A stretch of DNA of 47,673 nt from Rhodospirillales bacterium Ga0074136 (GTDB lineage: Bacteria > Pseudomonadota > Alphaproteobacteria > Acetobacterales > Acetobacteraceae): the NCBI GenBank assembly GCA_001464375.1, contig LNEW01000055.1:1-47673 (forward strand). The letters run 5' to 3'. The translations under genes and the position numbers were made by a program. The notes under the pieces were generated by a model. That model searched no databases and had not been told where the DNA came from. It saw nothing but the letters and a program-made list of their open reading frames with translations. Each line of letters opens with the position of its first letter. Positions within the stretch are counted from its first letter, which is position 1. Of this stretch, positions 1 to 47,673 are shown one piece after another.

Positions 1-9
1 CAAATTCGG

Positions 10-384
10 ATGGATGGGTCCGCAGTGGATGTTGCGATCGTGGGGGCCGGCACCGCCGGCCTCAACGCGCGTCGTGAGGTGGACAAGCGCGGCGGTCGGC
101 CCCTGCTGATCGAAAGCGGCCCCTACGGCACGACCTGCGCGCGCGAAGTCTGCTCGGGGCATTTACTCGGCGCCGAGATGTTCGCCCCCGGCATGGAGCA
201 CATGGCGCAGTTGCTCGCCTGGGTCGTACGGCAGCGCATGACCGTGCCGCAGGCGCTGATGATGCCGTTCTATCATCCGGTGCTGGAAGAAGGGTTGCGG
301 ACCGCGCTGCGTGACCTGGCCGCGAAACTCAAGGTGCTCGACCAGTGCAGGCCAGAGGATTTGGTGGAGAGCGCGGGGCAATAG
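10..384 (+). pseudogene. Dihydrolipoamide dehydrogenase-like flavoprotein, internally deleted remnant
   Basis: This 124-codon frame joins two ends of a pyridine nucleotide-disulfide oxidoreductase that is normally about 460-480 residues. Residues 7-45 are the FAD-binding start, with [10 protein letters not shown] and the family signature GPYGTTCAR just before the redox cysteines. From about residue 50 the text is the C-terminal dimerisation domain ([14 protein letters not shown], then [20 protein letters not shown]). The NAD-binding and central domains, about 340 residues, are missing, and the join lies around residues 44-50. The reading frame is open across the join, so a short protein could be made, but it cannot be an active dehydrogenase. 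It lies just upstream of trxC, a sensible partner for a disulfide oxidoreductase. The reading as a deletion remnant is firm; the exact parent enzyme is less so. Confidence 0.75.
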
Positions 385-431
385 CCGCGACCCAGACCGC
401 ATGATCGTCGTTGGGACGGGGAGAAGATGTG

Positions 432-896
432 ATGCCTGAAACCACCCAGATCGTCTGCCCGGAATGCGATGGCATCAACCGTGTCCCGACCGCGCGCCTC
501 GGCGACCGGCCGCGCTGCGGCGCGTGCAAGTCACCCTTGTTTACCGGCAAGCCGCTGGCGCTGTCGGAGGAACGATTCAGGCGCCATCTCCGCCTCAGTG
601 GATTGCCGCTGCTGGTGGATTTCTGGGCTTCCTGGTGCGGCCCCTGTCACGCCATGGCGCCGGCCTTCGAGGCGGCGGCGACCAGGCTTGAGCCGCGCAT
701 GCGGCTGATCAAGGTCTCAACCGAGGAGGCGCCGGCCCTGGCGGGGGAACTGGCCATCAGCAGCATCCCGACTCTCGCGTTCTTCGCGGGCGGCCGGGAA
801 GTCGCGCGCCAGGCCGGCGCGATGCCGACGGGACGCATCATCGCCTGGGCCGAAGCCGCCGACTTCAAATCCAGTGGCCAAGGACCCGGTTCATGA
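432..896 (+). CDS. trxC: Thioredoxin 2 (zinc-binding thioredoxin TrxC)
   Basis: The product is a cytoplasmic thiol-disulfide oxidoreductase of 154 residues. The N-terminus carries the TrxC zinc ribbon with cysteines 9, 12, 29 and 32 (CPEC and CGAC). The thioredoxin fold follows, with active site WCGPC at residues 68-72 and the cis-proline region SSIPTLAFF. An in-frame ATG lies 21 bases upstream, but the ATG at 432 is preceded by a GGGGAGAAG ribosome binding site and starts exactly at the family's MPE..IVCPEC beginning, so 432 is preferred. It is followed by a membrane-fusion/ABC export locus. The family assignment is strong. Confidence 0.93.
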   Translation: MPETTQIVCPECDGINRVPTARLGDRPRCGACKSPLFTGKPLALSEERFRRHLRLSGLPLLVDFWASWCGPCHAMAPAFEAAATRLEPRMRLIKVSTEEAPALAGELAISSIPTLAFFAGGREVARQAGAMPTGRIIAWAEAADFKSSGQGPGS

Positions 897-1014
897 TGAC
901 GCCAGTGCGCGCGACGTTCCCGATCGACGCCAGGGGCTTGCTGCGCGCGATGGCGTACTATCCCAGGGCTTCGCGATCCGCGGTAGCAAATGGTGGCTGG
1001 GTGCGGCGTCCGAC

Positions 1015-2181
1015 ATGAGCAGAATTGGCAGCCTGCGTGTTCTCAGCTTCGCCATCCCCGGGCTGATTCTGACCGTCGCGGGGGGCGGGTGGTGGTACTC
1101 GCAGCGGCGCCCACTGCCGGTGCCCGTCGCCGGCTTCGTGCAGGATGTGCCGGTGACGGTGTTCGGCCTGGGCGCTGTCGAGGCGCAGGTGCTCTCGCGC
1201 ATCGGCTTCGAGGTTCCCGGCACGCTCATCGACCTCGCCGCCGATCACGGGGACCGCGTGCCGGCTGGCGCCGTGCTCGCGCGGCTCAACCCGATCAGCC
1301 AGCAGGCGCGCGTCGCCCGCGCGGAGGCCGCGGTGCTCTCCGCCGAGGCCGCCGCCGCCCGCGCCGATGCGCAGCGGGAGCGGGCGGAGGCGCAGTTCAC
1401 CCAGAGGCAGGCCACCGCGCGGCGGCGGCGCGACCTCGCGAATCGCGGCGTCGGCGCCCAGGAAGCTGCCGAACTGGCCGAGACCGAGCAGGAACTCGCC
1501 CGCGTCGACCTGCTGGTGAACGCCGCCGATGCCGGGGTCGCGCGTGCCGCCCAGGCCGAGGCGCGCGCCAACCTGGAGACCGAGCGCGCCACGCTGGCCA
1601 AGCACACGCTGCGCGCGCCGTTCGACGCGCTGGTGATCGCCCGCTCACGCGAGGCGGGCACGGCGCTGAATCCGGGCGAGCCGGTGTTCACCCTGGTCGC
1701 GCCCGAGACCGTCTGGATGCAGGCCTTCATCGATGAAGGCCGTGCCGGAGACCTTGCGCTCGGCCAGACTGGCATGGTGACGCTGCGCAGCCGCCCCGGC
1801 CGGCCCGTCGCCGCGCAGATCGTGCGCATTGGGCTTGAGGCCGACCGCGTGACGGAGGAGCGGCGCGTCTATCTGCGCTGCAGCACCTGCCCCGCCATGC
1901 CGGTGGTGGGGGAGCAGGCCGAGGTGGTGATCGAGACCGGCCGTCTGCCCCGCGCGCGTCTGCTGCCCGAACAGGCGCTGCACGGCTTCGATGGCGCCGC
2001 CGGGACTGTCTGGACCATCGAGGAGGGGCGGCTCGCGCGGCGACATGTGGCCATCGCCGCGCGGCTGGTGGATGGGCGCGTCGCCATCACCGATGGGCTG
2101 CCGGAGGATGTCGCGTTGGTGAGCCAGGTGGGCGCGCGCTTCACCGTCGGGCGCGCGGCGCGGGCTGTGCCCCAACCGTGA
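1015..2181 (+). CDS. HlyD-family periplasmic adaptor subunit (DevB-like)
   Basis: The product is a membrane-fusion protein of 388 residues that would link an inner-membrane ABC exporter to the periplasm or outer membrane. One N-terminal membrane helix (about residues 10-28) is followed by a biotinyl-lipoyl half (around GFEVPGTLIDLAADHGDRVP), a long Ala/Arg/Glu-rich coiled-coil hairpin (about residues 95-195), the second lipoyl half (LRAPFDALVIARS) and a beta-barrel domain. The frame is open back to an ATG at 874, which would overlap trxC. Because the membrane helix normally sits near the N-terminus, 1015 is preferred, although its ribosome binding site is weak. The stop overlaps the GTG of the permease gene by 4 bases, so they are translationally coupled. 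The cognate ATPase downstream is broken, so this exporter may be non-functional. Confidence 0.82.
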   Translation: MSRIGSLRVLSFAIPGLILTVAGGGWWYSQRRPLPVPVAGFVQDVPVTVFGLGAVEAQVLSRIGFEVPGTLIDLAADHGDRVPAGAVLARLNPISQQARVARAEAAVLSAEAAAARADAQRERAEAQFTQRQATARRRRDLANRGVGAQEAAELAETEQELARVDLLVNAADAGVARAAQAEARANLETERATLAKHTLRAPFDALVIARSREAGTALNPGEPVFTLVAPETVWMQAFIDEGRAGDLALGQTGMVTLRSRPGRPVAAQIVRIGLEADRVTEERRVYLRCSTCPAMPVVGEQAEVVIETGRLPRARLLPEQALHGFDGAAGTVWTIEEGRLARRHVAIAARLVDGRVAITDGLPEDVALVSQVGARFTVGRAARAVPQP

Positions 2182-3311
2182 ACCTCGCGCTTGCCGACAT
2201 CCGCCACAAGCTCGGCCGCTTCGTGCTGACCTGCCTCGGGCTCGGCCTGCTGATGGCGGTCGCGCTGTCGATGGTGGGCATCTACCAGGGTGTGGTGAGC
2301 GAGGCGTTGGCCCTGTCGCGCAGCCTGCGCGCGGACCTGTGGGTGGTGGAATCCGGCACGCGCGGCCCCTTCGCCGAAGCCTCGCGCATCCCGGGCGATG
2401 TGCGGGAAATGGTGGCGCGGCTGCCCGGCGTGGCGGCGGCCGGCGCCATCACGCTGCGCACGGCGGAGGCCCAGGCACCGCAGGGGACGATCCGCGTGCA
2501 GGTGATCGGCTATGAGCCAGGCCGGCCAGGCGGGCCTTCGGCGATCTCCACGGGGCGCGGCCTCGGTGGGACGCGCTTCGAGATCGTCGCCGATGCACGC
2601 TCGGGCTTGCCCCTCGGCGCGACGTTGCTGCTCGGGCGGCATCGCTACCAGGTGGTCGGCACGACGCGCGGGCTCGTATCCTCGGGCGGCGATCCGCTGA
2701 TCTTCATGCATCTGCGTGACAGCCAGGACCTGCAATTCCGCCTCGCCCCGGCGGCGGCGCGGCGCGCTCTCGCGGCGGCCACCGGCGGGGGCGGCACGGA
2801 TACGGTGAACGCGATCATCGCCCGGCTCCATCCGGGCGCGGATCCGGCCCTGGTGGCGGAGATAGCGCAGCGGTGGAAGCACCTGGCGGCGCTGACCGAC
2901 CGGCAACAATCGGATTTGCTGACCATGTCCGTCGTCAATCGCGCGCGCGTGCAACTCGGCATGTTCACCGTGGTGTTGCTGTTCGTCTCGGCGGTGATCA
3001 TCGCGCTGATCATCTACACCATGACGATGGACAAGCTGCGTGAGATCGCCACGTTGAAGCTGATCGGCGCGCCGGACCGCACCATCATCGGCCTGGTGCT
3101 GCAGCAGGCGCTGCTGCTCGGCGGGATGGCTTACGTCGCCGCCGTCGCCATCGTGTTTTCGGCGCGCGACGTGTTCCCGCGCGCTGTCGTTCTCGGCCCG
3201 GGCGAGGTCACGGCGATGGCGGGCGTCATCGCGGTCATCTGCCTGCTGGGCAGCCTGGTCTCGATCCGCGCCGCATTGCGGATCGAGCCGCAGCAGGCGC
3301 TGGGGGGCTGA
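2178..3311 (+). CDS. ABC exporter permease, FtsX/MacB (DevC-like) type
   Basis: This 377-residue inner-membrane protein starts with GTG, overlapping the adaptor stop. It has one N-terminal helix (about residues 14-36), a large periplasmic domain (MacB-type core), then three helices in the last 130 residues, the FtsX-domain layout. The segment MDKLREIATLKLIGA in the C-terminal part is the typical coupling region between helices of FtsX permeases. With the HlyD adaptor upstream and an ABC ATPase 5 bases downstream it forms a DevBCA-like exporter. The substrate is unknown. The permease itself looks intact although its ATPase gene is frameshifted. Confidence 0.85.
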   Translation: MNLALADIRHKLGRFVLTCLGLGLLMAVALSMVGIYQGVVSEALALSRSLRADLWVVESGTRGPFAEASRIPGDVREMVARLPGVAAAGAITLRTAEAQAPQGTIRVQVIGYEPGRPGGPSAISTGRGLGGTRFEIVADARSGLPLGATLLLGRHRYQVVGTTRGLVSSGGDPLIFMHLRDSQDLQFRLAPAAARRALAAATGGGGTDTVNAIIARLHPGADPALVAEIAQRWKHLAALTDRQQSDLLTMSVVNRARVQLGMFTVVLLFVSAVIIALIIYTMTMDKLREIATLKLIGAPDRTIIGLVLQQALLLGGMAYVAAVAIVFSARDVFPRAVVLGPGEVTAMAGVIAVICLLGSLVSIRAALRIEPQQALGG

Positions 3312-3316
3312 GGCGC

Positions 3317-3999
3317 ATGGCAGTGCCCATCGTGCAGGTCGAGAGGCTGAGCAAGACCTTCGGTGCGGGCGAAACGGCGGTGCGCGCGCTGGCCGAGGTG
3401 GACCTTGTGGTCGAGGCCGGTGAGGTCGTCGGCCTCAAGGGCCCTTCGGGCAGCGGCAAATCGACGCTGCTGAATCTGATTGCGTGCATCCAGGAACCGA
3501 CCGGCGGCAGGCTCTCCATCGGCGGTGAGACGGTGTGGGACGGGCAGTGGCGCGTGGCCGACCTGCGCGCGCTGCGGCGGGAGCGCATCGGCTTCATTTT
3601 CCAGTTCCCAACGCCATCGACAATGTCGCACTGGCCATGACGCTGGACGGCGTGGATCGTACCACGGCGCGGCAGCGGGCCGGCGCGCTGCTCGACTACC
3701 TCCAGGTCGGCAAGCGCGCGTCGGCGATGCCCGCACGGCTATCGGGCGGCGAGGCGCAGCGCGTTGCCATCGCCCGCGCGTTGGTCAACCGCCCGCAGGT
3801 GATCCTGGCCGATGAGCCGACCGCGGCACTGGATTCCGAACGCGCCCGGGTGGTGATGGATCTGCTGCGCCAGGTGGCACGCGACCAACAGGCGGCGATC
3901 CTCGTGGTGACGCACGACGAGAAGATTTTCGACCGCTTCGACCGGATGGTGGCGCTGCGGGACGGCCGCATCGAGCGGGACGAACTGCGCGCCGCGTAA
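3317..3999 (+). pseudogene. ABC exporter ATPase (DevA/LolD-like), frameshifted
   Basis: Two frames together encode one ABC ATPase. The first (from ATG 3317) holds Walker A GPSGSGKST (about 3440-3466) and reads to the Q-loop, RIGFIFQF, before running into a stop at 3640. The second resumes in another frame with NAIDNVALAM and carries the signature LSGGEAQRVAIARAL (about 3739-3783), Walker B VILADEPTA (about 3799-3825) and the switch histidine in VVTHD. At the break (about 3600-3612) the residues usually found after FIFQF (of the type HNLIPFLT) are missing, so a deletion of roughly 20 bases that is not a multiple of three is the simplest explanation. Neither half alone can hydrolyse ATP. It follows the permease by 5 bases. 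A sequencing error cannot be excluded, though missing residues favour a real deletion. Confidence 0.85.
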
Positions 4000-4375
4000 C
4001 GGCGTATGGTGAGCCGCGCCAAGCAAGGCTGTCCTGCGATGAACGCTGACGCGTTGCATATGCGCATGGGCGCATAAAACACGAGTTCGTCTGGCTCAGC
4101 GGCAACGCCACGCCAGCATGGACCCTGGAAACGCCGCGCGCACAGCCATCGCGGGCCGTTCAAAGGCGGTCGCCACAGGGCCGCCCGCTTCCACGCTGTT
4201 CTCCGCGCGGCGCTTGGCACGATGGCGGGTGCATCCCTGAGGACGCGGACGGCCGGCACCCGGACCATGAAGCCCATGCTGTGGCAGCCTTGCGGGCATC
4301 GGTGACGGTATCTAGGCTATGCGTCATTGAACGCGGTGGCGCTGCGCGGCCGCGGCCTGAATGCCGGAGTTTGAA
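4000..4375 (+). other. Intergenic region upstream of the first amino-acid ABC operon
   Basis: No convincing gene is present in these 376 bases. A small AT-richer patch around 4053-4080 contains the inverted repeat TGCGC-atgg-GCGCA and could include a promoter for the downstream operon. Two complementary 9-base arms (CGCCGCGCG at 4132-4140 and CGCGCGGCG at 4204-4212) are 63 bases apart and of uncertain meaning. Confidence 0.4.
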
Positions 4376-5200
4376 ATGCGACCAACCCATCGCCGCTCCG
4401 TACTCTCCCTCGCCGCTGGCGCAGTTGCGGGAAGCGTTGTGCAGGCCGCATCGGCCCGCCCGCTCGACCAGGTGCTGTCCAGCCGGCGGCTGCGTGCGGG
4501 TATCAATCCGACCCTGCCGCCCTTCGGCACCTTCAACGACCGCAACCAGATCGACGGCTTCGACGCCGACATCGCGCGCGAGATCGCGCGGCGGATGAAC
4601 GTGGAGCTGGAGATCGTGCAGGTCGGCAGCCCCGACCGCATCCCGTTCCTGCAGGCCGACCGCATCGACATCGTGCTCGGCGCCATCACCCGCACCATCG
4701 AGCGCGCTTTGGTGATCGACTACACCCAGCCGCTGCACACCCAGTCGATGGTGGTGCTGACCAAGGCGAGCGGAACGGCGGTGCCGATCAATGCGCCGGG
4801 GGACCTCAACAACCGTGCCGTGCGCATGGTGCAGGTGCGCGGCACGGTCGGCGTGCCCTGGATTCAGGCCAATGCGGCGGCGGCGCAGGTCACGCTGCTG
4901 GACAACTACCCCGACTGCTTCCGCGCCCTGGCGCAGGGGCGCGCGGATGCCATGGTGGACGTGGCGGAATCCGTTGTGATCCCGATGCGCAACTTCCAGG
5001 GCGTGCCGTGGAAGATCCTGGAGGAGGTGCTGGCCAGCTTCTGGGTGGGCATCGGCGTGCAGAAGGGGAACCACTCCCTGCGCGATGTCCTGAATGTGGT
5101 GTTGTTCGAGCTGCACCGGTCCGGGTTCGTCAACACCACCTGGGAGAAGTGGTTCGGCGTGCCGATGACCACGCGCATTCCGTTCAACCCGATGTTCTGA
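4376..5200 (+). CDS. Amino-acid ABC transporter substrate-binding protein, copy 1
   Basis: This is a periplasmic solute-binding protein of family 3 (polar amino acids/opines), 274 residues. The N-terminus reads MRPTHRRSVLSLAAGAVAG, a twin-arginine-like leader ending near ASA. The mature part begins with the family pattern LRAGINPTLPPFG, followed by IDGFDADIAREIA and the ligand-binding region GAITRTIERALVIDYTQP. The ATG at 4376 has GGAG six bases upstream; the ATG at 4361 has none. It is a clear paralogue of the protein at 11126, with the same length and shared blocks such as LLDNYPD and WEKWF. Two permease genes follow, but no ATPase. The ligand is not deducible; an amino acid or opine fits the neighbouring oxidoreductase operon. 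Confidence 0.9.
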   Translation: MRPTHRRSVLSLAAGAVAGSVVQAASARPLDQVLSSRRLRAGINPTLPPFGTFNDRNQIDGFDADIAREIARRMNVELEIVQVGSPDRIPFLQADRIDIVLGAITRTIERALVIDYTQPLHTQSMVVLTKASGTAVPINAPGDLNNRAVRMVQVRGTVGVPWIQANAAAAQVTLLDNYPDCFRALAQGRADAMVDVAESVVIPMRNFQGVPWKILEEVLASFWVGIGVQKGNHSLRDVLNVVLFELHRSGFVNTTWEKWFGVPMTTRIPFNPMF

Positions 5201-5201
5201 C

Positions 5202-5870
5202 ATGACGCTCCAGTACGGGCAGGTCCTGCATTACCTGCCCGACCTGCTGCTGGGTGCGGGCATGGCGCTGTGGATCGCGCTGGTCGCCTTCGCCGGCGGG
5301 CTGCTGATCGGGCTGGCGGGCGCGGCTGTGTTGACCCAGGGGCCGCTGTGGGCGCGCATTCCGGTGCTGGGCTACGTGCGGTTCTTCACCTACACGCCGC
5401 AGCTGGTGCAGATATTCTTCCTGTTCTTCGCGCTGCCGGAATTCGGCGTCATCCTGTCGCCCATCACCGCCGTGCTGATCGGCATGACGCTGAACGCCGG
5501 CGCCTACCTGACCGAGATCGAGCGCGCGGGCTTCGCCTCGGTGCCCCAGGCGGAACTCGATGCGGCTGAGACGCTCGGCTTCTCCCGCCCGCAGACGGTC
5601 TGGTACGTGATCGCGCCGCATGTCGTGCGCACGCTGTATCCGTCGCTGTCCAACCACTACATCATCATGACGCTGGGCACGTCGATGGCCGCCATCTTCG
5701 GCGTGGAGGAACTGACCGGTCGCGCGCTGAACGCCAATGCCATTTCCTTCCGCTCTGTCGAGCTATTCTCGATCACCGCGCTGATCTATATCGCGCTGAC
5801 CATCATCGCTTCGGTGCTGCTGTGGGGGCTGGGGCGCTGGCTGTTCCGCGTCAAGGCGCGGGTGTTCTAG
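5202..5870 (+). CDS. Amino-acid ABC transporter permease, copy 1a (HisQ/HisM family)
   Basis: The product is a 222-residue inner-membrane permease of the polar amino-acid family. Five hydrophobic helices are visible, and the cytoplasmic EAA-type loop lies around AELDAAETLGFSRPQTVWYV, the contact site for the ATPase. The ATG lies one base after the stop of the binding-protein gene, so the genes are co-translated. It is the counterpart of the permease at 11958 (shared GMTLNAGAYLTEIERAGF-type segment and the C-terminal RWLFRVKAR). Confidence 0.92.
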   Translation: MTLQYGQVLHYLPDLLLGAGMALWIALVAFAGGLLIGLAGAAVLTQGPLWARIPVLGYVRFFTYTPQLVQIFFLFFALPEFGVILSPITAVLIGMTLNAGAYLTEIERAGFASVPQAELDAAETLGFSRPQTVWYVIAPHVVRTLYPSLSNHYIIMTLGTSMAAIFGVEELTGRALNANAISFRSVELFSITALIYIALTIIASVLLWGLGRWLFRVKARVF

Positions 5871-5873
5871 CCC

Positions 5874-6584
5874 ATGTCGGCCTGGCAGATTCTGGCCAAC
5901 GAGGCGCCGCGCTTCTTCACCTGGTGGAACATGCTGTTCCTGGGGCAGGCAGTGCTCAACACGCTGGTCGCATCCGTGGTGGGATGCGCCATCGGCTACG
6001 CGCTGGGCTTCGGCCTCGCCACGCTGCGCCTGCCGCAGGTGATGCCGCTCGCGGCGGTGCGGACCGTCGCGGTCCTGTGGGTCGAGGCCTTCCGCCGCAT
6101 CCCCTTCCTGGTGCTGCTGCTGCTGGTGTTCTTCGTCAGCCAGGCGTTGCGGCTGGAGGCACCGCTCTGGGCCATCGCCGTCACCGCCGTCGCCATCCGA
6201 ATGTCGGCGCTGGCGGCCGAGAATGTCCGCGCCGGCTACGAAAGCGTGCGCCCCCAGCAATGGGAAGCCGCACTGACCATGAACATCCCTGCCCTTGCCG
6301 CGCTGCGCCGGGTGGTGTTGCCGCAATCCTGGCGTGTCATCCTGCCGCCATCCATCGTGCATGTGCTGAGCATGGTGAAGGAGACATCGCTGGTCTCGCA
6401 GATCGGCTTCATCGAGATCACCTTCGCCGCCAAGATGCTGACGCAGCGCGGCTTCAGCGCCATGCTCACCTACGGCACCGCGCTGGTGCTGTATTTCTGC
6501 GTCTCCTGGGCGCTGGCGTCGCTGGCGCGGGCAGCGGAACGGCGGCTCGTGGCGCGGCCGGCGCTTACAATCCCGACGCCTTGA
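5874..6584 (+). CDS. Amino-acid ABC transporter permease, copy 1b
   Basis: This is the second permease subunit of the first transporter, 236 residues, starting three bases after its partner. It has the HisM-like arrangement of helices, the segment VEAFRRIPFLVLLLLVFF, and an EAA-type loop around PQQWEAALTMNIPALAALRRVVLPQSW. It resembles the permease at 12632. Its 3' end overlaps the convergent DapA-like gene by 20 bases. No ATPase gene follows, so this transporter must borrow one; the nearest candidate is at 10327. Confidence 0.92.
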   Translation: MSAWQILANEAPRFFTWWNMLFLGQAVLNTLVASVVGCAIGYALGFGLATLRLPQVMPLAAVRTVAVLWVEAFRRIPFLVLLLLVFFVSQALRLEAPLWAIAVTAVAIRMSALAAENVRAGYESVRPQQWEAALTMNIPALAALRRVVLPQSWRVILPPSIVHVLSMVKETSLVSQIGFIEITFAAKMLTQRGFSAMLTYGTALVLYFCVSWALASLARAAERRLVARPALTIPTP

Positions 6585-7479
6585 GCGCGGCGCGCAGCGC
6601 GGCCGCATCGGCCGCATCGACCGGCGGCTGCGGCGGGCGCACGGTGGCGTCGGGGATGATGCCCATCTCGCGCAGGCACCATTTCAACCGCGCCGTGGCC
6701 CGCCCGCCGGGTGGCGCGCCGTAGATCGCCTCGGCCAGCGGCTCCAGGCGTTCGTGCAGCGCGCGCGCCGCCGGCAGGTCGTTCGCGCGCACGGCAGCAT
6801 CGAGTGCGACGATCTCGTCCGGCATCAGGTCGGCCAGCGACACAAGGCTGCCGTCGCTGCCATGCACCATGCAGGCGAGCAGGTGTTCATCGCCGCTGGC
6901 GCAGACCGCGACATCCGGACGCAGCGCGCGCACCTGGCGACGCAGCGCGTCGTAGCCATCGACCTCCCAGCCGCCTTCCTTGATGCCGACCACGGACTCG
7001 ATCTTCAGCAGTTCCGCCAGCGTCTCAGGCGTGAAGCCCATGCGACCCGCAGCATGATGCGCCTGGAACAGGAAGATCGGCACGCCCGGCACCGCATCGG
7101 CGATGATGCGGTGGTGCAGCACGGCCATGGCGGTTGTGTGCGCCAGCGCGAAGGCGTTGGGCAGGAACACCATGATGGCATCGGCGCCGCCTTCGACGGC
7201 GTCCTGCGCTTCCTCGGCCGCCGCCTGGCTGGATTCGGCATTCACGCCGGCGACCACCAGGCGCGACGCATCGACCGTTGCGCGCGTCACCTCCACCGCA
7301 TGCGCCTTCTCGGCGCGGGTGATGACGTAATTCTCCCCGGCATGGCCGTTGATCAGCACGCCGCGTATGCCGGGGCGCATCACGCAATGAGACGTATGCA
7401 CCGCATAGGCTTCCCAGTCGGGCGAGAAATCGGCGCGCATCGGCAGCACCGTGCTCGGGTAGATCCCATGGAACGTCAT
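6565..7479 (-). CDS. DapA-family lyase/deaminase (dihydrodipicolinate synthase-like)
   Basis: This 304-residue TIM-barrel protein belongs to the DapA/N-acetylneuraminate lyase family. The Schiff-base lysine is clear in VVGIKEG (K167). Other catalytic positions of true dihydrodipicolinate synthase are changed: the GTTGE loop reads GHAGE (residues 45-49), and the tyrosine of the usual IxLYN strand is phenylalanine (IFLFQ, F138). It is therefore unlikely to make lysine precursor. In this operon position, downstream of an HcnABC-like imino-acid oxidoreductase and beside amino-acid transporters, a role like that of 1-pyrroline-4-hydroxy-2-carboxylate deaminase or another aldolase/lyase step is plausible but inferred. 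The start overlaps the stop of the FAD gene by 4 bases. Confidence 0.85.
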   Translation of the reverse strand: MTFHGIYPSTVLPMRADFSPDWEAYAVHTSHCVMRPGIRGVLINGHAGENYVITRAEKAHAVEVTRATVDASRLVVAGVNAESSQAAAEEAQDAVEGGADAIMVFLPNAFALAHTTAMAVLHHRIIADAVPGVPIFLFQAHHAAGRMGFTPETLAELLKIESVVGIKEGGWEVDGYDALRRQVRALRPDVAVCASGDEHLLACMVHGSDGSLVSLADLMPDEIVALDAAVRANDLPAARALHERLEPLAEAIYGAPPGGRATARLKWCLREMGIIPDATVRPPQPPVDAADAAALRAALKASGL

Positions 7480-8588
7480 GCAGCGTTGCTCCGTGCGTCC
7501 AGCAGCCGGTCGATGGGAAACAGTGGCAGCTCCGGCGCCCGGCCGAGTACCGCCTGCGCCAGGATCTTCCCCATGAACGGCCCGCTCGTGTAGCCCGAAT
7601 GGACGCTGCCGATGATCCAGGCATCTTCGATCCCCGGGATGGGGCCGATGGCGGGCAGCGCATCCGCCGTCTCGGCTTCCAGGCCCAGCCAGGACCGCAC
7701 GACGCGCGCCTGCCGCAACGCGGGCACGGTATGCGCGGCAAGGCGCACATTGCCGAGGAAGTTTTCAGGCCGCACCGCGATCCCGCCGCGCGCGCGGTCG
7801 CCGATGCCTTGCCAGCCACCGCCGATCAGCACCGTGCCATTGGCATACTGCTTCAGGCTGAGCAGCCCCGACGCCACGCCGAGCACCGTGCGCATCCGCG
7901 GCGGCATGCGTTCGGTCACCACAAGCTGGTTGACCAGCACCTTGATGGGCAGCGGCACGCCGAGCCAGGCGGCCATGTCTTCCAACCACACACCGCCCGC
8001 CAGCACCAGGCGGGTGGCGCGCACGGCGCCGGCCGGCGTGTCCAGCGTGAATCGCCCATCCACGCCGCGCACCGGCGTGGATTCCATCAGCGTCACGCCG
8101 GCCTCCAGCAGCGCGGGCCGGAAGGCGCGGCCGGTCAGATAGGCGGAGGTGAACCCATCGATCGGACAATGCCCCGCCAGCTTCACGCCATCCGCGAGGC
8201 CCGGTTCGATCGCCTGCGCCGCGCGGCCGTCGATCAGGTCGATCGGCGCGCCCGCGGCGCGGCGGATGCGCGCGCGGTCCTCGAGGAGCGCCACCTCGCC
8301 ATCGGTGAAGGCCACCGACAGGCCGGGGCAGGCGGTGGCGAGCACATCGCCGCCGGCGCACCAGCGTGGCATGGTCAGCCACATCTCATGCGCGCGCAAC
8401 GCGTACGGAATCAGCGCCGCGCGGGTCATCTGCATGGTCAGCGTGCCGGCATTGACGCCCGAGGCCTCGCGGCAGATCTCTCCGCGATCCAGCAGCGCCA
8501 CGCGCATCCCCCCACGCGCCAGGAACAGCGCGGTGGAACAGCCCATCACGCCGGCCCCGACCACCGCGACATCGAAGGGCGCGGTCAT
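7476..8588 (-). CDS. FAD-dependent oxidoreductase, DAO family (HcnC-like subunit)
   Basis: This 370-residue flavoprotein has the dinucleotide-binding start FDVAVVGAGVMGCSTALFLA (residues 5-24) and the DAO-family segment CREASGVNAGTL. The ending around GSVHSGYTSGPFMGKILAQ is the C-terminal FAD-contact region of glycine/sarcosine/D-amino-acid oxidases. It would oxidise an amino or imino acid and pass electrons to the two iron-sulfur/flavin partners upstream, as in HcnABC or opine oxidases. The frame is open far upstream, but the ATG at 8588 starts just before the FAD motif and overlaps the stop of the preceding gene (ATGA), which fixes the start. Confidence 0.88.
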   Translation of the reverse strand: MTAPFDVAVVGAGVMGCSTALFLARGGMRVALLDRGEICREASGVNAGTLTMQMTRAALIPYALRAHEMWLTMPRWCAGGDVLATACPGLSVAFTDGEVALLEDRARIRRAAGAPIDLIDGRAAQAIEPGLADGVKLAGHCPIDGFTSAYLTGRAFRPALLEAGVTLMESTPVRGVDGRFTLDTPAGAVRATRLVLAGGVWLEDMAAWLGVPLPIKVLVNQLVVTERMPPRMRTVLGVASGLLSLKQYANGTVLIGGGWQGIGDRARGGIAVRPENFLGNVRLAAHTVPALRQARVVRSWLGLEAETADALPAIGPIPGIEDAWIIGSVHSGYTSGPFMGKILAQAVLGRAPELPLFPIDRLLDARSNAA

Positions 8589-9982
8589 ATCGGCGCCGCC
8601 GCCGGCACGGGGATGTCGGCATAGTCGAAGGCGCCCAGGATCGCTTCCATCGGCACGGGGCGCAGCGGAATGCGGCCGGTGGCGAAACCGACCGCGCCGA
8701 TCGGCACGCCATGCGCGGCCGCGAGCAGCGCGCCCGCCGCCTCCCCGCACATGCGCCCCTGGCAGGGCCCCATGCCGCAGCGGGTGAAGTGCTTGAGCTG
8801 GTTGATGGTGACCGCGCCATCGGCCGCCGCGGCGTCGATGGCGGCACGAGTGACACCTTCGCAGCGGCACACGATCGTCTCCGGCGGGATGGCTTCCACC
8901 ATCGCCGGCCGCAGTGCCATCATCCGCGCCATGGCCGCGCCGGCGCGGCGCGCGCGGTCCAGCGCCGCATCCTGGCTGCCCGCATGGGCCAGGCCGAGAT
9001 CGTCGAGCGCGGCGCGCGCCGCAACGCGCCCGGCGGCCGGCGCCGCCGCCGCGCCGCGCACACCCGCGCCGTCCCCGGCGGCATAGAGCAGCGGCACGGA
9101 GGTGCGCTGCCGCCCATCCAGCACCGGGACCCAGCCCCCATCCTGCGGGCGGTGCTCATGCCGCGCGCGATAGGTGCGCGTGGCCTCGGTGGCCGGCACC
9201 AGCCCGTGGCCGATGCACAGCGCATCCGCGTCGATCGCGCGGTCGCCCACGCGTACCCGCCCCAGGACACCATCGCCATCGGCCGCCGTGACATGCGCGC
9301 CATGGATCACCGGCACGCCCGCGGCAAGCAGCCTCGTCCGCCAGGCCGCGCCCTGCGCGAGCAGGTCGGGCCGCGCCGCCAGCGCCGGCAGCGCGCGCAG
9401 CCATTCGCCGTGCGTCGCGGCATCCACCACCGCCGCCACCTGCCCGCCGCCCGCCAACACCTTCGCGGCCACGGCGTAGAGCAGCGGCCCGGCTCCCGCG
9501 ACCACGATCCGCCGGCCCGGCAACACGCCCTGCACCTTCAACAGGATGGTCGCCGCCGCCAGCCCGATCACGCCCGGCAGTGTCCAGCCAGGGAACGGGA
9601 TGATGCGTTCATGCGTGCCGGTACACAGCACCAGTGCGCGCGTCGTGATGGTGAAGGGCACGCCGTCGTGGCCGAGCGCGGACAGCGTGAAGGGCGCCGC
9701 AGCCGCGCCCTGCGGCACCAGCGGCCCGCCACCCAGGCCCCAGACGCGGCAGCCGGTGCGCAGATCGGCGCCGCTGGCAGCCAGGGCCGCGCGCAGCGCA
9801 TCGCCGGCACGCCGGTCCGCATCGGCGGGTCCGGCGTAGCCCGGCGGCAACGCCCGATAGACCTGGCCGCCGGGGAGCGGCGATTCCTCCAGGAGCACCG
9901 TGCGCGCACCGTGCGATGCCGCTTCCGTCGCGGCCGCCATGCCCGCCGGGCCGCCGCCCAGCACCGCGACATCGTGCGTCAT
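8585..9982 (-). CDS. NAD(P)/FAD oxidoreductase with C-terminal BFD-like [2Fe-2S] domain (HcnB/OoxA-like subunit)
   Basis: This 465-residue subunit resembles the alpha subunit of hydrogen cyanide synthase, opine oxidases and the multi-subunit D-hydroxyproline dehydrogenases. The N-terminus has the FAD motif VAVLGGGPAGMAAA. A second nucleotide-binding motif, RIVVAGAGPLLYAVAAKVL, lies in the middle. The last 100 residues contain a BFD-like iron-sulfur domain with cysteine pattern VCRCEGVT and CGMGPCQGRMCG. The start ATG overlaps the upstream small ferredoxin gene by 4 bases, so the long open extension upstream is not coding. The true substrate is open. Confidence 0.88.
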   Translation of the reverse strand: MTHDVAVLGGGPAGMAAATEAASHGARTVLLEESPLPGGQVYRALPPGYAGPADADRRAGDALRAALAASGADLRTGCRVWGLGGGPLVPQGAAAAPFTLSALGHDGVPFTITTRALVLCTGTHERIIPFPGWTLPGVIGLAAATILLKVQGVLPGRRIVVAGAGPLLYAVAAKVLAGGGQVAAVVDAATHGEWLRALPALAARPDLLAQGAAWRTRLLAAGVPVIHGAHVTAADGDGVLGRVRVGDRAIDADALCIGHGLVPATEATRTYRARHEHRPQDGGWVPVLDGRQRTSVPLLYAAGDGAGVRGAAAAPAAGRVAARAALDDLGLAHAGSQDAALDRARRAGAAMARMMALRPAMVEAIPPETIVCRCEGVTRAAIDAAAADGAVTINQLKHFTRCGMGPCQGRMCGEAAGALLAAAHGVPIGAVGFATGRIPLRPVPMEAILGAFDYADIPVPAAAPI

Positions 9983-10251
9983 GCCGGCGTCACCACCTGT
10001 CCTGCCGCCACCGGCGTCAGGCAGGCCTGCACCAGTCGGCCATCCACGCGCAGCAGGCATTGCTGGCACACCCCCATCATGCAGACGGCGGTGCGTGGCC
10101 GTGCCGGGTCGTCGCCTTCGCCGAAGCGCCACAGGCCGGCGGCGACCAGGGCCGCCGCCAGGCTCTCGCCGGGATGCGCCACCACCGGGCGGCCGCGCAC
10201 CGTGATGGTGACGGCCGCTGGGCGGGAGAACGCGGCGATACGCTGATCCAT
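9979..10251 (-). CDS. Small (2Fe-2S) ferredoxin-like subunit (HcnA-like)
   Basis: This 90-residue electron-transfer subunit is the first gene of the four-gene catabolic operon. Cysteines 57, 62, 65 and 77 follow the pattern C-x4-C-x2-C-x11-C of ferredoxin-like [2Fe-2S] subunits of HcnA/OoxC/sarcosine-oxidase type (CMMGVCQQC). It would relay electrons between the two flavoprotein subunits encoded next. It is divergent from the transporter ATPase gene, with 75 bases between them. Confidence 0.88.
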   Translation of the reverse strand: MDQRIAAFSRPAAVTITVRGRPVVAHPGESLAAALVAAGLWRFGEGDDPARPRTAVCMMGVCQQCLLRVDGRLVQACLTPVAAGQVVTPA

Positions 10252-10326
10252 GCGCCGAGGATAGGCACCCAGGCGACGCGCGCAACCGTCACGCGGGCTT
10301 GACGGCGCCGCGCTACGCCCGGAACC
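10252..10326. promoter_or_regulatory. Divergent promoter region between the catabolic and transport operons
   Basis: Seventy-five bases separate the two divergent start codons, so both promoters must lie here. A TTGACG hexamer at 10299-10304 could be a -35 element, but no convincing -10 is seen, because the distance to the rightward start is short. No regulator gene lies next to it. Confidence 0.4.
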
Positions 10327-11097
<771 letters not shown>

Positions 11098-11125
11098 CGG
11101 CGCGGCACAACGAAGGAGAACGAGC

Positions 11126-11950
11126 ATGACCGACCGCCGGGCCATTTTCGTGGGCGGCGCCGCCGCCGCCGCAGCCGCCGCCGCGCTGCTGACGCCGACG
11201 GAAGCCTCTGCGCGCCCGCTGGAGGACGTGCTGCGCGCCGGCGAGTTGCGCGTGGGCGTCAACCCCACCCTGCCGCCGCGCGCGCTGTTCAACGACCGCA
11301 ACGTGATCGACGGCTTCGAACCCGAGGTTGCCGCCGCCATCGCGCAGAAGATGGGCGTGCGCCTCGTGCTGCAGGCGGTCGGTTCGCCCGAGCGCATCCC
11401 GATGGTGGCGTCCGGTCGGATCGACTTCGTGATGGGGGCAATGAGCCGCACCAGCGAACGCGCCAAGGTGATCGACTACACCGTGCCGGTGCATTCCGAG
11501 AATTACGGCATCGTCTCCGTCGCCGGGCGCGGCCTGACGACCATCGAGGCGCTGAACAAGCCCGAGGTGACGCTGGCTCAGGTGCGCGGCACCACGGCCA
11601 TTCCCTACATCCAGCGTGCCATGCCGAATGCGCAGGTGCTGCTGCTGGACAACTACCCCGACCGCAACCGCGCCATCGCGCAGGGGCGCGCGCAGGCGTC
11701 CTTCGACGGCATCGATTCGGTGCGCTTCGCGCTGCGCCCCTTCCGCCAGGTGCAGTGGGAGGTCACCGCCGTGCCGTCCTTCGGCGTGACCTATTCCGGA
11801 CTGGGGGTGGCGAAGAACAATCATTCGCTGCGGCTGTGGCTCAACGTCGCGCTGTACGAGCTGCACACCGACGGCACGATCGAGCGGCTGTGGGAGAAGT
11901 GGTTCGACGGACCGATGTTCACCAAGGTCCCGGCCAGCCCGTTCTTCTGA
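11126..11950 (+). CDS. Amino-acid ABC transporter substrate-binding protein, copy 2
   Basis: This is a family 3 periplasmic binding protein of 274 residues and a paralogue of the one at 4376. The ATG follows an AAGGAG site about ten bases upstream. The leader MTDRRAIFVGGAAAAA carries twin arginines and ends near ASA. The mature part begins LRVGVNPTLPPRALFNDRN and includes GAMSRTSERAKVIDYT and LLDNYPDRNRAIAQGRA. Differences from copy 1 in the binding cleft region (for example SENYGIVSV against TQSMVVLTK) suggest related but distinct ligands. Confidence 0.92.
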   Translation: MTDRRAIFVGGAAAAAAAAALLTPTEASARPLEDVLRAGELRVGVNPTLPPRALFNDRNVIDGFEPEVAAAIAQKMGVRLVLQAVGSPERIPMVASGRIDFVMGAMSRTSERAKVIDYTVPVHSENYGIVSVAGRGLTTIEALNKPEVTLAQVRGTTAIPYIQRAMPNAQVLLLDNYPDRNRAIAQGRAQASFDGIDSVRFALRPFRQVQWEVTAVPSFGVTYSGLGVAKNNHSLRLWLNVALYELHTDGTIERLWEKWFDGPMFTKVPASPFF

Positions 11951-11957
11951 AGGCCGC

Positions 11958-12632
11958 GTGAACTACAGCCTCATCTATTCCCAGGTCACGCCGCACATCC
12001 CATACCTGCTGGGCGGTGCGGTGCTGACGCTGCAACTCGCGGTGATCTCCTTCGTCGCCGGATGGGCGATCGGGCTGGTGAATGCCTCGGTGCTGCATTT
12101 CGGCCCGCGCCCGGCGCGCGCGGCCGTGCAGGCCTACGTGACCTTTTTCATCAATACGCCGCTGCTGGTGCAGATCTTCTTCATATTCTTCGTGCTGCCG
12201 GATGCCGGGATCCTGCTGTCGCCCTACGCCGCTGTCGCCATCGGCATGTCCCTCAATGCCGGGGCGTATCTCACGGAAATTCAGCGCGCCGGTTTCCAGT
12301 CGCTGCGGCGTGAGGAGATCGACGCCGCGACGGCCATGGGATTCTCGGTGCCGCAGATGGTCTGGTACGTGATCCTGCCGCATATCGCCAAGGCACTGTA
12401 CCCGCCGCTGTCCAACCAGTTCATCATCCAGGTGATGACCACCTCCATCGCCGCGATCTTCGCGGTCGAGGAGCTGACCGGCCGCGCCTACAACGTGAAT
12501 TCGCTGACCTTCCGCTCGCTGGAGGTCTTCTCCATCACCGCGGTGATCTACGTGGCGCTCACGCTGGTCTGTTCGTTGGCGTTGGCGCTGCTCGGGCGGT
12601 GGCTGTTCCGCGTGAAGGCGCGCATTCTCTGA
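11958..12632 (+). CDS. Amino-acid ABC transporter permease, copy 2a
   Basis: This 224-residue permease begins at a GTG seven bases after the binding-protein stop. It carries the polar-amino-acid permease core (PLLVQIFFIFFVLPD, NAGAYLTEIQRAGF) and the EAA-type loop around REEIDAATAMGFSVPQMVWYVILP. It is collinear with the copy at 5202. Its stop shares bases with the next start (TGATG). Confidence 0.92.
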   Translation: MNYSLIYSQVTPHIPYLLGGAVLTLQLAVISFVAGWAIGLVNASVLHFGPRPARAAVQAYVTFFINTPLLVQIFFIFFVLPDAGILLSPYAAVAIGMSLNAGAYLTEIQRAGFQSLRREEIDAATAMGFSVPQMVWYVILPHIAKALYPPLSNQFIIQVMTTSIAAIFAVEELTGRAYNVNSLTFRSLEVFSITAVIYVALTLVCSLALALLGRWLFRVKARIL

Positions 12633-13321
12633 TGTGGGAACAGATCCTCGAGGACGCACCACGCTTCTTCGGCCCCTGGAACCTGCTGTTCCTGGGCGAG
12701 GCGCTGGTGAATACGCTGCTGCTCTCCTACCTCGGCGCGGCGATGGGTTTTGCCATCGGCTTCGGCCTGGCGATCGGGCGGCATCCGCGCCTGTACGGCG
12801 TGCTGCCGCTGCGCATCGCCGCCACCGCCTATGTCGAGATCTTTCGCCGCATCCCCTTCCTGGTGAAGCTGATGTGCGTGTTCTTCGCCTTCCAGCTTTC
12901 GGGCGCGCAGGCTTCGCTGTTCACCATCGCGCTGGTCACGGTGGTGCTCTCGGCCGCCGCCTTCGCCGCGGAGATCGCGCGGGCAGGGATCGAATCCGTC
13001 CCCGCGCCACAATGGGATGCGGCGGAGGCGATGAACTTCTCCCGCTGGCGGGTGCTCACGCGCGTGGTCGCGCCGCAATCCTGGCGCGTCGCACTGCCGC
13101 CGCTGTTCGGCTATGCGGTGGGGTTCATCAAATCCACCTCGATCGCCTCGCAGATCGGCGTGATGGAACTGACCTACGCGGCGAAAATCCTGAACACGCG
13201 TGGCTTCTCGGCGGCGCTGTGCTTCGGCACCATCCTGATCGTGTATTTCCTGATCTGCTGGCCCACCAAGCGCCTCGGCGAGAAGCTGGAAGCGCGTCTG
13301 GGCCATCGCGCCAAGGCCTGA
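12632..13321 (+). CDS. Amino-acid ABC transporter permease, copy 2b
   Basis: This 229-residue second permease subunit starts at the ATG overlapping the previous stop. The conserved VEIFRRIPFLVKLMCVFFAF segment and the EAA-type loop near APQWDAAEAMNFSRWRVLTRVV match the paralogue at 5874. The gene completes an ATPase - binding protein - permease - permease operon that continues into a DUF6282 gene 14 bases downstream. Confidence 0.92.
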   Translation: MWEQILEDAPRFFGPWNLLFLGEALVNTLLLSYLGAAMGFAIGFGLAIGRHPRLYGVLPLRIAATAYVEIFRRIPFLVKLMCVFFAFQLSGAQASLFTIALVTVVLSAAAFAAEIARAGIESVPAPQWDAAEAMNFSRWRVLTRVVAPQSWRVALPPLFGYAVGFIKSTSIASQIGVMELTYAAKILNTRGFSAALCFGTILIVYFLICWPTKRLGEKLEARLGHRAKA

Positions 13322-13335
13322 GGAGCGCCACAGCC

Positions 13336-14256
13336 ATGCCCTTCACCCCTCCCGGTATGTCCCTGCTGCAGGGAGCCATCGACTGCCACGTGCATTGCGC
13401 GCCGCACCTCAGCGGACGGTCGGTCAATGTCTTCGATGCCGTCCGCCAGGCCGCCGCGGTCGGCATGCGTGCCATCGGCATCATGTGCAACTTCCAGAAC
13501 ACGTCCGGTTTCGCGGCCCTGGCGAATGACGAGCTCGGCCATCTGGGTGTCGAAGCGTTCGGCGGCCTCATCATGCAGCCGACCGCCGGCGGGGTGACGC
13601 TGGAAGCCGCGAGGACGGCCCTGGGCTACGGGTATGGCCCCGGCACCGGTGCGCGGTTCGTGAGCCTGCCGACGCACCACACCCGCCATGTCGCAACGCG
13701 CGAGGGTCGCAGCCCCGCCTTCCTCGAGACGACCTTCTCGGTACCCGACAGCGGCAAGGTGCCAGACCCCGTCCCGGCCATCATGGATTTATGCGCGGCC
13801 AGGGATGTCGTGTTCGACTGCGGCCACGTCGCGGCTCATGAGGCGGTGGCCCTGGCCGAGGAGGCAAAGCGGCGCGGCGTCACGCGGCTGCGCACGCACT
13901 GCACGCGCTACGCGCCCGAGGCGATTGCCGCGATCGTGGCGCTGGGCGGCTACGCCGAATTCTCGTTCTTCGTCCTGACGCATGCAACCCAGGTCGGGTT
14001 GACGCATGTGGACGAGGAAAAGCACAAGATTGCCGCGAGCAGCGTGATCCAGGACCACACGCCGCGCCTGCGGGCCGCGGGCAACCGCGCCATCCTGTCG
14101 ACGGATGCCGGCGTCTATCTGCTGCCGCCTCCCGTCGAGGCCTTCCGTGAGTACCTCATGCTGGTCGAGAGCGAGGGCTTCTCCGAGGCCGAGATTCGTC
14201 TGATGTCGTCGACCAACCCCGCCGCGCTGTTCGGCGTGGGGAATGCGGGGGGCTAG
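13336..14256 (+). CDS. DUF6282-type amidohydrolase-superfamily protein
   Basis: This 306-residue protein has amidohydrolase-like metal motifs: an N-terminal HxH in IDCHVHCAPH (residues 16-25), a histidine in FDCGHVAAHEA, another in RTHCTRY, and a late aspartate in ILSTDAGVY. That set is consistent with a TIM-barrel hydrolase binding one or two metals. The ATG lies 14 bases after the permease stop with AGGAG at its 5' side. As the last gene of an amino-acid/opine transport operon it may hydrolyse the imported compound or a product. The assignment to DUF6282 rests on recognition of the overall pattern. Confidence 0.75.
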   Translation: MPFTPPGMSLLQGAIDCHVHCAPHLSGRSVNVFDAVRQAAAVGMRAIGIMCNFQNTSGFAALANDELGHLGVEAFGGLIMQPTAGGVTLEAARTALGYGYGPGTGARFVSLPTHHTRHVATREGRSPAFLETTFSVPDSGKVPDPVPAIMDLCAARDVVFDCGHVAAHEAVALAEEAKRRGVTRLRTHCTRYAPEAIAAIVALGGYAEFSFFVLTHATQVGLTHVDEEKHKIAASSVIQDHTPRLRAAGNRAILSTDAGVYLLPPPVEAFREYLMLVESEGFSEAEIRLMSSTNPAALFGVGNAGG

Positions 14257-14410
14257 GCCGGCGCCGGGGCAGACGCGTCCTGCGGCCTGACGGGCGGTCG
14301 TGCCCAACTGCAACCGCCCGGGGGCGCCGCCGCCAAGATCGCCGGCGCGCTTCCACGTCCCGAAGGCCATCGTCTATCGCGCGCACCGACCATCCGGAGG
14401 ACATCCACCC

Positions 14411-15202
14411 ATGCCAGTCGTCGAAACGGAACGCCATGGCCAGATCCTGGTGGTGCGCATGAACCGGCCGGAGCGCCTCAACGCACTCAACCACGAGATG
14501 CGGGTCGAACTCGCCAAGGCCTGGACGGCGTTCCGGCATGACGATGCGCTGGAGGTTGCGATCCTGACGGGCACAGGCCGCGGCTTCTGCGCCGGGGAGG
14601 ACATGAAGGAGTCGCTCGCCGAGAATAACCCCGGCGGCCGCGGCGCCGATTTCGAGGACCCCTACAATGCCGGCACGCTGGAGAAGCCGGTGATCGCCGC
14701 GGTCAACGGCTTCGCCATGGGCGGCGGCTTCATGATGGTCGAGCGGTCGGACCTGCGGGTGGCGGCGACGACGGCCATCTTCGAGGTGTCGGAAGCGAAG
14801 CGCTGGCTACTCGGCGGCTACGATCACGGGCACCTGGCGAACCTGGCCTTCCCGGTCGCGATGGAGATGGCGCTCGGCTTCCGCTTCACGGCGGAGCGCT
14901 TCCATCAGCTCGGCTTCGTCAATCGCCTGGTGGAGCCCGGGAAGGTGGTCGAGGAAGCGATGGGCATGGCCCGGCACCTACTGACGCTGCCACCGGCGTC
15001 GCTTGTCAACACGGTGCACATGATGCGCCTGATGCGCCCGGCACCGACCCAGGCGCAGCGCCGCCTGGCCGCGGCCCTGCACGAGCACGGCGCAAAGGGC
15101 GACCTGCTCGAGAGCCGCGCCGCCTTCGCGCAGAAGCGTGCACCGGACTTCAAGGGCTGGGACGACCCCGCGGATCGCTACCGCCTCCCGCAGCCCGAGT
15201 AG
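14411..15202 (+). CDS. Enoyl-CoA hydratase/isomerase family protein (crotonase)
   Basis: This 263-residue crotonase-fold protein has the CoA-binding segment NRPERLNALN, the oxyanion-hole loop GRGFCAGEDM and the second oxyanion loop AVNGFAMGGGFMM. The glutamate that usually follows GGGC in hydratases (Glu144 type) is replaced here by methionine, while the second acid position has glutamate (VSEAK), so it may be an isomerase or another crotonase rather than a standard hydratase. The start has GGAGG about ten bases upstream. It is separated from the previous gene by 154 bases and converges with the LysR gene. Confidence 0.85.
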   Translation: MPVVETERHGQILVVRMNRPERLNALNHEMRVELAKAWTAFRHDDALEVAILTGTGRGFCAGEDMKESLAENNPGGRGADFEDPYNAGTLEKPVIAAVNGFAMGGGFMMVERSDLRVAATTAIFEVSEAKRWLLGGYDHGHLANLAFPVAMEMALGFRFTAERFHQLGFVNRLVEPGKVVEEAMGMARHLLTLPPASLVNTVHMMRLMRPAPTQAQRRLAAALHEHGAKGDLLESRAAFAQKRAPDFKGWDDPADRYRLPQPE

Positions 15203-15212
15203 CGGGGCAGGC

Positions 15213-15246
15213 CAAGGCGCCTTGCCGAATGCGCAGCGGCGCCTTG
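15213..15246. terminator. Possible bidirectional hairpin between convergent genes
   Basis: CAAGGCGC at 15213-15220 pairs with GCGCCTTG at 15239-15246 across an 18-base loop. The first arm also forms a 12-base palindrome on its own (CAAGGCGCCTTG). It lies between the convergent crotonase and LysR genes but has no T tract, so its role as a terminator is tentative. Confidence 0.35.
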
Positions 15247-15289
15247 CGTTGGTCGCTCCCCAACCAAGCGGTGGTCGCCCAGTGCCCTC

Positions 15290-16210
15290 CTACGGCCCCG
15301 TCGTCCGGTCGGTCTCATCCCCACCCCCGGCCAGCAGCCAGTCGCGGAACGCGCGCAGGGCCGGCAGATCGGCCGAGGCTTCCGGGTAGGCCAGGACGTA
15401 GGCCTCCCCGGCATCCAACGCGCGGTCAAAGGGGATCACCAGTCGGCCGCTCGCCAGCTCCTCCGCCACCATGAAGCGCGGCATCAGCGCCACGCCGAGG
15501 CCCTGCGCCGCCGCCTCGGCGACCATGGCGTGGTGGTGGAAGCGCGGACCCCGGAAACCATCCACGTCACCGGCGCCCATCATGGCCAGCCAGTCGGACC
15601 AGGCGCGCGGGCGCGTCGAATGCTGCAGCAGCGTGTGCTGGGCGAGTGCGGCGACGTGCGTCATGCGCCCACCGTCCATCAGCGCCGGCGCGCAGACCGG
15701 CACCCGCCGATCCGCCACGAGCAGATGTGTCGCGATGCCGGGCCGCGCGCCTTCCTCCAGCATGAGGGCGGCGTCGACATCCTCCGCCGCGAAGTCGAGC
15801 GGCGTCGGGCGCGTCGTGTAGTTGCGGAAATTCACAACGATGCGGCGATGCGCCTCGAGGAAGCGCGGCAGGCGCGGCATCAGCCAGCGGGTGCCGAAGG
15901 TCGGCTGTACCGCGAGCGTCAGCGTCCCGCCGGCACCCTGATGCGCCATCACCTCCAGCGTCGCGCTTTCGATGCGCGCCAGCGCCGCGCGCAATTGCGG
16001 CGCATAGGATGCGGCGGCGGCGGTCAGCACCAGGCGCTGGCGGATGCGCAAGAACAGCCGCACGCCGAGCAACGCCTCCAGCCCCGCCAATTGCCGGCTC
16101 ACGGCGCTTTGCGTCAGGTGCAGCTCCTCTGCCGCCCGCGAGACGGAAAGATGGCGCGCGCAGGCCTCGAAGGCCCGGAGGGCGGGTGTGGGCGGGGTAT
16201 GGCGGCGCAT
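15290..16210 (-). CDS. LysR-family transcriptional regulator (GcvA-like)
   Basis: This 306-residue regulator has an N-terminal winged helix-turn-helix (LSVSRAAEELHLTQSAVSRQ, about residues 21-40) beginning with the GcvA-style PPTPALRAFEACARHLS. A periplasmic-binding-protein-like effector domain follows from about residue 95. It is divergent from the TctC-like receptor and hydantoinase operon with a 208-base intergenic region, the usual LysR arrangement, so it likely controls that operon in response to its substrate or product. Confidence 0.9.
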   Translation of the reverse strand: MRRHTPPTPALRAFEACARHLSVSRAAEELHLTQSAVSRQLAGLEALLGVRLFLRIRQRLVLTAAAASYAPQLRAALARIESATLEVMAHQGAGGTLTLAVQPTFGTRWLMPRLPRFLEAHRRIVVNFRNYTTRPTPLDFAAEDVDAALMLEEGARPGIATHLLVADRRVPVCAPALMDGGRMTHVAALAQHTLLQHSTRPRAWSDWLAMMGAGDVDGFRGPRFHHHAMVAEAAAQGLGVALMPRFMVAEELASGRLVIPFDRALDAGEAYVLAYPEASADLPALRAFRDWLLAGGGDETDRTTGP

Positions 16211-16418
16211 GGTCGTTGTTCGACTTCATTCCGATCCGTCATGAAGGCATGAGGGAGTATCGATTGCCAGCCGCTGTCATCCAACGAACAGTGGGAGCAG
16301 CACGGACCGGGACTGATCCCGCCCATGCGGCAGGCACATGAAGAGCATCGCCTGACTAGGGCCGGGACCAACCCGGCGGCACGGGAACGCTGGCCTGACG
16401 CTGAAGCAAGGAGGCCTC
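16211..16418. promoter_or_regulatory. Divergent regulatory region for lysR and the hydantoinase operon
   Basis: The 208 bases between divergent starts must hold both promoters and probably the LysR operator. The sequence is less GC-rich near 16225-16300 than its surroundings. I could not single out a convincing T-N11-A operator. An AAGGAGG ribosome binding site for the receptor gene lies at its right end. Confidence 0.45.
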
Positions 16419-17411
16419 ATGACCGACACCTTCCGTCCCCTGACGCGCCGCGCGCTGTGCGGCACCGCGTCAGCCCTCGCCGTCGCACCCTTCATGCCCG
16501 CGCGCGCGGCCTGGACGCCGTCCCAGCCGATCCGCCTTTTCATCGGCTATCCGCCGGGTGGCGCGGTGGACATCCTGTTCCGCGTGGTCGCGGAGGGCAT
16601 GCAGCGTGTGCGCGGTGTCGCCTCGGTGCCGGAGGTGCGCTCCGGCGCCTATGGCTTCATCGCCGCGCAGGCGGCATCCCGAGCCGCGCCGGATGGCTAC
16701 ACGCTCGCCAGCGCCATCATGGGGATGATGAGCGTCGCACCCGCGATCCCGGGCATACCGATCCCCTTCGACCTCGACCGCGAGCTGACGCCGGTGGTCA
16801 ACCTGGCTGGCACGCCGATGGCGCTGGTGGTGCGGCCGGATGCGCCGTTCAGCGATATCGACGGGCTGATCGCCTATGCGCGGCAAAGGGACGGCGCGGC
16901 GACCTTCGCATCCTCCGGCAACGGGTCGATCAACCAGCTCGGCGCGCTGCTGTTCGCCAACGCGGCTGGCGTCAGGCTGAACCACATCTCCTATCGCGGC
17001 GGCGCGCCGGCGCTGCTCGATGTCTCGGCCGGCCGGGTGGACATGATGGTCGCCAATGTCGCCGAGGTGTCAGCCAGCATTCGCGGCGGCCAGTTGAAGG
17101 CGCTTGGCGTCACTGCCGCCGAGCCGTCGCCGCTGATGCCGGAGCTGACGCCGCTCGCCGGGCGCTTCCCGACGCTCGAGATCAACAACTGGTTCGGCAT
17201 GGTCGGTCCTGCCGGATTGCCCGCGGACATCCGCGACGGGCTGGTGGGAATCTTCCAGGCGACGCTGCGCGATGCGCAGACCGCGCGGACCCTCATGGAG
17301 CGCGGCCTGATCCCGATCGGGGAAGCCGGCGACGCCTTCGCGCAGCGCATCCAGCGAGACCGCGCCCGCTGGCGGCAGGTGGTCGCGAACAACAACATCC
17401 GCGGCGACTGA
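16419..17411 (+). CDS. Bug/TctC-family extracytoplasmic solute receptor
   Basis: This 330-residue periplasmic receptor is of the tripartite tricarboxylate transporter type. A leader with twin arginines (LTRRALCGTASALAVAPF) is followed by the Bug family beginning PIRLFIGYPPGGAVDILFR. The central ASSGNGSINQLGA and ISYRGGAPALLDVSAGRVDMM segments complete the signature. A perfect AAGGAGG site precedes the ATG. No TctA/TctB membrane genes are in the window, as is common for orphan Bug receptors. Being first in an operon with hydantoinase subunits, it may bind a hydantoin, oxoproline or related carboxylate. Confidence 0.9.
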   Translation: MTDTFRPLTRRALCGTASALAVAPFMPARAAWTPSQPIRLFIGYPPGGAVDILFRVVAEGMQRVRGVASVPEVRSGAYGFIAAQAASRAAPDGYTLASAIMGMMSVAPAIPGIPIPFDLDRELTPVVNLAGTPMALVVRPDAPFSDIDGLIAYARQRDGAATFASSGNGSINQLGALLFANAAGVRLNHISYRGGAPALLDVSAGRVDMMVANVAEVSASIRGGQLKALGVTAAEPSPLMPELTPLAGRFPTLEINNWFGMVGPAGLPADIRDGLVGIFQATLRDAQTARTLMERGLIPIGEAGDAFAQRIQRDRARWRQVVANNNIRGD

Positions 17412-17456
17412 TCCTCGGCGCGCTTCATCGCTTCATCATCGCGTCCAAGGACCACC

Positions 17457-19532
17457 ATGGCTGCGTCGCTTTCGCTTGGCATCGACATTGGCGGCACCTT
17501 CACCGACCTGGTCATCCTGGACCCGCGGGATGGCAGGGCGGTGATCTGGAAGGAGAGCACGACACCCGACGATCCCTCGCGCGGCGCGATCACCGGGCTG
17601 AAACGCCTGCTGGACAAGGGTGGCATCGCGCCGTCCTCGATCGGTCGGGTCGTGCACGCCACGACGCTGTTCACCAATGCGCTGATCGAGCGCAAGGGCG
17701 CGGCCACGGGCCTGCTGACCACAAACGGCTTCACCGACGTCCTCGAGATCGCGCGGGAGCGGAAGTACGAACTCTACGACCTGTTCCTGGAAATGCCGGC
17801 CCCTTTGGTTCCGCGGCCCTGGCGTCGCGCGGCGCTGGAACGGCTCGGCCCGGATGGCAGCGTGGAGCGGCCGCTGGACGTGGACGCCGCGTTGCGGGAG
17901 GTGGAGCTCCTGGTCGCCGCGGGCGTCACCAGCCTCGCCATCTGCTTCCTGCATGCCTATGCCAATCCGTTGCACGAACGCATGGCGGCGGAGGCGATCG
18001 CCAGGCGCTTCCCGGCGTTGTCGCTTTCGCTTTCTTCCGAGCTCTCGCCGGAGATCCGCGAATATCCGCGCATGGTGACCACGGCCGCGAATGCCTATGT
18101 GCAGCCGATCGCCGAGGTCTATCTCGACACGCTCGAAGCCGCGCTGAAGGGCGCGGGCATTCCCGGCAGCCTGTTCCTGATGCTGTCCAATGGCGGGCTG
18201 ACGCATGTGGCGGAAGCCAAGCGCGCGCCGGTGCAGTTGCTGGAGAGCGGCCCGGCGGCTGGCGCGTTGGCCGGCGCCTGGTTCGGGCGGCATGCCGGGC
18301 TCGACCGCGTGCTGGCCTTCGACATGGGCGGCACCACCGCGAAGCTGGCGCTGGTCGATGACGGCGATCCGCTGGTGGCCTGGGGATTCGAGGCGGCGCG
18401 CACCAAGCGCTTCCTGCGCGGTTCCGGCCTGCCGGTGCAGATCGCAACGGTGGAGTTGATCGAGATCGGCGCCGGCGGCGGTTCCATCGCGCGGCGCAGC
18501 GAACTCGGCACCCTGCATGTTGGCCCGGAGAGCGCCGGCGCGCAGCCCGGCCCGGTCTGCTATGGCCGCGGCGGCACCGAGCCGACGGTCACCGACAGCG
18601 ACCTGGCGCTGGGCTACCTCAATGCGGATTTCTTCCTCGGCGGCGCCATGTCCATCGACGCCGGCAAGGCCAGCGATGCGCTGGACAGCCTGGCCGGCAG
18701 GCTGGGGCTGGATGCCACGCGCGGCGCCTTCGGCATCCACGATGTGGTGAACGAGAACATGGCCGGCGCAGCCCGCGTGGCCATCGCCGAACGCGGCCGT
18801 GTGCCGCAGGACTACGCGCTGCTGGCCACCGGTGGCGCCGCGCCGGTCCATGCCTGGCATGTCGGACGCAAGCTCGGTGTCGCGCGCGTGGTGTGCCCGC
18901 CGGGCGCCGGCGCGGGCAGCACCATCGGCATGCTGATGGCCCCGGCGCGCATCGATCGTGTCGCATCCTTCAACCAGCGCCTCGCTGACGTGGATTGGGC
19001 GGAGGCCTCCCGCATCTTCGCGGGCCTTGAGGACGCTGCGCTGGCCGTGGTCAGCGCCACGGGGGCGGATATGGCGCGCCGTGACACACGGCGCCTCGCC
19101 GACATGCGCTATGTCGGGCAGGGATCGGAGATCACTGTCGCGCTGCCCGGCAGCCTGTCGGCGGAGGCCGTCCTGGCGGCCTTCGAGGCTGCCTACCGCG
19201 CGCTGTTCGGCCGCACGCCGCCCGGGGCCAATGTGCAGTTCGTCGCGCTGCGCCTGGCGGTGTCGGCACCGATGCCCGGGTCGGGCGGGATGCTGCGGCT
19301 GGATGGCCTCGGCGGTGGTTCCCTGGCGTTGAAGGGGCATCGCGCCGTGCATTTCCCCGATGCCGGCGGCGCCGTCACCACGCCCGTCTATGACCGCTAC
19401 GCCCTGCCCATCGGCACGACGCTCGAAGGACCCGCGGTCTTCGAGGAGAACGAGAGCACCTTCATCGTCGGCCCGGGGGCACGCATCGCCGTGCTGCCGG
19501 ACGGTTCCATCCTCGCGGAGCGCACGCCATGA
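17457..19532 (+). CDS. Hydantoinase/oxoprolinase subunit A (HyuA-like)
   Basis: This 691-residue ATP-dependent amidohydrolase/carboxylase subunit belongs to the HyuA/oxoprolinase/acetone-carboxylase superfamily. The N-terminal actin-like motif LGIDIGGTFTDLVILD (residues 6-21) and the second phosphate loop FDMGGTTAKLALV (about residue 290) are intact, and the C-terminal beta-rich domain is present. It would act with the B subunit encoded next to open a cyclic amide ring using ATP. The start codon follows the receptor by 45 bases. N-methylhydantoin, 5-oxoproline and similar compounds are all possible substrates. Confidence 0.9.
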   Translation: MAASLSLGIDIGGTFTDLVILDPRDGRAVIWKESTTPDDPSRGAITGLKRLLDKGGIAPSSIGRVVHATTLFTNALIERKGAATGLLTTNGFTDVLEIARERKYELYDLFLEMPAPLVPRPWRRAALERLGPDGSVERPLDVDAALREVELLVAAGVTSLAICFLHAYANPLHERMAAEAIARRFPALSLSLSSELSPEIREYPRMVTTAANAYVQPIAEVYLDTLEAALKGAGIPGSLFLMLSNGGLTHVAEAKRAPVQLLESGPAAGALAGAWFGRHAGLDRVLAFDMGGTTAKLALVDDGDPLVAWGFEAARTKRFLRGSGLPVQIATVELIEIGAGGGSIARRSELGTLHVGPESAGAQPGPVCYGRGGTEPTVTDSDLALGYLNADFFLGGAMSIDAGKASDALDSLAGRLGLDATRGAFGIHDVVNENMAGAARVAIAERGRVPQDYALLATGGAAPVHAWHVGRKLGVARVVCPPGAGAGSTIGMLMAPARIDRVASFNQRLADVDWAEASRIFAGLEDAALAVVSATGADMARRDTRRLADMRYVGQGSEITVALPGSLSAEAVLAAFEAAYRALFGRTPPGANVQFVALRLAVSAPMPGSGGMLRLDGLGGGSLALKGHRAVHFPDAGGAVTTPVYDRYALPIGTTLEGPAVFEENESTFIVGPGARIAVLPDGSILAERTP

Positions 19533-21178
19533 CCGACAGCGCCACCGTCCGGACCTTCGACGCGGTCGAGCTCGAACTGCTCTGGCGCCGGCTGATTTCC
19601 CTGGTGGACGAGGCGGCGGCGGCGCTGGTGCGCACCTCCTTCTCCACCCTGGTCCGCGAATCCTACGACTTCTCCTGCGTCGTCACCGATGCCGCCGGGC
19701 AGTCGCTGGTGCAGGCGACCGAGAGCATCCCGTCCTTCATCGGCACGCTGCCCGAGACGGTGAAGCACTTCATCCGCTTCTTCCCGATCGAGACCCTGCA
19801 GCCAGGCGACGTGCTGATCACCAACGATATCTGGCTCGGCACCGGTCACCTGCCCGACATCACCGTGGCGAAGCCGATCTTCCGGGACGGGCGCGTGGTT
19901 GCCTTCAGCGCATCCACCGCGCATGCGCCCGATATCGGCGGCAAGATCCGCAGCCCCGAACCGCGCGAGGTCTTCGAGGAAGGCCTGCAGATCCCGCCGC
20001 TGAAGCTGATGCGTGCGGGCGTGACCGACGACACGCTGGTCGCGATCCTGCGCCAGAATGTCCGCACGCCGGACCAGACCCTGGGCGATCTCTGGGCACA
20101 GGTCGTGGCGCTCGACCTGATGGAGGAACGCCTGCATGTCCTGATGGAGCAGGCGCAGCTCGCGGACCTGACGGATCTCGCCGCCGAGATCCATCGACGC
20201 TGCGAAGCCGCGATGCGTGGCGCGATCGCCGCGCTGCCCGACGGCACCTATCGCAGCGAACTGAAGACCGACGGGCTGCTCGACACGCCCATCACCATCA
20301 AGCTGGCACTCACCATCCAGGGCGACACCATCACGGCCGACTTCACCGGCACCGACGCGCAGGTCGATCGCGCGATCAACTGCGCGCTTTGCTACACCTA
20401 CGCCATGGTGATGTACGGGGTGAAGGTCTGCACCAGCCCGAACTTGCCCAACAACGAGGGGGCGTGGCGACCGATTTCCATCGTCGCGCCGCCGGGCTGC
20501 ATCGTGAACCCGCAATTCCCGGCACCAGGCGGATCGCGCATGCTGATCGGCCACTACCTGCCGATGCTGGTGTTCGGATGCCTCGGCCAGGTCGTGCCGG
20601 AGCGCGTCATGGCCGCCTGCGGCTCACCGATGTGGGGGATGAACCAGTCGGGGCTCAACGCCGCCGGCAAGCCCTACGCCAACATGTTCTTCTTCAATGG
20701 CGGCATGGGGGGCAACGTGCAGGGCGATGGCATCTCGTGCCTGTCCTGGCCATCGAACGTCTCCTCCACGGCGGTCGAGATCAGCGAACATATCGCGCCG
20801 CTGCGGTTCCACCACAAGCGCCTGCGCCCCGACAGCGGCGGGCCGGGGCGGCATCGTGGCGGTCTGGGCCAGGAGATCCTGCTGGAAAGCCTGTCCCCGA
20901 CGCCGATCGCCGTCTCCTTCCTCGCCGAGCGCACCATCTTTCCCGCCTTCGGCATCGAGGGCGGCCAGGACGGTGCGCCAGGCGTGCTGAAGATCAACGG
21001 CGAGCGGGTCGATCCCAAGCGGCAATACGTGCTCAAGGCTGGTGACACCGTGTCGCTGGCGACGCCCGGCGGCGGCGGGCACGGCGACCCGAGCGCGCGG
21101 AGCGCGGCAGCGGCCGCACGCGACGCCGCCGCGGGTTACGTCCAGGACGATCGGCGTGTCAGCGAGCGCAACGGCTAG
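19529..21178 (+). CDS. Hydantoinase/oxoprolinase subunit B (HyuB-like)
   Basis: This 549-residue partner subunit overlaps the A-subunit stop by 4 bases (ATGA). It shows the typical beginning with LVRTSFSTLVRESYDFSC, the segment GDVLITNDIWLGTGHLPDI, and the glycine-rich ending ATPGGGGHGDP common to HyuB proteins. It is of normal length for the family and completes the enzyme. The downstream 165 bases to the V4R gene show no gene. Confidence 0.9.
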   Translation: MTDSATVRTFDAVELELLWRRLISLVDEAAAALVRTSFSTLVRESYDFSCVVTDAAGQSLVQATESIPSFIGTLPETVKHFIRFFPIETLQPGDVLITNDIWLGTGHLPDITVAKPIFRDGRVVAFSASTAHAPDIGGKIRSPEPREVFEEGLQIPPLKLMRAGVTDDTLVAILRQNVRTPDQTLGDLWAQVVALDLMEERLHVLMEQAQLADLTDLAAEIHRRCEAAMRGAIAALPDGTYRSELKTDGLLDTPITIKLALTIQGDTITADFTGTDAQVDRAINCALCYTYAMVMYGVKVCTSPNLPNNEGAWRPISIVAPPGCIVNPQFPAPGGSRMLIGHYLPMLVFGCLGQVVPERVMAACGSPMWGMNQSGLNAAGKPYANMFFFNGGMGGNVQGDGISCLSWPSNVSSTAVEISEHIAPLRFHHKRLRPDSGGPGRHRGGLGQEILLESLSPTPIAVSFLAERTIFPAFGIEGGQDGAPGVLKINGERVDPKRQYVLKAGDTVSLATPGGGGHGDPSARSAAAAARDAAAGYVQDDRRVSERNG

Positions 21179-21343
21179 CATTCGGCTGCGCCGGTCATGC
21201 TGGGGTCGGCTGGCCCGGCGCGCGATGAGCCGATGCCCTGCCGTCTTCAGGTCGATCGGCGACACGCAAGGCTTTGCCGCAGAGCGGCCCGTAAGCCCGT
21301 AACCGATCAAGCCGCTTGGCTCCAGGAACCAGAGGAGAGTGCC

Positions 21344-21877
21344 GTGGCGCAGCCGCAAGTCCCGATCGATGTGGATCCCCAGACCGGCATCTGGCGCACC
21401 GATGGCCTGCCGATGATCTACCTGCCGCGGCACTTCCTGGTGAACATGCAGAAAGGCATCGAGGCCGCCATCGGCCCCGATGCCTACCGCGCCATTCTGT
21501 ATGCCTCGAGCGACCTCTCTGCGCTGCAATGGTGCCGGGCAGAGGCGACGACGCACAAGCTGACGGCGGTGGAGACGTTTCGCCATTACCTCAGGCGCCT
21601 GTCACAGCGCGGATACGGCCTGCTGGAGATCACGTCCCTGGACGAGGCGGCCGGCACGGCCAGCGTCATCGTGCGCCATTCCGCCTTTGCGCTCGGCTAC
21701 GGACCCGATGCAGGGCGGCATGTCTGCTTCATGTTCGAGGGCAGCATCGCGGGTGGCATGCGCTACGTGCTGGAATCGGCAGGTCGGACTGGCGAACCGG
21801 TGTGCCGCGAAGTGGCCTGTGCCGCCAATGGGGCCATGGAATGCCGCTTCGAACTGCGTTGCGACGCGGTGACCTGA
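21344..21877 (+). CDS. V4R (4-vinyl reductase-like) domain protein
   Basis: This 177-residue soluble protein starts at GTG 21344 with AGAGGAGAG just upstream; the frame is open earlier but lacks a better start. The C-terminal half matches the V4R small-molecule-binding domain: a strand with IVRHSAFALGYG, then GSIAGGMRYVLESA and the cysteine-containing VCREVACAANGAMECRFEL. V4R domains sense or bind aromatic/hydrocarbon ligands or metals in regulators, and in bacteriochlorophyll-related proteins. Here there is no DNA-binding or catalytic domain attached. It may sense or chaperone something for the neighbouring formate dehydrogenase, but that is speculation. Confidence 0.7.
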   Translation: MAQPQVPIDVDPQTGIWRTDGLPMIYLPRHFLVNMQKGIEAAIGPDAYRAILYASSDLSALQWCRAEATTHKLTAVETFRHYLRRLSQRGYGLLEITSLDEAAGTASVIVRHSAFALGYGPDAGRHVCFMFEGSIAGGMRYVLESAGRTGEPVCREVACAANGAMECRFELRCDAVT

Positions 21878-22100
21878 CGTGCTGGTTCGACGCGCGCGCC
21901 CATCCGACTGATGCCGCTCGATGCGGGGGCCATCATCCGCGCGATGAAGGCCGCGGCGGAATGAACGACACGGCCCGCGCGAAGCGGGCGCAGACCAGCC
22001 CCATCGCAACCAACGGAGGCAGCGCCTTCGATCCGCCGCCACTCGCACTCCAGGGCCATCCGCTGTCTAATGGAAGCGGGGAAACGGAGGCCGCCTGCAA

Positions 22101-23792
22101 ATGGCTCCAGTCAGATCGGCGCGCGACACGGCGCCGGCAGTAGCGCGTTCGAGATCAGGGCCACGGGGGCGGACCGCATCGAACACCGCCAGGGCGGCGG
22201 TTGCCGCGGCGCTCGGCAGCATGCCGTTGCGTCGGGACCTGCTGGTCGAACACCTTCACGCCCTGCAGGACCGCCATGGCGCCTTGCAGCCCGATCATCT
22301 CGTCGCGCTCGCCGAGGCACTGCGCATCGCGCCTGTCGAGGTCTTCGAGGTCGCCACCTTCTACGCCCATTTTGACGTGCTGGCCGACGGCGAGGCTGCC
22401 CCACCGCCGGTGACGATCCGCGTGTGCGAGGGGCTGCCCTGCGCCATGGCCGGCGCACATCGCCTGTTTGATGCGCTGCACGCCGCGCCGCCTGGCGGGG
22501 CACGCATCCTGGCTGCCCCCTGCATGGGTGCCTGCGATGCCGGCCCCGTCTGCTCGGCGGCGCAGGGCGGCGTCGATGACCGCATCACTGCCGCCACGCC
22601 GGCCAGCGTCGTTGCCGCGTGGTCCGACGGCCTTCGCGCGCCGACGCGGGCACCACCGGGTTCGGCACCGTCGATGCGCGTGCTCGACGCCGCACGGGAT
22701 GGCCGCCTCACGCGCGACGCGATGCTCGCGGCGCTCGATGCATCCGGGCTGCGCGGCCTTGGTGGCGCCGGCTTTCCCGCGGCGCGGAAATGGCGTGCGG
22801 TCATCGCGCAGCCTGGTCCGCGACATCTCGTGGTCAACGCGGATGAGGGCGAGCCGGGCACCTTCAAGGATCGCTGGTGCCTCCAGCACCACCTCTACCG
22901 CACCCTGGAGGGCATGCTGCTCGCGGCGCAGGCGATCGATGCCGATGCGTGCTGGATGTACCTGCGCGACGAATACCCGGAGGCACGACGCGAAGTGGCG
23001 GCCGCCATCGACGCGCTGCGCCAGGCCGGCGTTGCGCTGCGGCCGATCCATCTCCGTCGCGGCGCAGGCGCCTATATCTGCGGCGAGGAGACGGCGCTGC
23101 TGGAAAGCCTGGAAGGCCGCCGCGGCTATCCACGCCACAAGCCGCCCTATCCAGGGGAGGTCGGCCTCTTTGGCCGACCGACGCTGATCCACAACGTCGA
23201 GACGCTGTGGTGGCTGCCGGAGATCTTCGGTGCACCGGACGCCGCCGCTCGCTTCGCCGCCGCAGGACGCCGGGGTCAGGCCGGGCGACGGCTCGTCAGC
23301 CTGTCGGGCCGCGTGCGCAATCCAGGCGTCCATGACGCCCCGGCCGGCATCACCGCGCGGGAACTCATCGAGGAATTCGGCGGCGGCATGCAGGCGGGCC
23401 ACCGCCTCGCGGCCTATCTTCCCGGCGGCGCGTCGGGGGGCATCCTGCCTGCCGCCATGGCGGACCTGCCGCTCGCCTTCGGCACGCTCGACCATCTCGG
23501 CTGCTTCGTGGGGTCGGGCGGGGTGGTGGTGCTGTCCGACCAGGACGACCTCGTCGCGGCGGTGCGCAATCTCGTGCGTTTTTTTCGCGATGAATCCTGC
23601 GGCCAGTGCACGCCCTGCCGTGTCGGCACGCAGAAGGCGGCGCGATTGCTCGATGCGCCGCGCTGGGACCGCGCCTTGCTCACGGAACTGGCCCAGGCGA
23701 TGGCGGATGGATCCATCTGCGGCCTTGGCCAGGCCGCGATGAACCCGGTCCTGTCCGTGCTGCGCCACTTTCCAGCGGAGGCCGTGCCATGA
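22101..23792 (+). CDS. fdsB: NAD-dependent formate dehydrogenase beta subunit with fused NuoE-like domain
   Basis: This 563-residue diaphorase subunit is cytoplasmic. Residues about 35-180 form a NuoE/FdsG-like thioredoxin-fold [2Fe-2S] domain (CEGLPC and CMGAC ligands). The rest is NuoF/FdsB-like, with the FMN/NADH-binding motifs GLGGAGFPAARKW, NADEGEPGTFKDR and GAGAYICGEETALLESLEG, and the [4Fe-4S] ligands ESCGQCTPCR plus the later ICGLGQ cysteine. Electrons from formate oxidation in the alpha subunit reach NAD here. In many Fds enzymes the NuoE-like part is a separate gamma subunit; here it is fused. The ATG follows CGGAGG by about ten bases. Confidence 0.88.
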   Translation: MAPVRSARDTAPAVARSRSGPRGRTASNTARAAVAAALGSMPLRRDLLVEHLHALQDRHGALQPDHLVALAEALRIAPVEVFEVATFYAHFDVLADGEAAPPPVTIRVCEGLPCAMAGAHRLFDALHAAPPGGARILAAPCMGACDAGPVCSAAQGGVDDRITAATPASVVAAWSDGLRAPTRAPPGSAPSMRVLDAARDGRLTRDAMLAALDASGLRGLGGAGFPAARKWRAVIAQPGPRHLVVNADEGEPGTFKDRWCLQHHLYRTLEGMLLAAQAIDADACWMYLRDEYPEARREVAAAIDALRQAGVALRPIHLRRGAGAYICGEETALLESLEGRRGYPRHKPPYPGEVGLFGRPTLIHNVETLWWLPEIFGAPDAAARFAAAGRRGQAGRRLVSLSGRVRNPGVHDAPAGITARELIEEFGGGMQAGHRLAAYLPGGASGGILPAAMADLPLAFGTLDHLGCFVGSGGVVVLSDQDDLVAAVRNLVRFFRDESCGQCTPCRVGTQKAARLLDAPRWDRALLTELAQAMADGSICGLGQAAMNPVLSVLRHFPAEAVP

Positions 23793-26524
23793 CGTGCTTC
23801 ACCCTGGATGGCCGCGATGTCGAGGCTGCACCTGGCGAGACGATCTGGGCCGTCGCGCAGCGCGAAGGCATCGACATCCCGCATCTGTGCCACCTGCCGA
23901 AGCCCGGCTACCGCCCGGACGGCAATTGCCGCGCCTGTCTCGTGGAAGTCGAAGGCGAGCGCGCCCTCGTGGCGTCCTGCATCCGCGCGCCGCGTGAGGG
24001 CAGTGTGGTGCGCAGCGCCACCGCGCGGGCGGATGCGGCGCGGCGGATGGTGTTCGAATTGCTGCTCGCGGACATGCCCGGACCTGCGGGCCGCGACGCG
24101 ACCGCGCCCTTCGGTCGCTGGGCTGCGCGGCTCGGCATCACGCAGTCCCGCTTCGCGCCGGATCCGCGGCCGGGGCGAGACCTCTCGCATCCGGCCATGG
24201 CTGTCGCGCTGGACAGTTGCATCGCCTGCGGCTTGTGCGAACGCGCCTGCCGGGAGGTCCAGCACAACGACGTCATCGGACTCGCGCGGCGCGGCTCGGC
24301 GGTGACGGTCGCCTTCGACCTGCTCGATCCGATGGGCGCCTCCTCCTGCGTCGGCTGCGGTGAGTGCGTGCAGGCCTGCCCGACCGGCGCGCTGCTGCCG
24401 AAGCGCGTGGTCGACGACCTCGGATACCGCTCAGCAGCGCCCGCGCAGGAAGTACCAAGCGTCTGCCCCTATTGCGGGGTCGGGTGCCAGGTCGGCTTCC
24501 GCGTGCGCGACGCACGCATCGAGGAGGTGGTCGGCCTCGACGGTCCGTCCAACCATGGCCGTCTGTGCGTGAAGGGACGCTTCGGGTTCGACTTCCTCAC
24601 CCATCCGGACCGGTTGACGCGCCCGCTTATTCGCATCGAGGGCGCGACGAAGGATCCCGCCGACTGCACCGACCCCGCCCGCGCGCGGCGCAAGTTCCGC
24701 GAGGCCAGTTGGGAGGAGGCGCTGGCCCGCAGCGCCAGTGGCCTGCGCGCGATACGCGACAGCGTCGGTCCGCACGCCCTGGCGGGCTTCGGCAGCGCCA
24801 AGGGATCGAACGAGGAAGCCTACCTGTTCCAGAAACTCGTGCGTACCGGGTTCGGCACCAACAATGTCGACCATTGCACGCGGCTTTGCCACGCGGCCTC
24901 CGTCACGGCCCTGCTGGAAGGCATCGGCAGTGGCGCCGTGACGGCTCCGTTCACCGCGGTGGAAGACGCCGACCTGATCTTCGTGATCGGCGCGCGCCCG
25001 ACGGAGAACCACCCCGTCGCCGCCACCTTCATCAAGCACGCAGTCGCCCGCGGCGCGACGCTGGTGGTGGCGGACCCGCGCGGCAGCGAGCTGGATCGCC
25101 TCGCGACCGAGGTCTTGCGCTTCAGGCCCGGTGAGGATGTCGCGCTGCTCAACGGCATGCTGCATGTCATCCTCTCCGAGGATCTGTTCGATCCAGCCTT
25201 CGTGACCGCACGCGTCGAAGGCTTGGAAGCCCTGCGCGAGCACGTCGCCGCCTACGCGCCGGACACTGTGGAAGCGCAATGCGGCGTGCCCGCCGCGCAG
25301 ATCCGTCGCGTCGCACGCCTGTACGCGCGCAGCCCTGCCGCGCTGACCCTGTGGGGGATGGGCATCTCCCAATCCGTGCACGGGACCGACAATGCACGGG
25401 CGCTGATCGCGCTCGCGTTGGTCTGCGGACAGGTAGGACGGACAGGCGCGGGCCTTCATCCGCTGCGCGGCCAGAACAACGTCCAGGGCGCCTCGGATGC
25501 CGGGCTGATCCCGATGATGCTGCCGGACTACAGGCGCATCGACGATGCCGCCGCGCGGGCGGCGGTGGAAGCGCTGTGGGGCGCCACGCTCGATCCGAAG
25601 CCTGGCTTGACCGTGGTGGAGATCATGGCCGCCGCCGGGCGCGGCGACATCCGCGGCATGTATGTGATGGGCGAGAACCCGGCCATGTCGGACCCGGATC
25701 TCGGCCACGCGCGCGCTGCCCTTGCGCGGCTCGACCACCTGGTGGTGCAGGACCTGTTCCTGACCGAGACGGCGGCGCTCGCGGACGTCGTGCTGCCCGC
25801 CTCGGCCTGGCCCGAGAAGGATGGAACGGTCACCAACAGCAACCGCCAGGTGCAGATGGGCCGGGCTGCCGTGGCGCCCCCCGGGGAGGCCCGGCAGGAC
25901 CTCGCCATCATCGTCCAGATTGCGCGGCGCCTTGGCCTCGACTGGACCTATGCGCATCCGCGCGACGTCTTTGCCGAGATGGCGCAGGCAATGCCAAGCC
26001 TTGCCAACATCACCTGGGACCGCCTGCTGCGCGAGAGCAGCGTCACCTATCCCTGCTCGGCGCCGGACCAGCCGGGGGACGACATCGTTTTCCACGACCA
26101 TTTCCCGACCCGCGACGGGCGCGCACGGCTGGTACCCGCGGGGCCGTCGGACCCCGCCGAGACACCCGACACGACCTACCCCTTCATCCTGACGACGGGG
26201 CGCGAACTCGAGCACTGGCACACCGGCACCATGACGCGTCGCGCCGGCGTGCTTGACGCGCTGGAGCCGTCGGCGACGGTCTCCCTGGCGCCGGGCGACC
26301 TGCGAAGGCTCGGCATCGGGCCAGGCGCCTGGGTCCGCGTGTCGACGCGGCGCGGTACCCTGCGATGCGCGACGCGGGAGGATCCTGGCCTGCCGGACGG
26401 CATCGTCTTCCTGCCCTTCGCCTTCCGCGAGGCGGCCGCCAACCTGCTGACCGACCCGCGCCTGGACCCGGAAGGCAGGATCCCGGGCTTCAAACTGTGT
26501 GCTGCCCGCGTGGAACCGGCCTGA
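23789..26524 (+). CDS. fdsA: NAD-dependent formate dehydrogenase alpha (catalytic molybdo/tungsto) subunit
   Basis: This 911-residue catalytic subunit overlaps the beta subunit by 4 bases. The N-terminal ferredoxin-like [2Fe-2S] domain has cysteines in CHLPKPGYRPDGNCRAC and VASC. Two [4Fe-4S] motifs follow (CIACGLCERACREVQHND and CVGCGECVQACPTGAL), then the cubane motif CPYCGVGC of bis-MGD enzymes. The active-site region VDHCTRLCHAAS has the metal-coordinating cysteine and adjacent histidine in place of selenocysteine. The C-terminal dinucleotide-binding domain contains FILTTGRELEHWHTGTMTRR. It converts formate to CO2. The accessory genes fdsC/fdhD are not in the window. Confidence 0.9.
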   Translation: MTCFTLDGRDVEAAPGETIWAVAQREGIDIPHLCHLPKPGYRPDGNCRACLVEVEGERALVASCIRAPREGSVVRSATARADAARRMVFELLLADMPGPAGRDATAPFGRWAARLGITQSRFAPDPRPGRDLSHPAMAVALDSCIACGLCERACREVQHNDVIGLARRGSAVTVAFDLLDPMGASSCVGCGECVQACPTGALLPKRVVDDLGYRSAAPAQEVPSVCPYCGVGCQVGFRVRDARIEEVVGLDGPSNHGRLCVKGRFGFDFLTHPDRLTRPLIRIEGATKDPADCTDPARARRKFREASWEEALARSASGLRAIRDSVGPHALAGFGSAKGSNEEAYLFQKLVRTGFGTNNVDHCTRLCHAASVTALLEGIGSGAVTAPFTAVEDADLIFVIGARPTENHPVAATFIKHAVARGATLVVADPRGSELDRLATEVLRFRPGEDVALLNGMLHVILSEDLFDPAFVTARVEGLEALREHVAAYAPDTVEAQCGVPAAQIRRVARLYARSPAALTLWGMGISQSVHGTDNARALIALALVCGQVGRTGAGLHPLRGQNNVQGASDAGLIPMMLPDYRRIDDAAARAAVEALWGATLDPKPGLTVVEIMAAAGRGDIRGMYVMGENPAMSDPDLGHARAALARLDHLVVQDLFLTETAALADVVLPASAWPEKDGTVTNSNRQVQMGRAAVAPPGEARQDLAIIVQIARRLGLDWTYAHPRDVFAEMAQAMPSLANITWDRLLRESSVTYPCSAPDQPGDDIVFHDHFPTRDGRARLVPAGPSDPAETPDTTYPFILTTGRELEHWHTGTMTRRAGVLDALEPSATVSLAPGDLRRLGIGPGAWVRVSTRRGTLRCATREDPGLPDGIVFLPFAFREAAANLLTDPRLDPEGRIPGFKLCAARVEPA

Positions 26525-26577
26525 CCCGAAGCGCGGGGCAGGGGCGGATAAAGATCCCGTCCTCGGAGCCCCCCTGA

Positions 26578-26602
26578 ATGCCAGGGGACACTTCCCTGGC
26601 AT
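26578..26602. terminator. Hairpin after the formate dehydrogenase operon
   Basis: ATGCCAGGG at 26578-26586 and CCCTGGCAT at 26594-26602 are perfect inverted 9-base arms around a 7-base loop. It sits in the 106-base gap between the formate dehydrogenase operon and the ATP-grasp operon. There is no T run, so it may be a terminator stem of the GC-rich type or a processing or regulatory site for the downstream transcript. Confidence 0.45.
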
Positions 26603-26630
26603 GGCCGCGCACGGGCTACACTCGCGCGTG

Positions 26631-27806
26631 ATGCGCCAGCCCCGCCCCGCCATCGCCCGCCATCTCCTCACGCGCGACGACGCCTTCCCGCTGCGCGCCG
26701 AGGCGCTGGGCTTCCGCTTCCATTCGCCGGACGACCGCGAGTACTGGACGCGCGACGCATGCTACGCGCTGGCGCCGGACGCCGTCGCCGCACTCGAAGC
26801 CGCCGCGCGGGAACTGGATGGCATGATCGCCGCCGCCGTCGATGCGGTGGTGCGCCGGGGCGACTACGCCGCCTTCGGCTTCACCGACCGCCTGGCCGCG
26901 CTGGTCGAGGCCTCCCACCGCGCCTGCGAAGCTTCGCTGTATGGCCGCTTCGACTTCCGCCTGTCGCCCGATGGCGCCATCAAGCTGTTCGAATTCAACG
27001 CCGAGACGCCGGCCGCGCTGCTCGAAGCCGCCGTGGTGCAACTCGCCTGGTTCGAGGAAACGCCGCCCGGCCCCGCCACGCGCCCGGGCAGCGACCAGTG
27101 GAACCGGATCGACGATGCGCTGGTGGCGCGCTGGCCCACGCTTGGCCTGCCACGCCTGGTCCACTTCGCCGCCGAGCACGAACGCGGGGACGAGGTCGCG
27201 CAGGTCGCCTACCTGATGGCGACCGCGCGCGCCGCCGGCCACGATGCCGAATTCCTGCCGGTCGAGGACATCTCCTGGCAGGAGGGCCCCGGCTTCGTCA
27301 CGCCCGACGGCACGCCGCTGCGCGCCTGCTTCAAGCTCTATCCCTGGGACTGGCTGGATGCCGAGGAAGGCGGCCGCCTGCTGCCGCTCGGGCGCACCCG
27401 CTGGATCGAACCGCCGCGGCGCATGATCGCGGCGAACAAGGCGATCCTGGTCACACTCTGGGAGATGTTCCCGGGGCATCCTCTGTTGCTGCCGGCCTCG
27501 CTCGACCGCGGCGCGATCGGCGGGCCGGCCATCGGCAAGCCGGCGCTCGGGCTCGAGGGGCACGGCATGCGGGTCGAGGGGGTGGAGGAGGATGTCTCGA
27601 CCGAGATCGCTGAGGGTTTGCCACCATCGCCCACCATCTGGCAGGCTTGGGCGCCGCTGCCGGGGCACGCGACGCCGCAAGGCGACGCCTTTCCCGTCAT
27701 GGGCGTCTGGATGGTGGGGGACGAGCCCTGCGGGCTCGGAATACGGGAAGGGGACGAGCTGGTGACGACGCTCGAGGACCGTTTCGTGCCGCATGTGGTG
27801 CTCTAG
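26631..27806 (+). CDS. Glutathionylspermidine synthase-like ATP-grasp protein, copy 1 (YgiC/YjfC-like)
   Basis: This 391-residue protein corresponds to the synthetase (ATP-grasp) half of glutathionylspermidine synthase, without the amidase half of E. coli Gss. Family blocks are clear: LFEFNAETPAALLEAA (about residue 120), FKLYPWDWLDAEE, IEPPRRMIAANKAILVTLW, IGKPALGLEGHGM (about 300-313) and the ending GLGIREGDELVTTLEDRFVPH. The glycine-rich loop reads GLEG where relatives have GREG. The ATG at 26631 follows GTG and another ATG at 26601, so the start is uncertain by ten codons. It is first of a seven-gene same-strand series. It likely ligates an amine or amino acid to a carboxylate or peptide; the substrate is unknown. 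Confidence 0.85.
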   Translation: MRQPRPAIARHLLTRDDAFPLRAEALGFRFHSPDDREYWTRDACYALAPDAVAALEAAARELDGMIAAAVDAVVRRGDYAAFGFTDRLAALVEASHRACEASLYGRFDFRLSPDGAIKLFEFNAETPAALLEAAVVQLAWFEETPPGPATRPGSDQWNRIDDALVARWPTLGLPRLVHFAAEHERGDEVAQVAYLMATARAAGHDAEFLPVEDISWQEGPGFVTPDGTPLRACFKLYPWDWLDAEEGGRLLPLGRTRWIEPPRRMIAANKAILVTLWEMFPGHPLLLPASLDRGAIGGPAIGKPALGLEGHGMRVEGVEEDVSTEIAEGLPPSPTIWQAWAPLPGHATPQGDAFPVMGVWMVGDEPCGLGIREGDELVTTLEDRFVPHVVL

Positions 27807-27930
27807 TGCCGCGACTCCGAAATCCTCCGGCCTTCGTGCCCGGGCCACCGGCCTGTGTGTCAGTGGCCTGCGCATCGCAGTCGGTCATTGGCGGAGCCGG
27901 CGAACTGCCGGGGCGGGACGCTAGGCCCGC

Positions 27931-29115
27931 ATGACCTATCCGCCCTTCCAGCGCGTGCCCATCCGCACCCCCGCCGAGGCCGAGGCCCGGCTGCGCGACC
28001 TCGGGATGCTCGCCGCCGGCCCGGACGGCGCGCCCTGGTGGGTGACCGATGCGGCCTATGTGATCGATGCCGCCCTGGTCGATACCGTCTTCGCGGCGGC
28101 CAAGGGCATCCAGCAACGCTGCTACGCGGCGGTCGAAGCCATCGTCGCCAGCGGGGACTATTCCTACTTCGGCATCCGCAACCCGGCCATGCAGACCGCC
28201 ATCGCCAAGTCCTGGGCGGCCAAGGATTCGCCGCTGCATGGACGGATGGACTTCTCCTTCGGGCCGGACGGCACGCCCTTCCTGCTCGACTACGAGGCCG
28301 ATTCGCCCTTCGGCCTGGCCGAGGCCGCCTATGTCCAGTGGGAGTGGTTCGAAGCCTGGCAGGCGGCCAACAATGCCAGCGCCGACAGCCAGGAGAACCT
28401 GATCTTCGAGACCTACACGGCGCATATCCCGCGCGCCGGCCTGCCCACCCGCTTCGCCATCGCGGTCGGCGGCGACACCCTGCCGGATGGCCGCCCGGGC
28501 GATACCGGCGAGCGCTTCGACGCCGAGTTCATCGCCGAGATGACACGAGCGGCCGGCCTGCGCCCGTCGATCTGCTCGATCGGCCAGGTCGGCTGGGACC
28601 TGGATGCGCTGGCCTTCGTCGACGAATCCGACGAACCCCTGCAACTGCTGGTGAAGATCTATCCCTGGGATTGGATGGAGGACGAGCCGAATGTCGATGT
28701 CCTGCCGGAATGCCGCACGCGCGTGCTGCCCGGCGCCTGGACGCGGCTGATGGCGGACAAGACCATGATGGCGCTGCTCTGGCACCAGGCGCCCGGCGCG
28801 CCGAACCTGCTGCCGACCTTCCTCGATCGGCCGGCCCAGGGTGCGATGGTGGCGAAGCCGCGCCGCGGCTGGGATGGCGAGCACGTCACCCTGCCCGGGC
28901 AGACGCCCGGCGCGGTGCCCGAGGACGAGATGGGCCCGCTGCTGTTCCAGGCGCATTGCCCGCTGCCGGTGTTCCGCTCCTCCGCCGGGGAGGTGCATGC
29001 CAACCTGTCGGTCTGGATGGTCGGCGGCGAGCCAGCCGGCATCGCCTTCCGTGAATCGCGCGGCCCCGTCACCGGGCCTGCCGCGCGCTTCGTGCCGCAT
29101 ATCCTGCGCGGCTGA
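27931..29115 (+). CDS. Glutathionylspermidine synthase-like ATP-grasp protein, copy 2
   Basis: This 394-residue paralogue of the preceding gene shares the framework: FLLDYEADSPFGLAEAA, VKIYPWDWMEDE, MADKTMMALLWHQAP, VAKPRRGWDGEHV and an ending AGIAFRESRGPV..ARFVPHILRG. Its glycine loop GWDG and the YEADSP motif (YNADTP in most relatives) differ from copy 1, suggesting another substrate or a non-catalytic partner. It lies 124 bases after copy 1 and 27 bases before the DUF350 gene. Two adjacent ATP-grasp paralogues imply sequential ligations or a heteromer. Confidence 0.85.
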   Translation: MTYPPFQRVPIRTPAEAEARLRDLGMLAAGPDGAPWWVTDAAYVIDAALVDTVFAAAKGIQQRCYAAVEAIVASGDYSYFGIRNPAMQTAIAKSWAAKDSPLHGRMDFSFGPDGTPFLLDYEADSPFGLAEAAYVQWEWFEAWQAANNASADSQENLIFETYTAHIPRAGLPTRFAIAVGGDTLPDGRPGDTGERFDAEFIAEMTRAAGLRPSICSIGQVGWDLDALAFVDESDEPLQLLVKIYPWDWMEDEPNVDVLPECRTRVLPGAWTRLMADKTMMALLWHQAPGAPNLLPTFLDRPAQGAMVAKPRRGWDGEHVTLPGQTPGAVPEDEMGPLLFQAHCPLPVFRSSAGEVHANLSVWMVGGEPAGIAFRESRGPVTGPAARFVPHILRG

Positions 29116-29142
29116 CGCGCGCCAAGAAGGGAAGCCCCGCGA

Positions 29143-29568
29143 ATGTCCGCCGCCGAGATCCTCAGCCTGTTCCCCTCCACCTTCCTCAGCTTCATCGTCG
29201 CCTTCTCGCTGGGCGCGGTGTTCTGGGTGGCGGGGCTTGTCGTGGTGTCGCTCATCACGCCGCACGCCGAACTGACGCTGCTGCGCGCGGGCAACCTGCC
29301 CTGTGCGCTGGCCTTCGGCGGCAAGGCGCTGGGCATGGTGCTGCCGATCGCCGCGGTGGCGCGCACGGCGGCCGGGCCGCTCGACCAGATCGTCTGGTGC
29401 ATCGTCGCGGTGGCGGTGCAGCTGGTGGTCCACCTGATCCTGACCACGCTGCTGGAAGGCCGCCTGAAGGAGGAGATCGAGGCCGACAAGCTCGGCGGCG
29501 CGGCGGTCTTCGTTGCGTTCATGCAGGTCGGCGCGGGCGTGCTCAACAACGCCGTCATGTCGGGCTGA
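29143..29568 (+). CDS. DUF350-family membrane protein (YjfL-like)
   Basis: This 141-residue inner-membrane protein has four predicted helices in two pairs (about residues 10-32, 47-70, 78-100 and 118-140). It matches the repeated two-helix arrangement of DUF350, with phrases such as AFGGKALGMVLPIAA and FVAFMQVGAGVLNNAVMSG. DUF350 proteins are genomic partners of glutathionylspermidine-synthase-like ATP-grasp proteins and DUF1190 lipoproteins in enterobacteria. Its function is unknown. It starts 27 bases after the second ATP-grasp gene. Confidence 0.82.
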   Translation: MSAAEILSLFPSTFLSFIVAFSLGAVFWVAGLVVVSLITPHAELTLLRAGNLPCALAFGGKALGMVLPIAAVARTAAGPLDQIVWCIVAVAVQLVVHLILTTLLEGRLKEEIEADKLGGAAVFVAFMQVGAGVLNNAVMSG

Positions 29569-29577
29569 ACCGCGCCG

Positions 29578-30630
29578 ATGACGCTCCCGACGCCGCCATC
29601 GACGCGCCGTTCCCGCACCGTGCGCGCCGCGGCGCTCGTGACGCTCGGCCTGGGCGTGGCGGGCTGCGACGACACGCCGCCGGGCGACCTGCCAGGCGCC
29701 GCCGAGGCACGGCTCGAAGCCTGCCGCGCCGCGCATCGGCGCCTGGGCGATGATCCCGCGCGCTGCGACCTGCTGGAACGCGCGGTGTCACGCGAACAGG
29801 CCCAGACGCGCCCGCAATTCGTCACCGTGAATGCCTGCGAGACGCTGTTCGGCCGCGGCGCCTGCGAGGGCGAGACGCTCGCCGCCGTGCCGCCCGGCTG
29901 GCGCCCGGCACTGGCCGGCTGGTCTCGCGTGCCAGGGCAGATGACCGCCGTGCAGCCGGTCATCCGCGACCGCGACGGCACGGCCCTGGCGCTGCCCGAA
30001 CCCGGCCCCGTCGCCGGCAGCCCGGTTGCCGTCCAGTCCCAGCCGCGCGTGGTCACGACACTCGACTACACCGCGACGGCGCGCGCGCCGCTGCAGGTCA
30101 GCCTGGCCTATTACCGGCTGGCGCCGGTCTATCCGGACCAGGCGCTGTGCACCGCCGAATGGCAGTCCTGCGAGGGCTTCGACCTGCCGCTGCCGACGCG
30201 TTTCGCCACCCAGGAATCCTGCCAGGGCACTTGGTCGCAATGCAATGAGGTCGAGATCCCGCCGGCGGCGCTGCTGGCCGCCGCCGCGGTGGTGGCCGCG
30301 CAGCCCGGCAGCACGACCCCGCGCGGCGGCTGGGGCGGCTACAATTCCTTCTGGGTGCAGCGCTACGGCGGCGGCATCGGCCCGCGCTACCAGGGCTGGA
30401 CCTGGACCGCGGACCGGCAGCCGACCGCCGCCTATCGCCCGGCTGTCGGCACCGGGCCGCTGCGCGCCTGGGACAGCGGCAGCCGCACGCTCGGCCAGGC
30501 GAACCGCATGGGTGTCTATGCCGGCACCGCGGGCTCGCGGCTGACGGGGTCCACCGTGTCGCGGCCGACCTCGACCATCACGCGCGCGGGCTTCGGTTCG
30601 ACCGGCCGCGCCTATTCCTCGGGGGGCTGA
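29578..30630 (+). CDS. DUF1190-like lipoprotein (YgiB/YjfM-like)
   Basis: This 350-residue exported lipoprotein has an Arg-rich N-terminus (RRSRTVR), a short hydrophobic stretch and a lipobox LGVAGC with the lipidated cysteine at residue 30. The mature part has several cysteines in short Cys-rich segments (TVNACETLFGRGACEGE, LCTAEWQSCEGF, ESCQGTWSQCNEVE) that could form disulfides. The end is Gly/Ser/Thr/Tyr-rich and low in complexity (about residues 240-350), as in DUF1190 proteins. It begins 9 bases after the DUF350 gene. Its place in the operon supports the DUF1190 call, which rests on pattern rather than a search. Confidence 0.7.
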   Translation: MTLPTPPSTRRSRTVRAAALVTLGLGVAGCDDTPPGDLPGAAEARLEACRAAHRRLGDDPARCDLLERAVSREQAQTRPQFVTVNACETLFGRGACEGETLAAVPPGWRPALAGWSRVPGQMTAVQPVIRDRDGTALALPEPGPVAGSPVAVQSQPRVVTTLDYTATARAPLQVSLAYYRLAPVYPDQALCTAEWQSCEGFDLPLPTRFATQESCQGTWSQCNEVEIPPAALLAAAAVVAAQPGSTTPRGGWGGYNSFWVQRYGGGIGPRYQGWTWTADRQPTAAYRPAVGTGPLRAWDSGSRTLGQANRMGVYAGTAGSRLTGSTVSRPTSTITRAGFGSTGRAYSSGG

Positions 30631-30633
30631 CCC

Positions 30634-31206
30634 ATGGCTGCCGCCACCCAAGCCTCCGCCACGCTGCGCAGCCAGGACCGCCCGCCGGCCGAGGCCGAGG
30701 CATTGCTGACCGACCGGCAGCGCCGCCTGGTGTTCGGGCTGCTCGCGGCCGGGGTGACCTACCTGCTGGTTGGGCTGCTGGTGCCGCCGCGAGGCTTTGC
30801 CTTCTGGGCGGCCTTCATCTTCGCGCCGCCCGTATTCGGCGGCGTCGCGGCGCTGTTCGGCGGCAGGCGCGGCCTGGATGCCTGGCTGCTGACCGGCGCC
30901 AAGCCGAAGCAGGTGAACCCAACAGCCGTCGCCGCTCTGCCCGAACCCGCGCGCCAGGCGCTGCGCATCGCCCTCGTGCCGGCGGTCCTGACCGAACTGG
31001 CGCGCGCCAGTGGTGGCATGCCGGATGCCGAGAAGGCCGCGGCGGGACGCCTGCTGGCCGCCGCCACCGCAGCCTGGACCGCCGCGCCGGATGACGCAGC
31101 GCGCGGGGCGATCGCCCAGGCGCTGCCGCGGCTGGTGGCCGGGCTCGTCGGCGGCGGACCGGAGGCGATCCGCGCCGCCGCGGCGTTCCCGGGCGGTGCG
31201 CGATGA
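30634..31206 (+). CDS. Unrecognised membrane protein, two helices and a soluble C-terminal part
   Basis: I do not recognise this 190-residue protein. A charged N-terminus of about 38 residues precedes two closely spaced hydrophobic helices (about residues 31-50 and 55-78), followed by RRGLDAWLLTGAKPKQ and an alanine-rich, probably helical, cytoplasmic or periplasmic domain. It begins 3 bases after the lipoprotein stop and overlaps the next gene by 4 bases, so it belongs to the ATP-grasp/DUF350 operon. Confidence 0.75.
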   Translation: MAAATQASATLRSQDRPPAEAEALLTDRQRRLVFGLLAAGVTYLLVGLLVPPRGFAFWAAFIFAPPVFGGVAALFGGRRGLDAWLLTGAKPKQVNPTAVAALPEPARQALRIALVPAVLTELARASGGMPDAEKAAAGRLLAAATAAWTAAPDDAARGAIAQALPRLVAGLVGGGPEAIRAAAAFPGGAR

Positions 31207-31532
31207 ACCCGCTGCTGGTGCGCGCGCGGCTGCTCCTGGTGTCGGCATCGGTGCTGGTGCTGCTGGGCGGAATGATGTTCGCCATTGACCGCTGGAACGC
31301 CGCCGAGGCCGACCGCGCCTTCGTCGAGGCCGCCGCTCGCGCGGCGGTGCTGCCCGACACCGCCACCCTGCCGCCGCGCTACTGGGCACCGACCGCCGCC
31401 GCACGGCCCGGCCCAACGGTCGCGCAGCGGATCGAGGCCGTGGAGGCCGCCCGCCGGCTGCCCGCCGCGCCGGCGCAGCCGCAGGCACCGTCCGGCGCAT
31501 CCACCGCCAAGCCGCCCGCGAGCGCGCCATGA
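31203..31532 (+). CDS. Unrecognised small single-span membrane protein
   Basis: This 109-residue protein has one N-terminal helix (LLLVSASVLVLLGGMMFAI) and an alanine/proline-rich tail that could cross the periplasm. It overlaps both neighbours by 4 bases (ATGA on each side), strong evidence that it is a real gene translated with them. No family is recognised. Confidence 0.72.
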   Translation: MNPLLVRARLLLVSASVLVLLGGMMFAIDRWNAAEADRAFVEAAARAAVLPDTATLPPRYWAPTAAARPGPTVAQRIEAVEAARRLPAAPAQPQAPSGASTAKPPASAP

Positions 31533-32143
31533 TCCTCGGCATCCTGTTCCTGATCGGCGCCGCCGTGCTGGCAATCCTGGCTTGGCGCGGGCTGCGTCTC
31601 GCCAGCGGCGGGGACTGGGTACGCGCGGAGGGCACGCAGATCGTCGTCGAGACAGCGCCAGGGCAGGCGGCACCGCGGCTGCGCCTCGAAAGCGGCGGCG
31701 CCGTGATGTTCGGCCCGGTGGCGGCGGATTGGGCGCCGGGCAGTGCAGTGTCGCAGGCGCTGGGCAATCCGGAGGCGACGCCCGGGCGCGCCGGCGGCGC
31801 CGCGGCGACCGGCATGTGGCGCGTCGTTGCCGCGGTGGACCTGCGGGCGCCGGACGCCATCGGCAGCGGCGATGCCGCGCTGGACCGACGGCTTGCCGAG
31901 AGCCTCGGCGGGTCGGCCATGGTGCTGCAGCGCGTGCATGGCGGCGCGCCGCCGATGCTGCTGCATGGCACCAGCAACCTGGCCGAGGGCAGCATCGGCG
32001 GGATCGCGCTGGATGCCGGGCGCTTCGGCGAACTGGCCGCGCGGATCGGCGAACCCGAAGGCCTGGGGGTCAAGGTGATCCGCCGGCGCATCCAGCGCGA
32101 GGGCTGGGGCGGGGAGCGCGCGCAGCGGCGCCGCGCGGGTTGA
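31529..32143 (+). CDS. Unrecognised membrane-anchored protein, last gene of the ATP-grasp operon
   Basis: This 204-residue protein has one helix at the extreme N-terminus (MILGILFLIGAAVLAILAW) and a soluble domain with many glycine/alanine-rich beta segments. It ends in a basic tail (RRRIQREGWGGERAQRRRAG). The fold is not recognised. The start overlaps the preceding gene by 4 bases. It is followed by 180 bases without a gene and then the convergent kelch gene. Confidence 0.72.
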   Translation: MILGILFLIGAAVLAILAWRGLRLASGGDWVRAEGTQIVVETAPGQAAPRLRLESGGAVMFGPVAADWAPGSAVSQALGNPEATPGRAGGAAATGMWRVVAAVDLRAPDAIGSGDAALDRRLAESLGGSAMVLQRVHGGAPPMLLHGTSNLAEGSIGGIALDAGRFGELAARIGEPEGLGVKVIRRRIQREGWGGERAQRRRAG

Positions 32144-32323
32144 TACCAACGACCGCGGTTCTCGACCGCTGCTGGCCACGCTCGAGGGTCCCGGGCACCG
32201 CGCTCCGTCCGCGTTTCCCCGGCTTCGCCGCACGAACCGGCCGCGCCATTCTCGGCTAGCGATGCGGGATGCGGGCCTGTCCGTCCGGCCGCCGGGGTTG
32301 GCGCCCTGGCTCGCGTCGGGGCG

Positions 32324-33394
32324 TCAGGCCAGGGTGAAGCCCTCGTTGATCGCGCTTTTCACACCGCCGCCCATCTGCGGGCCGCCGCCGGCGACATAGA
32401 CCGCGTCGCCGATGACCACCGCGCCCATGCCATGGCGTGGCGTGAGCATCGGGGCATAGGCCTCCCACGCATTTGTGGCGGGGTTGAAGGCCTCGTTCTG
32501 GCCATAGACACGGTTGGTGCCTTCGCCGCCCATGCAGAAGATGCGGTCGCGGTACCAGACGCAGCCCTGGCCCGAGCGGGCGGTCGGGATCGGCGTGCGG
32601 AAGGTCCAGGCGTCGGTGCCGGGGTTCCAGGAATGGTGCAGGTTGGAATTGGTGTGGAAGGTGTCGATGCGCCCGGCGATGACGTGGATCTGCCCGGCCA
32701 CGACCACGATGCCGGCATGGTCGCGTCCGACCGGCATGGGTTGGCGGCGGGAATAGCGGTCAGCCTGCGGGTCGTAGACCAGGTGCCAGTCGATCGAACG
32801 CCGGTTGTCCGAGCCGATCGCGCCGCCGATGATGTGGATCTTCCCATCCAGCGCGATGCACGCCATCGCGCCGCAGGCTTCCGGCAGGCGGCGCAGCGTG
32901 TGCCAGCGCGTGCCGTCGAAGGCGAAGGCGCCGTCATGCGGCAGGCGGTTCTGCTCGAGGAAGCCGCCGAAGGCGTAGATGCGATCGCCCAGCGTCGCGA
33001 CGCCGACATGATTGGCGCCGCGCGGCAGCTGGGCGAGTTCCTCCCAGCGGTCGGTGCGCGGGTCGTAGGCGTGGTGGTAGGGCCGGTCGACACGCTGTTC
33101 GGCATAGCCGCCGATCAGGTGCATGCGACCGCGGTATTCCACCGCCCAGGCCATTTCCGTGCGCGGGATGGGCAGCGGCGTCAGCGCCCGCCAGCTGCCC
33201 TGCTGCGCGGCGCGCGGGGCCGGGCTGTCGGTCACCGCATGGGCGTGGTGCAGGTCCGGCAGGTCGATCCGCCCTGGCTGCGCGAGGCGTTCGAACTGGC
33301 CGCCGTGATGCGCATGGGGGTTGCCCTGCGCGAGCGCCGGTGAGGCGGCCAGGGCAGCGCCCCCGGCCAGCAGCGCGCGTCGGTTCAGCGACAT
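32324..33394 (-). CDS. Exported kelch-repeat beta-propeller protein
   Basis: This 356-residue protein has a Tat-like signal (LNRRALLAGGAALAASPALAQ) followed by a His-rich stretch (HAHHGGQF and HHAHAV). Six kelch blades are visible, with the usual double glycine or a variant: HLIGGYAEQ, YAFGGFLEQ, HIIGGAIGS, HVIAGRID, FCMGGEGT and YVAGGGPQ, each followed by the W..L/YDP pattern. The frame is open upstream, but the ATG at 33394 begins exactly at the signal peptide. Kelch propellers bind proteins or glycans, or serve as galactose-oxidase-like and mutarotase scaffolds; no catalytic residues are evident. It follows the regulator gene by 55 bases on the same strand. Confidence 0.88.
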   Translation of the reverse strand: MSLNRRALLAGGAALAASPALAQGNPHAHHGGQFERLAQPGRIDLPDLHHAHAVTDSPAPRAAQQGSWRALTPLPIPRTEMAWAVEYRGRMHLIGGYAEQRVDRPYHHAYDPRTDRWEELAQLPRGANHVGVATLGDRIYAFGGFLEQNRLPHDGAFAFDGTRWHTLRRLPEACGAMACIALDGKIHIIGGAIGSDNRRSIDWHLVYDPQADRYSRRQPMPVGRDHAGIVVVAGQIHVIAGRIDTFHTNSNLHHSWNPGTDAWTFRTPIPTARSGQGCVWYRDRIFCMGGEGTNRVYGQNEAFNPATNAWEAYAPMLTPRHGMGAVVIGDAVYVAGGGPQMGGGVKSAINEGFTLA

Positions 33395-33449
33395 GGAATG
33401 GCCTCCATCATGGGTCCCGGCGGCCTCGCGGCCCGGACCCGCACAGATG

Positions 33450-35177
33450 TCAGGACACGCCCGCGAGGCGCAAGCCCCGCAGGAAGTGATCGATGTCGCG
33501 CCGCCGCACATAGGGCGCGGCGCGGCGGAAGCGTTGCAGCGTGAAGCCGGGGTCGATCGCGAGCAGCGCGCGTACCGCCGGGCGCGCCTCCGCCTCCCGC
33601 CCCAGATGCCCGAGCGCCGCGATGCGTGCACGCAGCGCGGCGGTGAAGCGCGGCTGCATCTGCAGCACGGCGCGGGCCATCTCGGCCGCCGTCTCGAAAT
33701 TGCCGAGCAGCATCTCGACCGTGGCGAGCCCGGCCTCTGTGAAGAAGGCGTGCGGGTTGCGCGGCAGCAATTGCAACGCGCGCAGCAGGTGCCGCCGCCC
33801 GGTCTCCAGCTCGCCCGAATACGCATGCGCCATGCCCGAGAAGGTCCAGGCCGAGGGCAGGGACGGGTTGATCGCCAGCGCCTGGCGGCACAGCGACAGC
33901 CCCTCGGGCACCTGGTGGTGCAGGAAGCCGCGCGCGTGTCCGGCGATGGCCAGCCCGCGCGCATCCTTGGGGTCGAGCAGGATGGCCTGGTCCGCGGCGG
34001 CGGCGGCGGCGGCCAGCACCTCGCGTTCCTGCGTCGCCCAGCCCTGGCCGACCAGCAGGATGTTCCAATAGGCCAGCCAGGCGTGTCCGGCCGCCAGGCG
34101 CGGATCCCGCTTCACCGCCATGCCCAGCACCTTGCCGGCGCGCAGGAAGGCGTCGCGTTCCAGGCGATAGATGTCGGGCAGCACGCGCATCACCATGTCC
34201 TGCGCGCTGGATTCCGACAGCGGCACCTGGAGCGCGCGCTCGGCCTCCAGCAGGAGCAACTCGTGTTCGAGGCGTGCGCATGCGAGCGCGGCCACTTCCT
34301 CGGCGAAGGCGCCCGGGCGGGCGGCGTCGGGTTCGGCGGTCAGCGACCACAGCACCGCGCCGCCGCCGGCGGCATGGATGAAGCGCAGCACGGCCTGCGT
34401 CCGGTTTTCGGACAAATGGATGTTGCCGGTCAGCAGGTAGTCCGCCGCCGGCACCGCGCGGCCCGGCACCTCGACCACCACCGCGACGGATCGCAGCGCC
34501 GAGAGCGCGGCCAGCACCGCATCGTTCACCGCCGCATCCAGGTGCCCGACGCGCGGCCCGGCCAGGTTGCGCACCGGGAGCACCAGCACGGAGGGCCGCC
34601 GCGCCGCCGGCGTGCCGCGGTCGGGCGGACGGGGTTCCGCGACACCGGGGGTCGCGGACCCAGCCTCGGCGCGCGCCAGCCAGTCATCCAGCTGGGGGTC
34701 GATGCCGCGCAATTCCGGCAGCAGGGGCCAGCCCTCGGTGCGCGGCGTATGCTCGACCACCACGCGGTCGGCGCGCAGCCACAGCGACGACGCATCGGCG
34801 CCGAACGGGTCCAGCGCGCCGGCCAGCAGACCGCCGCGCAGGTCGTGCAGCACGTCGCGCAGCCGGGCCAGGCCCTGGCGCGCCTCCGCCCCGCTCCAGA
34901 GCAGCCCCGCCACCAGGCGGCGGGGCATGACGTGGCCGGGGGCCAGCGCCAGCAGCGCCAGCAGCGCGCGCGGGCGGGCGCCGCCTGGCAGCAGGGACGC
35001 ACCGTCGGTGGCCAGCACCTGCAGCGTGTCGCCCACGCGCAGGCGCAGCGACACCGCGGGGGCGGCGTGGTCGGCCAAGGGCGGCGCGGGGCCGACGCTG
35101 TCCAATGGGGAAGACCTTTCGAGCAACCGGCGCGCCGACGCATTTCCGACGATTGCCGACGCCGATACCTCAAGCAC
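33450..35177 (-). CDS. SARP-like winged-helix / TolB-like / TPR transcriptional regulator
   Basis: The N-terminal part (SLRLRVGDTLQVLATDGASL, then RALLALLALAPGHVMPRRLV and LLWSGAEARQGLARLRDVL) is a SARP/OmpR-type winged helix. A TolB/FlgO-like domain follows (VLVLPVRNLAG, then YLLTGNIHLSENRTQAVLRF). The last 230 residues are TPR-like helical repeats with ADQAILLDPKDARGLAIAG and RQALAINPSLPSAWTFSG. There is no internal ATG near the start; GTG at 35177 is chosen, but GTG 35054 or TTG 35105 are possible, so the N-terminus is uncertain. It is divergent from the RadC-like gene and upstream of the kelch gene, which it may control. Confidence 0.75.
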   Translation of the reverse strand: MLEVSASAIVGNASARRLLERSSPLDSVGPAPPLADHAAPAVSLRLRVGDTLQVLATDGASLLPGGARPRALLALLALAPGHVMPRRLVAGLLWSGAEARQGLARLRDVLHDLRGGLLAGALDPFGADASSLWLRADRVVVEHTPRTEGWPLLPELRGIDPQLDDWLARAEAGSATPGVAEPRPPDRGTPAARRPSVLVLPVRNLAGPRVGHLDAAVNDAVLAALSALRSVAVVVEVPGRAVPAADYLLTGNIHLSENRTQAVLRFIHAAGGGAVLWSLTAEPDAARPGAFAEEVAALACARLEHELLLLEAERALQVPLSESSAQDMVMRVLPDIYRLERDAFLRAGKVLGMAVKRDPRLAAGHAWLAYWNILLVGQGWATQEREVLAAAAAAADQAILLDPKDARGLAIAGHARGFLHHQVPEGLSLCRQALAINPSLPSAWTFSGMAHAYSGELETGRRHLLRALQLLPRNPHAFFTEAGLATVEMLLGNFETAAEMARAVLQMQPRFTAALRARIAALGHLGREAEARPAVRALLAIDPGFTLQRFRRAAPYVRRRDIDHFLRGLRLAGVS

Positions 35178-35240
35178 GAAACGGCGAAAAATCAAGACTG
35201 ATTTCCGCGCAATGGTTGAGCATTCGTGAAGGACCCTGCC

Positions 35241-35975
35241 GTGAACTTGATCGAGATCGGCGCCCTGCCGCCACCACCGCCGGTCGGCCGGTCCGGCACG
35301 GCCCCGAGGGCAAGACGGCTGTCGCGGCCGGCCCCGGCGGCCCCGCGCAGCCCTGCCCCGACGATCGACGCGGCCGAGCACGAGGTGCTGTTCGGTGTGC
35401 TCGCCCCGTGCCTGGGCTGGATCGAGGCGGCGGAGGCGGCGGAGGCGGCGCTGCTGCGCTTCGGCGGCCTGGCCGGCACGCTGGCGGCGGCGGAGGGCGA
35501 ACTGGCCGCGATCAGCCCGCTGGGCGAGGCCGGCGCGGCGACGCTGAAGGGCCTGGCCGCCGCGGCGCGGCACCTGGGCGCATTGCGCCCGCCGGAGCGC
35601 CCGGTGCTGCGCGGCCTGCCCGCCATCCTGGCGCATCTGCGCGCCGCCGGGCCGGTACCGGCGGGGCTGCGCGCGATCTTCCTCGATGCGCGGGACCGGG
35701 TGATCTCGGAGGAGGCGATGGGCGCGCCCGATCCCGGCGCGGCAGCACGGGTGCTGCGCCGCGCCGTGGCACTGCATGCCGTGGCGGTGATTGTGCTGCG
35801 CCACGACCCCGATGGCGACCCGACGGCGCTCGATGCGGATGTGCTGCTGGCGCGGCGCATCGCCGGGGCGGGACAGGTGATGGAGGTCGCGTTGCGCGAC
35901 CACCTGGTGCTGGGCCGGGGCGCGCCGGAATCCTTGCGCGGGCTTGGCCTGATGGGGCCAGACACCGTGCGGTGA
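35241..35975 (+). CDS. RadC/JAB-like protein with degenerate metal motif
   Basis: This 244-residue protein has a Pro/Arg-rich N-terminus, a helical region resembling the RadC helix-hairpin-helix part, then a C-terminal RadC (JAMM) domain (LRAIFLDARDRVISEEAMG, RVLRRAVALHAVAVIVL, ALRDHLVLGRG). The metal motif HNHPSG of RadC is replaced by RHDPDG (residues 187-192), so both ligand histidines are lost or shifted, while the later aspartate region (LDADVLLA) remains. A JAMM peptidase activity is doubtful. GTG 35241 has GAAGGA seven bases upstream and is preferred over GTG 35226. The gene is divergent from the SARP-like regulator. Confidence 0.75.
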   Translation: MNLIEIGALPPPPPVGRSGTAPRARRLSRPAPAAPRSPAPTIDAAEHEVLFGVLAPCLGWIEAAEAAEAALLRFGGLAGTLAAAEGELAAISPLGEAGAATLKGLAAAARHLGALRPPERPVLRGLPAILAHLRAAGPVPAGLRAIFLDARDRVISEEAMGAPDPGAAARVLRRAVALHAVAVIVLRHDPDGDPTALDADVLLARRIAGAGQVMEVALRDHLVLGRGAPESLRGLGLMGPDTVR

Positions 35976-36219
35976 TACGGCTGCCCCTCGTGGTCATGGC
36001 CGCGTTGCAGTGTCAGTCAGAGGATAGGCCCGTACCGCCGTGGCGCACGGCAGCGCCACTCGGCGCTACAAAGTGCCTTGTCTCATTCAAACGTGGCTTG
36101 CCCGACGCTGAAACGCAGAGCCAGCGGACGGATGGCCGATTCGCCAGTCTCTTCGCGCGACTGACTGCACCGCAGGGCATGGCACGGACTCCTATCGCCG
36201 CTCACGACAATATCTCTCG

Positions 36220-36867
36220 CTAGCGTGCTCTTGCCCGGCTCGCGCCCTGCGTCTGCCATGCATTCTCGTAGTCACTCGCTGCGGCTTCGGCCACAGCATC
36301 GCAGTTCCGTCGCCGTTGGCGCTGGCACTCCGCGCGAGCGGCCATCACGTGCTGCTCAAGCGTTTGCCGGATCGGTACATTTGGCTGAAGGGCGGATACT
36401 GCGGCGGTAGCCGCGGGGGCAGGTTGCGCGGGCGTGGTGGGCGTATTGCTGGAAGGCGCTGCAGCGACCGGCGCAGAGGGGCTTTGCCGCAACGCAACGT
36501 CAGCGGGCGCCGGCGCGCCGCTGCCGCATCGCTCCGCAGCGAGCGCTGACAGGAAATTGTTGCGCTGCGCAAGCGAATCCCTCTCGGTCGACGCCGCGTC
36601 CTTGAGGTCCATCGCGAAAAGAAGAGGCGGAAAAATTGCAATGCCAACCACGGCGAGGGCAACGTTCCCGACGGTCGTGCCCGTACTCTCGCTACTCAAC
36701 GCGCTGATACGCTGACGATTGGCCGCAAGTTCGGCCGTTACCATCGTGCAACTGCTGGCCGTGTCGTGCGGCTGAACTGTTGCCGTTGGGACAGCGTCGC
36801 GCCCGGCGCATCCCGCCAGCAGCAGTATGGGAACGAGCAGCGGCATTGAGGACGGCTTGGAACGCAT
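36220..36867 (-). CDS. Putative lipoprotein of unknown function
   Basis: I do not recognise this 215-residue protein. The N-terminus MRSKPSSMPLLVPILLLAGC is a lipoprotein signal with lipobox LLAGC. An internal hydrophobic segment (VGNVALAVVGIAIFPPLLFAM) suggests a second membrane association. Next comes a charged helix (DLKDAASTERDSLAQRNNFL), then a Pro/Ala/Thr-rich linker and a basic C-terminus (AARAECQRQRRRNCDAVA). GGAG lies ten bases before the ATG at 36867; the ATG at 36876 is too close to it. Codon use and base composition are less GC-rich than the neighbours, hinting at later acquisition. Confidence 0.65.
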   Translation of the reverse strand: MRSKPSSMPLLVPILLLAGCAGRDAVPTATVQPHDTASSCTMVTAELAANRQRISALSSESTGTTVGNVALAVVGIAIFPPLLFAMDLKDAASTERDSLAQRNNFLSALAAERCGSGAPAPADVALRQSPSAPVAAAPSSNTPTTPAQPAPAATAAVSALQPNVPIRQTLEQHVMAARAECQRQRRRNCDAVAEAAASDYENAWQTQGASRARAR

Positions 36868-37205
36868 GCGGTTCATTCTCCATGAGTGCAGTGCCGCCAC
36901 CGCCGCACCTTTCTCGGGCTCACAACCACCCCTGAACGATAAATATAAAGTTCATAAATCCGTGTAAAGTATCATTTTTAATACTGTTCATCTGCGCGTA
37001 ATTTTCGACTGCCCCCATGCGCGCCGGGCAGATCGTAATGAATTCGAAGTGATGTGCTTTGCGATGCTGCGCTGCGACGCTGCACTTGTCCCGCGCAGCG
37101 TTCTGCAATTCGCGTCCCTTTGGGCGCCGTTTTCGCCATACCGGTCGATGTGTAACCCTGGTTCTGGGCGGGAATAAGCGCCGCACGCGACCCCGGGGGC
37201 GGACG
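36868..37205 (-). other. AT-rich intergenic patch upstream of the lipoprotein gene
   Basis: No gene is supported in these 338 bases. Positions 36938-36990 are strikingly AT-rich for this genome. Reading on the minus strand, TTTACA followed 17 bases later by TATTTA could be a promoter for the lipoprotein gene. The rest (37000-37205) is ordinary composition with no recognisable motif. Confidence 0.45.
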
Positions 37206-37958
37206 TCAAGCGGCGGTGCGCCGGCGGCGCCGGACCTCGGTGGCATGGCGGCCGACCGGGCATTGCCCGCCGCGCCGGGGCGCCACCACGGAACGCTCGT
37301 AGTCGGCCCAGTCGGCGGCGGCCATGCCATCGAGGCCCTCGACCACCGGGAAGGTGTTGAGCGCGTCCTCGGCATAAGCCTCGCGCGGGATGGGCTGCAC
37401 CTGGAACATCGGCAGGTCCGGGTCGAAGCGAACCGGCGCGTGGGTGCGCGTCAGGCGCAGGTTCACGAACAGCGGGCCGAACCAGCGGTCGGCCTCGACC
37501 AGGCCTTCGAAGACCTCGAAGCCGGCGGGGCGCGGCAGGTTGACCGGCGGGCGGACCAGCAGGCTCCAGCCGGGGCGGGAGCGCGCGAACAGGCCGGACC
37601 ACAGATTGACCAGGCCCGGTTCGGGCAAGGCGCCGATCAGCGGCGGGGAGAAGCCGCGCACGCCATCCGGCACTGCCGCATCGAAGCGGTCGCGGAAGCC
37701 GGGAAATTGCGCGACCGCCAGCGGGTGCCACGCGTCGGCGCCATCCCAGGTCCAGTGGATCTCGGTGCCGTCCCAGACCAGCGCCAGGCCGATCGGCGGA
37801 AACACCAGCCAGCCGAAGCCCGACGCGGTGGTGGCGGCCTCGCAGTAGCGGAAGGCGCGCGTCGGCAGGGTGCCGCCGGCGGCGCGGTCGGCCCGCTGCG
37901 GGGCGCGCCCGCCGGGCGTCACCTGGTGGAAGCGGACGAGCGGTTCGGCATCGGGCAT
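37206..37958 (-). CDS. DUF6065-family protein
   Basis: This 250-residue soluble protein has no signal peptide. It opens with MPDAEPLVRFHQVTPGG and contains FRYCEAATTASGFGWLVFPP, LVWDGTEIHWTWDG, GLVNLWSGLFARSRPGWSLL and FQVQPIPREAY, the pattern of the DUF6065 family, whose function is unknown. Aromatic residues are abundant. The frame extends upstream, but ATG 37958 is the natural start. A 55-residue peptide gene lies 73 bases upstream on the same strand, so the two probably form an operon and the protein may act on that peptide. This link is inference. Confidence 0.75.
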   Translation of the reverse strand: MPDAEPLVRFHQVTPGGRAPQRADRAAGGTLPTRAFRYCEAATTASGFGWLVFPPIGLALVWDGTEIHWTWDGADAWHPLAVAQFPGFRDRFDAAVPDGVRGFSPPLIGALPEPGLVNLWSGLFARSRPGWSLLVRPPVNLPRPAGFEVFEGLVEADRWFGPLFVNLRLTRTHAPVRFDPDLPMFQVQPIPREAYAEDALNTFPVVEGLDGMAAADWADYERSVVAPRRGGQCPVGRHATEVRRRRRTAA

Positions 37959-38031
37959 CGCGGCGGGTCCTGGCGGGATGGAACGCGGGAACCACCCGGC
38001 TTGCCGCGCGGGCCGGCCGGGTGGCGCGGGC

Positions 38032-38199
38032 TCAGCCGCGGGCGAAGATCGGCGACAGGCCGCCCATGCGCAGCGCGCCGGCATCGGCGACCGTGGCGGG
38101 CGGGAACAGCGGCGACAGGCCGCCCAGGCGCAGCGTGGCGGAAGCCGGTGCCGGGATGGCGGCGGTCGCGGGGGCCGGGGGGCTCTGGGTCTGGGTCAT
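38032..38199 (-). CDS. Small Pro/Ala-rich peptide with a duplicated GGLSP(L/I)F motif, possible precursor peptide
   Basis: This 55-codon gene begins at ATG 38199 with AGGAGA exactly 7 bases upstream. The peptide starts MTQTQSPPAPATAA, is Pro/Ala-rich for about 20 residues, then contains LRLGGLSPLF (residues 23-32) and LRMGGLSPIF (43-52), 20 residues apart, ending ARG. There is no signal peptide, membrane helix or cysteine. A leader-like first part and repeated core-like segments, next to a DUF6065 gene 73 bases downstream, fit a ribosomally made peptide that is modified or bound by a partner. It could equally be a small structural or regulatory protein. No known peptide family is recognised. 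Confidence 0.68.
   Translation of the reverse strand: MTQTQSPPAPATAAIPAPASATLRLGGLSPLFPPATVADAGALRMGGLSPIFARG
38050..38133. repeat. 24-base direct repeat with 60-base period inside the peptide gene
   Basis: Positions 38050-38073 and 38110-38133 are identical except for one base (T/G within CCCA-T/G-GCG). They encode the two LR(L/M)GGLSP segments. The exact 60-base period keeps the reading frame and points to an internal 20-codon duplication. Confidence 0.85.
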
Positions 38200-38206
38200 C
38201 GGGGGG

Positions 38207-38212
38207 TCTCCT
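38207..38212 (-). promoter_or_regulatory. Ribosome binding site of the repeat-peptide gene
   Basis: On the minus strand these bases read AGGAGA and end 7 bases before ATG 38199. In this genome few genes have so strong a site, which is the main support for translation of the small peptide. Confidence 0.75.
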
Positions 38213-38478
38213 GGACTGGTGGGCCTGGGGGCAGGGCCCGGTGGGTGCCGTGCCCGACCGGGCGCGGCGAGGGGGTCGGGGCGCGCGCGGGATCGCGCCC
38301 CGTGTCGGGGGGGCGGGCGAGAGTGTCGCCGCGCCGTCGCTTCAAGGTAGTCCGTCCTAGCCGGCTGGCGCCCCGGGGGGCGCCGCCGGGCCGGGGCTTG
38401 CGGCCCAGGCTGCCAGTGGTGCAGGCCATGCCTGTCCGCTGGTGCGTCTTTCGTAACGCCGGCAGAGGGAAGGCGTCA

Positions 38479-38495
38479 AGATAAAATTCTTATCT
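38479..38495. promoter_or_regulatory. Palindromic candidate operator, AGATAA-N5-TTATCT
   Basis: A perfect 6-base inverted repeat with a 5-base spacer (AATTC) sits in the only AT-rich stretch between the divergent peptide and receptor genes, about 110 bases before the receptor start. It could bind a dimeric regulator. A half-site like GATAA..TTATC also appears in Fur-type boxes, but the match is partial. Confidence 0.4.
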
Positions 38496-38603
38496 CAACG
38501 ATTTTCTTTCCTGAGCATTGGCTATCCTGGCGCCCGCCAGGACGACCCCCTATCGTCGTACCATTCCGCCGGCGCCAGACCGGCCCCTCGGGAGACTTCA
38601 TCG

Positions 38604-39590
38604 ATGACCGTCCTGACCCCGCGCCGCACGCTGCTGCTGGCCGCTGCCGCCGCCGCGCTGCCGGCCCCCGCCATCGCCCAGCCATCCTGGCCGACCCGGC
38701 CGATCCGGGCGATCGTGTCCTTCCCGCCGGGCGGGGCGATCGACACCGTCACGCGCCTCATTGCCCCGGCCATCGGCGAGGCGCTCGGCCAGCCGCTGGT
38801 GGTGGAGAACCGGCCGGGCGCGACCGGCACCATCGCCGCCTCGGCCGTGGCCGGCGCGCCACCGGACGGGACCATATTCCTGTTCGATGCGTCGTCGCAT
38901 TCCGCGGCCCCGCACCTGGTGCGCAACCTGCCCTTCAACTACGCAACGGCCTTCGAGCCGGTGACGCAGCTGACCTCGGTGCCGCTGATCGTGGTGGCGC
39001 ATCCGTCCGTGCCGGCGACGACCATCGCGGAGTTCCTTGCGCTGGGCCGCGCACGCGCGGCGGCAGGCAATCCGCTGGTCTATGCATCGTCGGGCAACGG
39101 GTCGGCCGCGCACTACGCCGCCGTGCTGTTCCTCCAGCAGGCCGGGTGGGAGGCGACGCATGTGCCCTTCCGCGGCGGTGGACCGGCCGTGCAGGCGCTG
39201 CTGGCGGGCACCGTGCAGTTCCATTTCGGCACGGCGGCGTCGTCGACCGCGCTGGTGCAGGACGGCCGGATGAAGGGCTATGCGGTCACCACCGCCGCGC
39301 GCATCCCGCAATTGCCGAACACGCCGACGCTGCGCGAGGCGGGGCTCGCCGGCTACGAATGGATCGAATGGGGCGGCATCTTCGCCCCGGCCGGCACGCC
39401 GGCACCGATCCTGGATCGCATGAACCGCGCCGCGCGCGATGCGCTGGCGCTGCCCGCCACGCAGGACCGGCTGCGCCAGATCGGCATGGTGCCGGTGGGC
39501 AGCAGCCGGGCGGATTTCGCGGCCTACGTCACGGAGCAGCGGACGCTGCTGGAGCGGCTGACGCGCGAGGCGAACGTCACGCTCGATTAG
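38604..39590 (+). CDS. Bug/TctC-family extracytoplasmic solute receptor, second copy
   Basis: This 328-residue periplasmic receptor has a leader with twin arginines (LTPRRTLLLAAAAAALPAPAIAQ region). The mature start PIRAIVSFPPGGAIDTVTR, VVENRPGATGTIAASAV, the ASSGNGSAAHYA region and VPFRGGGPAVQALLAGTVQF are the Bug signatures. It stands alone, without TctA/TctB genes or a catabolic operon. Relatives bind carboxylates and many other anionic compounds, and Acetobacteraceae/Burkholderiales carry large numbers of them. It is terminated by the strong hairpin at 39679. Confidence 0.9.
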   Translation: MTVLTPRRTLLLAAAAAALPAPAIAQPSWPTRPIRAIVSFPPGGAIDTVTRLIAPAIGEALGQPLVVENRPGATGTIAASAVAGAPPDGTIFLFDASSHSAAPHLVRNLPFNYATAFEPVTQLTSVPLIVVAHPSVPATTIAEFLALGRARAAAGNPLVYASSGNGSAAHYAAVLFLQQAGWEATHVPFRGGGPAVQALLAGTVQFHFGTAASSTALVQDGRMKGYAVTTAARIPQLPNTPTLREAGLAGYEWIEWGGIFAPAGTPAPILDRMNRAARDALALPATQDRLRQIGMVPVGSSRADFAAYVTEQRTLLERLTREANVTLD

Positions 39591-39678
39591 TTCGCCCTCA
39601 AGCGCCGGGCGACCTCCGGCCGCTTGGCTGCGCGCCATGCCCCGGTGCGCGGGGCACATCGGCTGGTCGCGCATCCGC

Positions 39679-39711
39679 GCTTCCGGATCGCGCCTGGCGC
39701 GATCCGGAAGC
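39679..39711. terminator. Perfect 15-base-pair hairpin between convergent genes
   Basis: GCTTCCGGATCGCGC (39679-39693) pairs perfectly with its complement (39697-39711) around a 3-base loop CTG. Outer 8-base arms GGCACATC (39653-39660) and GATGTGCC (39717-39724) also match, giving a nested cruciform. It lies between the convergent receptor and deacetylase genes, so a bidirectional terminator is likely, despite no T run. A repetitive extragenic element is the alternative. Confidence 0.6.
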
Positions 39712-39723
39712 CTGGGGATGTGC

Positions 39724-39749
39724 CGCGGCGGAAGGTCGGCTCCGCCGCG
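39724..39749. terminator. Second hairpin in the same convergent gap
   Basis: CGCGGCGGA (39724-39732) and TCCGCCGCG (39741-39749) form a perfect 9-base-pair stem with an 8-base loop, immediately after the first hairpin. Two stacked hairpins between convergent genes support transcription termination or an inserted palindromic element. Confidence 0.5.
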
Positions 39750-39838
39750 TGGAACGCGCCGGCGCAGGGTGCTGCTGATGGCCGTGCTGGCGCGTCAGGC
39801 GCAGGCAGATCGCCCCGTCGCGCGATCAGCGCCGCGGG

Positions 39839-40723
39839 TCAGATACCCGGCGCCGCCCGCTGTGCCGTGAACCAGTCGCCGATCTCCGTGGACGTCGCGA
39901 AGGCCACCTCCGGGTGCCGCGCCAGTTCCGCCATCACATCCGCAAAACCCTCCATCCGGTGCGCCACGCCGATGACGTGCGGATGCAGCGCGATGGTCAG
40001 CACCCGCGTGCGGTCGAACCCGGTGCGCGACCAGAAGGCCAGCGTGTCGCGGATGCGGTCCGCGAGCGCCGAGGACGCCTGGTTCGCCACCACATAGACC
40101 GGCACGTCGTTCAGCTCGACCGTATAGGGCAGCGCGACCATCGGACCCGCGCCGGTGGTCATCCACACCGGCTCGTCATCCACCATCCAGTCATGCAGCA
40201 GGTCGACGCCGTGGCGCAGCAGGACCTCGGGCGTGGAGTCCTTCTCGCTCAGCCCGGGGCCGAGCCAGGCGCGCACCGGTTGCCCCGAGAAGCCGCGCAT
40301 GATCGCCAGGCTCTCGCGCACCCAGGCCTCGTCATCCTCCACCGTCGCCAGCGCCTTCTGGTACAGGCCATGGCCGACGAATTCCCATCGCGCCGCCAGC
40401 ATCGCCTCGGCCAGGCGCGGGTAATGCGTGCAGATCTGCGCGTTCGACAGGTTGGATGCGCGGATGCCCAGCCCCGCGCACAGGTCGAGCAGCCGCTTCA
40501 TCCCCACGCGCAGCCCGTATTCCACCCAGGTGAAGTTCGGCACGTCCGGCACCGCGCGGATGCCGTGCGGCGGCGGCAGGATGGCGCGCGGCATGGGCTG
40601 GTCGAAGGGCCAGTACTCCACGTTCACCGCGACATTCACCACCACCCGCTTGCCGCGGAAGGGGGCGAGCGGCGCGCTGTCGCCCTCGAGCCGGAACGGG
40701 ATGCGGGGATTGGGCGTGGGCAT
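39839..40723 (-). CDS. Polysaccharide deacetylase-family (PuuE-like) hydrolase
   Basis: This 294-residue soluble protein has a NodB/PuuE-type barrel. It starts with RIPFRLEGDSAPLAPFRGKRVVVNVAVNVE and includes the EFVGHGLYQ segment, where metal-binding histidine is expected (WEFVGHGLYQKAL), plus a late histidine motif LTIALHPHVIGVAHR. It has the PuuE-like long N-terminal region (PNFTWVEYGLRVGMKRLLDL). PuuE proteins act as allantoinases or related amidohydrolases, while others deacetylate sugars; which applies here is not clear. It has no signal peptide, so a cytoplasmic amidohydrolase role is more likely than cell-wall deacetylation. Confidence 0.8.
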   Translation of the reverse strand: MPTPNPRIPFRLEGDSAPLAPFRGKRVVVNVAVNVEYWPFDQPMPRAILPPPHGIRAVPDVPNFTWVEYGLRVGMKRLLDLCAGLGIRASNLSNAQICTHYPRLAEAMLAARWEFVGHGLYQKALATVEDDEAWVRESLAIMRGFSGQPVRAWLGPGLSEKDSTPEVLLRHGVDLLHDWMVDDEPVWMTTGAGPMVALPYTVELNDVPVYVVANQASSALADRIRDTLAFWSRTGFDRTRVLTIALHPHVIGVAHRMEGFADVMAELARHPEVAFATSTEIGDWFTAQRAAPGI

Positions 40724-40934
40724 GCGGACACTCCGACGTGGCGGCTGTCGTGCAGGGATCGCCCGAAACGCCGCTGCCGTCGAGCCCGCCCCGCGCCGTC
40801 ACGGGCCGCGCCCGGCCGATGAGCCGCCGCCGGGGGCATTTTCGCCGGCGCGCTTCCCGCGTTAGCATCGCCCGCCGGGCCACCGCTTCGCAGTTGGGGA
40901 ACACCGCCTGACCCGCCTTCCGTTCCATCGCCTG

Positions 40935-42284
40935 GTGCTGCCCTTCGCGCTTGCCTGCGCGACGCTGGTGCTGCACGTGCTGTTGCCCGCCGAAGGCGGT
41001 GCCGGCGCGCTGCGGATCGCGGCCGGCACTGCCTTCTGGCTGTCCCTGGCCTGGACGGCGGCGCGGCTCGCGACCCTGCTGCTGGCGCAGCATCCGAAGC
41101 TGCTGAGCGACCTGATCGGTGCCGCGCTGTTCATCACGGCGGGCGTGCTCGTCACGCAGCTGGTGTTCGAATTGCCGGCGACCGGCCTGATCGCGACCTC
41201 CTCGGTGCTGATCGCGGTGCTTGGCTTCGCGCTGCGCAACACGCTGGGGGACATCTTCTCGGGCATCGCGCTGGGGATGGAATCGCCCTACGCGATCGGC
41301 GACTGGATCGAGGCGACCGAGGGCTGCGCGGGGCGCGTCACCGGCATCTCGTGGCGCTCCACCCGCCTGGTGACGCGCGACGGCGTGACGGTGGTGGTGC
41401 CCAACAGCCTCATCGCGGGGCACCGCATCGCGGTCTATGGATCGGGGGCCCTGGGGGGCGACGCCGGTCGCTACCGGGCGCAGCTGATGGTGCCGGTCGA
41501 CGCCACCGTGCCGGCGGCGCGCGCCCGGCGCCTGCTGCTGGCGGCCGCGATGGAGGCCGGGCGCGAGCAGCCCGGCTTCGCGCCGGATGTGGTGCTGGCC
41601 GATGTCGCGCAGGGCCAGGCGATGTATGCTGTGCGATTCCACGTGCCGGACTACGGCGCCGAGATGCGCTGGCGCGACGCCGTGGCCGGCGCGGCGCAGG
41701 CCGCGCTGCAGCGCGCCGGGCTCGATTTCGCGCGGCCCGCGCGCGAGGTCGGCGCCGGGCGCGCCTGGCAGCCGCCCGCGGCCGCCTCGCCCGCCATGCT
41801 GCTCGGCAGCATCGACCTGTTCCGCCCCTTCACCGCCGAGGAGCGCGAGGGCCTCGCCACCGCCATGGACGAGGTGGTGCTGGCACCGGGCGCTGCGGTG
41901 ATGCGCCGCGGCGAGCAAGGCGACAGCCTGTTCCTGCTGGCCGAGGGCGTGCTGGAGGTGCGCATCGCCGGCGCCGACGGCAGCGAGGTGGCGGTCGACC
42001 GGCTGCATCCCGGCGCGGTGTTCGGCGAGATGTCGCTGCTCACCGGCCAGCCGCGCAGCGCCACCATCCTGGCGCTGACCGATGCCCTGGCCTTCCGCCT
42101 GACGCGCGAGGCGATCGACCCGGTGCTGCGTGCCCGCCCGGCGCTGCTCGAAGGGCTGACCGCGATCATGGCGGCGCGCCAGGCGCGCAACCGCGTGGTG
42201 CCGGGCGCCGGCCGCGCCGCGCCGGCGGCACCGACGCGCGAAGACATCCTGGCGCGGCTGAAATCCTTCTTCGCGATCCGCTAA
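40935..42284 (+). CDS. MscS-family mechanosensitive channel with C-terminal cyclic-nucleotide-binding domain
   Basis: This 449-residue inner-membrane channel has three or four N-terminal helices including the pore helix (LIATSSVLIAVLGFALRNTLGDIFSGIAL). The MscS beta domain follows (YAIGDWIEATEGCAGRVTGI, VVVPNSLIAGHRI). The last 150 residues form a cyclic-nucleotide-binding domain with the phosphate cassette FGEMSLLTGQPRSATI, including the conserved arginine. Such bCNG-type channels may be gated or modulated by cAMP/cGMP. GTG 40935 is used, but the conserved region runs up to it, and an upstream CTG at 40908 with GGGGA eight bases before it could be the true start. Confidence 0.85.
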   Translation: MLPFALACATLVLHVLLPAEGGAGALRIAAGTAFWLSLAWTAARLATLLLAQHPKLLSDLIGAALFITAGVLVTQLVFELPATGLIATSSVLIAVLGFALRNTLGDIFSGIALGMESPYAIGDWIEATEGCAGRVTGISWRSTRLVTRDGVTVVVPNSLIAGHRIAVYGSGALGGDAGRYRAQLMVPVDATVPAARARRLLLAAAMEAGREQPGFAPDVVLADVAQGQAMYAVRFHVPDYGAEMRWRDAVAGAAQAALQRAGLDFARPAREVGAGRAWQPPAAASPAMLLGSIDLFRPFTAEEREGLATAMDEVVLAPGAAVMRRGEQGDSLFLLAEGVLEVRIAGADGSEVAVDRLHPGAVFGEMSLLTGQPRSATILALTDALAFRLTREAIDPVLRARPALLEGLTAIMAARQARNRVVPGAGRAAPAAPTREDILARLKSFFAIR

Positions 42285-42630
42285 GGGATCGCTCCCGTGC
42301 GGCTGCCTGAAAATGCTCCCGCGACGATCAAGTGGGATCGGGAAGCCTGACCAGGCGAAGGTGGTGCACGAGCGAAGAGCCGTTCCCGACAGGCGTTTCG
42401 TCCAGTTCGTGACCACCCCAAGCGGGCGTCATGAGGTGCTCATGGGTTGGAGCGGTCCGGCGCTCCAAGAGCTCGAGTGCTCGGCGCAGCACGCGCAGAC
42501 CGTCGGAGTCGAGGCGATGGCCACTTCGCCTTGTGTGCCGTCATGTTCGACGGTCAGCACGCGATGCTCCTCGGGGCGGATGATCGAAGCCGGGCTGGTT
42601 CCAGGTTTCAGGCTAGATCCGCGATGGGCT
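42285..42630. other. 346-base gap without a recognised gene
   Basis: Open stretches exist on both strands but none has a ribosome binding site, a familiar motif or family-like residues. Base composition is a little lower in GC than the neighbours. It may be a remnant of a lost gene or mobile element, but no specific parent is recognised. Confidence 0.4.
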
Positions 42631-43035
42631 CTACCGGCATTCCAGCACGCGGATGTCGTAGACCGGATGCTCCAGCATGCTCACGCCCGGCGCATTGGCG
42701 AACATCCAGCCGCGGAAGGCGGGCGGGCTGCCGGGGGCGGCGCGGCTGTCGGTCATCTCCATCCAGGCAGCGGCGTCGGGCACTTCATCCGGGCCGCGCC
42801 CGTTGCAGGCGCGCAGTGCGATCGACAGCGTGCCGAAGGTGGCGGCCTCGCCCACGCGCGCTTCCAGGATGGTGATGCGCGCCGTCACCTTGTCCAGCGC
42901 TTGCAGACGGGCCGCGCGCATCGGCACCCAGTCCTGCGCCGCCGCGGTATTCGGTGCCAGCAGCAACGAAGCCAGCAGCAACGGAGCCAGCAGCAACGGG
43001 GCCAACACCCATGCGGCCAGCGGCGTGCGCGTCAC
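42631..43035 (-). CDS. DUF2155-family exported protein
   Basis: This 134-residue periplasmic protein of the alphaproteobacterial DUF2155 family has a signal peptide built of LAPLLLAPLLLASLLLAP repeats and cleaved near AAAQ. The body includes VTARITILEARVGEAATFGTL and the family-like ending AFRGWMFANAPGVSMLEHPVYDIRVLEC, with paired cysteines (LRACNG and LEC). GTG 43035 overlaps the stop of the upstream small gene. Its position beside mlaD and an NDUFA12 gene resembles the order in related genomes. Function unknown. Confidence 0.85.
   Translation of the reverse strand: MTRTPLAAWVLAPLLLAPLLLASLLLAPNTAAAQDWVPMRAARLQALDKVTARITILEARVGEAATFGTLSIALRACNGRGPDEVPDAAAWMEMTDSRAAPGSPPAFRGWMFANAPGVSMLEHPVYDIRVLECR
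42957..43001. repeat. Three tandem 15-base units in the DUF2155 signal peptide
   Basis: Units at 42957-42971, 42972-42986 and 42987-43001 are near-identical (CCAGCAGCAACG plus a variable three-base tail). They encode repeated five-residue Leu/Ala/Pro blocks of the signal sequence, so copy number changes keep the frame and only lengthen the hydrophobic core. Confidence 0.85.
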
Positions 43036-43247
43036 GATGCACGCTTCGGGCTGGCCAGGCCCGCAACCAGCTCGGCCAGGATGCGCCGCATCGCGGCTTC
43101 CTCCACGCCCATCAGCACCGCGTCCTCGAAGGCATCCTGCAGCACCTGGCGCGCCTCGGCGTGGTTCTCGGCCAGGGTCTTGAGCTTCTCGCGGCACGAT
43201 ACCGGCGTGCCGTCGGCACCGGGCCAGAGGGTCGGCGCCGCATTCAT
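43032..43247 (-). CDS. Conserved small protein between MlaD and DUF2155
   Basis: This 71-residue protein starts MNAAPTLWPGADGTPVSCRE and has a predicted long helix (KLKTLAENHAEARQVLQDAFEDAV) and a hydrophobic C-terminal helix. It overlaps both neighbours by 4 bases (ATGA before, GTGA after), which strongly supports translation. I do not recognise its family. Its position suggests a role with the MlaD-type lipid transport component or envelope. Confidence 0.78.
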   Translation of the reverse strand: MNAAPTLWPGADGTPVSCREKLKTLAENHAEARQVLQDAFEDAVLMGVEEAAMRRILAELVAGLASPKRAS

Positions 43248-43777
43248 CGCGGCGTCGCCGGCGGCGCGGGCCCAGGGTTTCCCGGCGGGGTGGGCGCGGG
43301 CGCGTCGGCGGCGCGCTGCTGGTTCATCTCGGTGACCGAGAAGATGAACCGACCCAGCAGGCTTTCCAGGCTGACCGCGCTGGCGGTGATGGTGATCTCG
43401 CCGCCGTCGCGCAGGATGCGGTCCGCACCACCCGGCACCAGCGCGATGTAGCGGCCGCCCAGCAGGCTCTCGCTCTGGATCTCGGCGGAGGTGTCGGCAG
43501 GCAGGTTCAACGCCGCATCGACGCGCAGCGTCAGCACGGCCAGGAAGGTGGCGGGATCGATGCGCTGGCCCACCACCTGGCCGATCTTCACGCCGGCCAG
43601 GCGCACATCGGCGCCGGCACCCAGGCCGTCGATGCGGTCGAAGCGGGCGGTCAATGTGATGCCCGGCCCGCCGGTCAGGGACCGCCCGCTGCCGGTCACC
43701 GCATGGAACAGGAACATCCCGGCGACGGCCAGGACGACGGCGCCGGTCAGGATCTCGGCGAGGCTGCGCTTCTGCAT
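43244..43777 (-). CDS. mlaD: MlaD/MCE-domain protein
   Basis: This 177-residue inner-membrane-anchored protein has one N-terminal helix (LAEILTGAVVLAVAGMFLF) and an MCE domain (ITLTARFDRIDGLGAGADVRLAGVKIGQV, then LGGRYIALVPGG). It ends with a helix and a Pro-rich tail. MlaD forms hexameric rings that pass phospholipids between the inner and outer membranes. The genes for the ATPase and permease partners are not in the window, so mla is split in this genome. The stop overlaps the next small gene. Confidence 0.9.
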   Translation of the reverse strand: MQKRSLAEILTGAVVLAVAGMFLFHAVTGSGRSLTGGPGITLTARFDRIDGLGAGADVRLAGVKIGQVVGQRIDPATFLAVLTLRVDAALNLPADTSAEIQSESLLGGRYIALVPGGADRILRDGGEITITASAVSLESLLGRFIFSVTEMNQQRAADAPAPTPPGNPGPAPPATPR

Positions 43778-43795
43778 GGATGCTGATGTCGGGGC

Positions 43796-44155
43796 TCAGC
43801 GCCCCGGCGTCCAGGCCTCGTAGTCCCCGGCGGTGGCGGGGCGCTGGCCGCCGCGCGCATCGTGGCCGGGCGGACGCCAGGCCTGCGGCGTGCCGGTCAG
43901 GTTGGGGCGGTGGTCCTTTTGCCAGTCGCGGCGCGGCGCGTCCTCGGGCAGCGGGGCGGCGGTGGTGTGATGGATCCAGCCCCACCATTCCGGCGGCACG
44001 GCGCTGGCTTCCGGCGGCCCGGCATAGAGCACGCGGCGGATCGGGCGGCCCTGCACGTCGCGGCGCGACCGCGCCTCCCAATAGGAGTTGCCGAAGCGGT
44101 CCTGCCCGACCCGGCGGCTGGTCAGGCGGATGAACAGGGTGTCGAGGAAGGCCAT
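43796..44155 (-). CDS. NDUFA12-family protein (complex I-associated, B17.2-like)
   Basis: This 119-residue protein matches the NDUFA12/B17.2 supernumerary subunit of mitochondrial and alphaproteobacterial complex I: FGNSYWEARSRRDVQGRPIRRVLY, then PPEWWGWIHHTTAAPLPEDAPRRDWQKDHRPNLTGT in outline. The ending QRPATAGDYEAWTPGR is typical. ATG 44155 begins MAFLDTLFIRLTSRRVGQD and the upstream open frame is ignored. It is first of the small block leading to mlaD and DUF2155, 18 bases before mlaD. Confidence 0.88.
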   Translation of the reverse strand: MAFLDTLFIRLTSRRVGQDRFGNSYWEARSRRDVQGRPIRRVLYAGPPEASAVPPEWWGWIHHTTAAPLPEDAPRRDWQKDHRPNLTGTPQAWRPPGHDARGGQRPATAGDYEAWTPGR

Positions 44156-44345
44156 GGCCACGTCCTTGGGGGCGTCCCGGAAGCGGATGTGATGCCACAG
44201 CGCAGAGGCCGGCGCAAAGCGTGCGGCGCGCCGCTGCGAATCACCGGATGAAAGCGCGACTATCCACAGGATATTGGGGGTCGCGGACCTGGAGACCACA
44301 AGATGCGGCTTTCGCCGCCCGCCGAGTCTGGCTAGCCTGCCGCCC

Positions 44346-45845
44346 ATGGCAGGCATCCTCGGCACCCTCTGGGACGGCGTGGCACTTCGGCGGGAGCGGA
44401 TCGGCGCCGATCCCGACGCCGCCCCGCGTCCGGTCGCACTTCCCGCGGCGTGGGAGGATGGCGCGGCCGCCGCGATCGCCGCGCTGGCGCCCGGCAGCGG
44501 CCCCGTCACGCTTCCCACGCTCGCCGAGGCCTGGATCCGTCGCGTCACCACCCGCGGCCGTCGCCTGGGCCTGCTGGAGACACCCGAGGAGGCGGACGCG
44601 CTGGCCGAGGGGCTGCGCGCCCTGCTGCTCGCCCGCCGCGGGGCGCCGGGGGCCGAGGTCTGGCGCGACCGCAAGGACGAAGCGCGCTTCGTGCTGAACC
44701 TGCCGGCCTTCCTGGATGCCGATGGCGGCTTCGACGCGCCGGGCTATGTGGCGGCCGCCGCGCTGGGCGTGCGCGTGCTGGACATCCTGGGCCAGGGCCG
44801 CGCGCCCCGGCTGCGCCTGGGCTTCGCCGACCTGGCCGGGCTGCTGGCCGCCTTCCGCCTGCCCTATGGCGGGGCGGCGGCGCAGGCCACCGCGGCCGCC
44901 ATCGCGGCGTTGACGCGCGGCGCCGCCGAGGCTGAATCCGGGCTGCTGGCCGCCCGCCACGGCGCGCTGCACCCGGTCGCGCTGATCTGGCCCGAACCAC
45001 CGGCCGAAACGCCGGTGCCCGGACTGGCCGAGGCGGCGCGCGCCGCGCTGGACGCCGCCGCGGCCTCGCCGGGGCTGCGGCACGAGGGCTGCGTCGCGCT
45101 GGCCCCGGCCGATGCCGTGGAGGCGCTGCTGGGCGCCGAGACCGCCGGCCTGGCCCCCGCGGCCGGCCCCCTGGTGCCCATGCGCGACGCCGATGGCCGC
45201 TTCGTGCTGCGCGCGACCCGTGCGGCCGAACGCGCCGGCGAGGACGCCCCGAGCCTGCTCGCCCCGCCGTCACCCGAGGCGCGCCCGGCCATGGAGGCGG
45301 CGGTGATGCCGTTCCTGGATGCCGCGCCGCCGGCGCCGCTGGCGGTTGCCGCCCCGCCGCAGGCGCCGCGCCGCGCCGCGCCGCGACCGGTCTCGGCCGC
45401 GCCGGCACGCACTTGGCGCGTCGCCGTGGCGGGGCTGCGCGTGGCGCTGCGCGCGACGGAGGACGACCGCGGCCGCTTGCGCGAGATCGCCTTCAGCCTC
45501 CCGCGCGAGGGCGCGGCGGCGCGAGGCCTGCTGGAGGCGTTGGCCCAGGCCGTCTCCCTTGGCCTGGCGCATGGCGTGCCGCTGGCCGCCTTTGTCGAGG
45601 CGCATGCCTATAGTCCCGGCGCCGGTGGCGCGGTGGAAGGCGATGGCGCGATCCGTCGCGCCACCTCGGTGCTCGACTGGGCGTTCCGGCGCCTGGCGCT
45701 GGATTATCTCGGCCGCGGCGACCTGCCGGATCCGGTCGAGGAGGAGACGCCCGCCATCGAGGGCGCGCAGCCGCCGCTGCTGCCGCTCGACCTGCCGGCG
45801 CAGCCGGCGCCGCGGCGCGGGCGCGCCTGGCGCCACGCGGCCTGA
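44346..45845 (+). CDS. Class II ribonucleotide reductase-derived protein, catalytically dead (TSCPD-like)
   Basis: This 499-residue protein is collinear with parts of B12-dependent ribonucleotide reductase. The region RFVLNLPAFLDADGGFDAPGY and LGFADLAGLLAAFRLPYGG echoes the RNR barrel (GYANLGGLLM). The stretch about 245-280 (GLRHEGCVALAPADAVEALL, then GAETAGLAP) aligns with the RNR APTGTIG..DTTGIEP segment. Residues about 357-455 match the C-terminal domain (LAHGVPLAAFVEAHAYSP, then ATSVLDWAFRRLALDYLGR). It has a single cysteine, so the radical NxCxE site and the CxxC redox pair are absent. It is probably structural, regulatory or a decayed paralogue. Confidence 0.72.
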   Translation: MAGILGTLWDGVALRRERIGADPDAAPRPVALPAAWEDGAAAAIAALAPGSGPVTLPTLAEAWIRRVTTRGRRLGLLETPEEADALAEGLRALLLARRGAPGAEVWRDRKDEARFVLNLPAFLDADGGFDAPGYVAAAALGVRVLDILGQGRAPRLRLGFADLAGLLAAFRLPYGGAAAQATAAAIAALTRGAAEAESGLLAARHGALHPVALIWPEPPAETPVPGLAEAARAALDAAAASPGLRHEGCVALAPADAVEALLGAETAGLAPAAGPLVPMRDADGRFVLRATRAAERAGEDAPSLLAPPSPEARPAMEAAVMPFLDAAPPAPLAVAAPPQAPRRAAPRPVSAAPARTWRVAVAGLRVALRATEDDRGRLREIAFSLPREGAAARGLLEALAQAVSLGLAHGVPLAAFVEAHAYSPGAGGAVEGDGAIRRATSVLDWAFRRLALDYLGRGDLPDPVEEETPAIEGAQPPLLPLDLPAQPAPRRGRAWRHAA

Positions 45846-45870
45846 CGCCGCCCCATCACGGAGAGACCTC

Positions 45871-46338
45871 ATGGCCGGACGCATCGAACAGCGACTGACG
45901 GAACTGGGCATCGAACTGCCGACACCGGCGGCGCCGATCGCCAACTACGTGCCCTTCAACGTCACCGGGAAGCTGGTGGTGATCTCCGGGCAGATCCCGC
46001 TGCGCGACGGGGTGGTGGCCTTCACCGGCAAGGTGGGCGTGGATCTGTCGGTGGAGCAGGGCCAGGCGGCGGCGCGGGTCTGCTTCATCAACCTGCTGGC
46101 GCAGCTCAAGGTGGCGGCCGGTGGCGACCTGGATCGCGTCGCGCGGGTGCTGCGCCTGGGCGGCTTCATCGCCGCGCCGGCATCCTTCACGCAGCATGCG
46201 CCGGTGATGAACGGGGCGTCGGATTTGGCGGTCGAGGTGTTCGGCGATGCCGGGCGGCATGCCCGCACCACGATCGGCGTGCCGTCGCTGCCGGCCGATG
46301 CGGCGGTCGAGGTCGAGGGGATGTTCGAACTGGCGTGA
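45871..46338 (+). CDS. RidA-family protein
   Basis: This 155-residue protein has the RidA/YjgF fold: ANYVPFNVTGKLVVISGQIPLRDG near the start, then AARVCFINLLAQLKVAAGGDLDRVARVLRLGGFIA and the ending VGVPSLPADAAVEVEGMFELA. The arginine that binds carboxylates is placed in RTTIGV. RidA proteins deaminate reactive enamines/imines. It is a longer RidA subgroup than the 130-residue standard. It follows the RNR-like gene by 25 bases, with a GGAGAG site. Confidence 0.9.
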   Translation: MAGRIEQRLTELGIELPTPAAPIANYVPFNVTGKLVVISGQIPLRDGVVAFTGKVGVDLSVEQGQAAARVCFINLLAQLKVAAGGDLDRVARVLRLGGFIAAPASFTQHAPVMNGASDLAVEVFGDAGRHARTTIGVPSLPADAAVEVEGMFELA

Positions 46339-46407
46339 ACCCGGGACGCCGGCGGCGCCGTGCGGCGGGTGCCTTGCGCCCCGCCGCAACCACGCGACAT
46401 TGGATGC

Positions 46408-47571
46408 ATGCTGGACGGATCCGCTGAACTGTCGCTGAGCCTGCACCCCCGCATCGCGGCGATTCCGGCCGCTGAATGGGATGCCTGCGCGGGCGGCGAC
46501 AATCCCTTCGTCGGCCATGCCTTCCTGTCGGCGCTGGAGGATAGCGGCAGCGCCACGCCGGAACGCGGCTGGATGCCGCAGCACGCGGCGCTGCGCGACG
46601 AGGCCGGGCGCCTGGTCGCCTGCGCGCCCTGCTATGCCAAGTCGCATTCCCAGGGCGAGTACGTCTTCGACCATGGCTGGGCCGATGCGCTGGAGCGCGC
46701 CGGCGGGGATTATTACCCGAAGCTGCAGGTGTGTTCGCCGTTCAGCCCGGTGCCGGGGCCGCGGCTGCTGGTGCATCCCGATGCCGGCATCCCGCATGGC
46801 GCGCTGGCGCAGGCGCTGGTGCAGGGCGCGCAGGCGGTCGGCGCATCCTCGGTCCATGTCACCTTCTGCACCGAGGCGGAATGGACCGCGCTGGGCGCTG
46901 CCGGGTGGCTGCGGCGCATCGGCACGCAGTTCCACTGGGCCAACCAGGGCTATGGATGCTTCGACGACTTCCTCGGCGCGCTCGCGTCGCGCAAGCGCAA
47001 GGTGCTGCGCCGCGAACGGCGCGACGTGCAGGACGCCGGGCTGACGCTGCGCTGCCTGCGCGGCGCCGAGATCACGCCGCGCCACTGGGAGGCCTTCCAC
47101 CGCTTCTACCGCAGCACCACCGACAAGAAGTGGGGCCGCAGCGCGTACCTCACGAAGCGCTTCTGGCCGCTGCTGGGCGAACGCCTGGGCGATGCGGTGG
47201 TGCTGATGGTGGCGGAGCGCGACGGCGAACCGGTGGCCGGCGCGCTGAACCTGGTGGGGCGCGACGCGATCTACGGCCGCAACTGGGGCGCGACGGTGGA
47301 CGTGCCCTTCCTGCATTTCGAGCTGTGTTACTACATGGCGATGGACTTCGCGATCGCGCATGGCATCGCGCGCGTCGAGGCCGGCGCGCAGGGCGAGCAC
47401 AAGATCCAGCGCGGGTATCTGCCGGTGCCGACCTTCTCGGCGCATTGGATCGCGCATCCGGGGCTGGCGCGCGCGGTGGGCGAGTTCCTCGACCGCGAAC
47501 GCCCGGCGATGATGCGTGAGATGGCAGCGCTGGCGACGCTCTCGCCGTTCCGGCAGGCTGACGAGGCTTAG
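46408..47571 (+). CDS. FemAB/GNAT-like acyltransferase (PF04339-type)
   Basis: This 387-residue protein has two GNAT-like halves as in FemAB-type proteins. The N-terminal half includes FVGHAFLSALEDSGSATPERGW and the Cys-containing PCYAKSHSQGEYVFDHGWA. The C-terminal half contains a basic FEM-like helix (LASRKRKVLRRERRDV) and FHRFYRSTTDKKWGRSAYL. The ending EAGAQGEHKIQRGYLPVPTFSAHWI is diagnostic for the family annotated as peptidoglycan biosynthesis-like, where a conserved GxHKxxRG-type motif occurs. The exact acceptor is unknown. ATG 46408 begins the typical N-terminus after an upstream ATG at 46404 in another frame. Confidence 0.85.
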   Translation: MLDGSAELSLSLHPRIAAIPAAEWDACAGGDNPFVGHAFLSALEDSGSATPERGWMPQHAALRDEAGRLVACAPCYAKSHSQGEYVFDHGWADALERAGGDYYPKLQVCSPFSPVPGPRLLVHPDAGIPHGALAQALVQGAQAVGASSVHVTFCTEAEWTALGAAGWLRRIGTQFHWANQGYGCFDDFLGALASRKRKVLRRERRDVQDAGLTLRCLRGAEITPRHWEAFHRFYRSTTDKKWGRSAYLTKRFWPLLGERLGDAVVLMVAERDGEPVAGALNLVGRDAIYGRNWGATVDVPFLHFELCYYMAMDFAIAHGIARVEAGAQGEHKIQRGYLPVPTFSAHWIAHPGLARAVGEFLDRERPAMMREMAALATLSPFRQADEA

Positions 47572-47673
47572 CGGCGCCTGCCCGCGTCGCCGCGCGGGAG
47601 AGTGTCGTCGCCGGCCTGGCGCGGCGCACGCCACGCCAGCGCGCCACGCGGCGGCGGTAGGAACCGGCGGGGG

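Follow-up and report, generated by a model that had tools for sequence, protein, structure and literature searches.

The window, by which we mean the whole stretch of 47,673 nucleotides analysed here, encodes a 55-residue peptide, MTQTQSPPAPATAAIPAPASATLRLGGLSPLFPPATVADAGALRMGGLSPIFARG, that carries two copies of a short block; it is followed downstream by a gene for a protein of the Pfam family DUF6065 and by one for a TPR protein akin to BTAD-type regulators (Table 1). On re-reading the sequence, we found the layout described in the initial annotation to be right: AGGAGA lies seven bases before the ATG of the peptide gene, the two LR(L/M)GGLSP(L/I)F copies begin at residues 23 and 43 with a spacing of 20 residues, and 73 bases separate the peptide stop from the ATG of the DUF6065 gene. 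The copies are identical at 8 of 10 residues, a similarity matched in 0 of 2,000 residue shuffles of the peptide. They differ at two codons with essentially zero synonymous change, so the window alone provides little proof, and the pN/pS of the peptide against six orthologues (0.34 to 0.69; 0.00 to 0.91 over all 21 pairs) is weak when taken alone. The case for the window peptide rests on its relatives and not on the window itself.

Table 1. Features of the locus and of the second set in the same genome (window positions unless a contig is named)
Feature	Position	Strand	Basis or remark
TPR regulator akin to the BTAD-type regulators beside the pair elsewhere	33450..35177	-	start uncertain
Divergent-clade DUF6065 protein, 250 aa, proposed partner enzyme or binder	37206..37958	-	PF19541
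Stem-loop, two 10-base arms, between peptide stop and DUF6065 start	37991..38025	-	own z-score -0.99, not significant
Repeat peptide gene, 55 aa, two block copies (putative precursor/substrate peptide)	38032..38199	-	ORF reading and family membership
Block 2, LRMGGLSPIF, residues 43-52	38044..38073	-	preceded by D-A-G (residues 39-41)
Block 1, LRLGGLSPLF, residues 23-32	38104..38133	-	usual Asp, four positions ahead of the first L, is absent
AGGAGA ribosome binding site, 7 bases 5' of ATG	38207..38212	-	direct sequence reading
Second-set peptide, 153 aa, block VADKGTVRxGAGMRTPK	G000:C34 8868-9329	-	
Second-set regulator, divergent	G000:C34 9782-11752	+	

A precursor family beside divergent DUF6065 genes

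The window ORF belongs to a family of precursors encoded directly 5' of a divergent DUF6065 clade, with the block consensus D-x-G-x-[VIL]-R-x-G-[GAS]-x-x-[PR]-x-L or a variant of it. We scanned 84,980 species, one genome each, with a 13-sequence alignment and used the best 80 of 201 relatives; three of these loci (L129, L136, L172) offer fewer than 215 bases of upstream sequence, which leaves 77 that are informative. An adjacent same-strand upstream ORF with the block or a repeat was present in 74 of the 77, 67 of them called by script and seven by eye (L154, L163, L164, L165, L169, L174, L175); no precursor ORF was found in cis at L115, L133 and L156. The script demanded Asp and Gly, and the conservation of these two residues in the 67 loci is therefore partly by construction. 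Some of the seven called by eye are imperfect: the tandem repeat of L154 contains neither the Asp nor the Arg, the Arg is missing from L163 and L164, and the precursor frame of L174 continues into the DUF6065 start. The precursor stop lies 56 to 387 bases 5' of the DUF6065 match in the script-called loci. Most of the best 80 relatives belong to Acetobacteraceae (Roseomonas, Neoroseomonas, Elioraea, Siccirubricoccus, Rhodopila, Acidisphaera and MAGs); some MAGs among them carry other labels.

Within the window's own genus, PF19541 was found in 30 of 35 genomes, and all 31 loci examined have a repeat-bearing same-strand ORF 5' of the DUF6065 gene (27 by the unit HMM; L020, L035, L031 and L032 by reading). 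Three repeat types occur there: VADAGxLRLGGLSPLF, which is that of the window, ADAGKVRxGGxAPSLPPVRxSAEAV and ASVADKGTVRxGAGxRTPK. The third type belongs to a second set of precursor, DUF6065 and regulator genes that the window's genome carries (locus L230; Table 1).

The number of blocks per precursor runs from 1 to at least 17 (L113, L146); in L278 it is at least 21, in an array that runs off its contig. The shortest have one block in 30 residues (L116, L122 and L126, the last being MSNIIVAVPPPVVDLGRIRLGSVFRLPAAG). The block is constant, the linkers are variable and the repeat period ranges from 17 to 25 residues; many precursors stop right after the final block, as in ...VRLGGVAPAL (L161). 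This pattern suggests that function resides in the block, with the linkers acting as spacers. In the 48 precursors with an assignable start, the Asp of the first block lies 8 to 73 residues in (median 21.5) and no N-terminal leader is common to the precursor types, so the Pro/Ala-rich half of the window peptide, previously described as leader-like, does not correspond to a conserved leader.

The copies are kept at the protein level. Over 200 pairs of neighbouring copies, drawn from 27 hand-picked locus ids of which two are double-counted (L013/L121, L015/L118), 474 of 643 changes are synonymous and 169 non-synonymous (pN/pS 0.13), and the differences fall at codon positions 1, 2 and 3 in the numbers 95, 64 and 484. 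Coding-type conservation, one of the checks proposed for this ORF at the outset, is thus present. Similarity of the block consensus tracks similarity of the DUF6065 protein (Mantel r 0.68, 0 of 2,000 permutations, 58 loci), as expected if the two are jointly inherited, and at 70% identity the 72 DUF6065 proteins aligned fall into 23 clusters, so the association does not stem from one recent clone.

The expectation that short repeat ORFs would accompany DUF6065 genes elsewhere held for the divergent clade and failed for the canonical one, in which a 16-position block model matched none of 41 loci (L036-L046, L066-L095). Because the divergent loci also served to train the unit HMM, its sensitivity there is circular, but its specificity (0 of 41) is not. 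Alone, it recovers 59 of the 80 loci, 27 of the 31 same-genus loci and 15 of 19 further divergent ones (L047-L065), the remainder being called by a wider pattern or by eye.

An independent search of 150 genomes of the family with a precursor profile compared 75 DUF6065 places scoring below 70 bits with 78 merged peptide places, after canonical rows, one 135-bit fragment and one second-stretch row had been dropped. Both were found in 44 genomes, a divergent DUF6065 alone in 10, the peptide alone in six and neither in 90 (Fisher p 1e-21, without correction for relatedness). Of the six with the peptide alone, three have strong matches, located at contig ends, and three have weak ones (E 0.003 to 0.007). 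A same-strand peptide match lies within 2.5 kb of 52 of the 75 DUF6065 places. Inspection of 21 of the other 23 (leaving out those of G109 and G179) gave 12 with a block-bearing ORF by eye, three without (L302, L310, L311), four without a DUF match to the model (L291 to L294), one distant homologue (L308) and one with 2 bases upstream (L309).

Precursors with no DUF6065 gene in the DNA examined were seen at L261, L267, L270 and L271. L310 and L311, which lack a precursor in cis, come from G166 and G091, whose other contigs carry the precursors L267 and L261, respectively; L270 and L271 are both in G158, which has one DUF6065 gene elsewhere. A DUF6065 protein that serves a precursor in trans would fit these patterns.

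In a class-wide sample, the clade was found (E at most 1e-20) in 5 of 385 genomes, namely the window's own and four from two other families. All four of the latter have tandem repeats upstream (L282-L285), the copies of L284 being without the Asp and with Lys in place of Arg. On a Rhizobium plasmid (NZ_CP104041), a hypothetical protein encoded 16 bases 5' of a DUF6065 gene holds three copies of D-x-G-x-V-H-I-A-N-K-S-P-x-F, which is the same block with His for Arg; this DUF6065 protein is 38.5% identical to that of the window. The repeat peptide is absent beside a Sinorhizobium DUF6065 of 25% identity. On a Sinorhizobium medicae plasmid (L322), this third and very distant DUF6065 gene overlaps a hypothetical gene of 169 amino acids without repeats. 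A phage origin was considered and rejected, as the Rhizobium homologue had no match in phage records. Fifteen IMG/VR contigs carry the clade. Upstream DNA was read for 12 of them and shows a block-bearing ORF in seven, two of the remaining five having less than 15 bases there; these contigs would appear to be host DNA.

Against Pfam and NCBIfam, the precursors tested gave matches below curated cut-offs only, and a sequence-profile search of the PDB with the precursor gave only chance-level matches. Contigs often end inside or just past a precursor array (for example, L262-L266, L268, L269 and L278-L280), and precursor genes are probably under-counted in draft genomes. The precursors, being short or repetitive, break many draft assemblies, and neither those tested nor the divergent DUF6065 clade scores above an NCBIfam cut-off, so annotation pipelines and cluster finders likely overlook them. 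Two further repeats were seen. An Elioraea MAG has a second block-bearing ORF, matched by the unit model, 2.8 kb past the start of the DUF6065 match (L104:10817-11332). A different tandem repeat of about 25 residues, TRQFGDGGxxxPxLKAHLAKAS, lies 5' of a more distant DUF6065 gene at L314 (G021:C29) and is possibly a sister substrate type.

The DUF6065 protein and its neighbours

The window's DUF6065 protein scores 43.5 bits against PF19541, over the cut-off of 26.6, through an alignment confined to residues 115-196 (82 residues), compared with about 300 to 350 bits for most of the canonical clade. The two clades are homologous (hhalign probability 99%). Columns conserved at more than 85% in both (36 canonical and 72 divergent rows) include Arg25, Cys39, Trp62, Arg126, Asn140, Glu155, Asp157 and Asn166; no His column is common to both sets, and by eye we saw no cofactor motif. 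The canonical proteins thus share the Pfam family and the Cys, Arg, Asn, Glu and Asp positions, but differ in having no such repeat peptide and, in some cases, in being fused to other domains: four of eight long canonical ORFs scanned are fused to Cupin_8/JmjC-type domains (L039, L077, L083, L087) and one to SapC (L082). These fusions point to protein or peptide modification in the wider DUF6065 family.

The divergent clade has no NCBIfam match over cut-off, and a PDB sequence-profile search gave a best match at a chance-level E of 0.25, with none to E 10 when a mixed alignment was used. We also considered the beta-barrel of dUTPase and dCTP deaminase, because DUF6065 GIVETDW stands in register with dUTPase GTIDSDY in the best local alignments. 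The profile comparison was not significant (probability at most 1.3%, compared with 90% for dUTPase against DCD), and the fold remains a lead only.

The stem-loop in the window is one instance of a tendency seen at the group level only: across 62 loci, with four others left out by hand, folding of the 60 bases after the precursor stop is more stable than that of their shuffles, with a mean z of -1.66 versus -0.41 inside DUF6065 (p 4e-6). Such a hairpin may allow the precursor to be made in excess of the enzyme through differential expression.

The most frequent neighbour of the pair is the regulator, which elsewhere is about 700 residues long with BTAD, TPR and weak TolB_N matches. In the window copy, Pfam did not detect BTAD and a Trans_reg_C match fell below cut-off; its start is taken as one of several GTG/TTG candidates, none with a clear ribosome binding site. 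Among 34 long loci (at least 3 kb upstream and at least 4.4 kb downstream), where 28 families occur in three or more, the regulator is present in 24 and is by far the commonest neighbour after DUF6065, the next family reaching 6; it was not found in the other 10. These counts come from a crude gene finder that missed genes, recovering DUF6065 in 30 of the 34 loci and the precursor family in 6. In the best 80 of 201 relatives, the regulator lies within about 2.3 kb of the pair at 45 loci, in three arrangements: upstream and divergent (26), downstream and convergent (14), and downstream on the same strand (5). The window has the last of these and the second set in its genome the first. The survival of the linkage through such rearrangement speaks for function.

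In the flanks of the 34 loci, we saw no exporter family shared across lineages: an ABC ATPase occurs in six, at scattered places, and permease-like genes were seen by eye in six, mainly of one lineage. Radical SAM, YcaO, lanthionine synthetase and DUF692 domains were all absent from the Pfam matches of the window genes scanned, which are a subset of its ORFs. By eye, we saw none of these among the 28 neighbour families, not all of which have a Pfam name, and no second enzyme family recurs beside the divergent pair across lineages in these 34 loci.

A TldD-family metallopeptidase gene lies directly 5' of the precursor gene, in the same orientation, at 9 of the 49 loci that have 2.7 kb or more of upstream DNA (L108, L110, L119, L141, L145, L155, L160, L166 and L175; Pfam domains checked in three), and it adjoins many precursors in further genomes of the family too; it is absent beside the pair in the window. 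All nine belong to one DUF6065 lineage, eight to a 28-member cluster and one to its sister cluster. The sole members of the 28-member cluster with enough upstream DNA but no TldD gene are L133 and L156, which are also without a precursor in cis, and the genes 3' of DUF6065 differ among the TldD loci looked at. Passages of one study describe TldD/TldE as cutting the leader of microcin B17 (PMC5810440), which makes TldD a candidate processing enzyme in that lineage. A heme A synthase-like gene is likewise shared upstream by four loci (by eye), so the linkage may be plain synteny.

Possible roles of the pair

The pairing of precursor and DUF6065 gene is very secure. As to its meaning, we give barely better than even credence to a multi-copy peptide substrate for which the DUF6065 protein is the modifying or binding partner, in the manner of a multi-core RiPP enzyme. 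The 55-residue peptide would then be a ribosomal substrate with a repeated recognition or core block, and the DUF6065 protein would bind every block and most likely modify each. The retention of Cys39, Arg126, Asn140, Glu155 and Asp157, together with the absence of a conserved His, leads us to guess that, if it is an enzyme, it may use metal-free, Cys/Glu-based chemistry at the Asp-to-Arg turn. The adjacent BTAD/TPR protein may control the pair, and TldD may aid processing of the product in its one lineage. A fuller picture, in which a poly-block precursor lacking a conserved leader, a DUF6065 protein of a new peptide-modifying family, a product-sensing BTAD/TPR regulator and TldD maturation in one lineage make up a modified-peptide signalling cassette of Alphaproteobacteria, is tentative and, taken whole, rather unlikely.

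That the peptide is a RiPP is plausible. A ribosomal precursor with one or more core segments beside a dedicated partner gene is what the 74 of 77 informative loci present, and to this extent the RiPP proposal of the initial annotation, with DUF6065 as partner, has stood; no leader consensus emerged, and no known RiPP enzyme family was seen among the genes covered. The lack of a leader common to the precursor types lowers the RiPP reading without overturning it, since some RiPPs have no leader. Multi-core precursors are known from plants, fungi and some graspetides, and the present pair resembles them in having a ribosomal tandem-copy precursor beside a candidate tailoring gene, with a copy number that varies among species; it differs in having neither a leader consensus nor a known RiPP enzyme alongside, and its modification is putative. 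The TldD lineage recalls the microcin B17 type, but no azole-forming enzyme was seen here, and in the window, as in most lineages, TldD does not adjoin the pair.

Against the modification reading stand the lack of an exporter family across lineages and of a PDB relative, the confinement of a possibly syntenic TldD to one lineage, the three DUF6065 loci with no ORF in cis and the four precursors with no DUF6065 gene. The DUF6065 protein could also be a pure binding protein. It might, for example, be a recognition or chaperone module that presents the blocks to an enzyme whose gene lies elsewhere, a task that falls to separate recognition domains in some RiPP pathways. Fusions such as those of the canonical clade are to be expected of an accessory domain, and the lack of a His conserved in both clades, of a visible cofactor motif and of a fold recognisable by sequence would agree with this; however, several polar positions have been retained despite the wide divergence of the two clades and no second enzyme family recurs beside the divergent pair, and we consider such a role unlikely. 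A purely stoichiometric role, with the peptide as an unmodified inhibitor or scaffold that controls DUF6065 through many identical sites, would account for uniform blocks, free linkers and a copy number from one to at least 17, as in a multivalent binder. Single-block peptides of 30 residues suffice in some species, however, and the nearby TldD gene would be left unexplained, which makes this very unlikely.

Alternatively, the array could serve as a peptide signal to the BTAD/TPR regulator, in a Gram-negative counterpart of peptide quorum sensing where DUF6065 matures or traps the peptide. The regulator accompanies the pair at more than half of the 80 loci in three arrangements, and both copies in the window's genome. 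The RRNPP systems of Bacillota likewise pair a small propeptide gene with a TPR receptor (passages of PMC10075063), and tandemly duplicated propeptides have been reported for them (passages of PMC11343458). The present systems differ in belonging to Alphaproteobacteria, in their BTAD/TolB_N-like regulator and in the extra conserved DUF6065 gene. Most RRNPP receptors carry an HTH-type DNA-binding domain, as opposed to BTAD here. With no recurrent exporter, no regulator found in 10 of the 34 long loci and an unrecognised BTAD in the window copy, we regard this signal reading as quite unlikely. A chance ORF, or a low-complexity artefact of GC-rich DNA, might be argued from the GC-rich window and from copies that differ at just two codons, but it has next to no probability left: all of the conservation results speak against it, and relatives in other families have kept the peptide (L282, L283, L285).

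We found neither DUF6065 (PF19541) in the literature searched, outside which most subscription papers fall, nor a description of the precursor-DUF6065 pair in the titles and abstract openings covered; a search for a SapC/halogenase/cupin link likewise found none. In the passages available from a survey of Acetobacteraceae gene clusters (PMC8776678), RiPP clusters are few in the acidophilic group that includes Roseomonas and mostly of the DUF692 type, and the pair is not described. The recurrence of the pair in dozens of related bacteria suggests an undescribed peptide-modification or signalling system, and it provides DUF6065, an uncharacterised family, with a concrete, testable substrate in dozens of natural variants. 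If DUF6065 modifies the block, it would represent a new family of peptide-modifying enzymes, one in which no cofactor motif can be recognised; sensing of the product by the regulator, if it occurs, would bring peptide signalling to a bacterial group whose signals are usually small molecules.

Elsewhere in the window, two neighbouring ATP-grasp genes resembling glutathionylspermidine synthase (PF03738) occupy positions 26499-29115, and a DUF1190-like gene lies downstream of them.
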